Source: Desulfuromonadales bacterium (lineage in GTDB: Bacteria > Desulfobacterota > Desulfuromonadia > Desulfuromonadales > JAHYIW01). Taken from it: a stretch of 52,907 nt of DNA. Below are positions 1-52,907 of this stretch, piece after piece. Within the stretch, counting starts at the first letter, position 1; every line of letters starts with the position of its first letter. The stretch covers positions 1-52,907 of the forward strand of contig JARGFI010000016.1 of the NCBI GenBank assembly GCA_029210745.1, given 5' to 3'. The notes under the pieces were generated by a model, which made no database searches, was not told the DNA's origin, and worked only from the letters and a program-made list of their open reading frames with translations. The translations under genes and the position numbers were made by a program.

Positions 1-167
1 TGTGGCTGTTTGACCAGAAAAAAGATGAAATCGGCAAAGGTAGCGGGGTTTGTGGGTTGGGACGAATTTACCCTGGCTTGCATCGTTTCCCTGTTGCAAA
101 ACTTGCCGGTCACAACTATGATGAAACGCTGAAACATTCACCCACACTTTGCCAGAAGGAGACTGTC

Positions 168-485
168 ATGCCGCTGAAATCAATGATCCTGACCCTGACC
201 ATCGTTATTTTCTCGGTGGCGTTGGCCTTTGCTGTTCCCGCCGGTCGCCAACTCGAATTCACCAAAAGTGCCATGGGGAAAGTCACCTTCGACGGCAAAC
301 TGCACAACGCTGTCGCTAAAGGCTGCACGGAATGTCACAACAAGGACACCTTCCCGAAAATGAAACAGGGAACGGTCGAGATCAAGATGGGCGCCATTTA
401 TGCCGGCAAGCTCTGCGGCATCTGCCACAACGGCGAGCGCGCTTTCAGCGCCAAGGGCAACTGCACCAAATGTCATAAACGTTAG
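168..485 (+). CDS. periplasmic triheme c7-type cytochrome
   Basis: Small exported multiheme cytochrome of 105 residues, probably a periplasmic electron carrier. A signal peptide (MPLKSM, a hydrophobic stretch, cleavage near AFA-VPAG) is followed by three CxxCH haem sites in order: CTECH, CGICH and CTKCH, plus an upstream KLHN histidine that can act as a distal ligand. The layout fits the c(7)-type triheme family common in Desulfuromonadota. I start at the ATG at 168 because AGAAGGAG lies just upstream and the signal peptide begins there. The same frame stays open back to the window edge, and the first 167 bases show no other convincing gene. The partner reductase cannot be told from the neighbours. 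Confidence 0.88.
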   Translation: MPLKSMILTLTIVIFSVALAFAVPAGRQLEFTKSAMGKVTFDGKLHNAVAKGCTECHNKDTFPKMKQGTVEIKMGAIYAGKLCGICHNGERAFSAKGNCTKCHKR

Positions 486-739
486 ACCGGCACCTGCGTT
501 TCGAGCGACAAAGACCAGAAACGAGTCGCGATCTTATTCTGTGGTCGGTGAACCCGGCATGATCTGTGGAAGGTGGGACAATATAGAATGCCCCCCCTGA
601 CGCACTACTTTATGACCGACAAAGGTCTTCGTGCTGGCAAAGCGGTGGTTCTTTTGCTAAATTCCCTCCTGACATGAGATTCGCTGCTTTATTACGGTGA
701 CCGGTTGTCGGCTCGTTTGCAGGAATCACAGGGGGATGT

Positions 740-3700
740 ATGACCGAGATGCCGCGCACTGACACCGCTGTCGTTGATTTTATCCACCGCTGGGCGGCCT
801 CCGGCGCGGCCGAACGCGCCAACTACCAACTCTTCCTTTCCGAACTCTGCGATCTCCTCGAAGTCCCGCGCCCCGATCCCACCCGCCCCGACGACCGCGA
901 CAACAACTATGTCTTCGAACGCAGCGTCACCTTCCGCCACGGTACCGGCCTGACCAGCAACGGTCGCATCGATCTCTACAAACACGGCTGTTTCGTTCTG
1001 GAGGCCAAGCAGGGGAGCGACAAAATCCCCCCCACCCCCCCTTTGACAAAGGGGGGAGTGAGCGCAGCGAGCGGGGGGATTTTGGTTCGGGAAGTTGACA
1101 GCGACTGGCTCTCCGGTCGACGCGGCACCGCCGTGCGCGGCACCAAGGGGTGGGATGTGGCGATGCTCAAGGCCAAGGGGCAGGCTGAGCAGTACGCCCG
1201 CGCCCTCCCCGTCGCCGAGGGGTGGCCGCCCTTTCTCGTCATCGTCGATGTCGGCCACGCCATCGAGCTCTACAGTGAATTCTCCTGCACCGGGAAGTCC
1301 TATCTCCCTTTTCCTGATCCGCGCGCGCACCGCATTCTTCTCGGCGATCTCGTCGATCCCGAGATTCGCGCCCTGCTGCGTGTGGTCTGGACCGAGCCGC
1401 ACGGCCTCGATCCGGCTAAACGGAGCGCTAAGGCGACCCGCGAGATTGCCGCCAAACTCGCCCGCCTCGCCAAGTCGCTGGAGTCGTCGGGGCAGACGCC
1501 GGAGCGGGTCGGCAACTTCCTCAAGCGCTCCCTCTTCACCATGTTCGCCGAGGATGTCGGGCTGATTCCGGCCCGCAGCTTTACCGCCTTGCTGGAGAGT
1601 TTGCGCGGCGATATCGACAACTTCCCGCCGCTGCTGGAATCGCTGTGGACAACGATGCGCGACGGCGGCTTCTCGCCGGTGCTGCGTGAAAAGTTGCTCC
1701 GTTTCAATGGTGGCCTCTTTGCCGAGACCGAGGCGCTGCCGATCAGCGAGATTCAGCTCAATCTTCTCATTGACGCCGCCAAGGCCGACTGGCGCGATGT
1801 CGAACCGGCGATCTTCGGCACCCTGCTGGAGCGCGCCCTCGACCCCACCGAACGCCACCATCTCGGTGCCCATTACACGCCGCGCGAATACGTCGAGCGT
1901 TTGGTTCTGCCGACGGTGGTCGAACCGCTGCGCGCCGATTGGGATGCGGTGCTGGCGGCGGGGGTGACGCTGGCCGGACAGGGGGATCAAGCCGGAGCCA
2001 TCGCTCTGGTTAAGGAGTTTCACCACCAGCTCTGTTCGTTGCGGATTCTCGACCCCGCCTGCGGCAGCGGCAACTTTCTTTACGTGACTTTTGAACATCT
2101 CAAGCGTCTGGAGGGAGAAGTTCTCAATGCCCTCGAAGGGTTCGGCGAAGACCAGACGTCGCTGGAGCTCGCCGGTCTCACCGTCGATCCGCACCAGCTC
2201 CTCGGCATCGAGGTCAATCCCCGCGCCGCCGCCATCACCGACATGGTGTTGTGGATCGGCTATCTGCAATGGCATTTCCGCACCCGTGGCCATGCGCTGC
2301 CGCCCGAGCCGGTAATCAAGAAGTTCCACAACGTCGAGTGCCGCGACGCGGTGCTGGCTTATGACGGGGTGGAACCGGTGGTCGATGGCGACGGGAAGGC
2401 GGTCAGCCGTTGGGATGGGCGGACGACGAAGACGCATCCGGTGACGGGGGAGCAGGTGCCGGATGAATCGGCGCAGGCGGTGGTGTTGCGTTATCTGAAT
2501 CCGCGTCAGGCCGAGTGGCCGGCGGCGGATTTTGTGGTGGGGAATCCGCCGTTTATCGGCGCTTCGACCATGCGGCAGGCGCTCGGCGACGGCTACGTTG
2601 AGGCACTGAGAAACGTCTGGAAGGAAGTGCCGGACAGCGCCGATTTCGTCATGTTCTGGTGGCATCATGCCGCCGCGTTGACGCGCAGCGGCAAGGTGCG
2701 GCGCTTCGGTTTCATCACCACCAACAGTTTGACGCAGACTTTCAACCGCAAGGTGATCGAACAGCACCTCGTAGGGGCACCCCTTGCGGGTGCCCATGGG
2801 CAAGGCGGGCACCCGCAAGGGGTGCCCCTACAAATCGCTTTTGCCATTCCCGATCATCCTTGGGTCGATGCGGCGGATGGCGCGGCGGTGCGGATTGCCA
2901 TGACCGTCGGGCGAGTGGCGCGGAATGAAGACGTGGGAACTCTGGTCACGGTGACCGATGAGCGGGGAGGAGACGGGGAAGGGGTTTTTGTCGAACTGTC
3001 TACGCAGCGGGGGATTCTGCATGCGGATCTGACGGCGGGGGCGAATGTAGTCGGAGCCGGGAGACTTATTTCCAATTCAGGAATTAGCAATAAGGGATTT
3101 GAACCGGGGAATGAAGGTTTCATTGTTTCAGCCGAGCAAGCAGCCCGTCTCGATAATAATGCTCCAATTAAACCTTACCTAAACGGAAGAGACTTAACAG
3201 ACCGTCCTCGTGGCGTGAAAGTGATCGATCTTTTCGGATTCAAAGCAGATGAAGTGCGTTCTCTTTTCCCCGCAACGTATCAGTGGCTATTGGAACGAGT
3301 AAAACCTGAGCGAGAACAAAATCGAGATATAAAACTTCAGCAAAATTGGTGGCTCCATCGTCGTCTACGTGTGGACTTACGTGACATGTTGTCAGGTCTT
3401 CCTCGCTTCATTGCTACGGTTGAAACAGCCAAACATCGGGTATTCCAGTTCCTTTTATCAAAAGAATCTCCAAGCAACCTACTGATTTGCATCGCCAGCG
3501 ACGACGCCTTCCATTTCGGTGTCCTTTCCAGTCGACTGCACGTCGTCTGGGCACTGGCAGCCGGTGGAAGGCTTGGTGTTGGCAACGATCCCCGATACAA
3601 CAAAACTCGCTGCTTCGAACCCTTCCCTTTCCCCGCCGCCAGCGACGACCAGAAGCAGATCATCCGCGCCCTCGCCGAGCAGCTCGACGCCCACCGCAAG

Positions 3701-4360
3701 CGCCAGCAGGCGCTCCATCCCGACCTGACCCTGACCGGCATGTACAACGTGCTGGAGAAGTTGCGGGAACTGCAACCCCCCTCAATCCCCCCTTGTCAGG
3801 GGGGAGGCTCTGCTCCCTCCCTTGTCAAGGGGAGGGCCGGGGAGGGGTTAACCGCCAAAGAGAAAACGATCCACGAACAAGGACTGGTCGCCATCCTCAA
3901 ACAGCTCCACGACGAACTCGACGCCGCCGTCTTTGCCGCCTACGGCTGGCCCGCCACCCTCAGCGACGCCGAAATCCTCGAACAGGTCGTCGCCCTCAAT
4001 CGCGAACGGGCACGAGAAGAAGAGCAAGGCCTGATCCGCTGGCTACGCCCCGAATACCAGGCAGCAGGACACATCGCCCCCTCCCCGACCCTCCCCCTCC
4101 AGGGGAGGGAGCAAAAATCACCCCTCCACCCAGCGGGGGGAGGCCGGGAGGGGGGAGCCAAACTCCTCTGGCCCAAAACCCTCCCCGAGCAAGTCCAGGC
4201 AGTCCGCGCCGCCCTCGCCAACGCCGCCGCTCCGCTCACCGCCGAAACCCTCGCCCGCACCTTCCAGCGCGCCCGCGCTGACAAGGTTGGCGAACTCCTC
4301 GAAACCCTGGCCGCCCTCGGGCAGGTGCGGGAAGTGGAGCCGGGGAGATTTGTGGTGTAA
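740..4360 (+). CDS. MmeI-like type IIL restriction-modification enzyme
   Basis: Single-polypeptide endonuclease plus adenine methyltransferase of 1206 residues (MmeI itself is about 919). An N-terminal PD-(D/E)XK-like site is visible as D78 with E88-A-K90 in [17 protein letters not shown]. The methyltransferase core has motif [10 protein letters not shown] near residue 438 and motif IV NPPF near 602, followed by the target-recognition and C-terminal regions. In this family one chain binds DNA, cuts, and methylates one strand. A G-rich Shine-Dalgarno (731-736) precedes the ATG. The extra length is partly explained by four GC-rich palindromes translated in frame as linker-like peptides. No separate R, M or S gene is adjacent, as expected for type IIL. 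Activity and target site cannot be read from the sequence. Confidence 0.85.
1022..1083. repeat. palindromic element A inside the MmeI-like gene
   Basis: Outer arms AAAATCCCCCC (1022-1032) and GGGGGGATTTT (1073-1083) are perfect complements. An inner hairpin pairs CCCCCCTTT (1036-1044) with AAAGGGGGG (1048-1056). It is translated in frame as [20 protein letters not shown], directly after the predicted nuclease E-A-K motif. This resembles the GC-rich palindromes (PPLTKGG-type peptides) scattered through many bacterial genomes. Confidence 0.8.
2771..2831. repeat. palindromic element B inside the MmeI-like gene (25-bp perfect arms)
   Basis: Positions 2771-2795 and 2807-2831 are perfect reverse complements over 25 bp (arm starts GTAGGGGCACCCC), with an 11-base loop at 2796-2806. 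It is translated in frame as [20 protein letters not shown] between the methyltransferase core and a conserved-looking segment [12 protein letters not shown]. It is the strongest hairpin in the window and has no U-tract. Confidence 0.9.
3774..3849. repeat. palindromic element C inside the MmeI-like gene
   Basis: Composite of two hairpins. CCCCCC (3787-3792) pairs with GGGGGG (3799-3804), and CCCTCCCTT (3815-3823) pairs with 3827-3836 with one bulged G. Outer AACCCCCCTC (3774-3783) roughly matches GAGGGGTT (3842-3849). Translated in frame as [20 protein letters not shown] and flanking residues, just before [12 protein letters not shown]. Confidence 0.75.
4077..4154. repeat. palindromic element D inside the MmeI-like gene
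   Basis: Outer CCCCCTCCC (4077-4085) pairs with GGGAGGGGG (4146-4154). An inner hairpin pairs CCCTCCCC (4089-4096) with GGGGAGGG (4102-4109). Translated in frame as an [20 protein letters not shown]-type peptide within the C-terminal variable region. Confidence 0.75.
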
Positions 4361-4363
4361 ATC

Positions 4364-4392
4364 GTAGGTCGGGTTAGCGTTGCGTAACCCGA
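4364..4392. repeat. short palindromic repeat downstream of the MmeI-like gene
   Basis: CGGGTTA (4370-4376) and TAACCCG (4385-4391) flank an 8-base loop, preceded by GTAGGT. It matches the widely dispersed GTAGGTCGGGTTA...TAACCCG intergenic repeat type. It begins 4 bases after the stop codon and could protect or trim the mRNA 3' end. There is no U-tract. Confidence 0.7.
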
Positions 4393-4581
4393 TGAGCAAC
4401 TTTGTGAAGAATATAAGGGGAGGTTAAATAGCGAACAAGACCAGACCGAAATCCAAACAGGAAATAGCCGCTGATTTTTATCTTGCTTTTCTGTAAACAC
4501 TCATGGTAGAAAGACGAATCAAAGTAAGTTTGTGTAGATTTTTTGTCGCCCATCAGACTGACAAGGTGTCAGTTTGGACCC

Positions 4582-4612
4582 AAAACACAGACCCGGCTGG
4601 GTGTGTGTTTTT
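4582..4612 (+). promoter_or_regulatory. terminator-like hairpin in the cold-shock gene leader
   Basis: AAAACACAGACCC pairs with GGGTGTGTGTTTT around loop GGCT (one mismatch), ends in a T-run, and is followed by CATTTTGGG. It lies about 65 bases before the cold-shock start codon. The other cold-shock gene has a similar arrangement. The rest of the 4361-4676 gap holds the repeat at 4364-4392 and, with weak support, a TTGCTT (4483) - 18 bp - TAGAAA (4507) promoter. Attenuation is an inference. Confidence 0.55.
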
Positions 4613-4676
4613 CATTTTGGGCGGTCGGCGTCTGCACAACAAAAAAGTTCTCAAAAAGAGAACGTGGAGAAAAAAG

Positions 4677-4877
4677 ATGGCAGAAGGTACAGTAAAGTGG
4701 TTTAACGACGCAAAAGGTTTTGGTTTTATCGAGCAGGACAATGGACCCGATGTGTTCGTTCATTTTTCCGAAATCCAAGGCGATGGTTTCAAATCTCTCG
4801 TTGAGGGAGACCGCGTGACTTTTGATGTCACTCAAGGTCAAAAAGGTCCGCAGTCGGCCAACGTGCGCAAAATCTAA
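4677..4877 (+). CDS. CspA-family cold-shock protein
   Basis: 66-residue single cold-shock domain (OB fold) that binds single-stranded RNA and DNA. RNP-1 is KGFGFI and RNP-2 is VFVHF, both intact, and the length matches the family exactly. The start [10 protein letters not shown] follows GTGGAG; an in-frame ATG further upstream would add a non-conserved tail and is rejected. The gene sits behind a long structured leader and is followed by an intrinsic terminator. The product is 66 residues like the second cold-shock protein at 12691-12891 and very similar to it. Likely an RNA chaperone or antiterminator. Confidence 0.95.
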
Positions 4878-4895
4878 GAGATTTCGCATATATGT

Positions 4896-4933
4896 AAAAA
4901 GAGCCCCGCGGATTTTCGTGGGGCTCTTTTTTA
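4896..4933 (+). terminator. intrinsic terminator after the cold-shock gene
   Basis: GAGCCCCGCG (4901-4910) pairs with CGTGGGGCTC (4917-4926, one G-U) around loop GATTTT, followed by TTTTTT. Confidence 0.9.
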
Positions 4934-5000
4934 CTCGCCCTTCCCCGCCCCGTTCACAACTCCATACTCCGGAAATTTTCCACCTGAAAGGGATTATCAC

Positions 5001-5162
5001 ATGGCAAGAAAACCCAACTATGGTTTTGAAAAACGTCAGAAAGAGATTGCTAAAAAGGCCAAAAAAGAAGAAAAGAAAATGCGCAAAGCCGAAGACAGCA
5101 TGATCGAGGATGCTGAACTGGCTGTCAACGAAGCTCCCGTCACCGAACAGGAAAAAGAGTAA
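5001..5162 (+). CDS. small Lys/Glu-rich conserved protein, function unknown
   Basis: 53-residue protein beginning MARKPNYGFEKRQKEIAKKA, with a highly charged first half rich in Lys and Glu (likely a helix or nucleic-acid-binding tail) and an acidic C-terminus. GAAAGGGA (4985-4992) precedes the ATG. Small proteins with this YGFEKRQKE pattern are, as I recall, frequent in Desulfuromonadota and related groups. It follows the cold-shock gene but a terminator separates them, so it probably has its own promoter. No function can be assigned. Confidence 0.75.
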   Translation: MARKPNYGFEKRQKEIAKKAKKEEKKMRKAEDSMIEDAELAVNEAPVTEQEKE

Positions 5163-5515
5163 CCAGGATCTTTTCACCCTCCTTGTTTATTGCCTACATC
5201 GGCACAATCCGTTGTCTTTCCTGAAACAACTGTGACCGCATGGCGGAGCAGGCCCCTTGCACCAAAAAGGAGCGAATGTTCCCCGCGCAGTGAAAGCAAT
5301 CCCCCGCCATCACCGCAGGCCACCCACCACACCGCTGATTTCCCACTACCAAACCGATCACAGTCGTGTTATCATCTACCATTGATCGCATAACGTCGTT
5401 TTACCGACGAGCTCCGATCTTGAAAGAATTTGAATATATGCAGGATTAATGGTATCTTTTACGCGGATTTCCGGGCTGCTGTAATAAACTTCTCGCCCAA
5501 AATTTTCCTGGATCA
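5163..5515. other. 353-base gap with only a doubtful ORF
   Basis: A minus-strand frame at 5194-5391 (65 aa, MRSMVDDNTTVIG...) is open, but I do not recognise it, see no good ribosome site, and give it about 0.2. The right end carries a candidate promoter for the next gene. I see nothing else. Confidence 0.4.
5430..5458 (+). promoter_or_regulatory. candidate sigma-70 promoter for the cNMP/CBS/DUF294 gene
   Basis: TTGAAT (5430-5435), 17-bp spacer, TATCTT (5453-5458). It would start transcription near 5465, about 50 bases before the gene. Confidence 0.4.
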
Positions 5516-7444
5516 ATGGCGACGCACATGAGTGTTATCAAGCTACTTCAAGAGACCGAACCATTCAACCAGCTTCCGCAAGAGGTGTTTGCACAGATAC
5601 GTGCAGCCGCACAACTGGAGGTTTTCCCCAAAGGGATTAACATCTTCAGCCAGAACGCCAAACCGACCGGGTTTCTTTACGTTATCAAGGGAGGGCTGGT
5701 CGAAGTCATCGTTCATACCCCCGGAGGCGGGGACATGGTCGTCGATTACCGGCGTGAAGGCGACATTTTCGGTGGCACGCCCATTTTTACCGGCGAACCC
5801 TATACCGGCGGCGCCCGCACCGTGAAGGCGACCGAGTGTTATCTGATCCCTGAAAGCATTCTCCAGCAGGTCAGCAAGAACCATCCACAACTGCGCGACT
5901 ACTTCACCCGCATGGTTCTCTCGCGCGTCAAGAACCTTTACTCCGATATCGTCACCGAACACAGCCGTAAAGCACTCACCCAGATGGAGGCCTTTCCGTT
6001 TCAGAAGCGTCTCTCGGAGATCATGTCGGCCCCGGTCGAAACGTGTGGTTCCGGCGCCACCGGTGAACAGATCGCCATACAAATGGTGGAAAAAAATGTT
6101 GGCTCGGTGGTGGTGGTTGACGAATACAACGCCCCGATCGGCATTGTCACCGAACGTGATCTGATCGTTAAAGTGATTGCAACCGAAAAAATCGACCGCA
6201 AGATGATTCAGGCTCACGAGTTGATGAGTGAGCATATCTATTCACTGCCCCCGGACAGCTTTATGTATGAAGCCATGTCATACATGATCGGTCACCGCAT
6301 TAAATATCTGCCGATCGTGGACCGCGATGAAATCGTCGGCATCGTCACCCAGCGCGATCTGATGCGCTTTCGCAGTCAGAAAGCGATGCTGTTGGTCGGC
6401 GCGATCAACGACACCAATGACATTGCTACGCTGGCGCGCATAAAAACCGAAATCGCTACCGTTGCCCAAGGGCTGCTGTCGGAAACCCGCAGCACTCCGG
6501 AAGTGCTGGAAATAATCTCCTATATCCACCACGGTATCATCCGCCGTGTCTACGATCTGTGCCATGCCGAAATGCTTGCCGAGGGCTACCAGCAGCCTGA
6601 CATCCGCTTCGCTTTCATGATCATGGGCAGTGGCGGACGTCGCGAAATGCTCCTCGGCCCGGATCAGGACAATGCCTTTATCTACGAGGATGTCCCGGAC
6701 GAACGCATGGCGGAGATCGACGCCTTCTTCGTTCCTTTCGCTGACAAGATTGTCACTGCGCTGGAAAAGGTCGGTTACCCCTTATGCAATGGCGAAGTCA
6801 TGGTCAACAACCCCGAATGGCGCGGGCGGATCAGCGACTGGCACAACCGGATCCACAAGTGGGTCAACGCTCCGGAACCGCAGCGGGTAAGGAACTCATC
6901 GATTTTCTTTGATTTCACCGCCCTGGTCGGAGACAGCAAGCTGGCGACGGACCTGCGAACGATCGTCAATCTGACCATTCGTCAATTTCCGGCGTTTCTT
7001 TTCCACATGATGTCCCTCGACCTGAGTTACAAGGTTCCCATCGGTCTGCTCGGAAGATTTATTCTCGATAAAACAGAAAAACACAAAGGGCATATTTCTG
7101 TGAAGCAGGGGGGAAGTATCTATATCGTGGACTGCGTGCGCATGTTTGCCCTTGAGCACGAACTGACTGAGTTGACCACCCTTGATCGCCTGACGGCACT
7201 GGTGAAGCGCAATGTGTTCGCCCCGGAAACGGCCGAACACATCCGCGCGGCCCTCGAAGCCCTCAACTTCCTGCGTCTGCGCAATGAAATTACACTGGCA
7301 CAGGAAGGCAAAATCCCGACCCACTTCCTCGACCCCTACGCGCTGTCAAAACCGGAGCAGGATCTGCTCAAGGAAGCGCTTCATGCTGTCAGCAAATTGC
7401 AGGATTCAACCAAGCGCCATTTCGGTCGCGGTCAGATGGGCTAA
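5516..7444 (+). CDS. cyclic-nucleotide-binding / CBS-pair / DUF294 nucleotidyltransferase-like protein
   Basis: 642-residue cytoplasmic signalling protein. Domains in order: cNMP-binding (about 20-125), tandem CBS (about 170-290, with VTERDLIVKV and VTQRDLMRF), a GlnD-like nucleotidyltransferase domain (about 320-450, motif GSGGRREMLLGPDQDN) and the DUF294 C-terminal domain (about 470-630). The family is thought to link nucleotide sensing with a nucleotidyltransferase-type activity, but substrates are unknown. Start is ATG 5516; ATG 5528 (MSVIKLL) is equally possible because neither has a strong Shine-Dalgarno. It stands alone, 53 bases before rsgA. Confidence 0.85.
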   Translation: MATHMSVIKLLQETEPFNQLPQEVFAQIRAAAQLEVFPKGINIFSQNAKPTGFLYVIKGGLVEVIVHTPGGGDMVVDYRREGDIFGGTPIFTGEPYTGGARTVKATECYLIPESILQQVSKNHPQLRDYFTRMVLSRVKNLYSDIVTEHSRKALTQMEAFPFQKRLSEIMSAPVETCGSGATGEQIAIQMVEKNVGSVVVVDEYNAPIGIVTERDLIVKVIATEKIDRKMIQAHELMSEHIYSLPPDSFMYEAMSYMIGHRIKYLPIVDRDEIVGIVTQRDLMRFRSQKAMLLVGAINDTNDIATLARIKTEIATVAQGLLSETRSTPEVLEIISYIHHGIIRRVYDLCHAEMLAEGYQQPDIRFAFMIMGSGGRREMLLGPDQDNAFIYEDVPDERMAEIDAFFVPFADKIVTALEKVGYPLCNGEVMVNNPEWRGRISDWHNRIHKWVNAPEPQRVRNSSIFFDFTALVGDSKLATDLRTIVNLTIRQFPAFLFHMMSLDLSYKVPIGLLGRFILDKTEKHKGHISVKQGGSIYIVDCVRMFALEHELTELTTLDRLTALVKRNVFAPETAEHIRAALEALNFLRLRNEITLAQEGKIPTHFLDPYALSKPEQDLLKEALHAVSKLQDSTKRHFGRGQMG

Positions 7445-7497
7445 ATTTCGCTGACTTTGCGCTTTTCTCCCTGGGTTGATAATGATAATATCCCGCC

Positions 7498-8562
7498 ATG
7501 TCTGAACCACACCCGTCCCTGTCGACACTCGGCTGGGAACATTTTTTTCAGCAGCAGCTAACGCGCCAGGAGCTGGCAGAGACTGTCCCCGTGCGCGTCT
7601 TCGCCGCCCAGGGAAATAGTGTTGATGTCGTCGGGGCCACGGAACGGAGTCTGCTCTCGCTGCCAGGACGGTGGAAAACCCTCCCCCCCGAGGATCGTCC
7701 GACCGTCGGTGACTGGCTGTTGCTCGGCAGCGATGGCCAGCCTGCTCGACTGCTCGACCGCAAAAGCGTCTTCTGTCGCAACGCCGCCGGTCAGGATACG
7801 CGGGTGCAACTGCTGGCGGCAAATGTCGACACCCTCTTTATCGTTTCCTCGTGCAATCGCGATTTCAACCCGTCACGCCTGGAGCGTTATCTGGCGCTGG
7901 CGCTGGAAGCCGGAGTCGAACCGGTCATGGTCCTGACCAAGGTTGATCTGAGCGATGATCCCTCGCCATTCGTCATTCAGGCGCGTCAGTTGCGACCGGG
8001 CTTGCTGGTCGAGACGATCAACAGCAAAAACCCCGCTTCGGCAGACATGCTTCGTCGCTGGTGCGGTGTTGGCCGTACCGTGGCGCTGGTCGGCTCTTCC
8101 GGCGTCGGCAAATCAACCCTGATCAATACCTTGCTTGCCGCAACCGTGCAGGAAACCGGAGCAATCCGCGAAGATGACTCCAGGGGGCGTCACACCACCA
8201 CCGCTCGCACCCTCCATCTGCTCCCCGGTGGAGGGCTGCTCCTTGACAGTCCCGGCATGCGCGAGCTGCAACTGGGTGATTGTGAAAATGGCATCGCCTC
8301 CCTCTTTGCAGAAATCGCGCAGGTTGCTCGGCGCTGTCGATTCAGCGACTGTCGTCATCAAGGGGACCCCGGTTGTGCGGTGCAGCTGGCGGTTGACGCG
8401 AAGGAACTCGATCCGCGCCGACTGAATAATTACCTGAAGCTGCTGAACGAGCAGGAACGCAACGCTGAAACCTTGGTTGACAAACACCGTCGCAAAAAGG
8501 ATTTCGGCAAATCCTACAAAAAATCGATGGCGGCCAAACTGGACGAGCGCAGCCGCTACTGA
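7498..8562 (+). CDS. rsgA: ribosome small-subunit-dependent GTPase RsgA
   Basis: Circularly permuted GTPase (354 aa) that acts in late 30S maturation. An N-terminal OB-like region is followed by G4 TKVD, then the P-loop GSSGVGKST (about 199-207), the DSPGMRE switch, and a C-terminal zinc knuckle CRFSDCRHQGDPGC. The motif order G4-G1-G3 is diagnostic, and length is normal for the YjeQ/EngC family. No clear Shine-Dalgarno precedes the ATG. The dihydrouridine synthase gene begins 3 bases after the stop, so the two RNA-related genes are probably co-transcribed. Confidence 0.95.
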   Translation: MSEPHPSLSTLGWEHFFQQQLTRQELAETVPVRVFAAQGNSVDVVGATERSLLSLPGRWKTLPPEDRPTVGDWLLLGSDGQPARLLDRKSVFCRNAAGQDTRVQLLAANVDTLFIVSSCNRDFNPSRLERYLALALEAGVEPVMVLTKVDLSDDPSPFVIQARQLRPGLLVETINSKNPASADMLRRWCGVGRTVALVGSSGVGKSTLINTLLAATVQETGAIREDDSRGRHTTTARTLHLLPGGGLLLDSPGMRELQLGDCENGIASLFAEIAQVARRCRFSDCRHQGDPGCAVQLAVDAKELDPRRLNNYLKLLNEQERNAETLVDKHRRKKDFGKSYKKSMAAKLDERSRY

Positions 8563-8565
8563 ACC

Positions 8566-9531
8566 ATGCCGATCCAAAAACTCCCCTGGTCGATCGATAA
8601 AACACCACTGATGCTCGCGCCGATGCAAGGGCTCACCAATCGTGCACTGCGTGCCCTGTTTGCGGAGCAGTATGCTCCCGACACCCTCTTTACCGAATTC
8701 ATCCGGGTCGGCCCGACGGAACGCAAGCAGATCAAAAAGGGTGACTTGAATGCCATCTGTGCTCAGGAGAACGGTATTCCCCTGGTCGTGCAACTGATCG
8801 GTCATGGCCGCGAGACACTCGTCAGTGCTGCCCAGGCGGCACAACAGGCCGGGGCGGTACATCTCAATCTCAATCTCGGCTGTCCTTACGGGCGCATGAC
8901 CAGCGGGCTGACCGGCGGCAAGATGTTGCAACGCCCCGAGCTGCTGAATGAAATCCTGCCCGCCTTGCGCGCAGTCATCGCCGGAACGTTTTCGGTCAAG
9001 GTCCGCGCCGGCTACGATCGCCCGGAACAGATTTTTGACCTGTTGCCCCTCTTCGAACGCAGTGCTCTGGATTTTCTGGTGCTGCACCCGCGCACCGTTG
9101 TACAGCAGTACAGCGGTGCGGCGGATCACCGCCTGACTGCCGAGGTGGTGCGCCGCACCTCCATTCCGGTGATCGCCAACGGTGATATCCGCACCGCCGC
9201 AAGCGGGCGGCGCATCCTTGCAGAAAGCGGCGCGACCGGCTTGATGCTTGGGCGCGGAGCTATTGCCGACCCCTGGCTCTTTGCGCGGCTGCGTAGGGAA
9301 ACAGCGGAGATTGCCTCAACGCAGGAACGGGCTGACCAGCTGCGTGGCTATCTGCGCCAGTTATTTGAACGCTACCAGCAGCTGTACTGTGGCGAAAAAC
9401 AAGTTCTCGACCGGATTAAAAATGTATTTTTATGTCTTGATGACGGGGAATTCGTGGAGGACTTCAAAAGGTTGAAACGCTGCCGGACGAGCAGCGAATT
9501 TCTGCACCAGGTCGACGCGCTGCGCCGTTGA
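8566..9531 (+). CDS. tRNA-dihydrouridine synthase (Dus family)
   Basis: FMN-dependent reductase (321 aa) that makes dihydrouridine in tRNA. The N-terminal TIM barrel has the FMN-site APMQGLTN, the catalytic cysteine C106 in LNLGCPYGR, HPRT, and the FMN-phosphate motif NGDI plus GLMLGRGA. The GCPYGRM segment is nearer to DusC-like than to DusB-like proteins, but I do not assign the subtype. It starts 3 bases after rsgA, suggesting coupling, and ends 6 bases from the convergent MgtC-like gene. Confidence 0.92.
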   Translation: MPIQKLPWSIDKTPLMLAPMQGLTNRALRALFAEQYAPDTLFTEFIRVGPTERKQIKKGDLNAICAQENGIPLVVQLIGHGRETLVSAAQAAQQAGAVHLNLNLGCPYGRMTSGLTGGKMLQRPELLNEILPALRAVIAGTFSVKVRAGYDRPEQIFDLLPLFERSALDFLVLHPRTVVQQYSGAADHRLTAEVVRRTSIPVIANGDIRTAASGRRILAESGATGLMLGRGAIADPWLFARLRRETAEIASTQERADQLRGYLRQLFERYQQLYCGEKQVLDRIKNVFLCLDDGEFVEDFKRLKRCRTSSEFLHQVDALRR

Positions 9532-9537
9532 AACAGC

Positions 9538-10104
9538 TCAGCGCACCTTGGTCTGCTGAACAAAGTCAAGTGCTGTAATCTTTTGCGCCAGTTCCAGCAG
9601 ATCGCAGGAATGCCGTTTGCAGCGGATGTGGTAATCGATCGTTGTGGTACCGACCGACCGATCCTGAGCAAAACCAACCTTAAGCACACTGATCTGACGT
9701 TCAGAGAAGAACGCCTCCAGCGCCGTCGTGGCCGCGCCCAACGGGGGATCGCAAACCACCGTACCCAAATAGTAATGGTCAATGGCAAGATGGCTGCTCA
9801 GGTTTTTCAGGATGGCCAGTGTCAACAGTGAGATCAGGGCGCCACTGAAGGCCAGCAGATAAAGCCCCGCCCCGCAGGCCATGCCGATCCCGGCCCCTAC
9901 CCACAAAGTTGCCGCCGTTGTCAGGCCACGAACATTCTGCTTTTCCTTGATGATCACTTCCGCACCGACGCAGACCAACAGGTTGGTACGCAGGCCGGCA
10001 CTGCGCCCGCTGCGTTCACGTTCGTAGCCAAGGAGCGCCCCGACAAGGACCGCGCTTCCCAGGCGCGACAGAATTTCCACATCGAATGTCGACAGAAATG
10101 GCAC
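9538..10104 (-). CDS. MgtC/SapB-family membrane protein, internally shortened
   Basis: 188 residues against about 220-240 for typical members. The N-terminal signature is present (GALLGYERERSGRSAGLRTN) and so is the later VRGLTTAATLW motif, followed by two hydrophobic segments and an ACT-like cytoplasmic tail. The expected stretch between them, normally containing a membrane segment and the GIGFLGAG motif, is missing: LLVCVGA runs straight into EVIIKEKQ near residue 48 (about 9955-9965). The frame is intact. This could be an in-frame deletion between short GA-coding repeats. The family is linked to Mg2+ limitation and virulence in other bacteria; whether this version works is doubtful. Confidence 0.8.
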   Translation of the reverse strand: MPFLSTFDVEILSRLGSAVLVGALLGYERERSGRSAGLRTNLLVCVGAEVIIKEKQNVRGLTTAATLWVGAGIGMACGAGLYLLAFSGALISLLTLAILKNLSSHLAIDHYYLGTVVCDPPLGAATTALEAFFSERQISVLKVGFAQDRSVGTTTIDYHIRCKRHSCDLLELAQKITALDFVQQTKVR

Positions 10105-10115
10105 AATAGCGCCTC

Positions 10116-10493
10116 TTAGCTCAGCGGAGGCAAATATTCATGGATCTTGGCGACCAGACTTTCGGGGGTAAAAGGCTTTTGCAGATAGCCGTCAGCTCCC
10201 GCTTGTGCCGCCAGTGCCCGCAACTCCTCCTCCGGCTTGGTCGAAATCAGAATCACCGGAATATCGCGACTCTGTTTGCGCCGCTTCAGTGCCATGACCT
10301 TGCGATCACCGGTCATCAACGGCATAACAACATCGAGGAGAATCAAGTCCGGAGGATCCTGCGCATAGATCAACTCATTGGAGTAAACGGTGGTGTCGGA
10401 GGTTGAGACCCGAAACCCCGCGCCGGTAAGAAAATCTTTGGCGATCGTCAACAACAAAAGATCATCATCAATAACAACGATATGCCTGACCAT
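10116..10493 (-). CDS. single-domain response regulator (CheY-like receiver)
   Basis: 125-residue receiver with no output domain. The acidic pair DDD is at 9-11, the phospho-acceptor D54 is in LLDVVMP, a conserved Ser follows the beta-4 strand (ILIST), and K106 is in LQKPF. I choose the ATG giving MVRHIVVID because AAAGGGA then lies about 9 bases upstream; an ATG two codons earlier is too close. It must act through partner proteins. No cognate kinase is adjacent, and the receiver-PAS-kinase at 16.5 kb is only a guess as partner. Confidence 0.92.
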   Translation of the reverse strand: MVRHIVVIDDDLLLLTIAKDFLTGAGFRVSTSDTTVYSNELIYAQDPPDLILLDVVMPLMTGDRKVMALKRRKQSRDIPVILISTKPEEELRALAAQAGADGYLQKPFTPESLVAKIHEYLPPLS

Positions 10494-10569
10494 CACCATC
10501 GATCCCTTTCTTCAGCAGCATAAAGCCAGACAAAATTACCCGATATCCCCGGAGAAGGCAAGCAGTGGA

Positions 10570-11709
10570 TTAATCCCCCTCCTGAAGAATCGCGCCTGAA
10601 CTGATTTCGAAAAGTGTTATTTCCGGTGGCGACAGCAACCGTAACGGTGGCCCCCAGGTACCGGTGCCGCGACTGGCATAAAGATATCCCCCTGCCGACA
10701 GGGCGGTCAGCCCGTCCTGGAGGGGGTAGGCCAGCCTCGTCAACAGGTTGAAAGGAAAAATCTGGCCCCGATGTGTATGACCGGAAAGTTGCAAATCGAA
10801 ACGTCCGGGGGTGTCGGGATCGATCGCGGGGCGATGTTTGAGGAACAGGATATACGGTGTTGCGGGGAGGTTCGCCAACAGTTGCGCGGCGTTGAGCGGC
10901 GCCTGCAGCGCGGGATCATCCATGCCGACAACCGTCAGATATTCATTGACGGCAACCGCCTGTTGACGCAACAGGGTGAAACCGCTCTGTTCTAAAAAAG
11001 CGCTGCTTTGTTCGAGCCCGGCATACATTTCGTGGTTGCCGTTCACGGCAAACTTACCCAGCGGCGGGTTGATCGAACGCCACAACTCGCTCAGTCCATC
11101 GAGGTGATTGACGCGGGCATCGACCATATCCCCGGTCACCACCAGCAGATCGGGGCGCAGCGATTGCAGTCGCGCAATCACCGGTTGAAGAACCGCTTCA
11201 CGATTGATCAACCCCAGATGCAGGTCGGAGACTTGCGCGATGCGAATCGTGGCGGCATCGACCGGGAGTTTATGACTGCTCAGACGAATCGTTTCAACGC
11301 GCAGGTCGCGAGCTTCAAAGAGGCCATAGACCGCAATCACGACAGTGATCAGCAAAACCAGCCGCGCACTGTGCCTGTTGCATAAGTCAACCTGAGCGAA
11401 AGCAGGCTTGAAGCGCGCCGTCGCCAACAAGATAATTTCGCCAAAGCCCAACACAGCAAAGGCGCTGAAGGCCAGAAAGAGCAGCCCCATCCAGATGTAA
11501 CCAAGCCAGGCGGCAAGCCGTGTGGATGATTCAAAACCGCCGTGTTCCAGTAGCCGGGTTATCAGCGGTGTAAACAACATCACCACCATCCAGCCGACGA
11601 CCAGCCGCGAGCGGGTCGAGCCTGGCGGCAGCAACGGTCGAATGCCACGCAACACCAACAGATGCATCAGGATGTAGATAATCAAAAAAACCAGTAAAAA
11701 CCAGGGCAC
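10570..11709 (-). CDS. membrane-anchored calcineurin-like metallophosphoesterase
   Basis: 379 residues. An N-terminal region of about four membrane segments (1-140) is followed by a cytoplasmic or surface metallophosphoesterase domain (about 150-379) with all metal-binding blocks: SDLHLG, GDMVD, GNHE, LKHRP and SGHTHRGQ. The architecture matches YkuE/YaeI-type phosphoesterases, some of which act on lipids such as UDP-diacylglucosamine; the substrate here is unknown. The start is GTG at 11709 with CTGGAG upstream. It ends 70 bases before the receiver gene on the same strand. Confidence 0.9.
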   Translation of the reverse strand: MPWFLLVFLIIYILMHLLVLRGIRPLLPPGSTRSRLVVGWMVVMLFTPLITRLLEHGGFESSTRLAAWLGYIWMGLLFLAFSAFAVLGFGEIILLATARFKPAFAQVDLCNRHSARLVLLITVVIAVYGLFEARDLRVETIRLSSHKLPVDAATIRIAQVSDLHLGLINREAVLQPVIARLQSLRPDLLVVTGDMVDARVNHLDGLSELWRSINPPLGKFAVNGNHEMYAGLEQSSAFLEQSGFTLLRQQAVAVNEYLTVVGMDDPALQAPLNAAQLLANLPATPYILFLKHRPAIDPDTPGRFDLQLSGHTHRGQIFPFNLLTRLAYPLQDGLTALSAGGYLYASRGTGTWGPPLRLLSPPEITLFEISSGAILQEGD

Positions 11710-11777
11710 GGCGAACTCCAGATGCCATGAGATGATCCTCGCAAAAGTTTCTTGTCACGAGGTCAAATGTAAAAAGC

Positions 11778-12524
11778 TCAGTCACGGTGTTCGTCAATTT
11801 CGGCGTCGGTGAGCACCGGCATTTTCTGCAATCGCTTGTAATAAAAATTCTGTCCGTAGAGTACCGCTGCCGGGTTATGTCCGGTGACGCGATCCTTGAC
11901 CACCAGGGTGGTGGTCGGCGCGGCAGAGTATTTATTGAACAGCATATCGTGCCCGGCACAAAGACCGACAATGATGTTCATGTCGGTTCCCGCCTGGTTG
12001 AGCAGCTCGGCCTGAGCAATCGGATTGCAGGCGGGCTCAAAACTCCCCGGACGCACCTTGTCCTCCTCCTTCAGCTGGAGTGACAGCTTGTCGATACTTC
12101 CGGCCTTGCAGCACACCGACAACACCTCAAACCCCTGGGCAGTGAGGATATCGGTGAGTCGCTGCGTTTCATCAAGCAATCCCACACACGTACCGATGCC
12201 AATCCGCGAGAACCCCATCAACTTCGCCAGCGCAATAGTATCTTCAACCCGCGTCCAGCGGGCATTCACCGCGTCGGAACCGGGGACCGGCTGATAGCAA
12301 AGCCCCTCCACCTTCGCCGCAACACGCGCCAGCCGTGCGTCAAAATCATCTCCGGTGTATTTTTGAAACGCCGCCTCAATGAGCTCCGTTTCGTTCCCGG
12401 ACGGGCAATGCCCTGGGCGCGCCGGGCCCTGACCGGGAGGACTCCAGCAATGGGTACTTCCCTGCTTACTCCAGACGCCCGCGCAATCCGCGCAGATCAA
12501 TTTGTTCTTCGTTTTATTGGGCAT
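11778..12524 (-). CDS. DUF1847 cysteine-rich metal-binding protein
   Basis: 248 residues. An N-terminal cysteine cluster (ICADCAGVWSKQGSTHC... GHCPSG) is followed by IGIGTCVGLLDE, VCCKAG, EPACNPIAQAELLN and VGLCAGHDMLF, the arrangement of the DUF1847 family found mainly in anaerobes. The cysteines suggest metal or Fe-S binding, but no function is established. A strong GGGGAGGAG lies just before the ATG. No neighbour points to a pathway. Confidence 0.88.
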   Translation of the reverse strand: MPNKTKNKLICADCAGVWSKQGSTHCWSPPGQGPARPGHCPSGNETELIEAAFQKYTGDDFDARLARVAAKVEGLCYQPVPGSDAVNARWTRVEDTIALAKLMGFSRIGIGTCVGLLDETQRLTDILTAQGFEVLSVCCKAGSIDKLSLQLKEEDKVRPGSFEPACNPIAQAELLNQAGTDMNIIVGLCAGHDMLFNKYSAAPTTTLVVKDRVTGHNPAAVLYGQNFYYKRLQKMPVLTDAEIDEHRD

Positions 12525-12638
12525 CAGATTCTCCTCCCCGTCGGGAACTCGTTGAAGACATTATGAACCAGGCATGCTGTCGTTACAAGCGCGTCAGATT
12601 CACCGCATAATACTCGGCGTTGTCAGGCAAATAAAATT

Positions 12639-12671
12639 AAAAAGCCCCGCATCCGAAAATGCGGGGCTTTT
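12639..12671 (-). terminator. intrinsic terminator of the second cold-shock gene
   Basis: GCCCCGCAT (12644-12652) pairs with ATGCGGGGC (12659-12667) around a 6-base loop. Read on the minus strand it is followed by TTTTTAATTTTATT. Confidence 0.88.
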
Positions 12672-12690
12672 GCTGATTGTTCACACCGGA

Positions 12691-12891
12691 CTATGCTTTT
12701 TGGACGTTCGCCGCCTGCGGGCCTTTGGGACCATCCTGCACATCAAAAGTGACGCGCTCACCCTCCACCAGAGACTTGAACCCTTCACCGGCAATGGCTG
12801 AGAAATGAACAAAGACATCGGGACCATCGTCCTGAGCAATGAAACCAAAACCCTTCGAATCGTTGAACCATTTGACTGTACCTTGTGCCAT
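12691..12891 (-). CDS. CspA-family cold-shock protein, second copy
   Basis: 66-residue cold-shock domain with RNP-1 KGFGFI and RNP-2 VFVHF, closely similar to the copy at 4677. It begins [18 protein letters not shown] lies upstream, and the longer open frame ahead of it is leader, not protein. A terminator-like hairpin sits about 60 bases upstream in the leader, as in the other copy, and an intrinsic terminator follows the gene. Likely RNA chaperone or antiterminator. Confidence 0.95.
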
Positions 12892-12946
12892 TTTCTTTAC
12901 TCCTTCAACTTCATCTACGCTTGAGTCCTGCTTTGTCATGCCCGGA

Positions 12947-12988
12947 CCCAAAACAAAAAACCGCACAGACCCTTTGTCAGTGCGGTTT
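12947..12988 (-). promoter_or_regulatory. terminator-like hairpin in the second cold-shock leader
   Basis: AAACCGCAC (12980-12988 on the minus strand) pairs with GTGCGGTTT (12958-12966) across a 13-base loop. It is followed on the minus strand by a T-run then TTTTGGG. The position, T-tract and TTTTGGG tail match the other cold-shock leader. It lies between the cold-shock gene and the divergent uup gene. Confidence 0.6.
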
Positions 12989-13112
12989 GACTCTTTTTCA
13001 TAGAGAGGTCAGTTGCTCCCAACCCATGTCCCTGCCCACAAATACAAATGTCTTCAGTTGAACCTTTTTAACCTCGTTTGCCACAAAAATTCAAGTATTT
13101 TTTTCTGCGTGA

Positions 13113-13140
13113 TTGACAACCGTTTTCCTTGACATAAAAC
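13113..13140 (+). promoter_or_regulatory. possible promoter toward uup
   Basis: TTGACA (13113-13118), 16-bp spacer, TAAAAC (13135-13140). The -35 is perfect but the -10 is weak, and the leader would be about 130 bases. The 12892-13274 gap otherwise contains only the cold-shock leader. Confidence 0.3.
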
Positions 13141-13274
13141 TTCACCGTGACGACACAGTCAATTTCCCGTAATCCGGCGCGGCGCGAGCAATCCCAGCGC
13201 CGGAACTTGCTCTTTTAAAAGCGTTTGGTTTCTGCCATACTATCCGCCTTTTTCATAAAGGGGTACGAACTCTC

Positions 13275-15164
13275 ATGGCACTGCTCAGCATCCGCAATCT
13301 GTCTCTCGCCTTTGGCGGGCCACCACTGCTGCACGACATTTCGCTGCAAGTCAACAAAGGTGAACGCATCTGCCTGCTCGGGCGCAACGGTATGGGCAAG
13401 TCAACGCTCCTCAAATTGATCGCCGCCGAACTTCCCCCTGACTCCGGGACCATTGAGCGTCAACAGGGATTACATATTGCAGCCCTGCCACAAGAGGTAC
13501 CACGCGATCTGACCGGCAGTGTCTATGCTGCAATCGCCGATGGACTTGGCGAGCAGGGCCGACTGTTGAGTCGTTATCGCGAACTGAGTGTTGCCGTTGA
13601 GGCGGGGAACGAGGGAATGCTCCCCCGGTTGCTCGACATCCAGCATGATCTCGACCGCATGTCAGCATGGGCTCTGCAACCGCGGATAGAACAACTTCTC
13701 TCTCAGCTCAAGCTGGACGGCGATGCGCCGATCGCCCACCTTTCCGGAGGCATGGCACGTCGGGCGCTGCTGGCACGAGCGCTGGCCGGAGAACCGGACA
13801 TCCTGCTCCTCGACGAACCGACCAACCACCTCGACATCGATTCGATCGACTGGCTGGAGAACTTTCTCAAACGCGAAAGTTTGACCCTGATTTTTGTCAC
13901 CCATGATCGCGCCTTTTTGCGCGCCCTGGCAACCCGAATCATCGAAATTGACCGCGGCCGACTCTACGATTTTGCGTGTGACTACCCTACTTTTTTGCTC
14001 CGCAAGGAAGAGCTGCTGCACGCCGAAACACTGGAGTGGCAACGCTTCGACAAAAAACTTGCGGAAGAAGAAATCTGGATTCGTAAAGGGATCAAGGCCC
14101 GCCGCACCCGCAATGAAGGGCGCGTGCGCGCCCTTAAACAGATGCGCGATGAACGACGGCGCCGCCGCGAACGTCTCGGCAATGCGCGACTCGGCGTGCA
14201 GGAAACAGAACGCAGCGGCAAGCTGGTCGCGGAACTGACCGATGTCACCTTTGATTATAACAACGTCCCGACAGATAAACCGTTGATTCGTAATTTTTCG
14301 ACAACCATCCTGCGCGGTGACCGGATCGGCATCATCGGCGCGAATGGCGCAGGCAAGACGACCTTGATCAAACTGCTGCTCGGCGAACTTCAGCCCCTGA
14401 GCGGCACGGTCAAACTCGGAACACATCATGAAATCGTCTATATCGACCAGTTGCGCGACCAGCTTGATCCCGACAAAACCGTCCAGCAAAACCTTGCCGG
14501 TGAGCAGGATACGGTACAGGTCGGCGGTCAAGCACGGCATGTCATCGGTTATCTGCAAGATTTTCTCTTCACCCCTGAACGCGCGCGCACCCCGGTGCGC
14601 ATCCTTTCCGGCGGGGAGTGCAACCGATTGTTGCTGGCCAAACAATTCATGCGTCCCGCCAACATTCTGATTCTCGACGAACCGACCAACGACCTCGATC
14701 TGGAAACCCTCGATCTGCTGGAAGAGCTGCTCGCTGATTTTCCCGGCACGATTTTCCTGGTCAGTCACGACCGTGCATTTATTAATCAAGTCGTGACCAG
14801 CACAATCGCTTTTGAAGGTGATGGCCGCGTCGTCGAGTATGTCGGCGATTATGACGACTGGGTACGCCAACGTCCGGCGGTTGAATATGCCCCTCCTTCC
14901 ACCAAAGAAAAGAAGGAAAAACCGCTGCGCGAACGGCAACGCAAACTGACTTTCAAGGAAAAGCATGAGCTGGAGGGACTGCCGCAACACATCGATGCCC
15001 TCGAAGCGAAACAGGCCGAGCTTCATCAACGCATGGCCGATCCGAACTTCTACCGTGAGGCGGGAGCACAAATGACCGAACTCAAAACACAGCTGGAAAC
15101 GGTCACCAAGGAGCTGGAAAACGCCTTCGCACGCTGGGAAGAACTTGCTGAGCTGGTGGAATAA
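13275..15164 (+). CDS. uup: ABC-F ATPase Uup
   Basis: 629-residue soluble protein with two ATP-binding cassettes and no membrane domain. Cassette 1: Walker A GRNGMGKST, signature LSGGMARR, Walker B LLLDEPTNHLD. Cassette 2: GANGAGKTT, signature LSGGECNR, LILDEPTNDLD. A charged inter-cassette linker rich in Arg and a C-terminal coiled coil (about 545-629) mark the Uup branch of ABC-F, which acts on ribosomes or branched DNA; Uup also affects transposon excision in E. coli. Its end is 67 bases from the ald start codon. Confidence 0.93.
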   Translation: MALLSIRNLSLAFGGPPLLHDISLQVNKGERICLLGRNGMGKSTLLKLIAAELPPDSGTIERQQGLHIAALPQEVPRDLTGSVYAAIADGLGEQGRLLSRYRELSVAVEAGNEGMLPRLLDIQHDLDRMSAWALQPRIEQLLSQLKLDGDAPIAHLSGGMARRALLARALAGEPDILLLDEPTNHLDIDSIDWLENFLKRESLTLIFVTHDRAFLRALATRIIEIDRGRLYDFACDYPTFLLRKEELLHAETLEWQRFDKKLAEEEIWIRKGIKARRTRNEGRVRALKQMRDERRRRRERLGNARLGVQETERSGKLVAELTDVTFDYNNVPTDKPLIRNFSTTILRGDRIGIIGANGAGKTTLIKLLLGELQPLSGTVKLGTHHEIVYIDQLRDQLDPDKTVQQNLAGEQDTVQVGGQARHVIGYLQDFLFTPERARTPVRILSGGECNRLLLAKQFMRPANILILDEPTNDLDLETLDLLEELLADFPGTIFLVSHDRAFINQVVTSTIAFEGDGRVVEYVGDYDDWVRQRPAVEYAPPSTKEKKEKPLRERQRKLTFKEKHELEGLPQHIDALEAKQAELHQRMADPNFYREAGAQMTELKTQLETVTKELENAFARWEELAELVE

Positions 15165-15231
15165 GGAAGCTGCATCGGCAACGCCTCCAAATTTTTGCGC
15201 TATAGTGTTGAAGGAAACTCAAGGAGGACAG

Positions 15232-16353
15232 ATGGTTATCGGCCTGTTGAAAGAGATCAAACGGGGGGAAAACCGGGTCGCACTCACTCCGGTCGGAGTC
15301 GCAACCCTCGTTGCTCGCGGTCATCAACTCCTGGTCGAAGCAGGCGCGGGGAACGGGAGCTTGATCCCGGATGAGGCCTATCAAAACGCCGGTGCAAAGA
15401 TCGTCACCACGGCACCTGACATCTTCTCCCGCGCCGAGATGATTTTACGCGTCAAAGAACCGCAACCGAGTGAATATTCTCTTATTCGGTCGGGCCAAAT
15501 ATTTTTTACTTTTTTCCATTTCGCCGCTTCAGAAGCTTTAACCCGGGCGATGATCGACAGTGGCGCCGTCTGTATCGCTTACGAAACTGTTGGTGATGAT
15601 ATCGGCGGGCTACCGATTCTGCTGCCAATGAGCGAAGTTGCCGGTCGTATGGCCGCGCAGGAAGCGGCTAAATACCTTGAACGAGGGGCCGGGGGACGCG
15701 GTATTTTGCCTGGTGGCGTTGCCGGGGTCATGCCCGCCACCATCGTCGTCCTCGGCGGCGGCACTGTCGGCACCGAGGCTGCCCGCATGGCCTGCGGTCT
15801 CGGGGCGAAGGTCTATCTGCTCGAAACAGATGCTCACCGGCTGCGTTATCTGGCGGCAACACTGCCAAAAAATTGCATTGTACTGTTGTCGAATCCACCA
15901 CAAATCCGCGCCCTGCTTGGTCAAGCCGATGCAATCATCGGTGCCATCCTGCTCCGCGGGGCCAAAGCACCACACCTGATAACCAGAGACATGCTCTCCC
16001 TGCTACAGCCAGGCGCGGTCCTGATTGATGTCGCCATCGATCAAGGTGGCTGCTTCGAAACATCGCGGCCAACAACGCATGAAGAACCGACCTTCATTGT
16101 TGACGGCATCCTCCACTATTGCGTCGCCAATCTTCCCGGCGCAGTGCCGCTCACCGCGACGCCGGCGCTGACCAACGCCACCCTGCCTTATATCGTTGCC
16201 CTGGCAGATCAGGGCTGGCGCGCTGCGGCGCGCAACGACGCCCGGATTGCAGCGGGAATCAATATCGTGCACGGTCAGCTAATATGTGCCGCCGTTGCCG
16301 AGGCGTTTGGTCAGGCGTTCACCGGGATCGAAACGATCTTGAACCGGAGCTGA
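15232..16353 (+). CDS. ald: alanine dehydrogenase
   Basis: NAD-dependent oxidative deamination of L-alanine to pyruvate and ammonia, or the reverse. 373 residues, normal length. The start IGLLKEIKRGENRVALTP, catalytic K75 (RVKEPQ) and H96 (FFHFAAS), and the Rossmann motif VLGGGTVGTEAA are all in place. AAGGAGG lies 4-5 bases before the chosen ATG; an upstream in-frame start inside the uup end is rejected. The sequence is somewhat divergent around the active site (FFHFAAS where FHLAA is usual). Confidence 0.93.
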   Translation: MVIGLLKEIKRGENRVALTPVGVATLVARGHQLLVEAGAGNGSLIPDEAYQNAGAKIVTTAPDIFSRAEMILRVKEPQPSEYSLIRSGQIFFTFFHFAASEALTRAMIDSGAVCIAYETVGDDIGGLPILLPMSEVAGRMAAQEAAKYLERGAGGRGILPGGVAGVMPATIVVLGGGTVGTEAARMACGLGAKVYLLETDAHRLRYLAATLPKNCIVLLSNPPQIRALLGQADAIIGAILLRGAKAPHLITRDMLSLLQPGAVLIDVAIDQGGCFETSRPTTHEEPTFIVDGILHYCVANLPGAVPLTATPALTNATLPYIVALADQGWRAAARNDARIAAGINIVHGQLICAAVAEAFGQAFTGIETILNRS

Positions 16354-16454
16354 CGCACAGCACCCAACCTCAGCCCTTAAAAAACGGCATAACAATTGCT
16401 TATTTTCCAGAAATTATCTCTATAAAAGGCATTATACAAGGTGGGCATCCCGCG

Positions 16455-17990
16455 ATGATTCTTCAGAAAAAAATCCTGGTCGTCGATGACGACATGTTGA
16501 TACGAAAACTGCTTATTGATGCATTATCCTGCCCGGAATATCAGGTTATCGAAGCCGCCGACGGTAGCGCGGCCCTTGATGCCTTCGGTAAATTTCAACC
16601 CGATCTGGTTATCCTCGACCTTTTCATGCCCGCGATGGACGGCTTCCAGGTCTGTCAAAACATTCGCTCCACCGCCACAACGCCCCACACCCCTGTCATC
16701 GTATTGACAGCTCTGGAAGATGCTGACTCGATCCGGCGTGCGTTTGAACTCGATGTTGCTGATTTTCTGCTCAAGCCACTACGGATTGAATTAATCAAAC
16801 ATCGCGTCAAAACGATCCTCAATAGAGCACAAACGGCACAATTAACCCCCATATCCCCTCACGAGGGGACCGCGATCATTGAGAACATTCCCGACCCGAT
16901 CATCATCTACAACACGCAGATGGAAGTGGTCTGGGTCAATGAGGGTGCCAGGCGCTATTTTGACCGGTCGGAAGACCAGATCATCGGTCTTTCATGCAGC
17001 ACCCTCTGCCAGATGAACGCGTGTAAACAAAACCTCGTATGTATCAATCAGCGCTGCATCAAGGAAGGAAAAGTGCTCACCGGAATGAGTCACCATCGTG
17101 ATGGGACGATCTGGGGACTGAGGGTCTTCCCGCTACGCAACGATCTTGCCGGGTTCGATAAAATCCTCTGCCTGGCACACGATATTACCGAAAAGGTCAA
17201 ACTCCAGGCTGACGCCGCCTATGCTAACCAGCTGGTGCACATCGGTGAACTGGCGGCCGGGATCGCTCACGAAATCAACAACCCGCTAAACGGCATCATC
17301 AATTACAGCCAGGTCATGCTCAACCAGTTGACGCCTGACAATCCGCTCCACGAACTGGCGTCCAAAATCAACCTTGAAGGTGAGCGTGTTGCGCGGATCG
17401 CAAACTCGCTGTTGAGTTTCTCCTGGCGTGGACGCCAGCGCGGGATGAGTTTTGAAAATCTCTGTGACGTAATCTCGGATGTGCTGGTCATCGCCCAGCC
17501 ACGGCTACAGATTGACGGCATTCACGTCGTCTGCAATGTACCCCCATCGCTGGAAGAGGTCGAGATGAACCGCCAGGCAATTCAGCAGGTCCTGCTCAAC
17601 CTCTTTGACAATGCCTGCTATGCATTGAATGAACGCCACGGAGAGCGTGACGATGCGAAAATTCTGGAGCTGAGCTCCCGCCGGACAGAGGTCAACGGCA
17701 AGGACTACATCGAACTGGCGGTCAAAGACAACGGATCAGGCATTCCGGCCGGGCAAATCGGTCTCCTCAAGATGCCCTTCTTTACTACTCGCCCGGAAGG
17801 CGCCGGTTCAGGCATCGGGCTGAGCATCGCTCATAAAATCATCAAGGAACACCATGGCGAACTGCTGATCGACAGCGTGGAAGGGGAGACCACCACGATC
17901 AGGCTGCTTTTCCCGTGCACTACCGGCGCGACGCGCGGCACCGGCAAGAGACCTCCTGCCGGGAAGCGATCAAGATCCCCCGGCAGATAG
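16455..17990 (+). CDS. receiver-PAS-histidine kinase hybrid with cysteine-rich PAS
   Basis: 511-residue soluble signal protein. The N-terminal receiver has D55 in LDLFMP. The PAS domain (about 140-250) carries C181, C185, C190, C196 and C201 in a 21-residue stretch. The HisKA domain has H272 in IAHEINNPLNG, and the HATPase shows NLFDNACYAL, DNGSGIP and GSGIGLSIAHKI. With a receiver at the front and no membrane segment, it probably sits in a cytoplasmic relay. The start MILQKKILVVDDD is preceded by AAGGTGGG. Its last 21 bases overlap the convergent yaeQ gene. The cysteines suggest redox or metal sensing, which is inference. Confidence 0.9.
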   Translation: MILQKKILVVDDDMLIRKLLIDALSCPEYQVIEAADGSAALDAFGKFQPDLVILDLFMPAMDGFQVCQNIRSTATTPHTPVIVLTALEDADSIRRAFELDVADFLLKPLRIELIKHRVKTILNRAQTAQLTPISPHEGTAIIENIPDPIIIYNTQMEVVWVNEGARRYFDRSEDQIIGLSCSTLCQMNACKQNLVCINQRCIKEGKVLTGMSHHRDGTIWGLRVFPLRNDLAGFDKILCLAHDITEKVKLQADAAYANQLVHIGELAAGIAHEINNPLNGIINYSQVMLNQLTPDNPLHELASKINLEGERVARIANSLLSFSWRGRQRGMSFENLCDVISDVLVIAQPRLQIDGIHVVCNVPPSLEEVEMNRQAIQQVLLNLFDNACYALNERHGERDDAKILELSSRRTEVNGKDYIELAVKDNGSGIPAGQIGLLKMPFFTTRPEGAGSGIGLSIAHKIIKEHHGELLIDSVEGETTTIRLLFPCTTGATRGTGKRPPAGKRSRSPGR

Positions 17991-18515
17991 TGGCGTCAGC
18001 ACCGTCGCGAATGCTTCGCCGTTCATCTCCAGGTAGATGACCCCCCCGGCAACAGTCAGTGCCCAGGTTAAAGAACGCTCCAGACGGGGGACAAGTTCCG
18101 CAATAAACGGGTCATCTACCCCATAACAGATAATATTTTCAGCGCGCGACAACTTCGGTAAATGCCGTTCTTTCCAGCGCCGCAGACCGCTCCCGTAGGC
18201 GAACAGAACCACTCGTTCAACATGGTGTCCAGCTTTCAGCAGGCGTTCAGCCTCGGGCAGTCCAACTTCAATCCAGCACTGAGTTCGTCCATCCGCACCC
18301 TTCACCCACAGGTCCGGCTCATCGCCGGAGCTGATTCCCTTGGTAAAAACCAGCCCTTCTTCGTAACACCATGCATAGGCCAAAAGGCGCACAATCAGGC
18401 GCTCGGCGGTCTCGGAAGGATGGCGCGCAACGGTAGCGCGCAACGCCACGTAGCGATCACGATCACTGTCGGCAAGGTCAATAGCGACACGGTAAATTAT
18501 CGGCGGCAGAGCCAT
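17970..18515 (-). CDS. yaeQ: YaeQ family protein
   Basis: 181 residues, all of YaeQ length, starting MALPPIIYRVAIDLADSDRD. The conserved HPSETAERLIVRLLAYAW, GLVFTKGISSGDEPDLW and WIEVGLPEAERLLKA blocks form the PD-(D/E)XK-like fold of this family. Its role is unclear (linked to RfaH/haemolysin expression in enterics). Convergent with the kinase gene and overlapping it by 21 bases. The Shine-Dalgarno is weak. Confidence 0.92.
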   Translation of the reverse strand: MALPPIIYRVAIDLADSDRDRYVALRATVARHPSETAERLIVRLLAYAWCYEEGLVFTKGISSGDEPDLWVKGADGRTQCWIEVGLPEAERLLKAGHHVERVVLFAYGSGLRRWKERHLPKLSRAENIICYGVDDPFIAELVPRLERSLTWALTVAGGVIYLEMNGEAFATVLTPLSAGGS

Positions 18516-18566
18516 GATGAAAAATTCTCAATGGTAAAACAGGTAAGTGGCCAGGCAAAATTCAAT

Positions 18567-19082
18567 TTATTTTTTCCCCTGCCGGACCGCATTCGGAGCG
18601 ACTACGGGCTTATACTCAAATTTCCAGTCACGGTAACTTTTCGCTCCGGCGAAAGTGGCATATTCCTCCGGAAAGCCGTCCTGACGAAACGGTTCTTTAT
18701 CGCTGGTGCTTCGCACGCCCTTAATCCGCCCGCCTGGATCCCTGATTAACTCCCAGTCCTTGCCGGTCAGCGGATCGTTATACAATTGGCGAATATGCCG
18801 TATCATCTCAAGCGAGCGAGGATCCCTGAGCAGATTTTTCAACTCCCGTGGATAGAGTCTGACCCCGCCGTGCCCCTTTTCGTAATATTGCCGGATCGCG
18901 TTGCGATACTGGTCCCCGCGCCAGAACAACTCCTTTTCTCGCGAACGTTGCACCAGCGACGACCAGGTCGAGCCGGCCATGCCGGCGGAAAGACCGATGA
19001 GCGTCACCGCGACCAGCACGGCAAGCAGCGTGAATCCGCGTTGATTTTTTGCGAGGCGATACATAAAATGCTGTTTTTTCAT
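18567..19082 (-). CDS. pseudopilin-like type II secretion protein, isolated
   Basis: 171 residues with a prepilin signature: MKKQHFMYRLAKNQRG then FTLLAVLVAVTLIGLSAG. The cleavage G-F is present, but position 5 after the site is Ala, not the usual Glu. The rest is a short soluble domain with RDPRSLEMIRHIRQLYNDPL and a Trp/Lys-rich tail. It lies about 3.6 kb from the gsp operon, with the polA gene between. Lack of Glu5 resembles tip pseudopilins of the GspK kind, but the protein is otherwise unlike GspK. The longer upstream open frame lacks any signal and is rejected. Confidence 0.75.
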   Translation of the reverse strand: MKKQHFMYRLAKNQRGFTLLAVLVAVTLIGLSAGMAGSTWSSLVQRSREKELFWRGDQYRNAIRQYYEKGHGGVRLYPRELKNLLRDPRSLEMIRHIRQLYNDPLTGKDWELIRDPGGRIKGVRSTSDKEPFRQDGFPEEYATFAGAKSYRDWKFEYKPVVAPNAVRQGKK

Positions 19083-19321
19083 GGCTAACAGGTCAAAATA
19101 TTGACATGCCCTTACATATACAGAGTTAATCCGATGAACAAAACACCCCCCAGGCAACACAGCGACAGGAGCATTGGTTCGCTGTTTATCAGCGCCGGGA
19201 GGACGAAAGAAAGCACACACCACAACCGACTGAAAATAAAGGGATAAAATGGCACACTATGTGCTTTTAAGTAGTGTATTAATCAGCGAAGCAACGCAAC
19301 CCGACCCCGAAAAGAGTACTC

Positions 19322-19729
19322 ATGCCTTCGCAAAGTTCCGATATAACCCGCGAGCAACATCATATACTGCTTGATCGTTTCGTTCAAGATCTGCAGAAAC
19401 GCGGTTATAATAACATTCATACGCGTTATCTTAATGGATTCAACATGGAGCAACCTGGCGACACCATCCACCACAGTGACGGCGCGCCGCTTGTGCCCGA
19501 CATTTACGCGTAAAAGAACGACAATTGCTTCATCTTTGAGGTGCAATTGGCTGAAACAATCGGCTCGCAAAAGACCCTCGAACAGCTGCGTTTACTGTCC
19601 CGCTGCGCCAGGCAGAACAACATCTATTTCTATCTGGTCGTCCCTGAAGAAATCCATACCGAAGCAAAAAACATCATGGAAGCACTTCCCGAGCGCGACA
19701 CGCATAAAACATTTGTCATGTCCCTGTAG
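19322..19729 (+). pseudogene. PD-(D/E)XK-like small protein interrupted by an in-frame TAA
   Basis: One frame encodes MPSQSSDITREQHHILLDRF... GAPLVPDIYA, then TAA at 19511-19513, then KNDNCFIFEVQLAETIGSQK... to a second stop at 19729. Read across the stop, the pieces give a continuous protein of about 135 residues with a PD-x-E-V-x pattern (PDIYA, FEVQ) like small PD-(D/E)XK endonuclease-fold proteins. AAAAGAG precedes the first ATG. A single base change would create the TAA. The second half has its own ATG (19541), but without a ribosome site. I do not name a function. Confidence 0.65.
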
Positions 19730-19794
19730 CTTCTTCCAGTGTTTCAATGGGGCACTTCACCGTGCAAAATTTGCATCGTGCAAGGAAGGCTGAG

Positions 19795-22470
19795 CTAATG
19801 CGCCTCACGCCAGTTGTTGCCAACACCGACATCAACCGCCAGCGGTGTTGAAAGCTGCGCCGCCCCTTCCATCTCCTCGCGAACCAGGTCGCGCACAATC
19901 TCAAGCTCCCCTTCAGGCACATCAAAAACCAGCTCATCATGGACCTGCAACACCATTTTCGTCCTTAATCTCTGCCGCGCCAGGCGCGCGTGGATCCGCA
20001 CCATCGCTACCTTGATAATGTCGGCGGCGGTCCCTTGAATCGGATAGTTGACAGCGTTGCGTTCCGCGTAGGAACGGACATTGGGATTGCTGGAGTGAAT
20101 TTCCGGCACCGCACAACGTCGTCCGAAGAGTGTTGTGACGTAGGCATGTTCCCGCGCCTCGGTCAGACACGCTGCCATGAAATCCTTGATCCGGGCATAA
20201 CGGGCAAAATAGAGGTCGATGAATTCCTGCGCCTCGCGACGACCAATATGGAGTGATTTTGCCAACCCGAAGGCACTCATGCCGTAAATGACACCAAAAT
20301 TGATCGTCTTGGCCCGCCGTCGCTGCTCGGCACTGACCATATCCGGGAAAACGTTGAAAATTTCGCTGGCGGTTCGCGTGTGAATATCCTCCCCCTTGGC
20401 AAAACTCTCTTTGAGCACCGGTTCGTCGGCAAAATGCGCCAGAATCCGCAGTTCGACCTGCGAATAATCGGCGGCCAGGAGCAGATTCCCTGCGGCAGGG
20501 ATGAATGCTTCGCGAATACGGCGTCCCTCCTCGGTACGAATCGGGATATTTTGCAGATTCGGATCACTCGACGACAGCCGCCCGGTAGCGGTGATAGCCT
20601 GATTGAATGACGTGTGAATGCGCCCGCTGTCGGGGTGGATCAACTTCGGCAGGGCATCGGTGTAGGTCCCCTTGAGCTTGGCCAATGAACGATAATCAAG
20701 GATCCTGGCAGCAATCTCATGATCCTCCGCCAGCTTCGACAATACTTCAACGTCGGTCGACCAGCCGGTCTTGGTCTTCTTCCCTTTGACCAGTTGCAGT
20801 TTATCAAAGAGGATTTCACCCAGCTGTTTCGGGGACCCGACATTAAAAACGGCACCGGCCAGCGTATGAATCTCCCCTTCGAGAAGGGCCAGTTTCTTCT
20901 GCAGCTGTGCCGACAGAGTGCCGAGAAAGGCCGGGTCGATCCGCACCCCGGCTCGTTCCATGTCGATCAGGACGACAACCAGGGGCAGCTCGATCTCCGT
21001 GAGCAGTTTTTCCTGTTGCGTCTCACGCACCAGCGGCCGCAACTTTTCCGCCAGACGCAGGGTAATATCCGCATCCTCGGCGGCATAAGGAATCGCCTTT
21101 TCAATGTCGACCTCGTCAAAACCGCACTGATATTTCCCTTTGCCTGTCACCTCCGTGTAAGCAATCGTCTTGACGCCAAGCAGCTCCGAAGCCATGGCAT
21201 CCATGCCATGTGACGTCGCCGCCGGTCGAGCGACATACGAAGCAAGCATGGTGTCGAAGGCGATCCCGCGCAGTTCAATGCCGGCACGGGCCAAAACCAG
21301 CGCGTCAAACTTGATATTCTGACCGAGCTTCGGCACGGCAGGGTTTTCCAGCAGCGGCCGCAGTCGTTCGAGCACCAACGCGCGATCGAGCTGCTGCGGC
21401 ACCCCGAGGTAGCGGTGGCCGAGCGGAATGTACCAGGCCTCTCCCGGTTTCACGGCGAAGGAGATTCCGACCAGCTCGGCGCGCAACGGATCAAGGCCGG
21501 TGGTTTCGGTGTCGAAACATATTTCTGTTGCCGCGCCGAGGATTTCGAGCAGATGGTCGAGCTCCGTCTCATCCAGAACCCCGCGATAACGTCCCTCACT
21601 CCCGGCACGTTCTTCCGCTGAAAATTCTGACAATAACTTGTGAAATTCACACTTCTTGAAGAGGGTTGTCAGCGCTTCGCGATCCGGGGCGCTGAGGGTA
21701 AAGTCAGCCGCATGATAGGGCAGATCGACATCATCAACCAGCTTTACCAGCCGCTTTGACAACAACGCCTGAGCACTGAAGTTCTCCAGCTTCTCCCGTT
21801 GTTTCCCCTTCAGCTGGTCGAGGTTGGACAGCAGATTCTCCACCGAGCCGAACTGTTGAATCAGTTTGACCGCCGTCTTCTCACCGATCCCCGGCACCCC
21901 CGGCACGTTGTCGGAACTGTCCCCCGCCAACGCCTGCACCTCGACCACCTTGTCCGGGGAGCCACCGAAGCGTTCCGCCACTTCAGCCAGACCGGAAATT
22001 TTGTCTTTCATCGTGTCCAGCAGACGGATTTTATCGGTCACAACCTGCATCAGATCTTTATCGCCGGTCACAATCATGACGTCAAAACCGTCTGCGGCAA
22101 ATTTTTTCGCCAAGGTCGCGATGATGTCGTCTGCCTCAAATCCTTCCAGTTCCAGGGCCGGGATATTGAAGCCGTGCACCACCTCCCTGATCAGCGGAAA
22201 CTGCACAATCAGATCGTCCGGCGTGGCAGCGCGATTGGCCTTGTACGCCGGATAGATCTCCTTGCGAAAGGTCGGTCCTCTGGCGTCGAAGACCACCGCC
22301 AGCAGATCCGGCTTCTCGTCCCGCACCACCTTGAGGAGCATGTTGGTAAACCCGTAGACGGCGTTGGTCGGTTCCCCCTGCGAATTACTCAGATGGCGGA
22401 TGGCATAGAATGCCCGGTAGATATAGCTGGAACCATCGATCAGATAGAGACGTTGCGGTGTATCGCTCAT
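19795..22470 (-). CDS. polA: DNA polymerase I
   Basis: 891 residues with three modules: N-terminal 5'-3' exonuclease (about 1-290), 3'-5' proofreading domain with intact DTET (DTETTGLDPL), and the family A polymerase with motif A ADYSQVELR, motif B RRRAKTINFGVIYG and motif C QVHDELV. Repairs gaps and removes RNA primers. Full length, all catalytic residues present. GAGAGGA lies ahead of the ATG. Monocistronic by context, ending 65 bases from the broken PD-(D/E)XK gene that faces it. Confidence 0.97.
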   Translation of the reverse strand: MSDTPQRLYLIDGSSYIYRAFYAIRHLSNSQGEPTNAVYGFTNMLLKVVRDEKPDLLAVVFDARGPTFRKEIYPAYKANRAATPDDLIVQFPLIREVVHGFNIPALELEGFEADDIIATLAKKFAADGFDVMIVTGDKDLMQVVTDKIRLLDTMKDKISGLAEVAERFGGSPDKVVEVQALAGDSSDNVPGVPGIGEKTAVKLIQQFGSVENLLSNLDQLKGKQREKLENFSAQALLSKRLVKLVDDVDLPYHAADFTLSAPDREALTTLFKKCEFHKLLSEFSAEERAGSEGRYRGVLDETELDHLLEILGAATEICFDTETTGLDPLRAELVGISFAVKPGEAWYIPLGHRYLGVPQQLDRALVLERLRPLLENPAVPKLGQNIKFDALVLARAGIELRGIAFDTMLASYVARPAATSHGMDAMASELLGVKTIAYTEVTGKGKYQCGFDEVDIEKAIPYAAEDADITLRLAEKLRPLVRETQQEKLLTEIELPLVVVLIDMERAGVRIDPAFLGTLSAQLQKKLALLEGEIHTLAGAVFNVGSPKQLGEILFDKLQLVKGKKTKTGWSTDVEVLSKLAEDHEIAARILDYRSLAKLKGTYTDALPKLIHPDSGRIHTSFNQAITATGRLSSSDPNLQNIPIRTEEGRRIREAFIPAAGNLLLAADYSQVELRILAHFADEPVLKESFAKGEDIHTRTASEIFNVFPDMVSAEQRRRAKTINFGVIYGMSAFGLAKSLHIGRREAQEFIDLYFARYARIKDFMAACLTEAREHAYVTTLFGRRCAVPEIHSSNPNVRSYAERNAVNYPIQGTAADIIKVAMVRIHARLARQRLRTKMVLQVHDELVFDVPEGELEIVRDLVREEMEGAAQLSTPLAVDVGVGNNWREAH

Positions 22471-22689
22471 GCATTCCTCTCAGGTAATTGGTGACCGGCA
22501 TTATTTCACAGCTTGGGAAAAATACAAAGGAAGGTTTGATTTTCCGACGGGATCATTGCTTTGCTGCCGCAACACCCTGCGCATCGTCCCGTGCAACATA
22601 CAATAAAACTTGAAATTCCTTGCTATTTTGCAGTATTGCCCCTAAATTAGACAATTACTTTTAGACGCTATCAACTATCACATTGTCGA

Positions 22690-23574
22690 ATGATGATCTA
22701 TTCTTCCATCCAAAAATATTTTCGGGAAATCTACTTCCTGCTGGTTGCCACCCTCGGCCTGGCACTCGGCTCGCTGACGGCGACTATCGTCGGTGGATTA
22801 ATTGAACCGGCGACCACAATGGTGCCGACCAGTATGCCTGCGCCGACAGAGGCCACACCGCGGCCCGAACTGAGCAGTTTCGACATTATTCTGCAACGCA
22901 ATCTTTTTCAGGCCGCCGTCGGCGGTGCGCCCGCCACAGAGCTGGCCCCGGCGCGAACCGACACGGCCCAAACGACCAGTCGTCGCAGTGATCTGCTGCT
23001 GGTCGGCGTGGTCGTTGCCGGCGAACATTCGCTGGCGGTGATCCGCTCTGGAAAAGATGAAGAACTTTACCGCCAGGGCATGACGCTCCCCGGCAACGGC
23101 ACGCTCGACACGGTCGAGCGCCACCGCGTGGTCATCAGCTACGCTGACGGCACGCAAACGGTTCTGTTCCTGTACAAAGATGCAGAAAACCTCGTTGCTG
23201 ACGATCTGGTGCCCCCCTCGCCCGACGCAGGCACGGTCATCAAACAGGTCGGAGACAATCGCTGGGTGATCCCCCGCGACGAAGCACAACAGGCACGCGG
23301 CAATCTCAATGAGCTCCTCAAGCAGGCGCGCATGGAACCGCTGATTCTCGACGGCAAGACCAACGGTTTTGTCGTCAAGATGATCCGCCCGCGTTCGTTG
23401 CTGGCGCTGCTCGGTATCGAAAAGGGGGATCTGCTCAAAAGTGTCAATGGCATGGCCCTCGACGGACCAGAAAAAGCGTTGCAGATTTTCCAGCAATTGC
23501 GCGAGGCCAACACGATCACGATCAACCTGATCCGTCAGGGGACTCCTCAAACTTTTGAATATGCTATCGACTAG
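22690..23574 (+). CDS. gspC: type II secretion protein GspC
   Basis: 294 residues, bitopic inner-membrane protein joining the platform to the secretin. A short cytoplasmic head, a membrane segment (about 14-37), a homology-region domain (about 60-170: NLFQAAVG..., LLLVGVVVAG) and a C-terminal PDZ-like domain (about 200-290, LLALLGIEKGDLLKSVNG). First gene of the operon. The 219 bases upstream show no convincing promoter. ATG at 22690 or 22693 is possible. gspD begins 12 bases after its stop codon, with the Shine-Dalgarno overlapping the stop. Confidence 0.9.
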   Translation: MMIYSSIQKYFREIYFLLVATLGLALGSLTATIVGGLIEPATTMVPTSMPAPTEATPRPELSSFDIILQRNLFQAAVGGAPATELAPARTDTAQTTSRRSDLLLVGVVVAGEHSLAVIRSGKDEELYRQGMTLPGNGTLDTVERHRVVISYADGTQTVLFLYKDAENLVADDLVPPSPDAGTVIKQVGDNRWVIPRDEAQQARGNLNELLKQARMEPLILDGKTNGFVVKMIRPRSLLALLGIEKGDLLKSVNGMALDGPEKALQIFQQLREANTITINLIRQGTPQTFEYAID

Positions 23575-23586
23575 GAGGCATTGCCG

Positions 23587-25575
23587 GTGATCCGACAATT
23601 AGCGATTCAACTTTTAGTGCTGCTGTTCTGCGGCAGCATCTGCACCGCAGCTTTTGCCGCGGACAAGGTGAACCTCGACTTTCAGGATGTCGAGCTGACC
23701 AAATTGATTCAGGTCATCAGCGAGATGACCGGGCGCAACTTCATTTACGACGACAAGGTGCGCGGCAAGGTGACGATCATTTCGCCTCAGCCGATGAGTG
23801 TCAACGAGGCCTACCAGGTTTTTTTAACGGTCCTCAACGTCAAGGGGTTCACTGTCGTTCCGTCCGGTACCGTCAACAAAATCGTTCCAGCGTCGTCGGC
23901 ACGCGAAAACACCCTGCCGACGATGGAAAACAAAAAGCATGGCGAACAATATGTCACGCGCCTGATTCCACTGCAGAATATCGATGCCGGGTTGATGGCA
24001 AGCACTGTTCTGACCCCGTTGATCCCCAAAACCGGCAACATTGTCGCTTACGCCCCATCGAACATGCTGATCATCACCGATACCGCGTCCAACATTGAGC
24101 GGCTGATGAAAATCATCGCGGAACTCGATATCTCAAGTGCCACCGAGGCGCTTGAAGTGGTGACCCTGCAACACGCTTCGGCTACCGATGTCGCACAAAT
24201 CTGCACCCAGGTGATCACCCAGATGGCGGCGACACCGAAAAGAGGGCGGGCGGCCAGGAATGTGCAGACCGCAGGGGGCAAGGAAACCAGTCGCATCATC
24301 CCTTATGAACGCACCAATGCGTTGATTATTCTTGCCACCAGCGATGATCTGCTGACCATTAAAAATCTGATTGCACAGCTTGATCAGGTACCGGAACAGA
24401 CGCGTTCGAATATCAAGGTCTATTATCTTGAAAACGCCGATGCCGAAACGTTGGCGAAAACCCTCAACGAAATCCTTACCGGGATCGTCGGGCAGGCACC
24501 CGCCGGGCGTGCCGTTAAGCCGGGGCAACCGGCCACGCCGACATCACAGCCGGTGACTATCACTGCCGACAAACCGACCAACTCGCTGATCATCAACGCG
24601 ACCCCGGAGGACTACGAAACGTTGCAAGGGATCGTTGCCAAACTCGATGTCAAGCGCAAGCAGGTCTTTGTTGAGGCGCTGATTCTGGAACTGTCGATGG
24701 GAGCCACGACAGATCTGGGCCTGAGCTTGCAAGGAGCCTACGCGCTGGACAAACACGGCGAATATGTTGTCGGCGCCTCACTGAACAGAAAGGAAGGCGA
24801 TCCGGATCTGATCACCAACCCGACCAGCCTGTTGACCAGCGCAGTCAACGGAGTTTTGCTCGGCGGTATGTTTAACCAGATTAAATTACCCGATGGCACA
24901 ACCATTCCGGCGCTCTCGGCACTGATTGGCCTATCTGAGGGCGGCAACGACGTAAACGTCGTTTCCGCCCCACGCTTACTCGCAACAGATAATGAGGAAG
25001 CTGAGATCGTTGTCGGTGAAAATGTGCCGGTCATCACAGGACGCCTCTCAGATAGTAGTGGTGCGAGCTCCGGGCTGACGCAAAGTGTTTCAATCGAACG
25101 CAAAGATGTCGGACTGACATTGCGATTCACTCCACAGATCACTGAGGGAGATCAGGTGCGTCTCAATGTCTACCAGGAAATAAGTGATGTCGTTAAAAAG
25201 AAAGACAGCATCGTTTCTGTTGACCAAGCAGGTCCGACCTACACCAAGCGCATGGTGCGCAATACCGTTATCGCCCAGAATGGTCAAACGGTGGTTCTCG
25301 GCGGACTGATAAAAAATAATATTGTAAAGGGCGAAATCAAGGTGCCACTGCTGGGCGACATCCCCTTGCTGGGGTGGTTGTTCAAAAGAAAAACCACCAC
25401 CGAAAGCAAGACCAATCTGCTGGTTTTTATCACCCCCAAAATTATCAAAAACGGCACCGACATGAATGCAGTCACCAACTCCAGCAAAAAAGCGATGGAT
25501 GATTTCCAGAACAACGGCCTTAATCCAACGCAGACCATCAACACGGCCCCCCCGGAGCCACGTAGCGACCAATGA
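23587..25575 (+). CDS. gspD: type II secretion secretin GspD
   Basis: 662 residues. Signal peptide (LLVLLFCGSICTAAFA-AD), N0 to N3 domains (N0 VNLDFQDVELTKLIQVISEM), then the secretin channel with VPVITG and the conserved GLTLRFTPQI and PLLGDIPLLGWLF motifs. Forms the outer-membrane channel. I choose GTG 23587: AGGAGG at 23573-23578 is 8 bases away, whereas the TTG at 23581 is only 2 bases from it. The last codon and stop overlap the gspE start (ATGA). Confidence 0.93.
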   Translation: MIRQLAIQLLVLLFCGSICTAAFAADKVNLDFQDVELTKLIQVISEMTGRNFIYDDKVRGKVTIISPQPMSVNEAYQVFLTVLNVKGFTVVPSGTVNKIVPASSARENTLPTMENKKHGEQYVTRLIPLQNIDAGLMASTVLTPLIPKTGNIVAYAPSNMLIITDTASNIERLMKIIAELDISSATEALEVVTLQHASATDVAQICTQVITQMAATPKRGRAARNVQTAGGKETSRIIPYERTNALIILATSDDLLTIKNLIAQLDQVPEQTRSNIKVYYLENADAETLAKTLNEILTGIVGQAPAGRAVKPGQPATPTSQPVTITADKPTNSLIINATPEDYETLQGIVAKLDVKRKQVFVEALILELSMGATTDLGLSLQGAYALDKHGEYVVGASLNRKEGDPDLITNPTSLLTSAVNGVLLGGMFNQIKLPDGTTIPALSALIGLSEGGNDVNVVSAPRLLATDNEEAEIVVGENVPVITGRLSDSSGASSGLTQSVSIERKDVGLTLRFTPQITEGDQVRLNVYQEISDVVKKKDSIVSVDQAGPTYTKRMVRNTVIAQNGQTVVLGGLIKNNIVKGEIKVPLLGDIPLLGWLFKRKTTTESKTNLLVFITPKIIKNGTDMNAVTNSSKKAMDDFQNNGLNPTQTINTAPPEPRSDQ

Positions 25576-27266
25576 GCTGGCAACGTTTCGGGGACATACT
25601 GCGCAACGATCATGGCGTCGCCACAGAAGCAATCGACGCGGCGCTGGCGCTTCAGCCAGAGGATAAACGTCGCCTCGGCGAAATTCTGCGCGACCAGGGG
25701 GTCATCAATACCACGGTGCAGGCACAGGCTCTGGCCACCCAGTTTAATCTTGAGTTCCTCCCTGCAATCGCGGTGGAAGATTACGCCCCGGAACTCCTTG
25801 ACCTGCTGCCGATCGGCTTCGTCCGTGAACTGCGCATCGTCCCGTTGGCGCGCCACGGCGAGGTCATCCGGCTGGCGCTCACCGATCCCCTCGACGCTCG
25901 TGCGACCAACGATCTGGCCACCTTGACCGGCCTCGACGTTGTGCCACTGGTCGCCACCCCCGAAACGATCAGTGATGCCATCAACCGTATTTATGAACGT
26001 CATTCCGGGCAAGCCAGTGCCGTGGCTGACGAAATCGGTGAGGCCAATATCGATCTCGCCCATTCGCTGGAACCGAAGGATCTGCTCGATACGGCCGATG
26101 AAGCGCCAATTATCCGTTTTGTCAACAGCCTGATCACCCAGGCCTATAAAGAACGCGCCAGCGATATTCACATCGAACCGTTTGAAACCGAACTGGTGGT
26201 GCGCTATCGGGTCGATGGCATTCTTTACGAAGTGCTCCGCCCCCCCTTTCAGGCGCGTGCCGGGTTAATTTCGCGGATCAAGATCATGTCCGGACTCAAT
26301 ATCGCGGAGAAGCGTTTGCCGCAAGATGGACGGTTCCGGGTGCGCATCGCGGGGAAAGACGTTGACGTGCGCGTTTCAACCCTGCCGACCGCTTTCGGCG
26401 AACGGATTGTGCTGCGCCTGCTTGACAAAAGCGCCGGCGTACTGACGCTGAAAGATCTCGGCATGGGCCCTGCGATGCTCATCGCCACCGAGGCGATGAT
26501 TGGCAAGAGTCACGGTATTTTTCTGGTCACCGGGCCGACCGGCTCAGGCAAAACAACCACTCTTTATGCCGCCCTGAGCCGTCTCAATGACCGTGAGAAA
26601 AACATCATCACCGTCGAAGACCCGATCGAGTATCAACTCGCCGGGGTCGGCCAGATCCAGGTCAATGCAAAGATTGACCTGACCTTTGCCAACGGTTTAC
26701 GGTCGATTCTGCGCCAGGACCCGGACATCATTATGGTCGGCGAAATACGTGACGGTGAGACCGCCGAAATTGCCGTACAATCGGCCCTGACCGGCCACAT
26801 GGTCTTTTCGACCCTGCACACCAACGACGCCGCCGGAGCGCTGACCCGGCTGGTTGAAATGGGGGTGGAACCGTTTCTGGCATCATCGTCAATCGTCGGC
26901 ATTCTCGCCCAACGTCTGGTGCGCTGCATCTGTCTGCACTGCCGCGAAGCCTATCAACCCGGCGAGGAGCTGTTGCGGCGGATCGGTCTTGACCCTGCCG
27001 CACATCGCGACACCCTCTTCTATCGTGGTGCGGGATGCGAAAAATGCATGGGCATCGGCTACCGGGGACGGAATGGAATTTATGAGCTGTTGACCGTCTC
27101 CGACCCGATTCGCGACCTGCTGTTGCGGAATCAGGACGCCTCGTCGATCCGTCATGCCGCGATTGAGGGGGGGATGATCAGTCTGCGCGAGGCGGGGATC
27201 GACAAGATTCTGAGCGGCGAAACCACCGTTGAGGAAATCTTGCGGGTGACGCAGGAGGAAGGCTGA
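25572..27266 (+). CDS. gspE: type II secretion ATPase GspE
   Basis: 564-residue cytoplasmic hexameric ATPase that powers pseudopilus assembly. The N-terminal T2SSE_N region (about 60-140) is followed by the ATPase with Walker A GPTGSGKT (about 321-328), the Asp box, Walker B-type PDIIMVGEIRD, the His box GHMVFSTLHT, and a zinc module C454-C457 ... C489-C492 (CLHC, CEKC). All motifs are intact. Starts inside the gspD stop (ATGA) and ends in TGATG shared with gspF. Confidence 0.96.
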   Translation: MSWQRFGDILRNDHGVATEAIDAALALQPEDKRRLGEILRDQGVINTTVQAQALATQFNLEFLPAIAVEDYAPELLDLLPIGFVRELRIVPLARHGEVIRLALTDPLDARATNDLATLTGLDVVPLVATPETISDAINRIYERHSGQASAVADEIGEANIDLAHSLEPKDLLDTADEAPIIRFVNSLITQAYKERASDIHIEPFETELVVRYRVDGILYEVLRPPFQARAGLISRIKIMSGLNIAEKRLPQDGRFRVRIAGKDVDVRVSTLPTAFGERIVLRLLDKSAGVLTLKDLGMGPAMLIATEAMIGKSHGIFLVTGPTGSGKTTTLYAALSRLNDREKNIITVEDPIEYQLAGVGQIQVNAKIDLTFANGLRSILRQDPDIIMVGEIRDGETAEIAVQSALTGHMVFSTLHTNDAAGALTRLVEMGVEPFLASSSIVGILAQRLVRCICLHCREAYQPGEELLRRIGLDPAAHRDTLFYRGAGCEKCMGIGYRGRNGIYELLTVSDPIRDLLLRNQDASSIRHAAIEGGMISLREAGIDKILSGETTVEEILRVTQEEG

Positions 27267-28480
27267 TGCCGCAATTCGACTATGTCGGCCTTGATCGGGG
27301 CGGGAAAAAAGTCAGTGGCAACCTCGAAGCCAGCGGACAGCGCGCGGCGACACGGCAGCTTCAGGAGCGGGGTATCTTTCCGACGGCACTGCGTGAAGAA
27401 CGTAGTGCGACGGCAAGCTCCGGCAGCACCCTCTCCTTTTGGCGACGCGTCGGTATTGAAGAATTAAGCATGATCACGCGGCAACTCGCCACCTTGCTGA
27501 ACGCCGGGTTGCCCCTCGATGAAGCGCTGGCGGCAGCCGGTGGCCAGGCAGAACACCCGGCATTGGTCCGCACCTTCAGTCAGGTGCGGGAAGATGTCCT
27601 CGGCGGTGACGCACCGCATCACGCGATGGCGCGTCATCCACGGGTTTTTTCCGAACTCTTTTGCAACATGGTTGCCGTCGGTGAAAGCAGCGGCTCCCTC
27701 GACCGCACCCTGCTGCAACTGGCCGATCTGCTCGAAGAACAGGCGCGGTTGTCCAGTCGCCTCCGCGCGGCCCTCGCCTATCCGCTACTGATGGGGATTA
27801 TCGGCAGTGGCGTCCTCTTCTTTCTGGTTGCTTTCGTGGTTCCCAAGGTCACCCGGATGCTTGACGATATGGAACAGACACTCCCCTGGCCGACCCAACT
27901 ACTGATCACCTTGAGTGATCTGTTTGCCGCCTACTGGTGGTTGTTGCCGATCCTTGCCGGGGGTGGTCTGTGGTTGTTGAACCGCTACCGGCACACCACC
28001 GCCGGACGCCTGCGCATCGATCAGTTGCAGTTGCAGCTGCCGTTGATCGGGCCCTTGCAGTTACAGATCGCCGCAGCGCGTCTGACCCGCACCCTCGCCG
28101 CCCTGTTGCGTGGCGGATTGCCCCTGTTGCAGGCGCTCGATATCAGCGGCAAACTGCTCGCCAACCGGGTGTTGCAGAATGCCTTGACGGAAACCTCGGT
28201 TGCGGTCCGGGAAGGCAAGAGTCTGGCCGAACCGCTCAGCCGCAACGGCATTTTCCCGGCCATGGTTTGTCAGATGATCGCGGTCGGTGAGCGCAGCGGC
28301 AACCTTGAAGAAATGCTGGAAAAGGTTGCTTCAACCTTCGATCATCAGGTTGAAACCCGGATCAGCGGGATGCTGTCACTGTTGGAGCCACTGATGATTC
28401 TGGTTATGGGGGTCGCGGTCGGGTTTATCGTCATGGCCATTCTGTTGCCAATCTTTCAGGCCAGTCAGGGCATCGGTTGA
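27266..28480 (+). CDS. gspF: type II secretion platform protein GspF
   Basis: 404-residue inner-membrane protein with two repeated cytoplasmic T2SSF domains separated by membrane segments (about 170-195, 210-235 and a C-terminal one near 375-395). Repeats are visible as LATLLNAGLPLDEAL and LAALLRGGLPLLQAL, each followed by VGESSGSL or VGERSGNL. It is thought to couple GspE to the pseudopilus. The start overlaps the gspE stop by one base (TGATG). Confidence 0.95.
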   Translation: MPQFDYVGLDRGGKKVSGNLEASGQRAATRQLQERGIFPTALREERSATASSGSTLSFWRRVGIEELSMITRQLATLLNAGLPLDEALAAAGGQAEHPALVRTFSQVREDVLGGDAPHHAMARHPRVFSELFCNMVAVGESSGSLDRTLLQLADLLEEQARLSSRLRAALAYPLLMGIIGSGVLFFLVAFVVPKVTRMLDDMEQTLPWPTQLLITLSDLFAAYWWLLPILAGGGLWLLNRYRHTTAGRLRIDQLQLQLPLIGPLQLQIAAARLTRTLAALLRGGLPLLQALDISGKLLANRVLQNALTETSVAVREGKSLAEPLSRNGIFPAMVCQMIAVGERSGNLEEMLEKVASTFDHQVETRISGMLSLLEPLMILVMGVAVGFIVMAILLPIFQASQGIG

Positions 28481-28508
28481 TGACACTTAAAGATAAGGAG
28501 AACGATAC

Positions 28509-28949
28509 GTGAAACGCATGACTTTACGCTCCCAGACGGGCTTTACCCTGATCGAAATCATGGTCGTGGTGGTGATTCTCGGCATCCTCGCCGGAATCGT
28601 CGTTCCCCGGCTACTTGACCGTCCCGACGAGGCGCGGCGCACCAAGGCCAGTGTCCAGATCAGGAGTATTGAAGAAACCCTCGGCCTCTACAAGCTGGAT
28701 AACGGGTTTTACCCGACTACCGACCAGGGGTTGCGCGCCCTGGTGACCAAGCCGACGACCGGAAAAATCCCGAAAAAGTTTCGCGAGGGGGGGTATCTTC
28801 GCAAGGTTCCCAAGGACCCGTGGGACAATGACTATATCTTTCTCTCCCCCGGCCTGCATGGGGATTTTGACGTGATCTCCTACGGTGCCGACGGAGAGCA
28901 GGGTGGTGAAGGGAAAAATGCCGACATCAACAGCTGGGAAATCGAATAA
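28509..28949 (+). CDS. gspG: major pseudopilin GspG
   Basis: 146-residue pre-pseudopilin. Leader [11 protein letters not shown], cleavage before [14 protein letters not shown] with Glu5 present, then the globular domain with [18 protein letters not shown] and [13 protein letters not shown], which carry the Ca2+-binding loop of GspG. Starts at GTG with AAGGAG 8 bases upstream. Its tail overlaps the start of gspH. Confidence 0.97.
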
Positions 28950-29427
28950 TCGCGGTTTTACGCTGCTTGAGCTGACGATTGTCATTGCCCTGTTGGGACT
29001 TTTTGCCCTGGTTGCGCTACCGCTGCTGGGCAACTTCGGCGAAAGCGGTCTGAAACGCTCAGCGCGGCAACTGGCCGGAGTCACCCGCCACCTCTTCAAC
29101 GAGGCCGCGCTGACCGGCAAAGAGCACCGCCTGGTCTTTGATCCCGGCAACGGCAGTTACCGGGCACTGGTTCGCGAGGGCAACGGCGAGCTCGTTACAA
29201 CCGGCAAGCGCGACAAAATGGAGCTGGCTGCTGGCGTGCGCTTTCGCGACATTCAGCAACCGGGCAGTGGCACCGGGGGCGGCGAGGTCATTACCCGCAT
29301 TTATCCGGTCGGCTGGATGCAGGAAACCGTGCTGCATTTGACTGACACAGCCGGGGAGGTGATGACGCTGCGGCTGATGCCTTTTACCGGGACCACCGAG
29401 ATCTATACGGAATATCGTGAATTCTAG
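28918..29427 (+). CDS. gspH: minor pseudopilin GspH
   Basis: 169 residues. Leader [13 protein letters not shown], then [14 protein letters not shown] with Glu5. The C-terminal globular part matches GspH in size and arrangement. The ATG at 28918 lies within the end of gspG, with GAAGGGA just upstream; an ATG at 28885 would add a longer leader and is less likely. Its end overlaps gspI by 11 bases. Confidence 0.85.
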
Positions 29428-29800
29428 ATGTCAGGCAGAACAGGGATTCACCCTGCTGGAAGTCATGATCGCGCTGGCGGTCATCGCCATTGCGCTGGTC
29501 GCATTGCTGGGGCTGGCCAACCGCTCGCTTGCCGTCAACGGGCGGATCCAGCACATGACCCACGGGACACTGTTGGCACAGCAAAAAATTGCCGAGATTG
29601 AAGCCGGAGTCCAACATGCCGCTGACACTGAGGAAGGTGCCGATCAAGGGTATTTCGACGAACCCTTTGCCGGCTACAAGTGGGAAACAACCACCGCCGA
29701 CACGCCGTTACCGGCGGTGCGCATGGTTACGGTCACGGTCAGCTGGGGCGAGCCGGAGCGCAACGAGACGGTTGCCATGACCTCGTTTCTGTTTCGTTGA
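29417..29800 (+). CDS. gspI: minor pseudopilin GspI
   Basis: 127 residues. Short leader then GFTLLEVMIALAVIAIALVALLGLANRSL, Glu5 present, and a small soluble domain ending MTSFLFR, as in GspI. Starts at GTG 29417 inside gspH. The stop TGA overlaps the ATG of gspJ by one base. Confidence 0.87.
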   Translation: MNSRCQAEQGFTLLEVMIALAVIAIALVALLGLANRSLAVNGRIQHMTHGTLLAQQKIAEIEAGVQHAADTEEGADQGYFDEPFAGYKWETTTADTPLPAVRMVTVTVSWGEPERNETVAMTSFLFR

Positions 29801-30432
29801 TGGTGTCGGGCATGATGATTCAACGAACCGACCTGCGCGGTTTCACGCTGATTGAGATTCTGGTTGCCATCGTTATTATCAGTCTGCTGTTGACCACCGT
29901 GTTTGGCGTTTTCAGCAGCGTCAGCGGGACGCAGCAACGCCTTGAACGCGAGGCGGGAGAGTACCATCTGGCCCGCGTTCTGCTCGACCGGATCGGTCGC
30001 GAATTGCGCGGCGTTTATCTGAGTGACAATCGGCAGACACTGTTCTCTGCCGCGAATGAAGGGGGGCGCCCCACCCTGACCTTCACCACCACGACCGACA
30101 CCCCTTATGGTGACACCCGGGCGGGGCTGGCGATCGTCCGTTATCGGCTGGAGGGTGCGGTGTCGGAGGCAGAGACAGGCTTGACCCTGCTGCGCGGCGA
30201 ACGGCAACTTTTTTCGGAACATGAGGAATTTGCCCGTGAGCATCGGTTGACCGACACGCTCCGTAAATTTGAATTGCGCTATTATGATCGGGGCCGCTGG
30301 GATACCGAATGGCCTGCTGAAAAACGCGCTCTGCCCCAACTGGTCGAGGTCACCTTGACCCTTGGCGGGGCCGCTGCCGAGACTATCTTTCGCACCGCGT
30401 TCGAGCTGCCGGCCACCCGGAGGTCGCCGTGA
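29800..30432 (+). CDS. gspJ: minor pseudopilin GspJ
   Basis: 210 residues. Leader MVSGMMIQRTDLRG then FTLIEILVAIVIISLLL with Glu5. The soluble region with LLDRIGRELRGVYLSD and TEWPAEKRALPQLVEVTL fits GspJ. Start ATG shares a base with the gspI stop (TGATG); ATG 29812 is an alternative. The stop overlaps the GTG of gspK by 4 bases. Confidence 0.88.
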   Translation: MVSGMMIQRTDLRGFTLIEILVAIVIISLLLTTVFGVFSSVSGTQQRLEREAGEYHLARVLLDRIGRELRGVYLSDNRQTLFSAANEGGRPTLTFTTTTDTPYGDTRAGLAIVRYRLEGAVSEAETGLTLLRGERQLFSEHEEFAREHRLTDTLRKFELRYYDRGRWDTEWPAEKRALPQLVEVTLTLGGAAAETIFRTAFELPATRRSP

Positions 30433-31370
30433 CCGGAGCGGTGCACAACGAGCGCGGCATGGTTCTGCTGCTGGTGCTGCTGATCGTGGCGCTGCTGACT
30501 GCCCTGGTGATCGATTTTTCCGCTTCGACACTGGTCGATCTGCGCCTGGCGGAAACCCATCGCGACAGCACCCAGGCCTACTATCTGGCCAAAGGGGGGA
30601 TCAATGTCGGTCGCATGTTGCTGCAGGAAGACCGCAACAACTTTGATGCCCGCAGTGAAATGTGGGGGCAGGGGCTGGACGAGTACCCGGTCGATGACAA
30701 TGCGGCGATCACCATCAAAATTGACGATCTGGATGGCCGTATTGCCTGCAACCGCTTGATGATGACGAATAACAATATCGACGTGGAACTCAAGCAGCGG
30801 CTGCTGCGGCTGTTTCAGCGCGTGCTCGACATTTCCGCAGACGAGGCGCTGGAACTGGTCAATAATTTGCGCGACTGGCTTGATCCGGATGATGACGGCG
30901 ATGCCGAGTCAAACTATTATCTGCGCCTTGAACCGCCCTATCGCGCCAAGAACGGGGCGCTCGACACGTTCAATGAACTGGTCATGGTGAAGGGCTTTGA
31001 CGCGCCGCGGGTTGCCAGGCTGGAACCACACCTGAGTGCCTTCGGCGGTCCCGGCACGAATATCAACACCGCCAGTGCCGAGGTGATTCAGGCGCTGGCG
31101 GAAGAGATCGACCAGGCTGCTGCCGAGGCCATCATCGACTACCGCACATCAACGCCGATCAAGGCGATCAAGGACCTTGAGGGGGTCGCCGGATTGAACG
31201 ATGCTTATCCGGCCCTGAGTACCAAAGCAACGGCGTTGACGGCACCGCTGACAGTGAAAAGTGAACATTACCGGATTCGCACCGCGGCGTATGTCAATGA
31301 AGGCACCCGGCGACTTGAAGCCCTGGTCACAAAAACTGGCAATCAACTGCATTACCTGAAGATTCTGTAG
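30429..31370 (+). CDS. gspK: minor pseudopilin GspK
   Basis: 313-residue tip pseudopilin. The N-terminus RGMVLLLVLLIVALLTALVI lacks Glu5, as is normal for GspK, and the large globular domain holds ADEALELVNNLRDWLDPDDD and the GPGTNINTASAEVI segment. Caps the I-J-K complex. Starts at GTG in the gspJ stop. 10 bases separate it from gspL. Confidence 0.92.
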   Translation: MTGAVHNERGMVLLLVLLIVALLTALVIDFSASTLVDLRLAETHRDSTQAYYLAKGGINVGRMLLQEDRNNFDARSEMWGQGLDEYPVDDNAAITIKIDDLDGRIACNRLMMTNNNIDVELKQRLLRLFQRVLDISADEALELVNNLRDWLDPDDDGDAESNYYLRLEPPYRAKNGALDTFNELVMVKGFDAPRVARLEPHLSAFGGPGTNINTASAEVIQALAEEIDQAAAEAIIDYRTSTPIKAIKDLEGVAGLNDAYPALSTKATALTAPLTVKSEHYRIRTAAYVNEGTRRLEALVTKTGNQLHYLKIL

Positions 31371-31380
31371 GAAGCGATTT

Positions 31381-32760
31381 ATGGCTAAACGCTACATCGG
31401 CATCGACCTGGACGGCACGCGCCTCAGTTACGCGGCCTTAACGCTCGACCAGGGGCGCTTGCAACTCACGACAACCGCGCAGCAGGAATTAACTGCGGCC
31501 GAGCAGCTTGGCCCGGCACTGCGGGAACTCCTTGGTGATGATCCCGCCTACAGCGACCGCCTTGCAGCCTGTCTGCCTGCGTCACAGGCGCTGATCCGCA
31601 CCCTTGACTTCCCCTTTGCCGACGCGAAAAAAATCACCGCCGCTCTCCCCTTTGAATTCAGTACACAATTGCCGATCGATCTCGCTGCGTACGAAGTGAT
31701 TGCGCTCCCCGCCACACGCAGTGCTGGCGGTCATCAGGTCACCGCCGCCGCCGTTGCCGCCGAGGCTTTGAGTGCGGCGCTCGCTCCGTTTGACGATGCG
31801 GGGCTGCCGCTCCATATCCTTGATCTGTCTCCGTTTGCCTACGCCGCCGGACTACGCCTCAAAGAGGCGTCAGTGCTGGTTGATATCCGGGCGACAGAAT
31901 TCACCGTCGCGGCGATCAGTGACGGACAGGTAAGTGCACAGCGCACCCGCAAGATCGCGAATCAACTGGCCGCAGACGCTCTGGCGCAGCAGATCATCGG
32001 TGAATGTCGTCTGCTTGGCGCTGCCGACGAGTGGCCTTTGGTGCTGCTGGGGACGCAGGGTGACAAATTAATCACGCAGCTCGCCGGCCACTGGCCGCAG
32101 GTCTGTCTGGCTGACCCGCTGCCGGGAACAACCGTTGAACCGGAGTTCCTGACCACCGTCACCCTGGCCGTGCGTGCCTGGCGCGAAAAGAGTGCGACCG
32201 GATTTAACTTTCGCCGGGGAAACTTTGCCCTGCGTGGCGAGTGGCAAAGTTTCAAACGTCGCCTGCTCGGACTCGGCGCACTGGCGCTGCTGGTTATCCT
32301 CTCTTTCTCTGTTTCAGCCTGGATTAACCACGAGCGCCGCGCGGCGCGTGCCGAACAACTGCACAACAACATGGTCAGCGCATATCTCGCCCTCTTTCCC
32401 GGCGCGCAGACAGTTGTCGATGTGCCGCTGCAACTCTCCGCCAAAATTGATGAACTGCGCAACCATCCCCTGCTGGCCATCGATCGGGACGATGCTTCCG
32501 TTTTAAAAACGCTGCGTGAAATTTCCGCGCGCACCCCCAATGAGCTGGCAATTACCCTGCGCGCACTGGAGTTCGAACCTGGCACCACCCGCCTTGAAGG
32601 ACGCACCTCTTCCTTTGACGCAATCAACCGCTTTGCTGCCGGACTGGGCCAATCGCCGTTATTCAGCGCAGCTCGAATCGACGACGCAAAGATGAGCGCC
32701 GATGGCCGTCAGGTCGATTTTCGTCTCCTCCTGCTTACGGCGAAAGGGGACGTGCAATGA
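31381..32760 (+). CDS. gspL: type II secretion platform protein GspL
   Basis: 459 residues. The cytoplasmic actin-like domain (about 1-280; GIDLDGTRLSYAALTL, FPFADAKKITAALPFE) binds GspE. One membrane segment (about 297-317) leads to a periplasmic ferredoxin-like domain. AGGAAG precedes the ATG. Its stop overlaps gspM (ATGA). Confidence 0.88.
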   Translation: MAKRYIGIDLDGTRLSYAALTLDQGRLQLTTTAQQELTAAEQLGPALRELLGDDPAYSDRLAACLPASQALIRTLDFPFADAKKITAALPFEFSTQLPIDLAAYEVIALPATRSAGGHQVTAAAVAAEALSAALAPFDDAGLPLHILDLSPFAYAAGLRLKEASVLVDIRATEFTVAAISDGQVSAQRTRKIANQLAADALAQQIIGECRLLGAADEWPLVLLGTQGDKLITQLAGHWPQVCLADPLPGTTVEPEFLTTVTLAVRAWREKSATGFNFRRGNFALRGEWQSFKRRLLGLGALALLVILSFSVSAWINHERRAARAEQLHNNMVSAYLALFPGAQTVVDVPLQLSAKIDELRNHPLLAIDRDDASVLKTLREISARTPNELAITLRALEFEPGTTRLEGRTSSFDAINRFAAGLGQSPLFSAARIDDAKMSADGRQVDFRLLLLTAKGDVQ

Positions 32761-33293
32761 TCAATCACCTCAGACAGCTCAGCCAGCGCGACCGCATGGC
32801 GTTGATTATCCTCGGCACAGTTGTCGGTCTGACCCTGCTCTATCTCGCGATCATCGAACCGTACCGTAATTCGATCGCCACCCTGGATCGCAAAATTGCC
32901 ACACGGCAGGCGCAGACCCTGCGCATCACGGAACTGGCCACTGAATATACAACGCTGCGCCAAAAGCTTACAGAAGTTGAAAAAACCCTCGCACAACATC
33001 GTGGTTTTTCGCTCTTCTCATTTGTTGAAAAACTGGTCGACCGGATCGCCGGTCGGGAAAATCTGGTCTATATGCGCCCGCAACCGCCGGTCGAGCTCAA
33101 CGGGGTCAAGGAAGAAACGGTCGCCATTAAACTGGAAAAGCTGCGTTTTGATCAGTTTACTACGCTCCTTTATCGCATTGAAACCGCCGACGCACCCTTG
33201 CAGGTCAAGAATCTGCGCCTGAAATCGCGCTTCGATAACGCAACCCTGCTCGACGGAGTGTTGACTGTCGCGGCGTACGGAAAAATGCCATGA
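32757..33293 (+). CDS. gspM: type II secretion platform protein GspM
   Basis: 178 residues with one N-terminal membrane segment (about 15-34, ALIILGTVVGLTLLYLAI), a coiled coil (about 35-80) and a small periplasmic domain. Partners GspL. The start overlaps the gspL stop, and its own stop overlaps the gspN start (ATGA). Confidence 0.85.
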   Translation: MINHLRQLSQRDRMALIILGTVVGLTLLYLAIIEPYRNSIATLDRKIATRQAQTLRITELATEYTTLRQKLTEVEKTLAQHRGFSLFSFVEKLVDRIAGRENLVYMRPQPPVELNGVKEETVAIKLEKLRFDQFTTLLYRIETADAPLQVKNLRLKSRFDNATLLDGVLTVAAYGKMP

Positions 33294-34171
33294 AACCCAG
33301 CTGGCCCCAATTCACGCGGCGCAAAAACGGCCGCAAAACATTCATCGGTCGCTTCGGTCATCACCTGCTGGCGCTGCTGATCCTGTTGCTTGCCGTCCTT
33401 TGCGGATTTTTTCTGTTCTTCCCGGACCGGGCGCTCCAGCAGCGTTTTGAGCAGGAGCTGAGCGTACAGCTCGGCGCCCCGGTGAACACGGAAAGTGTCA
33501 TCCTGTCTTTTCCGGGATATCTTCAGATTCACCACTTGACGGTTAGCGGGAAAACGTTGCCCTTCACCATCGACACCCTGCAACTGAGTCCAGTCTGGAC
33601 CACCTTGCTGAGCGCCCGGCCAGGGCTGAACTTTACCCTCACTTCCGGCGGCGGCACAATTGCAGGTCAGATCGATTCAAGCCGACGCCTGCACGCCGAA
33701 ATCGCAGCCCTGCCAGTAACCGTGCCGCTCCCCGGAATGGCCCCCTTAACCCTTGGTGGCACCCTCACGGGCAGCCTGCTTGACATGCTTCTTGCCGTGA
33801 CTCCTGACAGCGCAACCCGGGCGGAACTCACCATTGACGACCTGATCCTGACCGGGCTGGAACAACTTACCGGTAAACCTGATCCTCTCGTGCTGGGTCG
33901 TTTGAGCATCGGCATCAAAGGGACCGAGAACAACTACCGCGTGGAACAGCTGCAACTGGCCGGGGGCGCCATTACTGCCGACGGAGTGATGACTGTGACC
34001 CCGCTGTCTCCGCCAGCTGCGAGCCGCCTCAACGGCAATCTGACCCTCCACCCGACAGATCAGCTCCCCCCCGAACTTGCGACATTGCTGCCACTTCTGG
34101 GCAAAGCAAACCGTAACGGTGACTACCGCCTGCGCCTGACCGGAAGCGTTGCCTCACCGCGCCTGCATTAG
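33290..34171 (+). CDS. gspN: type II secretion protein GspN
   Basis: 293 residues. A single membrane anchor (about 22-45, LLALLILLLAVLCGFFLFF) leads into a large beta-rich periplasmic domain with repeated LTISGKTLP/LTLGGTLTG-type strands and a closing YRLRLTGSVASPRLH, typical of GspN. GspN is accessory and absent from many T2SS operons. The ATG overlaps gspM's stop. Last gene of the operon; the next gene begins 18 bases on. Confidence 0.83.
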   Translation: MKPSWPQFTRRKNGRKTFIGRFGHHLLALLILLLAVLCGFFLFFPDRALQQRFEQELSVQLGAPVNTESVILSFPGYLQIHHLTVSGKTLPFTIDTLQLSPVWTTLLSARPGLNFTLTSGGGTIAGQIDSSRRLHAEIAALPVTVPLPGMAPLTLGGTLTGSLLDMLLAVTPDSATRAELTIDDLILTGLEQLTGKPDPLVLGRLSIGIKGTENNYRVEQLQLAGGAITADGVMTVTPLSPPAASRLNGNLTLHPTDQLPPELATLLPLLGKANRNGDYRLRLTGSVASPRLH

Positions 34172-34189
34172 GGGTGACAATACGCGCAA

Positions 34190-35182
34190 ATGTTATTTTT
34201 CACCCGTATCTTCCTGAGCATTCTATGCCTTATCGGCAGCTTCCCGACCCTGGCCGCCGCTGACCTGTTGACTCCGCTTGCCAGCGGCAACCGCGCCCCC
34301 CTTGCGTCCATTTATGGACTCCCGACCCGCCCGAACGACGCAGCGGGAGAACCGGGGCAGTGGCGCTTCACTCTTGACAACAGCCTGGCCAGCAATCATC
34401 TTGACGTGCAGACCGCTAATCATGCCCTGCTGCTCGATGGCGAAAGCTGGCGCACTGAAATGCGCTTTACTTACAGTTACAGCCAACATATCACGGTTGC
34501 TTCGACCATCCCTTTCATCGTTCACAGCAGCGGGTTTCTCGACAGTTTCATCATCGACTGGCACAAAACCTTCGGGTTACCACAAGGGGGGCGGGATACC
34601 GCACCGCGCAACCGCATTCTTTATCGCTATAGCGAGGATGGACACAACCAGGTCTTGCTTGATAAAAGCGCCCGCGGAATCGGTGACCTGCAACTGGAAG
34701 CAAGCTGGAAACCGCCATCCGGCGGAACATTTCGCTACCATCTGTTGCTGAAGTTACCGACCGGTGACCCGGACCGGCTCCTTGGCAGCGGCGCCACCGA
34801 CCTGAGCCTGTGGCTGGAGCGGTCGGCCCGTTTTGACACCTCGTCCGGGCGATTCAGTTTGAGCGCCAGTTTTGGCGCGAGCTGGCTGGGGCACGGTAAA
34901 TTACTGCCGTCCCGCCAACGGCGCACGGTCCTTTTCGCGCGGCTGAACAGTGGCTGGCAGCCTTCAACCTGGCTGGCGGCGCAGCTCTGTCTTGAAGGTC
35001 ACAGCGCCCTTTATCGGCGCACCGGACTGCAAGAGCTGGATGATCCAGCGTTAACTCTTACCGGTGGGTTCACCCTCCGCCCGTCGCACAAATGGATCGT
35101 TGAGCTCGCGTTGAGTGAAGATCTTGCTGTTGGGGGATCGCCAGACGTTGTTTTTCAACTTAACCTGCGCCGGTCATTCTGA
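34190..35182 (+). CDS. DUF3187 exported, probable outer-membrane protein
   Basis: 330 residues with a signal peptide (MLFFTRIFLSILCLIGSFPTLAAA-D) and amphipathic beta-strands throughout, ending in the aromatic LNLRRSF that outer-membrane barrels often have. Matches the DUF3187 pattern (NRAPLASIYGLP near the N-terminus). It follows gspN closely, so it may be co-transcribed with the T2SS, as a substrate, accessory or unrelated cargo. Function unknown. Confidence 0.78.
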   Translation: MLFFTRIFLSILCLIGSFPTLAAADLLTPLASGNRAPLASIYGLPTRPNDAAGEPGQWRFTLDNSLASNHLDVQTANHALLLDGESWRTEMRFTYSYSQHITVASTIPFIVHSSGFLDSFIIDWHKTFGLPQGGRDTAPRNRILYRYSEDGHNQVLLDKSARGIGDLQLEASWKPPSGGTFRYHLLLKLPTGDPDRLLGSGATDLSLWLERSARFDTSSGRFSLSASFGASWLGHGKLLPSRQRRTVLFARLNSGWQPSTWLAAQLCLEGHSALYRRTGLQELDDPALTLTGGFTLRPSHKWIVELALSEDLAVGGSPDVVFQLNLRRSF

Positions 35183-35230
35183 ACAGATTGGTAATCTCCT
35201 GCCAATATGATAATAGTTGTGAAACTGCTA

Positions 35231-35264
35231 CCCCTTGATTGCAGGCAAGGGGATGATTACCTTG
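35231..35264 (+). promoter_or_regulatory. mutually exclusive hairpins in the lon leader
   Basis: CCCCTTG (35231-35237) can pair with CAAGGGG (35246-35252). The same CAAGG can instead pair with CCTTG about 9 bases further on. Only one can form at a time. It sits about 35 bases before the lon start codon. No sigma-32 or CIRCE site was seen. Confidence 0.4.
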
Positions 35265-35294
35265 CTGTGAATTTCATCATAAGGAGTAATGTTG

Positions 35295-37724
35295 ATGACG
35301 GATGAACCCCGCGACGAACCCCTCGAACCACAAGTCGACGCTGACTATCGCAATGACAATCCACCGGAATCATCGTCGGAGGGGGGGCTGATACTCGCCT
35401 CCAATCTGCTTCCACGGCGCTTGCCGATCATCCCACTGCGTCCGCGACCGGCTTTTCCGGCGGCGTTAATCCCTCTGGCGGCGAATGGTCCTGAACAAAT
35501 CCTTGCTTTCGATCACGCCCATGAACATAACAACGACACAGTCGGCCTGATCATGGCACGCGATTTCGAAAGTGAGGACTCTCCGGACAACCTCTATCAG
35601 GTCGGGGTTGCTGCCAAGGTCGTCAAGGTGATTCACCGCGATGAAAACACCGCGCATTTTCTGGTCAACACCCTGGAACGGTTCCGCACTGAAAGGTTGA
35701 CCGAGACCCAACGCGGACTGGTGGCCGAAGTGGTCTATCACAACAGTGCCGAGCTCTCCGATACCCCGGAACTCAAAGCCTACTCGATGGCGATCATCAG
35801 CACCCTCAAGGAACTGGTGCAAACCAATCCGCTCTATTCTGAAGAGATCAAGCTGTTCCTCAACCGCTCAAGCATGGACGACCCCGGTCGGCTGGCCGAT
35901 TTTGCCGCCAACCTGACCTCGGCGGACGGTCCGGAACTGCAACGTATCCTGGAGACCTTCGATGTCCGGCGCCGCATCGACCTGGTACTGGTGTTGCTGA
36001 AGAAGGAACTGGAGGTGTCGCGGCTACAGACCAAAATCAACCGCCAGATCGAAGAGGAAATATCTGAGCACCAGCGTGAATTCTTTCTCCGCGAACAACT
36101 CAAGGCGATCAAAAAAGAACTCGGGCTGGAAAAGGAGGGGAAGACCGCCGAGCTGGAAAAATTTCAGCAGCGTCTGGCCGAACTTAAATTGAACGAGGAA
36201 GCGCAACGGGCGGTTGACGATGAGCTGGAAAAACTGCAACTGATCGAACCGTCTGCGCCGGAATATAATGTCAGCCGCAACTATCTCGATTGGCTGACGA
36301 TCCTGCCGTGGGGTAAATTCAGCAAGGATTCGTTCCGCCTCGACCGTGCCCGCCGGGTGCTGGATCGCGATCATTACGGACTGCAGGATGTCAAGGAACG
36401 GATCCTTGAATTCATTGCCGTCGGCAAATTGAAAGGCGATATCTCCGGCTCGATCATCTGCCTGGTCGGGCCGCCGGGGGTGGGTAAAACGTCCGTTGGC
36501 AAAAGTATCGCTGCGGCCCTCAACCGCAAATTTTTCCGTTTTTCCCTCGGCGGCATGCGTGACGAAGCCGAGATCAAAGGGCATCGCCGAACGTACATCG
36601 GCGCGATGCCGGGGAAGTTTATCCAGGCGATGAAGAGCGCCGGAACGGCCAACCCGGTGTTGATGCTCGATGAAATCGACAAGATCGGGGCCTCTTTTCA
36701 AGGTGACCCGGCCTCCGCGCTTTTGGAGGTCCTTGACTCCGAACAAAATCACGCCTTTCGCGACCACTATCTCGACGTGCCGTTTGATCTGTCGAATGTC
36801 CTCTTCGTGGCCACGGCCAACCAGCTCGACACCATCCCGGCACCGCTTCTCGACCGCATGGAAATTATCCGCCTGTCCGGTTATATCCTTGAGGAAAAAC
36901 TGGAAATTGCCAAGCGCTATCTGATTCCAAAAGCGTTGACCGATCACGGCCTGGACAAAAAACAGATCGTCATTCGCAAAGCGGCACTGCGTGCGATCAT
37001 TGACGGTTACGCCCGTGAAGCCGGGGTACGCAACCTGGAAAACCGGATCAAGAAGTTGATGCGCAAGGCGGCGATGGCGTTCGCCGAAGGGCGCAAGAGC
37101 CAGGTGGTGATCGACAAAAAGGACATCGTTGAATACCTCGGCAAACCGGTCTTTACCGCGGATGATATTTTCAAACGCACCCCCGGGGTGGTTACCGGAC
37201 TGGCCTGGACCAGTATGGGCGGTGTCACCTTGCAGATTGAGGCGACGGCAATGCCGAGTCAGGGGAAGGGGTTCAAGCAGACCGGCCAACTGGGCAAGGT
37301 GATGATCGAAAGCTCCCAGATTGCCTATTCCTATATCATGGCGCATCTTGACGACTACCAGGTCGAAACCGATTATTTTGACAAGCATTTTGTCCACCTG
37401 CATGTCCCTGCGGGAGCCACCCCGAAAGACGGGCCATCGGCCGGAATCACCATGACCACCGCACTGCTGTCGATGATCCTCAAACGACCCGTGATCGACA
37501 AACTCGGCATGACGGGTGAACTGACCCTCACCGGTCGCGTTCTGCCGATCGGCGGGATCAAGGAGAAAACGATTGCGGCCCGCCGCAGCGGGCTGAAAAC
37601 ACTGATTTTCCCGCACGACAACAAAGACTCTTTTGACGAGCTTCCGGATCATCTCAAAGATGGTCTGACCGCTCATTTTGTCAAAACTTATGACGATGTG
37701 TTTAAAATCGCATTTGAGAAATAA
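35295..37724 (+). CDS. lon: ATP-dependent protease Lon
   Basis: 809 residues. The N-terminal substrate-binding domain (PIIPLRPRPAFPAALIPL at about 40-60), a coiled coil (about 230-320), AAA+ with Walker A GPPGVGKT (about 392-399) and the protease domain with catalytic S715 in KDGPSAGIT and a Lys in GGIKEKTIAARR. All residues for degrading misfolded proteins are present. AAGGAG at 35281-35286 is 8 bases from ATG 35295 and only 2 from the ATG at 35289, so I prefer the former. Confidence 0.97.
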   Translation: MTDEPRDEPLEPQVDADYRNDNPPESSSEGGLILASNLLPRRLPIIPLRPRPAFPAALIPLAANGPEQILAFDHAHEHNNDTVGLIMARDFESEDSPDNLYQVGVAAKVVKVIHRDENTAHFLVNTLERFRTERLTETQRGLVAEVVYHNSAELSDTPELKAYSMAIISTLKELVQTNPLYSEEIKLFLNRSSMDDPGRLADFAANLTSADGPELQRILETFDVRRRIDLVLVLLKKELEVSRLQTKINRQIEEEISEHQREFFLREQLKAIKKELGLEKEGKTAELEKFQQRLAELKLNEEAQRAVDDELEKLQLIEPSAPEYNVSRNYLDWLTILPWGKFSKDSFRLDRARRVLDRDHYGLQDVKERILEFIAVGKLKGDISGSIICLVGPPGVGKTSVGKSIAAALNRKFFRFSLGGMRDEAEIKGHRRTYIGAMPGKFIQAMKSAGTANPVLMLDEIDKIGASFQGDPASALLEVLDSEQNHAFRDHYLDVPFDLSNVLFVATANQLDTIPAPLLDRMEIIRLSGYILEEKLEIAKRYLIPKALTDHGLDKKQIVIRKAALRAIIDGYAREAGVRNLENRIKKLMRKAAMAFAEGRKSQVVIDKKDIVEYLGKPVFTADDIFKRTPGVVTGLAWTSMGGVTLQIEATAMPSQGKGFKQTGQLGKVMIESSQIAYSYIMAHLDDYQVETDYFDKHFVHLHVPAGATPKDGPSAGITMTTALLSMILKRPVIDKLGMTGELTLTGRVLPIGGIKEKTIAARRSGLKTLIFPHDNKDSFDELPDHLKDGLTAHFVKTYDDVFKIAFEK

Positions 37725-37808
37725 TGTGCCGATAAGCAGCGCAATTCAGAAATATCTCTGAACCACCACCTGCTATCGTGATGACTGTAAACGGAAAGGT
37801 TTCAACCA

Positions 37809-38030
37809 ATGACGCAGCAAGAACTCAGTGACGCGGTAATGACACTGTCGCTCGAAGACAAGAAAAAGTTTATCATCACCACCCTTCCTGACCTGGCGAA
37901 GGATGCCATGGAGGATCCGGCGTTTTTACTGGAACTGTTGCCGATCATGCTCGGCATCGTCAAGGACAGTGGTCTGGATCTGGCGCAATTAATGCCACTG
38001 CTCGGGGGGATGTCACAAAAGCCGGTTTAA
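37809..38030 (+). CDS. 73-residue protein of unknown function
   Basis: MTQQELSDAVMTLSLEDKKK..., all-helical in appearance, with a repeated LP-rich hydrophobic segment (FLLELLPIMLGIVK, LDLAQLMPLLGGM). GGAAAGG precedes the ATG. It lies between lon and trpS and is followed by a strong hairpin. I do not recognise the family. Confidence 0.7.
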   Translation: MTQQELSDAVMTLSLEDKKKFIITTLPDLAKDAMEDPAFLLELLPIMLGIVKDSGLDLAQLMPLLGGMSQKPV

Positions 38031-38037
38031 CTATTAC

Positions 38038-38071
38038 GACAGCGTCCGGCTCCGGCGAGTCGGACGCTGTC
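38038..38071 (+). terminator. long hairpin after the 73-aa gene, no U-tract
   Basis: GACAGCGTCCG (38038-38048) pairs perfectly with CGGACGCTGTC (38061-38071), and an inner CTC/GAG pair extends it across the loop. No T-run follows, so it may act on mRNA stability rather than as a classic terminator. Confidence 0.55.
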
Positions 38072-38112
38072 CGTTGATCGTCTGCCACGCACTTTCAGGG
38101 CTTCATTTCACG

Positions 38113-38141
38113 TTGACGAAAAATTGCGAAACTGCTAGCTT
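38113..38141 (+). promoter_or_regulatory. candidate promoter for trpS
   Basis: TTGACG (38113-38118), 17-bp spacer, TAGCTT (38136-38141). Would start transcription near 38148, about 60 bases before trpS. Confidence 0.45.
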
Positions 38142-38158
38142 AGTGATCCATGCAGCCA

Positions 38159-38185
38159 GCCGCGGCCGACAACCGCGGCGTTTTT
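38159..38185 (+). promoter_or_regulatory. terminator-like hairpin in the trpS leader
   Basis: GCCGCGG (38159-38165) pairs with CCGCGGC (38173-38179) around a 7-base loop and is followed by GTTTTTA. It sits just after the predicted trpS promoter and about 25 bases before the start codon. It could be an attenuator or a terminator of upstream transcription. Confidence 0.5.
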
Positions 38186-38207
38186 ATTGATACAGAAAGG
38201 TGTAACC

Positions 38208-39173
38208 ATGCGTGTTCTTTCCGGCATTCAGCCTTCAGGATCACTCCATCTCGGCAATTACTTCGGCATGATGGAAAAGATGATCGACCACCAGGAGCAT
38301 TCCGAACTTTTCTGTTTTATTGCCAATTACCATGCCCAGACCTCGTTAAGTGACGGCAAGACGCTGGCGAAAGGGACCCTCGAAGCCGCAGCCAATTTTC
38401 TGGCGTTGGGACTCGATCCGGAAAAGAGCGTCTTCTGGGTTCAGTCCGACGTCCCGGAAGTGCAGGAACTGGCCTGGCTGCTGTCGAATTTCACCCCGAT
38501 GGGGCTCCTGGAGCGTTGCCACAGCTACAAGGACAAAGTGACGCGCGGGATTGCTGCCAATCACGGTCTCTTTGCTTACCCGGTGCTGATGGCGGCGGAT
38601 ATCCTCCTCTATCAGAGTGACAAGGTACCGGTCGGCAAGGATCAGAAGCAACACGTTGAAGTGACGCGTGACATTGCGATCAAATTCAACAACGAGTACG
38701 GGGATATCTTCACACTTCCGGAACCGGAAATTGATGAGGAAGTCGCAACGGTGCCGGGGCTGGATGGACAGAAAATGAGCAAAAGCTACGGGAATACGAT
38801 CGACCTGTTTCTGGAAGAGAAAGTGCTGCGCAAGCAGGTGATGCGGATCGTTACCGACCCGACTCCGGTGGAAGCTCCCAAAAATCCGGACACCTGCAAT
38901 ATCTTCACCCTGTTCCGACTTTTTCTGGACAAGGAAGAGGAGCAGGTGTTGCGCGCTCGTTACCTGGCCGGGGGGCTCGCTTATGGCACCGTCAAAGAAG
39001 AATTATTTGCAACGATCCGCGACTTCTTTGCCCCCTTCACCGCCCGCCGCAACGCTCTGCTGGCCGAGCCTGACAACATTCGGCAGATCCTCGCTCAGGG
39101 TGCCGAAAAAGCCCGCTATCACGCCAACAAGACGTTGCGCAAGGTGCGCAAGAAAACCGGACTGGTTTACTGA
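38208..39173 (+). CDS. trpS: tryptophanyl-tRNA synthetase
   Basis: 321-residue class I synthetase that charges tRNA-Trp. HIGH-like PSGSLHLGNYFG at the N-terminus, KMSKS intact (GQKMSKSYGN), and VLMAADILLYQ in between. Short bacterial form, full length. GAAAGG precedes the ATG; an upstream in-frame ATG is too far from it. The divergent-facing DUF4177-like gene ends 8 bases downstream. Confidence 0.97.
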   Translation: MRVLSGIQPSGSLHLGNYFGMMEKMIDHQEHSELFCFIANYHAQTSLSDGKTLAKGTLEAAANFLALGLDPEKSVFWVQSDVPEVQELAWLLSNFTPMGLLERCHSYKDKVTRGIAANHGLFAYPVLMAADILLYQSDKVPVGKDQKQHVEVTRDIAIKFNNEYGDIFTLPEPEIDEEVATVPGLDGQKMSKSYGNTIDLFLEEKVLRKQVMRIVTDPTPVEAPKNPDTCNIFTLFRLFLDKEEEQVLRARYLAGGLAYGTVKEELFATIRDFFAPFTARRNALLAEPDNIRQILAQGAEKARYHANKTLRKVRKKTGLVY

Positions 39174-39181
39174 AAAGGCGA

Positions 39182-39364
39182 TTATTCCTGCTCCTCGGCC
39201 TCACGCGTGAAGAGAATAAACGCCATCGAAGGACGTTTGCTCGACTCATGCATGGCAAACTGGATGTTTTCGAAATGCCACCCGGCGCGGGTGGAGTCAT
39301 TGAGCATTTTTTCGAGCGTTTCGTCCGTTACCAGACTGGTTTCAACCACTTTATACGCTATCAT
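39182..39364 (-). CDS. small DUF4177-like protein
   Basis: 60 residues beginning MIAYKVVETSLVTDETLEKMLND, with GWHFENIQFAM and a MAFILF strand, the beta-alpha-beta arrangement seen in DUF4177 proteins. AAGGGA lies 7 bases before the ATG. Convergent with trpS and divergent from the next gene. Function unknown. Confidence 0.75.
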   Translation of the reverse strand: MIAYKVVETSLVTDETLEKMLNDSTRAGWHFENIQFAMHESSKRPSMAFILFTREAEEQE

Positions 39365-39414
39365 TGTAGAGTCCCTTCGATTGAATATTTTCTGTTTTTT
39401 ATGACGAGAATTTT

Positions 39415-39684
39415 ATGGCATTGGTTGGCAGTCCGAAAAAACTGGTGGAAGACATCGCCGACGGCTATTTCATGCTCTCCCCGCCGTTGCTGCGTAACTA
39501 CCACCCCGCCGCGCTGAAAATCATCCTCGCCAATCTGGCCCTCGTCACCCGTTTGATCCGGGCCGAAAAAATCCCGCTTGAAGATATCATGGCGCTGAAA
39601 AAACGGAACATGAAACTTTCCCGCCTGCGTCAAACCGAACAGATTATTCAAACCTATTGTCGGAAACACCGCATCCCCTGTTGA
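39415..39684 (+). CDS. 89-residue helical protein of unknown function
   Basis: MALVGSPKKLVEDIADGYFM..., rich in helix-forming residues and basic at its C-terminus (KKRNMKLSRLRQTEQIIQTY). Shares a 50-base intergenic region with the DUF4177-like gene, so the two may be co-regulated. I do not recognise the family. Confidence 0.65.
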   Translation: MALVGSPKKLVEDIADGYFMLSPPLLRNYHPAALKIILANLALVTRLIRAEKIPLEDIMALKKRNMKLSRLRQTEQIIQTYCRKHRIPC

Positions 39685-39779
39685 ACCAAGCAACCACCTC
39701 GCCACCCACAATAACCGCGGACAAACCCCCATAAACGCGTTACCGAACTATCATTATCACATCATGTATTATTTAAACG

Positions 39780-39796
39780 ATAGTGTAAAACGCTAT
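39780..39796. promoter_or_regulatory. short inverted repeat in the AT-rich region before DUF485/actP
   Basis: ATAGTGT (39780-39786) - AAA - ACGCTAT (39790-39796) is a near-perfect palindrome, about 110 bases upstream of the -35 box. Possible operator. The rest of 39685-40118 is AT-rich with no gene. Confidence 0.3.
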
Positions 39797-39902
39797 TCTA
39801 TACACATCAAATGATATTTATTATCTTCTGTGATTGTGTCAAGGTTTCAGTTGCGTATTTCGATTTATCCTTGATAAATAGAGATTAAAATAAAATTATA
39901 TA

Positions 39903-39930
39903 TTGACAAGGAAATATAACGACGTATTAT
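39903..39930 (+). promoter_or_regulatory. strong sigma-70 promoter for DUF485/actP
   Basis: TTGACA (39903-39908), 16-bp spacer, TATTAT (39925-39930), in an AT-rich stretch. Leader of about 180 bases to the DUF485 start. Confidence 0.65.
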
Positions 39931-40118
39931 GTGGAAAAAATTCACACCAACATGAAGGATATTTTACCACCACAAAATTGGATTAATTACCACTTCGTTA
40001 GCTGTTTTTTATTCCGTCATTGGCCGAATTGTCTGCCTCGTTCCCAATCACCACCGGGTTCGCTGATATTGGTGCGCAGCTCAACGAAGTACTCACCGGA
40101 GAGAAAAGGAGTAACGCT

Positions 40119-40385
40119 ATGGGACACGGACCCGCTGTAAAACTGGGCAAAGATAATGCGTCCAGCTACAAAACCAGGTTGGGCGTATGGATGTTTGTCG
40201 CTTATACCCTCTTTTATGCCAGCTTTGTGGCGGTCAACGCCATTAAGCCTTCAGTGATGGAAAAAGCCGTTATGGGGCAGACCGTTGCCGTTGTTTTCGG
40301 CTTCGCGCTGATCGTCGTCGCGTTGATTATGGCTGTTATTTACAACCACTTCTGCACCGCCGCAGAAGAACGTTTTAACCGCTGA
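40119..40385 (+). CDS. DUF485 membrane protein (symporter partner)
   Basis: 88 residues with two membrane segments (GVWMFVAYTLFYASFVAV and VAVVFGFALIVVALIMAVIY), the DUF485/YjcH pattern. It is co-transcribed with acetate-type symporters in many bacteria and seems to help them. AAAGGAG is 7 bases from the ATG; the longer upstream open frame is rejected. 13 bases to actP. Confidence 0.9.
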   Translation: MGHGPAVKLGKDNASSYKTRLGVWMFVAYTLFYASFVAVNAIKPSVMEKAVMGQTVAVVFGFALIVVALIMAVIYNHFCTAAEERFNR

Positions 40386-40398
40386 GGGAGCGAATACC

Positions 40399-42333
40399 AT
40401 GATTTATACACAATCTCCATTGGCCATCGGCCTCTTTATATTCTTTGTTTTGTTCGTGCTCGCCCTGTCGTTCTACATGGCGCGTCGCACCACCTCCGCT
40501 TCCGGTTACTATGCCGCTGGCGGCAATATTCACTGGTTTACCAACGGCATCGCCTTTGCCGGCGACTACCTTTCTGCGGCATCGTTCCTCGGCATTTGCG
40601 GCATGATCGCCACCGCCGGATTCGATGGCTGGATGTACTCGATCGGTTATCTCGCCGGCTGGATCGTTGCCTTGTTTCTGGTTGCTGAACCGATGAAACG
40701 CCTCGGCAAGTACACCTTCACCGATGCCCTCGACTCCAAATTCAACTCTAAATCGATTCAGTTGACCGCCGCGATTTCTACGCTACTGGTATCGATGTTT
40801 TACCTGATTCCGCAGATGGTTGGGGCCGGGGTGCTGGTCCAGCCGCTGCTTGGGCTACCGCACTGGGTCGGTGTCTGTATCGTCGGCATCGTTGTCACGA
40901 TCATCGTTGCCACTGCCGGGATGGCCTCGACAACCTATGTGCAATTTTTCAAAGGCGCACTGCTGCTGATTCTGTCGACCGTTGTCGTTGTCTCCACCTT
41001 GTCACGCGGCCTGTCGACCGAGCCGGTTAACAACGCCGCCGCCTATCACGATTTTAAAACCCTCGCGGCCAGTATCGCGGCCGATGGCAGTTTGCAAGTC
41101 CCCGGTTATACGACAGCATCAGACTGGAAAACAAATGCCTTCGGCAAGGCGGGCTTCGTCAAGCTGACCAGCGATGGCGTCGAGTCGATCTGGCAACTGA
41201 ACGACGCTGCTACTGGTGGTTATACCCTGGAGGAAACCCTCTACGTTAATGAGTTCGTAGACGGCACCAAGCTTTACAACGGTGCGGCAAAGGAAGATGG
41301 AAAGTTCTTCCCGGTCGGCCACATCAAGGAACTGCGGGTCAATGGCCAGGAAGTCGCCACGACCGGGGCCATCGGACCCCTTGCCTACCTCTCGGCACTC
41401 AAGGATTCGACGATTGTGCTGTGGGGGAAGAAATATGTCAAATCCGGGGGCAGCATCTACACCGTCTACTATCAGAAGCCGACCCCTGGAGCGCGTGTGC
41501 TGCGCCCGGGGCTGAAATTCAAAGTTGACAACGCCACCCCCACACAGACCTTTAACTTTATCTCGCTGATGCTTGCGCTCTTTTGCGGTACGGCGGCGCT
41601 ACCGCACATCCTGATCCGTTACTACACTGTTCCGAGCCAGGCCGCCGCACGCAAATCAACGATTGTTGCCATTGCGGCAATCGGTTTCTTCTACGTTCTC
41701 ACCCTGTTCCTCGGCATGGGCGCCATGACCAGCGGCGTGATCAACCTGACCGACAACAACATGAGCGCACCGCTGCTCGCCTTGTCGTTCGGAGTTGTCC
41801 TCTTTGCCGTCATCTCCTCGCTGGCGTTCGCGACCGTGCTTGGCACCGTTTCAGGATTGATTGTGGCGGCGTCCGGGGCGGTTGCTCACGACATCATGGA
41901 TAATTTCCTTGGCATGCACATGACCGATTCCGGCAAGGTCCGCGCCGGTAAAATCGTCGCCATTGGCGTCGGCGTGGTTGCCATCTACCTGGGGATCGTC
42001 TTTGAAGGGATGAACGTCTCCTTCCTCGTCGGCTGGGCTTTCGCGTTAGCCGCCTCAGCTAACTTGCCGGCAATCCTGATGCTGCTGTTCTGGAAGAAGA
42101 CCACGGCGCGAGGGATTGCGGCCTCGATTACCGTCGGCCTGACCTCGGCCCTCGGCCTGATTCTGCTCTCACCCGATATGTGGGTACGCTACGGCCTGCT
42201 GCCGCAGGATGCTCCGGTCGCATTCAACAGCCCGGCGCTGATCTCGATTCCGCTGAGCTTCATCGCGCTGGTTGTTGTCTCGCTGCTGACCCAGAAAGAT
42301 GTCATCCCGGTGCAAGAGGGAGCAGAAGCCTAA
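40399..42333 (+). CDS. actP: sodium:solute symporter, acetate permease ActP type
   Basis: 644 residues, longer than E. coli ActP (549). Membrane segments in the SSS pattern with GGNIHWFTNGIAFAGDYLSAASFLGICGM near the start and GTAALPHILIRYYTVPSQAAARKS later. An insert of about 160 soluble residues (about 210-375) separates two membrane blocks and accounts for the extra length. Acetate or other monocarboxylate uptake is likely, given the DUF485 partner, but the substrate is inferred. Followed by an intrinsic terminator. Confidence 0.88.
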   Translation: MIYTQSPLAIGLFIFFVLFVLALSFYMARRTTSASGYYAAGGNIHWFTNGIAFAGDYLSAASFLGICGMIATAGFDGWMYSIGYLAGWIVALFLVAEPMKRLGKYTFTDALDSKFNSKSIQLTAAISTLLVSMFYLIPQMVGAGVLVQPLLGLPHWVGVCIVGIVVTIIVATAGMASTTYVQFFKGALLLILSTVVVVSTLSRGLSTEPVNNAAAYHDFKTLAASIAADGSLQVPGYTTASDWKTNAFGKAGFVKLTSDGVESIWQLNDAATGGYTLEETLYVNEFVDGTKLYNGAAKEDGKFFPVGHIKELRVNGQEVATTGAIGPLAYLSALKDSTIVLWGKKYVKSGGSIYTVYYQKPTPGARVLRPGLKFKVDNATPTQTFNFISLMLALFCGTAALPHILIRYYTVPSQAAARKSTIVAIAAIGFFYVLTLFLGMGAMTSGVINLTDNNMSAPLLALSFGVVLFAVISSLAFATVLGTVSGLIVAASGAVAHDIMDNFLGMHMTDSGKVRAGKIVAIGVGVVAIYLGIVFEGMNVSFLVGWAFALAASANLPAILMLLFWKKTTARGIAASITVGLTSALGLILLSPDMWVRYGLLPQDAPVAFNSPALISIPLSFIALVVVSLLTQKDVIPVQEGAEA

Positions 42334-42368
42334 ACCGCTTGCCACCTCTTGCAACGTTTGCCATACTG

Positions 42369-42401
42369 TGGGGCCACCATTCTGGTGGCCCCACTTATTT
42401 T
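42369..42401 (+). terminator. intrinsic terminator of DUF485-actP
   Basis: TGGGGCCACCA (42369-42379) pairs with TGGTGGCCCCA (42383-42393) with loop TTC, then CTTATTTT. Confidence 0.85.
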
Positions 42402-42418
42402 AACCACAAGGCCACATC

Positions 42419-43051
42419 ATGAAACGATTTCGCTTCACGCTGCTCGCTATTTGCCTGGTTTTACTCTATCTCGGTGGCACCGATCTTGCCCTTTTTCTGC
42501 GTAACCGGCAACCGCAGCAAATTACTATTCAGCAGCTTGAAACCAGCGGCGCACCGCGTGAATGGCTGACCATCGACGGCGGATACATGAATCTCCTCGA
42601 AGCGATCAATATGACCGGAACCATTCAAATTGACTCGCTGCTCGTGCCGCTTACCGTCATTCCCGGCGGAAAATCATTCAAAGTTTTGTTCGAAACCCGT
42701 GATCCGCAAATTCTTGAACTATGGACAACCTACCATTTCAAGCTTGACTCGACCCTGGAGAAAGACCGGTTTCTTGCTGAAAACCTGCGTGCTTTTCAGG
42801 CTCCCAAACGCCTGACCGGGCTCATCGCCGGGAATCTGGTCGCCACCAATAATCAGAGCAAGCTATTGAAACTTGCTCGCGATGTCGGCATGGACGTCGC
42901 CGCCGATGCCATTTTTGTCAGTGAAGGGAAAAGGCCCGGGCTGTGGCGCGGACTTTTCTTTGTCGTTGTGGGCTTGCTGGGGGCGCTGAAGGTTCTTTTG
43001 TCCAGGAGTTCGTCGCGCCCGCAAGCAGACCGTGCAACGCTCGCTGATTGA
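42419..43051 (+). CDS. two-membrane-segment protein of unknown function
   Basis: 210 residues. N-terminal segment (about 6-28, FTLLAICLVLLYLGGTDLAL) and C-terminal segment (about 175-195, GLFFVVVGLLGALKVLL) flank a soluble domain of about 145 residues, probably periplasmic. AAGG lies ahead of the ATG. I do not recognise it. The MFS transporter follows 53 bases later. Confidence 0.72.
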   Translation: MKRFRFTLLAICLVLLYLGGTDLALFLRNRQPQQITIQQLETSGAPREWLTIDGGYMNLLEAINMTGTIQIDSLLVPLTVIPGGKSFKVLFETRDPQILELWTTYHFKLDSTLEKDRFLAENLRAFQAPKRLTGLIAGNLVATNNQSKLLKLARDVGMDVAADAIFVSEGKRPGLWRGLFFVVVGLLGALKVLLSRSSSRPQADRATLAD

Positions 43052-43104
43052 CTGCCGGAACGGGTCTGGCATAACGAATTTTGCATTGACAGGTTGGTGA
43101 GGCA

Positions 43105-44256
43105 ATGCTCTACACCCCCCTCTACTGGTCCCTTTTTATTGCCAACCTGCTGACTGTTGCCAGCTTCGGGGCTTTTTTCCTGTTGCCACTTTTCGTCGTG
43201 GCACATGGTGGGTCCAAAGGGGATGTCGGGTTGACGATGGGAATCTTCGCCTGCGCGTCGGCGTTTTGTCGCCCGTGGATTGCCGAGATGATCGATCGCT
43301 ACGGACGGCGACGCAGCTATCTGGTCGGCGGCGCACTGATGACGTTTCTGCCTCTTTGCTACCTGCCCCTGGACGGTAACCTCGTGGACTTCATAGTACC
43401 GTTATTGATCTTGCGGGCGCTGCATGGTATCGGCCTGGCAATCTGCTTTACCGCCGTCTTTACCTTTGTGGCTGATGTCGTCCCGCATTCCCGCCTGAAC
43501 GAGGGGGTCGGTATCTTTGGCATCTCCGGCTTGATCGGCATGGCAACGGGGCCATTCATTGCTGAAATCATTTTACGGCAATATGGCTTCGCGGCATTTT
43601 TTGTCGCGGCGGCGCTGTTGGCCGGGGTCGCCTGTTGCTGCATCTGGCCGCTGCCAGAAACTAAATCCCCCTCGGCTCACCTGGCAACACAGTCTTTTTT
43701 TGAGCTCCTGCGTCAGCCGAAGCAAGCCACAGTTGGAGCCCTGTCACTCCTTTTCGGGTTCGGCCTCGCGGCATCGGGCAATTTTGTCGCGCCCCTGGCA
43801 CTGGAGCGCAACCTTGCTTTGGTCTCACTCTTCTTTGTCGCCTACTCGTGTGCGGCAATTTTGGTGCGCATTTTGGCAGGAGGGCGGGCGGACCGCCTGG
43901 GCGAAAAGCGCATTCTGCCCTGGGCGCTGCTGGTTTTCGGCACCGGTCTGTTGTCGATGATCGCAGTACATACCACGGGCATGCTCATCGGAGCCGGACT
44001 GATTGCCGGGCTCGGGCATGGGCTCCTCTTCCCGACCCTGAACGCCATGGCGGTACGTGATCAGCCGTTTAATATGCGCGGCAAGGCAACCGCTATCTTC
44101 ACCGGCGGCATTGATGGCGGGATCTTTATCGGTTCATTGCTGCTCGGCTACATTGCCGAATTTGCCGGGCTGAATGGTTTATTTGCAATCGCCGGTGGAG
44201 CGTTCTTTATCGGCTGGGGCATATTGCGGCAACGCCAACAACCCGCGTTCAGCTGA
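43105..44256 (+). CDS. MFS transporter
   Basis: 383 residues with about twelve membrane segments and the loop 2-3 motif EMIDRYGRRR plus the second-half counterpart GGRADRLGEKR. Drug/solute exporter-like, but the substrate is unknown. TGAGG precedes the ATG. Confidence 0.88.
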   Translation: MLYTPLYWSLFIANLLTVASFGAFFLLPLFVVAHGGSKGDVGLTMGIFACASAFCRPWIAEMIDRYGRRRSYLVGGALMTFLPLCYLPLDGNLVDFIVPLLILRALHGIGLAICFTAVFTFVADVVPHSRLNEGVGIFGISGLIGMATGPFIAEIILRQYGFAAFFVAAALLAGVACCCIWPLPETKSPSAHLATQSFFELLRQPKQATVGALSLLFGFGLAASGNFVAPLALERNLALVSLFFVAYSCAAILVRILAGGRADRLGEKRILPWALLVFGTGLLSMIAVHTTGMLIGAGLIAGLGHGLLFPTLNAMAVRDQPFNMRGKATAIFTGGIDGGIFIGSLLLGYIAEFAGLNGLFAIAGGAFFIGWGILRQRQQPAFS

Positions 44257-44349
44257 GCAGCGATGATTACCTGCTGCTGCTGCTTGCGAAATATGAAAAT
44301 TCCACTATACTTGATTGTTGTACCTCACACCCCATCCAAGGAGACTTGC

Positions 44350-44844
44350 ATGCAAGAAACTGACATTCAGGACGCCATCAAGCGTTCGATCCAAACCGAA
44401 AAAAACGCGATGAACTTTTACCAGCTGGCCGCCAGTCATATGACAAACGCCGCCGCCAAAAAGTTGTTCGAACTGCTGGCGCGTGAAGAGCGCGAGCACA
44501 CTGAACAGTTTTTTTCAATCTATGAGGGGACCGACCTGCCATCGTTCGATGATTTTATCAGGCAACCGGCGCTAACCGACTCCAGCTGGATGAGTGGTCT
44601 GCTGAAAAATATCGACAACAATTTTACGGAACGTAAAGCGATGGAGCTGGCGCTCGACAAAGAGCAAAAACTCGAAGCAAAGCTCAAGGAGATGGCCGCA
44701 AAGATAACCGATCCGGCGATTCGCGCCATTTATGAGAAAAACATCAAATCAACCCATAACCATTATGTTTTGATTGAATCTGAATATGCCCGCTTGATGG
44801 GCATGGTTCACGAAACTGACATCGACACGTTTGTTCGCGAATAA
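44350..44844 (+). CDS. ferritin-like/rubrerythrin-type diiron protein
   Basis: 164 residues beginning MQETDIQDAIKRSIQTEKNA, with the four-helix ferritin-like pattern: E in QTEKNAMNFYQLAASH, EREHTEQF, and ExxH-type residues later (NHYVLIESEYARL). No rubredoxin module. Such proteins handle peroxide or iron in anaerobes. AAGGAGA is 5 bases from the ATG. The YkgJ gene follows immediately. Confidence 0.85.
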   Translation: MQETDIQDAIKRSIQTEKNAMNFYQLAASHMTNAAAKKLFELLAREEREHTEQFFSIYEGTDLPSFDDFIRQPALTDSSWMSGLLKNIDNNFTERKAMELALDKEQKLEAKLKEMAAKITDPAIRAIYEKNIKSTHNHYVLIESEYARLMGMVHETDIDTFVRE

Positions 44845-44852
44845 ACAGGGTG

Positions 44853-45566
44853 ATGATTTCGCCCAAAACAACGGAGGCTGGCGGAAACACCGGTCTTCAG
44901 TTGACCAACTTCAGCTTTGGTGAGTTTCAGGACAAGGTCGCCGCGATCACCGGCACGGCATTACGCGCCGGTGATCGATGTGCCGGCTTGGCACAATTGT
45001 TCAGCCTGACGGACAGACTGCTGCAAACAAACCTTGCTGATGACGACGCAATCGCCTGCGGCCCCGGCTGTGGTGCATGTTGTGTGGTCAATGTCGCGGT
45101 TCTTTATCCTGAGGCGTTACTCGTGGCGAATCACATTGACTCCATCGAGGAGCAAGAATCCCGCCACCGCGTGCGAGAAACGGTGTCGGAGCTGGCTGCG
45201 GCAATCCGCTGGCTGGACAGCGAGGAACGGCTGCTGCTGCACAAACCCTGCGCTTTTCTGACCTTTGACGCAACCTGCTCCATCCACCCCTCGCGCCCCC
45301 TGCTGTGTCGCAGTGTCAATTCAGTCAGTGCCGACGACTGCCGCGCAGCCACGGTCGTCACAACGCTCGGTCCCCCCCCGCTGATCATCACCAATCTGTT
45401 TCAGAAACAGCTCTATGAAACGGCCTTTGCCGGGGTTGCGCAAGGGCTTGAGGCGGAGCAACGGCCAACCTGCTCCGGTAAACTGGCGATTGTTCTCGAC
45501 GCGTTTTTGGCCGTTACAGCGGCACAACGAACGCCGGAGGTTTTCGTCAACAGCTGCCGCTACTAA
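44853..45566 (+). CDS. YkgJ-family cysteine-cluster protein
   Basis: 237 residues. The CGPGCGACCVVNVAVLYPEA block and later HKPCAFLTFDATCSIHPSRP LLCRSV form the YkgJ-type cysteine cluster, thought to bind zinc or an iron-sulphur centre. Starts at ATG 44853 (GTG 44850 is possible), 8 bases after the ferritin-like gene, so probably one transcript; the pairing hints at metal or oxidative-stress handling. Confidence 0.83.
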   Translation: MISPKTTEAGGNTGLQLTNFSFGEFQDKVAAITGTALRAGDRCAGLAQLFSLTDRLLQTNLADDDAIACGPGCGACCVVNVAVLYPEALLVANHIDSIEEQESRHRVRETVSELAAAIRWLDSEERLLLHKPCAFLTFDATCSIHPSRPLLCRSVNSVSADDCRAATVVTTLGPPPLIITNLFQKQLYETAFAGVAQGLEAEQRPTCSGKLAIVLDAFLAVTAAQRTPEVFVNSCRY

Positions 45567-45583
45567 GGATGTCAACCGCTCGC

Positions 45584-46102
45584 TCAGAACAATTTCCCGC
45601 CCAGACTGGCCATCGCCGCCAACAACAGACCGATCAGTAAAACGACCATCCCGTTGCGCAGCAAGGCGTATTTGCGGGTTAACCGAAATTTACCCAGATA
45701 GTAAATTTCATGCAGATAGGCATCGTACAACTTTTCCCGGCTGGCAATGGTTTCCTTGAAGACGGCAACAAACTCATCCTCGGTGAGTTCCGCAAATGAA
45801 CGGAAATAAAAGAGGTTGGTCTTGTCGGTGACATGCCAGGGAGGAATAATTGCCAGGATGGACAGTAAGATGCTGATCAGACCGGCGGTGACCAGGACCA
45901 CGATGGTGAGCAACGCCAGATTTTCAAATTGTGCCAGCGCAACCGTAATGATCAATGATGAGGCGGTCATCACCATCGAAGCCTTGGCATCGGCCATTTT
46001 ATTGAGTGTCATATGCTTTTCCAGATTGGCTCGCAAGGCATTGCTGGCGAGCAGGCGTGGCAGAATCGGTTCATCGGTTGTCGGACTGACATCGCTGTTC
46101 AT
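45584..46102 (-). CDS. DUF5706/PycTM-like membrane protein
   Basis: 172 residues. A soluble head with LNKMADAKASMVMTASSLIITV, two adjacent membrane segments (about 46-66 and 68-92), a cytoplasmic region with FYFRSFAELTEDEF, and a last segment (about 150-168). This fits the DUF5706 family, which includes the PycTM effectors of Pycsar anti-phage systems (cUMP/cCMP-activated membrane proteins). No cyclase lies nearby, so a defence role is only a possibility. It is divergent from the sensor kinase. Confidence 0.65.
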   Translation of the reverse strand: MNSDVSPTTDEPILPRLLASNALRANLEKHMTLNKMADAKASMVMTASSLIITVALAQFENLALLTIVVLVTAGLISILLSILAIIPPWHVTDKTNLFYFRSFAELTEDEFVAVFKETIASREKLYDAYLHEIYYLGKFRLTRKYALLRNGMVVLLIGLLLAAMASLGGKLF

Positions 46103-46185
46103 GGTCTTTTCCTTTCACGCAAAAGAGGAATCAAGTGTGCTGAAACACAGTGCATTTTATAAGCGGCTGTGTTAACTATGAAATT

Positions 46186-47577
46186 ATGCGTCTGAAACTC
46201 AAACAACAAATCATGCTGACGCCAGCGCTGGTTTTACTGTTGCTGTCGTTGTTACTCGGTTTTCTTCAGTATTCCTACTGGGATCTTTCCGTCAAGCGCC
46301 AGGAAGCCAAAGATTTACGCACCTCGTTCATCGCCCTGACCGAGGCCGATATGGCCATGCAGCGCATTCATGCACTAATGACACGTTTCAGCTCCCAGAC
46401 GCTCCCTGATATCAGTCGTCTGGAAGAGATGGCGAGTCTCTACACCCACCTTGCCTCGGCACTTAACCGGCTCAGTACAACTTCCTTCCTGACCGCTACA
46501 GATCACCAGATCATCAACCAGGCGCGTGAAAAACTGAACCCCGGCGCAGGATTTAACAGCGAACATTTTCGCAATGCCTATTCCGCCCTGTTCCCGATGC
46601 TGGCTGAGCTTTCCGCGCGGTTACAGGAAAAACGTTCAAAGATCCAGGATGTTCATAAGGATAATATTGAAGAAATGGTCGACCGCAGTGCGTTTCTGTC
46701 GATTGTTGTCGTCGGCGGCGTCATTCTAATCGGCATTTTCAGCTCGATTGTCTTTATCCGGCGCATTTTACGCCGTATCGAAGCTCTCACCAACAGCGCG
46801 ACCAATATCGCGGCAGGGAATCTCACCCCGCCCCCGGCTCCGCAACAAATCAATGACGAACTTGACCAGTTGGCACTCTCTATCAATCTGATGACAGACA
46901 AGCTGATCCGCGTTGTCAGCACCGAAAAGCTGCTGGAGGGTGCGGAAGACGAACGCCGCCGTCTGGCTATGGACATCCACGATCAGACCCTGTCTGACCT
47001 CAGCGGTGTGCTGCGCGGCATTCAGGAGCTGCGCGACGGGGCGACGTTAGCAGAGGAGCGCTCACGTCTGGAAAAGGATCTGATCAAGGCCATCGGCAAC
47101 CTGCGCGAAGTGATGGACAACCTTCACCCGCAAACGCTCGATATCCTCGGTCTCGGCGCGGCGTTGCAATCGCACCTCGAACGCCATCTGGGAAAAGCCG
47201 GATTGCCGGAGTATCACCTCTACATCAGCGACGAAACCGCCCGTCCCGACTTGTCAAAGACGTCCCAATTGGCCATTTACCGCATTGCCGTCGAGGCGAT
47301 TCATAACGTGATCAAGCATGCCCGTGCTTCCCGCTACGAAGTTCATCTTGCAAAACACGGAGATGCCCTGCTCCTGGCCGTTGAAGACAACGGCGCCGGT
47401 TTTGATTACGACCAGGCACTGCTCAGTGGCGGACGCGGATTGTTCAATATTTGCGAGCGTGCGTACAACATCGGTGCAACAGTCAACTGGAGCCGTTCAC
47501 GTTTTAGCAGCGGCAGCCGCTTTGAGCTGCTGGTACCGAAAGCCTTCCCCGCAGGAGAACCCCATGTCGCTGATTAA
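46186..47577 (+). CDS. NarL-type sensor histidine kinase
   Basis: 463 residues. Two membrane segments (about 10-30 and 165-190) bracket a periplasmic sensor of about 135 residues, followed by HAMP, HisKA_3 (H265 in RRLAMDIHDQTLSDL) and an HATPase (VEDNGAGFD, GGRGLFNI). The partner is the adjacent response regulator; the reading frames overlap by 14 bases. The start MRLKLKQQIMLTP is chosen because it leads straight into the first membrane segment. Confidence 0.9.
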   Translation: MRLKLKQQIMLTPALVLLLLSLLLGFLQYSYWDLSVKRQEAKDLRTSFIALTEADMAMQRIHALMTRFSSQTLPDISRLEEMASLYTHLASALNRLSTTSFLTATDHQIINQAREKLNPGAGFNSEHFRNAYSALFPMLAELSARLQEKRSKIQDVHKDNIEEMVDRSAFLSIVVVGGVILIGIFSSIVFIRRILRRIEALTNSATNIAAGNLTPPPAPQQINDELDQLALSINLMTDKLIRVVSTEKLLEGAEDERRRLAMDIHDQTLSDLSGVLRGIQELRDGATLAEERSRLEKDLIKAIGNLREVMDNLHPQTLDILGLGAALQSHLERHLGKAGLPEYHLYISDETARPDLSKTSQLAIYRIAVEAIHNVIKHARASRYEVHLAKHGDALLLAVEDNGAGFDYDQALLSGGRGLFNICERAYNIGATVNWSRSRFSSGSRFELLVPKAFPAGEPHVAD

Positions 47578-48319
47578 TATCGTCATTGCCGAAGACAATC
47601 CCAAAGATCTCGAATTTCTGGAACGTCTGCTCAAACGCTGGCCGACACCACCCCGGGTTGAACACGCTTCTAATGGCGCGGTGGCACTGGAGTTGGCGCT
47701 GGCACACGATGTCCCGCTGGTGATCAGCGATATCCAGATGCCGGAGCTTAACGGTATCGATTTTGCCCACGCCCTCTGGGAAAAACGCCCGGCGGCACGG
47801 ATAATTTTTTGGAGTCAGTTCAAGGATGAGATGTACGTGCGCGCGCTGGCGAAGATTGTGCCGCCGGAAACCGTTTACGGCTATGTGCTCAAGTCGAGCG
47901 ACAAAGAGCGCATCGAAAATGCGGTGCGCACCGTCCTGCTCGACGAGCAGTGCTGGATTGACCCCGAAGTCCGCAAGATTCAGGGACGCACCGGGCACTC
48001 CCAGACAGCACTCTCCGATATCGAATATGAGGCCTTGATCGATATCTCTCTCGGGTTGACCGACAATCTTATCGCCCAACGCCGCTATCTCTCGCGCCGC
48101 GGAGTCCAGAGCCGCCTGAACAATCTCTACATCAAACTCGGCATCGACCAGGAGCAGTTCATCACCGAAAAAGCCGGTGACGCCCTCAACCTGCGCAATC
48201 GGGCGGTGGCGGTTTCGCTGCACCGCGGTCTGATCAACGCTTTTGAACTCGCCCAGGAAGAAGAAGAATTACAGAGTTGGATTAAACGCTTTAAAACCAC
48301 CCATCGCGCCAAGGAATAA
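47564..48319 (+). CDS. response regulator with LuxR-like output
   Basis: 251 residues. Receiver with D56 in ISDIQMP and K110 (YVLKSSD). The C-terminal region has the LuxR/NarL helix-turn-helix layout (LSDIEYEALIDISLGLTDNLIAQRRYLSRRGVQSRL NNLYIKLGI). CAGGAG lies about 7 bases before the ATG. The start lies inside the kinase gene, typical of a coupled two-component pair. The target genes are unknown; the neighbouring EfpL-like gene is convergent. Confidence 0.9.
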   Translation: MSLINIVIAEDNPKDLEFLERLLKRWPTPPRVEHASNGAVALELALAHDVPLVISDIQMPELNGIDFAHALWEKRPAARIIFWSQFKDEMYVRALAKIVPPETVYGYVLKSSDKERIENAVRTVLLDEQCWIDPEVRKIQGRTGHSQTALSDIEYEALIDISLGLTDNLIAQRRYLSRRGVQSRLNNLYIKLGIDQEQFITEKAGDALNLRNRAVAVSLHRGLINAFELAQEEEELQSWIKRFKTTHRAKE

Positions 48320-48323
48320 CCCT

Positions 48324-48887
48324 TCAGGCACGAGAGACAAACCGCCCCTCGCGCGTGTCAACCTTGATGGTCTCCCCCGTTTCGAGATAACCGGGGACCT
48401 GGAGCGTCATCCCGGTTTCAAGAAGCGCTTCCTTGGTTTGCGCCTGGGCGGTAGCATTTTTGATCGCCGGAGCGGTTTCTGTGACCATCAACTCAACGGT
48501 CATCGGCGGCTCGACACTGACCACCCGCCCCTCAAACACACCGAGCATCACATCGGTGCCATCGAGCAGATACCCCTTGACCGGGGCGAACATCTCGCCC
48601 CCGACCTCATACTGCTCATAATTCTCCAGATCCATAAAAACCCCTCCATCGGCCCCGACATAGAGAAACTGGCCTTTGCGTTTTTCAAAGTCAGCCTCGT
48701 CCAGCTTGTCTCCGGACTTGAATGCCCGCTCAAGAACCTGACCGGTCAGCAGGTTGCGATATTTGGTTTTAACCAGCGTATTCCCGCCTCGGGCGGAGGG
48801 TGACTGTTGATGGATATCGAGGATTAAACACGGGGCACCCTCAATCTGGATTACCAGACCACGCTTAAAATCGGCCGTTGTAATCAT
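48324..48887 (-). CDS. efpL: elongation factor P-like protein EfpL (YeiP)
   Basis: 187 residues with EF-P domain order (N-terminal KOW-like, middle OB, C-terminal OB). The loop tip is QSPSARGGNTL with Arg at position 33, as in E. coli EfpL, and lacks the PGKG lysine of EF-P. MITTADFKRG matches the expected start. The gene is divergent from efp across 176 bases. EfpL relieves ribosome stalling without needing the EpmA modification; this role is transferred from E. coli. Confidence 0.85.
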   Translation of the reverse strand: MITTADFKRGLVIQIEGAPCLILDIHQQSPSARGGNTLVKTKYRNLLTGQVLERAFKSGDKLDEADFEKRKGQFLYVGADGGVFMDLENYEQYEVGGEMFAPVKGYLLDGTDVMLGVFEGRVVSVEPPMTVELMVTETAPAIKNATAQAQTKEALLETGMTLQVPGYLETGETIKVDTREGRFVSRA

Positions 48888-49063
48888 ATCAATTCTCCGT
48901 GGTGGGCTGATTGGTAAATTTGCGCGCGAATGTAGCACAACGGCTGACAGCAAAGCAATCGGTCTCTTATATTTTTCATGACAGAGGAAGCGCTTTTATG
49001 CTTAAATGCGGTCCCTCAGTGATAATTCATGTATATTTCACATAACCGCTAAAGGAGAAGTTA

Positions 49064-49627
49064 ATGTACTCATGCGCCGACCTGAAAAAAGGTCTGAAAG
49101 TGATGATCGACGGGGAGCCGCACGTCGTCGTTCAGTTTGATTTCACCAAGCCGGGCAAGGGGCAGGCCCTCTACAAATGCAAACTGCGCAACATGATTAC
49201 CGGGTCGCTTTTTGACCGCACCTACCGCTCCGGTGAATCGTTTGAACCGGCCAGCCTGGATGAACGCGACATGCAGTTCCTGTATCAGGATGAAACCGGC
49301 TACGTTTTCATGGATCAGAAGAATTACGAGCAGATCGTTCTGACCGCGGACGTCCTGGGGGATGATAAATATTTCCTGGTCGACAACATGGAAGTCGAGA
49401 TCCTGATGCACGGGGAGCGCGGCATCGGCATCACCTTGCCAAACTTCGTCACCCTCCGTGTCACCGAGTCAGACCCCTGGGTCAAGGGAGATACCGCCGC
49501 CGGCAACAACAAACCGGCAACCGTCGAAACCGGCTACACCCTGCAGGTTCCATCCTTTGTCGAACAAGGCACCCTGATTCAGATTGACACCAGGACCGGC
49601 GACTACGTCACCCGCGTCAAGGAATAA
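49064..49627 (+). CDS. efp: translation elongation factor P
   Basis: 187 residues. The loop motif KPGKGQA carries K32, the residue modified by EpmA in this type of EF-P. Three EF-P domains, full length, relieves stalling at polyproline. AAAGGAG precedes the ATG. epmA lies 49 bases downstream. No epmB or epmC was seen in the window. Confidence 0.95.
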   Translation: MYSCADLKKGLKVMIDGEPHVVVQFDFTKPGKGQALYKCKLRNMITGSLFDRTYRSGESFEPASLDERDMQFLYQDETGYVFMDQKNYEQIVLTADVLGDDKYFLVDNMEVEILMHGERGIGITLPNFVTLRVTESDPWVKGDTAAGNNKPATVETGYTLQVPSFVEQGTLIQIDTRTGDYVTRVKE

Positions 49628-49676
49628 AACTTCAGCGGAAGCCCCGCGAATAAAAGAGACAAACCAGGGTGTTCGC

Positions 49677-50588
49677 ATGACAGAACCAAACTGGGCATTG
49701 GCCCGTAAACAGCGCCAGCTGGAACAGCGAGCCCGGATCATCCAAGCGATCCGGGCTTTCTTCATTGAACGTGATTATCTCGAAGTTGACACGCCGCAAC
49801 GGATTCCCGCCAATGCCCCGGAACTGCACATCGACGCCATTGCCAGCGGCGAACAGTGGTTACAAACCTCACCGGAACTGTGCATGAAACGGCTCCTGGC
49901 GGCAGGTCACAAGCGCCTTTTCCAGCTCTGTCACGTCTGGCGCGACGGGGAGCGGGGCGCCCGCCATCTGCCGGAATTCACCTTGCTTGAATGGTATCGC
50001 GCCGGGGTTGATTATCACCGCCTGATGACCGAATGCGAAGAACTTTTGGGGGCATTGATCCCGGCACAAAGTTTTACCTATCAGGGGCAGAAAGTCGACT
50101 TGAACCCGCCGTGGCCGCGCATGACCATCGCAGAGGCGTTTGCCCGGCACACCAGGATTTCGGTCGCGACCGCCTTGGCGACAGATTGCTTCGATGAGCT
50201 GTTGACCGAGCAGATTGAGCCCCAACTCGGTCCAGGACCGATCTTTCTGACGGAATACCCTGCGCCACTGGCGGCACTGGCACGAAAAAGTCCAGCCAAC
50301 CCGCTGGTCGCGGAACGTTTTGAACTTTACCTTGGCGGGCTGGAGCTGGCTAACGCCTTCTCTGAACTGACCGACCCCGGCGAACAACGCACCCGTTTTG
50401 AACGCGACGAAGCGCAACGCCGCGCGCTGGGAAAAGATCCCTGGCAAACTCCGGAAAAATTTCTGGACGCGTTACAAACGATGCCCCCCTCGGCCGGCAT
50501 TGCCCTCGGCGTTGACCGGCTGGTTATGCTCCTGACCGACAGTGCGACCATCGACCAGGTCGTCCCTTTTACCCCGGAGGAGTTGTAA
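49677..50588 (+). CDS. epmA: EF-P lysine ligase EpmA
   Basis: 303-residue class II LysRS-like enzyme without the anticodon-binding domain. It attaches beta-lysine to the EF-P lysine. Motif 2 FQLCHVWRDGERGARHLPEFTLLEW and motif 3 GIALGVDRLVML are present, and the N-terminus ALARKQRQLEQRARIIQAIR fits. The start MTEPNWALARK is preferred over an in-frame ATG inside efp. It neighbours its substrate gene efp. Confidence 0.92.
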   Translation: MTEPNWALARKQRQLEQRARIIQAIRAFFIERDYLEVDTPQRIPANAPELHIDAIASGEQWLQTSPELCMKRLLAAGHKRLFQLCHVWRDGERGARHLPEFTLLEWYRAGVDYHRLMTECEELLGALIPAQSFTYQGQKVDLNPPWPRMTIAEAFARHTRISVATALATDCFDELLTEQIEPQLGPGPIFLTEYPAPLAALARKSPANPLVAERFELYLGGLELANAFSELTDPGEQRTRFERDEAQRRALGKDPWQTPEKFLDALQTMPPSAGIALGVDRLVMLLTDSATIDQVVPFTPEEL

Positions 50589-50685
50589 ATCAAAAAACGG
50601 AACATTTATTGCTGAGATAGATTACTGCTGCGATTGCAGATAATGATTCATGCAAGAATATGTGATTGGCGGGAGGAGGTTGATT

Positions 50686-50874
50686 ATGGCGCGCCCATGC
50701 GATCTGCAATGCGATTTTTTTCAATCAACAAAAAATGATCCCAAACTCGCCGAAATGTCCCAATTGTACTGTCGCGGCTCACTCGTCGAAGCCTGTCGGC
50801 GCCGTGAATTGTACCTGTCCGGAAAAACACCGCCCCAAGGGATGACCCCGAAAGGCTCCGGTACAGACGACTGA
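50686..50874 (+). CDS. small four-cysteine protein, function unknown
   Basis: 62 residues. MARPCDLQCDFFQS, later YCRGSLVEACRRREL; the four cysteines (CxxxC ... C-x7-C) may bind zinc or Fe-S. GGGAGGAGG is a very strong ribosome site 6-7 bases before this ATG; the upstream in-frame ATG is rejected. Followed by a bidirectional terminator. Similar small proteins occur, as I recall, in Geobacter relatives. Confidence 0.75.
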   Translation: MARPCDLQCDFFQSTKNDPKLAEMSQLYCRGSLVEACRRRELYLSGKTPPQGMTPKGSGTDD

Positions 50875-50950
50875 TATTTTTCAAATCGCTGATAAATCGC
50901 GGAATTTATAGTGGTCAAAACGCGGCAGCATGGCGATTTCACCTTGAACG

Positions 50951-50994
50951 AAAAGAGCCCGAGACGGACCATCACCGTTGCGGGCTCTTTTGTT
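50951..50994. terminator. bidirectional intrinsic terminator
   Basis: AAAAGAGCCCG (50951-50961) pairs with CGGGCTCTTTT (50981-50991), with an inner ACGG/CCGT pair. It serves the small cysteine gene and the facing transaldolase gene. Confidence 0.88.
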
Positions 50995-51049
50995 TCATTC
51001 TCACGGTTAACCGAAAGTTTTTAACACTTGCCGTGCCTCGTGGCGGGCA

Positions 51050-51697
51050 TTACTCTTGCGTTTTTTTCCAGTCCGCAAGAAATTTTTCGATGCCGATATC
51101 GGTCAGCGGGTGCTTGGCCAGCTGCTTGATCACGCCATAGGGAATGGTGCAGATATCCGCGCCGATCAGCCCGGCACTGAGGACATGTTGCGGCCCACGC
51201 ACCGATGCGACGATGATCTCGGTGTCATAGCCGTAATTAACAAAGAGTGCGCGGATCTGTTCGACCCCTTCCATGCCGTCGTGGCCGATGTCGTCGAGAC
51301 GGCCGACAAACGGTGACACATAGGTGGCCCCGGCTTTGGCAGCCAGCAACGCCTGGAGTGGCGAGAACACTAACGTCACATTAGTTTTGACCCCTTCGGC
51401 AGAAAAAATGCGCGTGGCCTTGAGCCCCTCTTCGGTCATCGGCAACTTGATGACGATCTGGCCAGGGGCCAGCTTCGCCAGCTCGCGCCCCTCCGCCACC
51501 ATCCCTTCCGCATCGAGGGCAATCACCTCGGCGGAGATCGGGCCGGAGACGATCGTTGCAATCTCCCGAATAACTTCGTAAAAATCACGACCGCTCTTGG
51601 CAATCAGCGAAGGGTTGGTCGTTACGCCGTCAACCAGTCCCAGTTCATTAGCCGCGCGAATCTCGTCAACTTCGGCAGTATCGATAAAAAATTTCAT
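51050..51697 (-). CDS. tal: transaldolase, TalC/MipB (FSA-like) family
   Basis: 215-residue Schiff-base aldolase with K84 (IVIKLPMT). [10 protein letters not shown] and [25 protein letters not shown] match the family. Position 130 is Phe (SPF), where fructose-6-phosphate aldolase has Tyr; Phe favours transaldolase over FSA chemistry. GGGAGGACC precedes the start [10 protein letters not shown]. Non-oxidative pentose phosphate pathway. Confidence 0.88.
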
Positions 51698-51719
51698 TGG
51701 TCCTCCCAAAAAAAGTTTT

Positions 51720-51971
51720 TCAGTGGGTTTTCAGATAGGTATCACAACACTCTTTGGAACAGAAATAAATTTTCTTCCCCGCGACCGTAGAACTGATCGC
51801 CGTATCCGTCGGAATAAATGTTCCGCACTGCGGATCCTCGACCATCGGTTCCCCTTGTCGGGAGAGCGGGCCCTGCGTAGCGGTTGACGGAGGCAGGACC
51901 GTGCGCAGCCATCTTTTTACCAGTGAGTAAGCGATCCAGGCCAACGCGCTAAAAATCAGTAATCGAATCAT
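51720..51971 (-). CDS. membrane-anchored TRASH/YHS-like protein
   Basis: 83 residues. One N-terminal membrane segment ([15 protein letters not shown]) and a short domain with DPQCGTFI and [13 protein letters not shown], the cysteine pattern of TRASH/YHS-type metal-binding modules. Possibly a metallochaperone or sensor. It precedes the transaldolase gene on the same strand. Confidence 0.7.
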
Positions 51972-51975
51972 TTTC

Positions 51976-52473
51976 CTACCATATTGTCCGCACGCGCTGG
52001 ACTCCGGAGACAGGAAGTTTGTTTAATAATGAGGCGAACGTCTCGCCAGACACCGGATGCGGCCAATCCGGCACCAGGTCACACAACGGTTCCAAAACAA
52101 AACGGCGCTCATGCAACCGGGGGTGAGGCAGCTGCAAATCGGGCGCATTGAGTACCAGCGCATCATAACAGAGCACATCAACATCAAGGGTGCGTGCTCC
52201 CCAGCGAATCTGGCGCTCACGACCGGCACGCTGTTCAAGTTCGTGACAAAAGGCCAGTAATACCGCCGGGGGGAGTGATGTCGCGATCCTCAGCACCGCA
52301 TTCAAATAATCCGGCTGATTCGGCGGTCCGCCGACCGCAGCGGTACTAAAGAGACCGGACGAACGGTCAAGGCGGATGCGCGGATGTGCTTCCAGATCCG
52401 CACGCGCCGCAGCCAAAGATGCTTCGCGGTCTCCAAGATTTGAGCCGAGGCCCAATAATGCCGTTATCATCAT
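51976..52473 (-). CDS. folK: dihydropterin pyrophosphokinase FolK
   Basis: 165 residues from the chosen start MMITALLGLGSNLGDR. Binds ATP and 6-hydroxymethyl-dihydropterin in folate synthesis: signatures LGLGSNLGDRE, TLDVDVLCYDAL and PHPRLHERRFVLEPL are intact. A start 15 bases upstream is possible. The membrane-anchored gene begins 4 bases after its stop. Confidence 0.93.
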   Translation of the reverse strand: MMITALLGLGSNLGDREASLAAARADLEAHPRIRLDRSSGLFSTAAVGGPPNQPDYLNAVLRIATSLPPAVLLAFCHELEQRAGRERQIRWGARTLDVDVLCYDALVLNAPDLQLPHPRLHERRFVLEPLCDLVPDWPHPVSGETFASLLNKLPVSGVQRVRTIW

Positions 52474-52605
52474 ATCACCAGGGGCCAATTAAAGCACAGC
52501 CAGCAGCAGCCGTCAATTACCGCGACGGTTCCATCTTGAAATTAACCGATCCGGCTGCTATCTTCACGCAGAGAACAACTTCAGCTCTTCCCCCTTGGAA
52601 AATTT

Positions 52606-52907
52606 ATGGTCTCGCCACCCCGCAACTGTTCACTACAAAACACCTTCCGGCTATCGTTACTGATTTTTTTCGGCCTCAATTTCAACCCGTGCGTCGCGCT
52701 TTGTAGCGAACCGCCAACACCAGCGATGGAAATCGTTGTCGAACCAGACGCCTACTACTCAAATGTCGGATTTTTCGCTGAACGATGGCCGCTTTATCCG
52801 TCAGGAAGTGACCATTGGCAAAAAATATCCGCTGAAAAACTACGATCTCGGGCTATCTTTCGACCTCGGTTTTATCTGGGAAAGTTCCGCCCGCTACAGC
52901 CCACGTT
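52606..52907 (+). pseudogene. exported, probably outer-membrane protein, frameshifted and cut by window end
   Basis: From ATG 52606 the frame encodes a signal peptide (FRLSLLIFFGLNFNPCVALCS) then MEIVVEPDAYYSNVGF. The protein-like sequence continues in another frame (SLNDGRFIRQEVTIGKK..., amphipathic strands). Removing one T from the TTTTT run at 52771-52775 joins them. Either a real frameshift, a slippery phase-variable site, or a sequencing error. The 132 bases before it hold no gene. Family not recognised. Confidence 0.5.

What the first reader, a model, noticed from the sequence alone, without database searches (positions are those of the whole stretch)
1022..4154. Four different GC-rich palindromes translated in frame inside one MmeI-like restriction gene
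Elements A-D (1022-1083, 2771-2831, 3774-3849, 4077-4154) are hairpin-forming, differ in sequence, and none breaks the 1206-codon frame. Each reads as a Pro/Gly-rich linker and sits between blocks that look conserved in the family. Four in-frame events in one gene are unlikely by chance. They resemble intergenic repeats and recall the in-frame palindromic elements of Rickettsia genes. Possible explanations: selection for tolerated insertions, a mobile palindrome that prefers restriction genes, or hairpins that limit expression of a toxic enzyme.
Basis: partly seen in the sequence, partly recalled or inferred. Interest (0 to 1): 0.75.

Follow-up and report, generated by a model that had tools for sequence, protein, structure and literature searches.

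The report
Palindromes repeatedly inserted into restriction gene
Short self-complementary DNA repeats appear to have landed, without breaking the reading frame, in the same few flexible loops of one bacterial DNA-defence gene in several unrelated groups of bacteria, so this gene looks like a hotspot that tolerates such insertions.

Summary
Confirmed in substance. The 1206-codon MmeI-like (type IIG) gene at 740-4360 carries four in-frame repeat-like blocks. A and B are strong hairpins (fold z -5.0, -9.8); C folds no better than shuffles (-1.25), D slightly (-2.05), but C is clearly a dispersed repeat. B is a GTAG-tagged REP dimer.

They are insertions: in the syntenic orthologue of a same-genus genome, D is empty, C holds a different palindrome and B is the same element inverted (A's region is deleted there). 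Of 79 homologues scanned, 13 carry 16 strong palindromes; 15 of 16 fall in the windows around A-D (14.5% of the protein), largely unrelated sequences in four groups besides the window's own; a clade-specific insertion at residue 1072 is palindromic in 0 of 20. A structure model puts A-D in poorly structured loops.

Best explanation: opportunistic, recurrent insertion and turnover of genomic palindromes in permissive loops. In-frame REP and Rickettsia palindromes are known; a convergent hotspot in one restriction gene family appears new. Preference for restriction genes is suggested, not proven; hairpin regulation has no support here. In 33 viral or plasmid homologues I saw no clear insert at A-D (one short Ala-rich stretch passes the same threshold).

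The parts
740..4360 (+). MmeI-like type IIG restriction-modification gene, 1206 codons, host of the four elements
   Evidence: differences from L014 and L013 are concentrated at third codon positions (0.40 and 0.54 against 0.16-0.21 at positions 1 and 2), as under purifying selection
1022..1083 (.). Element A: C/G-tract palindrome with core CCCCCCTTTGACAAAGGGGGG and outer arms, read in frame just after the nuclease EAK motif; 93% identical over 61 bp to the element at site C of L014
   Evidence: (z -5.02)
2771..2831 (.). Element B: GTAG-tagged REP dimer, two 25-nt units in opposite orientation round an 11-nt spacer, in a methyltransferase loop between a helix and a strand; same site but inverted in G001
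   Evidence: (z -9.82)
3774..3849 (.). Element C: mosaic of CCCCCCTTGTCAGGGGGG-like and CCCTCCCTTGTCAAGGGGAGGG-like units, between two helices of the C-terminal part; near-full-length copies (82-84%) outside called ORFs at C45 and C61, a 61-base match at C31, and a 93% identical copy at the same site of L013
   Evidence: (z -1.25)
4077..4154 (.). Element D: CCCTCCCC/GGGGAGGG tract block in the variable linker before the C-terminal domain; site empty in G001 and L014
   Evidence: (z -2.05)

Best explanation
The four blocks are copies of short palindromic repeats (B a GTAG-tagged REP dimer; A and C other C/G-tract repeat families with copies elsewhere in the genome; D most likely of the same kind as C) that inserted one by one into surface loops of an MmeI-like type IIG enzyme. 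Insertions that shift the frame, bring a stop or hit a folded element are lost; those in a few permissive loops survive as Pro/Gly-rich linkers and then turn over by swap, inversion and loss. The same loops are permissive across the family, so largely unrelated palindromes accumulate at the same sites in unrelated bacteria. SHOWN: in-frame position, repeat nature of A-C, presence, absence, swap and inversion between syntenic orthologues, clustering of sites, predicted loop location. INFERRED: that the protein remains active, that the insertions are near-neutral, and how the elements move.
For: Same-genus syntenic orthologue (84.5% DNA identity over window 2750-5876): D empty, C replaced by an A-type palindrome, B at the same site but inverted. 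A and B absent from L013 and L014; L014 has a 93%-identical copy of window A at site C, while its gene DNA is 78-79% identical over the two long aligned stretches. 16 strong palindromes in 13 of 79 homologues, 15 of 16 in the windows round A-D (175 of 1206 residues), P 4e-12, or 9 of 10 after collapsing related inserts by eye, P 2.5e-7. Two insert families tested are host repeats: 24 further matching rows for the left arm of the L069 insert (40 of 56 candidates scored); 39 and 27 rows in the L025 and L036 genomes, both strands and the gene copies themselves included. Negative control: the insertion at residue 1072 is palindromic by both tests in 0 of 20. Model: segments under pLDDT 50 overlap all four elements; A, C and D hold no helix or strand, B touches a helix end and a strand start. 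Copies elsewhere: B-type 5 of 5 further own and 6 of 6 further G001 places outside called ORFs; A-type in frame in cobB/cbiA-like, cbiD and a restriction-type helicase gene.
Against: C folds no better than shuffles, D little; D has one partial copy only. Copy numbers are low (1-6 further matches), unlike typical REPs. No target duplication or other insertion footprint was established. None of the 8 Y1-transposase loci examined, of 20 matches, has an A-D palindrome beside it. In L024 the two inserts are inverted copies of each other and no third place was found in a complete genome, which fits within-gene copying better than a pool of dispersed repeats. Only the window has a palindrome at site A. 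23 viral and 10 plasmid homologues show no clear insert; by the bare rule one (L178, score 24, site D) counts, so the clustering was not replicated in a second sample. Low pLDDT at the inserts is partly built in, since few rows of the alignment cover them.
Confidence: 0.8

Rival explanations
1. The palindromes are targeted to, or selectively retained in, restriction-modification genes: the element's mobility or its effect on a potentially toxic enzyme makes these genes preferred homes.
For: About 5-fold higher density of strong palindromes in this gene than in other ORFs of the same loci at threshold 20; in-frame palindromic blocks also in a second MmeI-like gene (C107, GTAG-tagged pair), a restriction-type helicase gene (C28) and, in G001, a gene with N6_Mtase and Methylase_S domains (L101); both copies found in the L024 genome sit in this gene.
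Against: Also in cbiD and cobB/cbiA-like genes. I looked at restriction paralogues on purpose, so the list is biased. P is 0.10 at threshold 26. The locus of a third own paralogue (C50, L099) shows nothing above score 14. Viral and plasmid homologues: no clear insert among 33. B-type copies outside this gene and most C-type ones are outside called ORFs.
Confidence: 0.15
2. The hairpins are regulatory: in the mRNA they damp translation or destabilise the message and so limit a toxic nuclease.
For: A and B fold very stably as DNA.
Against: Positions track protein loops in the middle and 3' part as much as the 5' end, C and D fold weakly, 66 of 79 homologues have no palindrome over the threshold, and the congener lacks D and has another C (that copy is broken, so this weighs little). 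No Rfam match.
Confidence: 0.06
3. Not insertions but native low-complexity linkers encoded by GC-rich codons.
For: D is a variable linker in the whole family; C and D are G/C tracts.
Against: Sites B and C have near-constant length in most homologues and lengthen mainly by large blocks; A, B and C match dispersed copies, many outside ORFs; one codon-shuffled copy of each of the 80 genes gave no ungapped hairpin where the real genes gave 20.
Confidence: 0.05
4. Assembly artefact of a draft genome.
For: Draft of 118 contigs.
Against: Independent genomes carry B at the same site (G001) and C at the same site (L013), and the frame is kept.
Confidence: 0.02

Closest known systems
Intragenic GTAG- and CGTC-tagged REPs (Di Nocera et al. 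2013, PMC3733652; abstract, sections 14 and 15 and passages read)
   Same: Short tagged palindromes, often dimers, found inside ORFs; dimers or grouped repeats encode 20-30 aa; two dimers in one uvrA; the paper already proposes neutral insertion in flexible linkers or loops, and notes different REPs at about the same site of recB in two Xanthomonas.
   Different: Here four inserts of at least three repeat types in one gene, restriction genes as hosts (the word 'restriction' does not occur in that paper's main text), and the same loops hit by largely unrelated palindromes in several bacterial groups.
Rickettsia palindromic elements, RPE (Ogata et al. 2000, 2002; seen only as described in passages of PMC2229807 and PMC3733652)
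   Same: Palindromic repeats translated in frame inside conserved genes; a gmk product with an insert is active, with changed substrate affinity.
   Different: Described for Rickettsia and spread over many genes; no sequence comparison was made here.
MmeI family type IIG/IIL restriction-modification enzymes (PDB 5hr4)
   Same: Domain order and fold (Z 30, rmsd 9.4, 709 aligned).
   Different: The blocks at A-D are absent from most homologues aligned.

Membership tests
MmeI-like type IIG restriction-modification enzyme | N-terminal nuclease domain, helical spacer, N6-adenine methyltransferase and target recognition domain in one chain | tested here: met
   Pfam MmeI_N, MmeI_hel, MmeI_Mtase, MmeI_TRD all over cut-off; PADLOC PDLC03627; fold match 5hr4 Z 30, rmsd 9.4, 709 aligned, model 225-1088
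MmeI-like type IIG restriction-modification enzyme | Catalytic motifs: D-X9-[15 protein letters not shown] | tested here: met
   Present in the frame; D72, E82, K84, D432, N439, N596, P597, P598 invariant in alignment A1 of 48 sequences; motif roles recalled
MmeI-like type IIG restriction-modification enzyme | Cleavage and methylation activity | not testable with these tools
   Needs purified protein or methylome data
GTAG-tagged REP (element B) | GTAG tetranucleotide beside a short stem-loop; dimers in opposite orientation | tested here: met
   GTAG-GGGCACCCCTTGCGGGTGCCC, 11-nt spacer, inverted second unit ending CTAC; definition from PMC3733652
GTAG-tagged REP (element B) | High copy number, mostly intergenic | tested here: inconclusive
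   Only 5 further core matches (one mismatch allowed) in the own genome and 6 further in G001, all 11 outside called ORFs; copy number is low
GTAG-tagged REP (element B) | REPs flank a RAYT (Y1 transposase) gene | tested here: inconclusive
   20 Y1_Tnp matches in the two genomes; in the 8 loci examined no A-D palindrome was found
GTAG- or CGTC-tagged REP (elements A, C, D) | GTAG or CGTC tag | tested here: not met
   No tag at the ends of A, C or D in the window sequence
Rickettsia palindromic element | Sequence of an RPE family | not tested
   Resemblance is of behaviour only

The most novel reading that the evidence does not exclude
Restriction-modification genes are preferred, long-lived homes of bacterial palindromic repeats: diverse palindromes converge on the same loops because insertion there is favoured or retained by selection, for instance by adjusting the spacing of nuclease, methylase and recognition domains, so that mobile palindromes are a recurrent source of linkers in these enzymes.
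Probability: 0.15. Interest if true: 0.75.

Novelty: new variant of a known kind. Interest (0 to 1): 0.5.

Why it matters
It gives a natural experiment on how non-coding palindromes become protein sequence: one gene family in which largely unrelated repeats entered the same few loops in separate groups, with empty, filled, swapped and inverted states in close relatives. If the enrichment in restriction genes holds, it would link repeat mobility to defence genes and make testable why palindromes turn up inside DNA-processing genes.

Tried and rejected
RAYT link: 20 Y1_Tnp matches in the two genomes, 8 loci read, no A-D palindrome beside them; L109 and L112 share another inverted repeat and L110 has a terminator-like one. 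RNA family: no Rfam match at gathering score in window 1-5400. Plasmid search with the L019 and L024 inserts: no match; with A: one 34-base match in a Pseudanabaena plasmid. One search is void: I put one C too many in the pattern. Second sample: 24 viral-contig loci, of which 23 with an ORF over 700 aa were scanned (several near-identical), and 10 of 61 plasmid records (one, L182, a broken ORF). Scores above 20 were L168 at aa 819-829 (30, in conserved sequence) and L178 at aa 1130-1140 (24, inside window D, a short Ala-rich stretch that I judge not to be an insert). My first comparison, 13 of 79 against 0 of 33, P 0.0097, left L178 out; counted by the rule it is 13 of 79 against 1 of 33, P 0.06, so I draw no conclusion from it. 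L162 has a tandem-repeat block at site A, L027 one at B; these are not palindromic. The first gene caller missed many flanking genes, so one search was replaced; of the 6 'other ORF' hits there several look like spurious ORFs (my judgement). Rows dropped before the census: own-genome loci and L067, whose frame is split. The alignment of the C107 product with L096/L099 was meaningless (wrong pieces) and was replaced. Literature listings for palindromes in type IIG or other restriction genes showed no such report among the titles and abstracts listed; most subscription papers are not held.
Full report
OBSERVATION. Window 740-4360 (+) is an open frame of 1206 codons whose product matches the MmeI domains of Pfam, a PADLOC type IIG model at 1522.7 bits and MmeI itself in the PDB by sequence and by fold (5hr4, Z 30). 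Folded as single-stranded DNA, A and B are far more stable than shuffles (z -5.02 and -9.82), D slightly (z -2.05), C not (z -1.25); control stretches gave -1.57 to 0.08. B is by far the strongest palindrome of the window in my scan (score 36; next 20; A 18).

REPEAT NATURE. A has other matches in the own genome at C111 (two places), C28 and C11; a core pattern with one mismatch allowed finds 6 places in the own genome including A itself, and 4 in G001, of which C30 and C16 look like chance. The B core is found at 5 further own places and 6 further G001 places. C has 6 further matches, three of them 61-75 bases long (C45, C61, C31), D one of 35 bases. Contexts: B-type 11 of 11 further places outside called ORFs. 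C-type: 4 of the 6 places were read and are outside called ORFs; a fifth (C11:12499) coincides with the A-type place in the cobB/cbiA-like gene; the sixth (C39) was not read. A-type: two places on C111 outside called ORFs, and three in frame in genes that Pfam names CobB/CbiA-like, CbiD and a ResIII helicase, the last best matched in the PDB by a type I R subunit. The congener has in-frame blocks in its cobB/cbiA-like and cbiD genes too, the cbiD one longer. G001 also has a C-like block (aa 199-226) in frame in a gene with N6_Mtase and Methylase_S domains (L101), where most PDB matches of type I M subunits stop before it or start after it (for example 134-196 and 237-384; one runs to 216). CbiD is gapped at the block against 1sr8.

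INSERTION AND TURNOVER. The same-genus genome G001 has the syntenic gene (window 82-575 at 92.7% and 2750-5876 at 84.5% DNA identity). It is a remnant: its 5' part, matching window about 576-2749, is missing, the junction lying some 20 bases left of element B, and the match holds two stops. In what remains, site B has the same element but inverted (98.4% over 63 bases on the opposite strand), site C has an A-type palindrome instead of the window's C, and site D is empty with a native linker like that of L014. L014 carries at site C an element 93% identical to the window's A; L013 carries at site C an element 93% identical to the window's C. The genes are 78-79% (L014, two long stretches; 68% in a third, short one) and 71-72% (L013) identical in DNA. 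So the elements are younger, or better kept, than the gene around them.

CLUSTERED SITES. I aligned the window protein with 79 homologues from 80 loci (L067 left out). A gapped inverted-repeat scan, with a threshold at the 99th percentile of maxima from 400 codon-shuffled genes, gives 17 hits in 14 genes: one in the window gene (B; A, C and D are below it) and 16 in 13 homologues. Of these 16, 15 lie in the windows round A-D (about 10 residues added on each side of A-D; 175 of 1206 residues): P 3.7e-12; collapsing related inserts by eye gives 9 of 10, P 2.5e-7. All 13 homologues have at least one hit at A-D. The exception is a second hit of L025 at residue 652. An ungapped scan gave 20 hits, and none in one codon-shuffled copy of each gene. 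By record title the carriers fall in four groups besides the window's own: Rhodocyclales and kin (L019, L023, L024, L026, L033, L041, L043, L051; placement of some recalled), Gammaproteobacteria (L069, L083), Lentisphaerae (L022) and Pontiellaceae (L025, L036). The palindromes are largely unrelated, with close pairs within groups: a CGTC-tagged pair in L069, GTAG-tagged ones in L025/L036. Site A has a palindrome only in the window. In a separate count of blocks of 12 or more residues, palindromic by both tests are 6 of 8 at site B (window included), 2 of 2 at residue 627, 2 of 7 rows at site C (window's own C not among the 2), 0 of 3 at site D (its palindromes are split by the gap rule and appear) and 0 of 20 at residue 1072, a largely clade-specific insertion (one of the 20, L069, passes the laxer test).

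HOST REPEATS. The left arm of the L069 insert has 24 other matching rows in its genome, 40 of 56 candidates being scored; the L025/L036 insert family gives 39 and 27 rows, own copies and both strands included. In L024, a complete genome, the inserts at B and D are inverted copies of each other (93%) and no third place was found.

STRUCTURE. An AlphaFold2 model from 48 sequences (mean pLDDT 79.2, pTM 0.66; residue = window aa - 6) has 7 segments under pLDDT 50; four of them (92-121, 679-686, 1007-1027, 1096-1132) overlap A (89-109), B (672-692), C (1006-1031) and D (1107-1133). A follows the strand with the nuclease EAK motif, B lies between a helix and a strand of the methyltransferase and touches both ends, C lies between two helices, D before the C-terminal domain. 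Low confidence there is partly due to thin alignment cover.

RESTRICTION PREFERENCE. In the 79 loci the gene has 16 strong palindromes per 274.5 kb, other ORFs 6 per 513.9 kb, the remainder 32 per 102.1 kb, with 10 at ORF edges (P for gene against other ORFs 3.3e-4, 0.012, 0.012 and 0.10 at thresholds 20, 22, 24 and 26). Hits are not independent. A second MmeI-like gene of the own genome (C107) has a GTAG-tagged inverted pair on either side of a native segment, with net gains of 4 and 6 residues against a Trichlorobacter plasmid homologue; the locus of a third (C50) shows none above score 14. Against a preference: cbiD and cobB/cbiA, and the lack of clear inserts in 23 viral and 10 plasmid homologues. 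By the bare rule L178 counts as one hit at D; 13 of 79 against 1 of 33 is then P 0.06.

KNOWN WORK. PMC3733652 (abstract, sections 14 and 15, passages) defines GTAG and CGTC REPs, dimers, and intragenic cases, suggests neutral loops, and reports recB hit at about the same site in two Xanthomonas. PMC2229807 (passages) reviews Rickettsia palindromes in 19 reading frames and an active gmk product. My searches listed no report for restriction genes (listings only). The kind is known; a convergent hotspot within one restriction gene family is, as far as I could see, a new variant.

Noticed in passing
L094 (G001:C20), gene on the minus strand: Same-genus orthologue is a remnant lacking its 5' part; the deletion junction lies about 20 bases from palindrome B and at a short sequence shared by both sides.
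   Followed up: partly
L024 6974-7053 and 8234-8311: Two inverted, 93% identical palindromes at sites B and D of one gene; no third place was found in this complete genome.
   Followed up: partly
L097 1864-1970 (G000:C107): A second MmeI-like gene has a GTAG-tagged inverted pair in frame on either side of a native segment.
   Followed up: partly
L005, L118, L119, L121: In-frame C/G-tract palindromes in cbiD and cobB/cbiA-like genes of both congeners; the cbiD insert is longer in G001.
   Followed up: partly
L025 8829-9963 and L027 5352-6450: Inverted repeats inside ORFs that look like DUF1016 nucleases (name recalled, not tested).
   Followed up: no
window aa 627, 652 and 1072 (alignment positions): Two more palindrome sites in one or two homologues, and a largely clade-specific, non-palindromic insertion of about 22 residues; L069's version there is 79 residues long and repeat-like.
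   Followed up: partly
L168, position matching window aa 819-829: Score-30 inverted repeat inside conserved coding sequence of a viral-contig homologue, not an insertion.
   Followed up: no
window 4582-4611 and 4896-4931: Inverted repeats on either side of a small gene that looks like a cold-shock protein (recalled); the second looks like a terminator.
   Followed up: no
window 24939-24970: 32-base palindrome inside ORF 23581-25575 (score 20).
   Followed up: no
window 3-485: c7-type triheme cytochrome domain gene beside the restriction gene.
   Followed up: no
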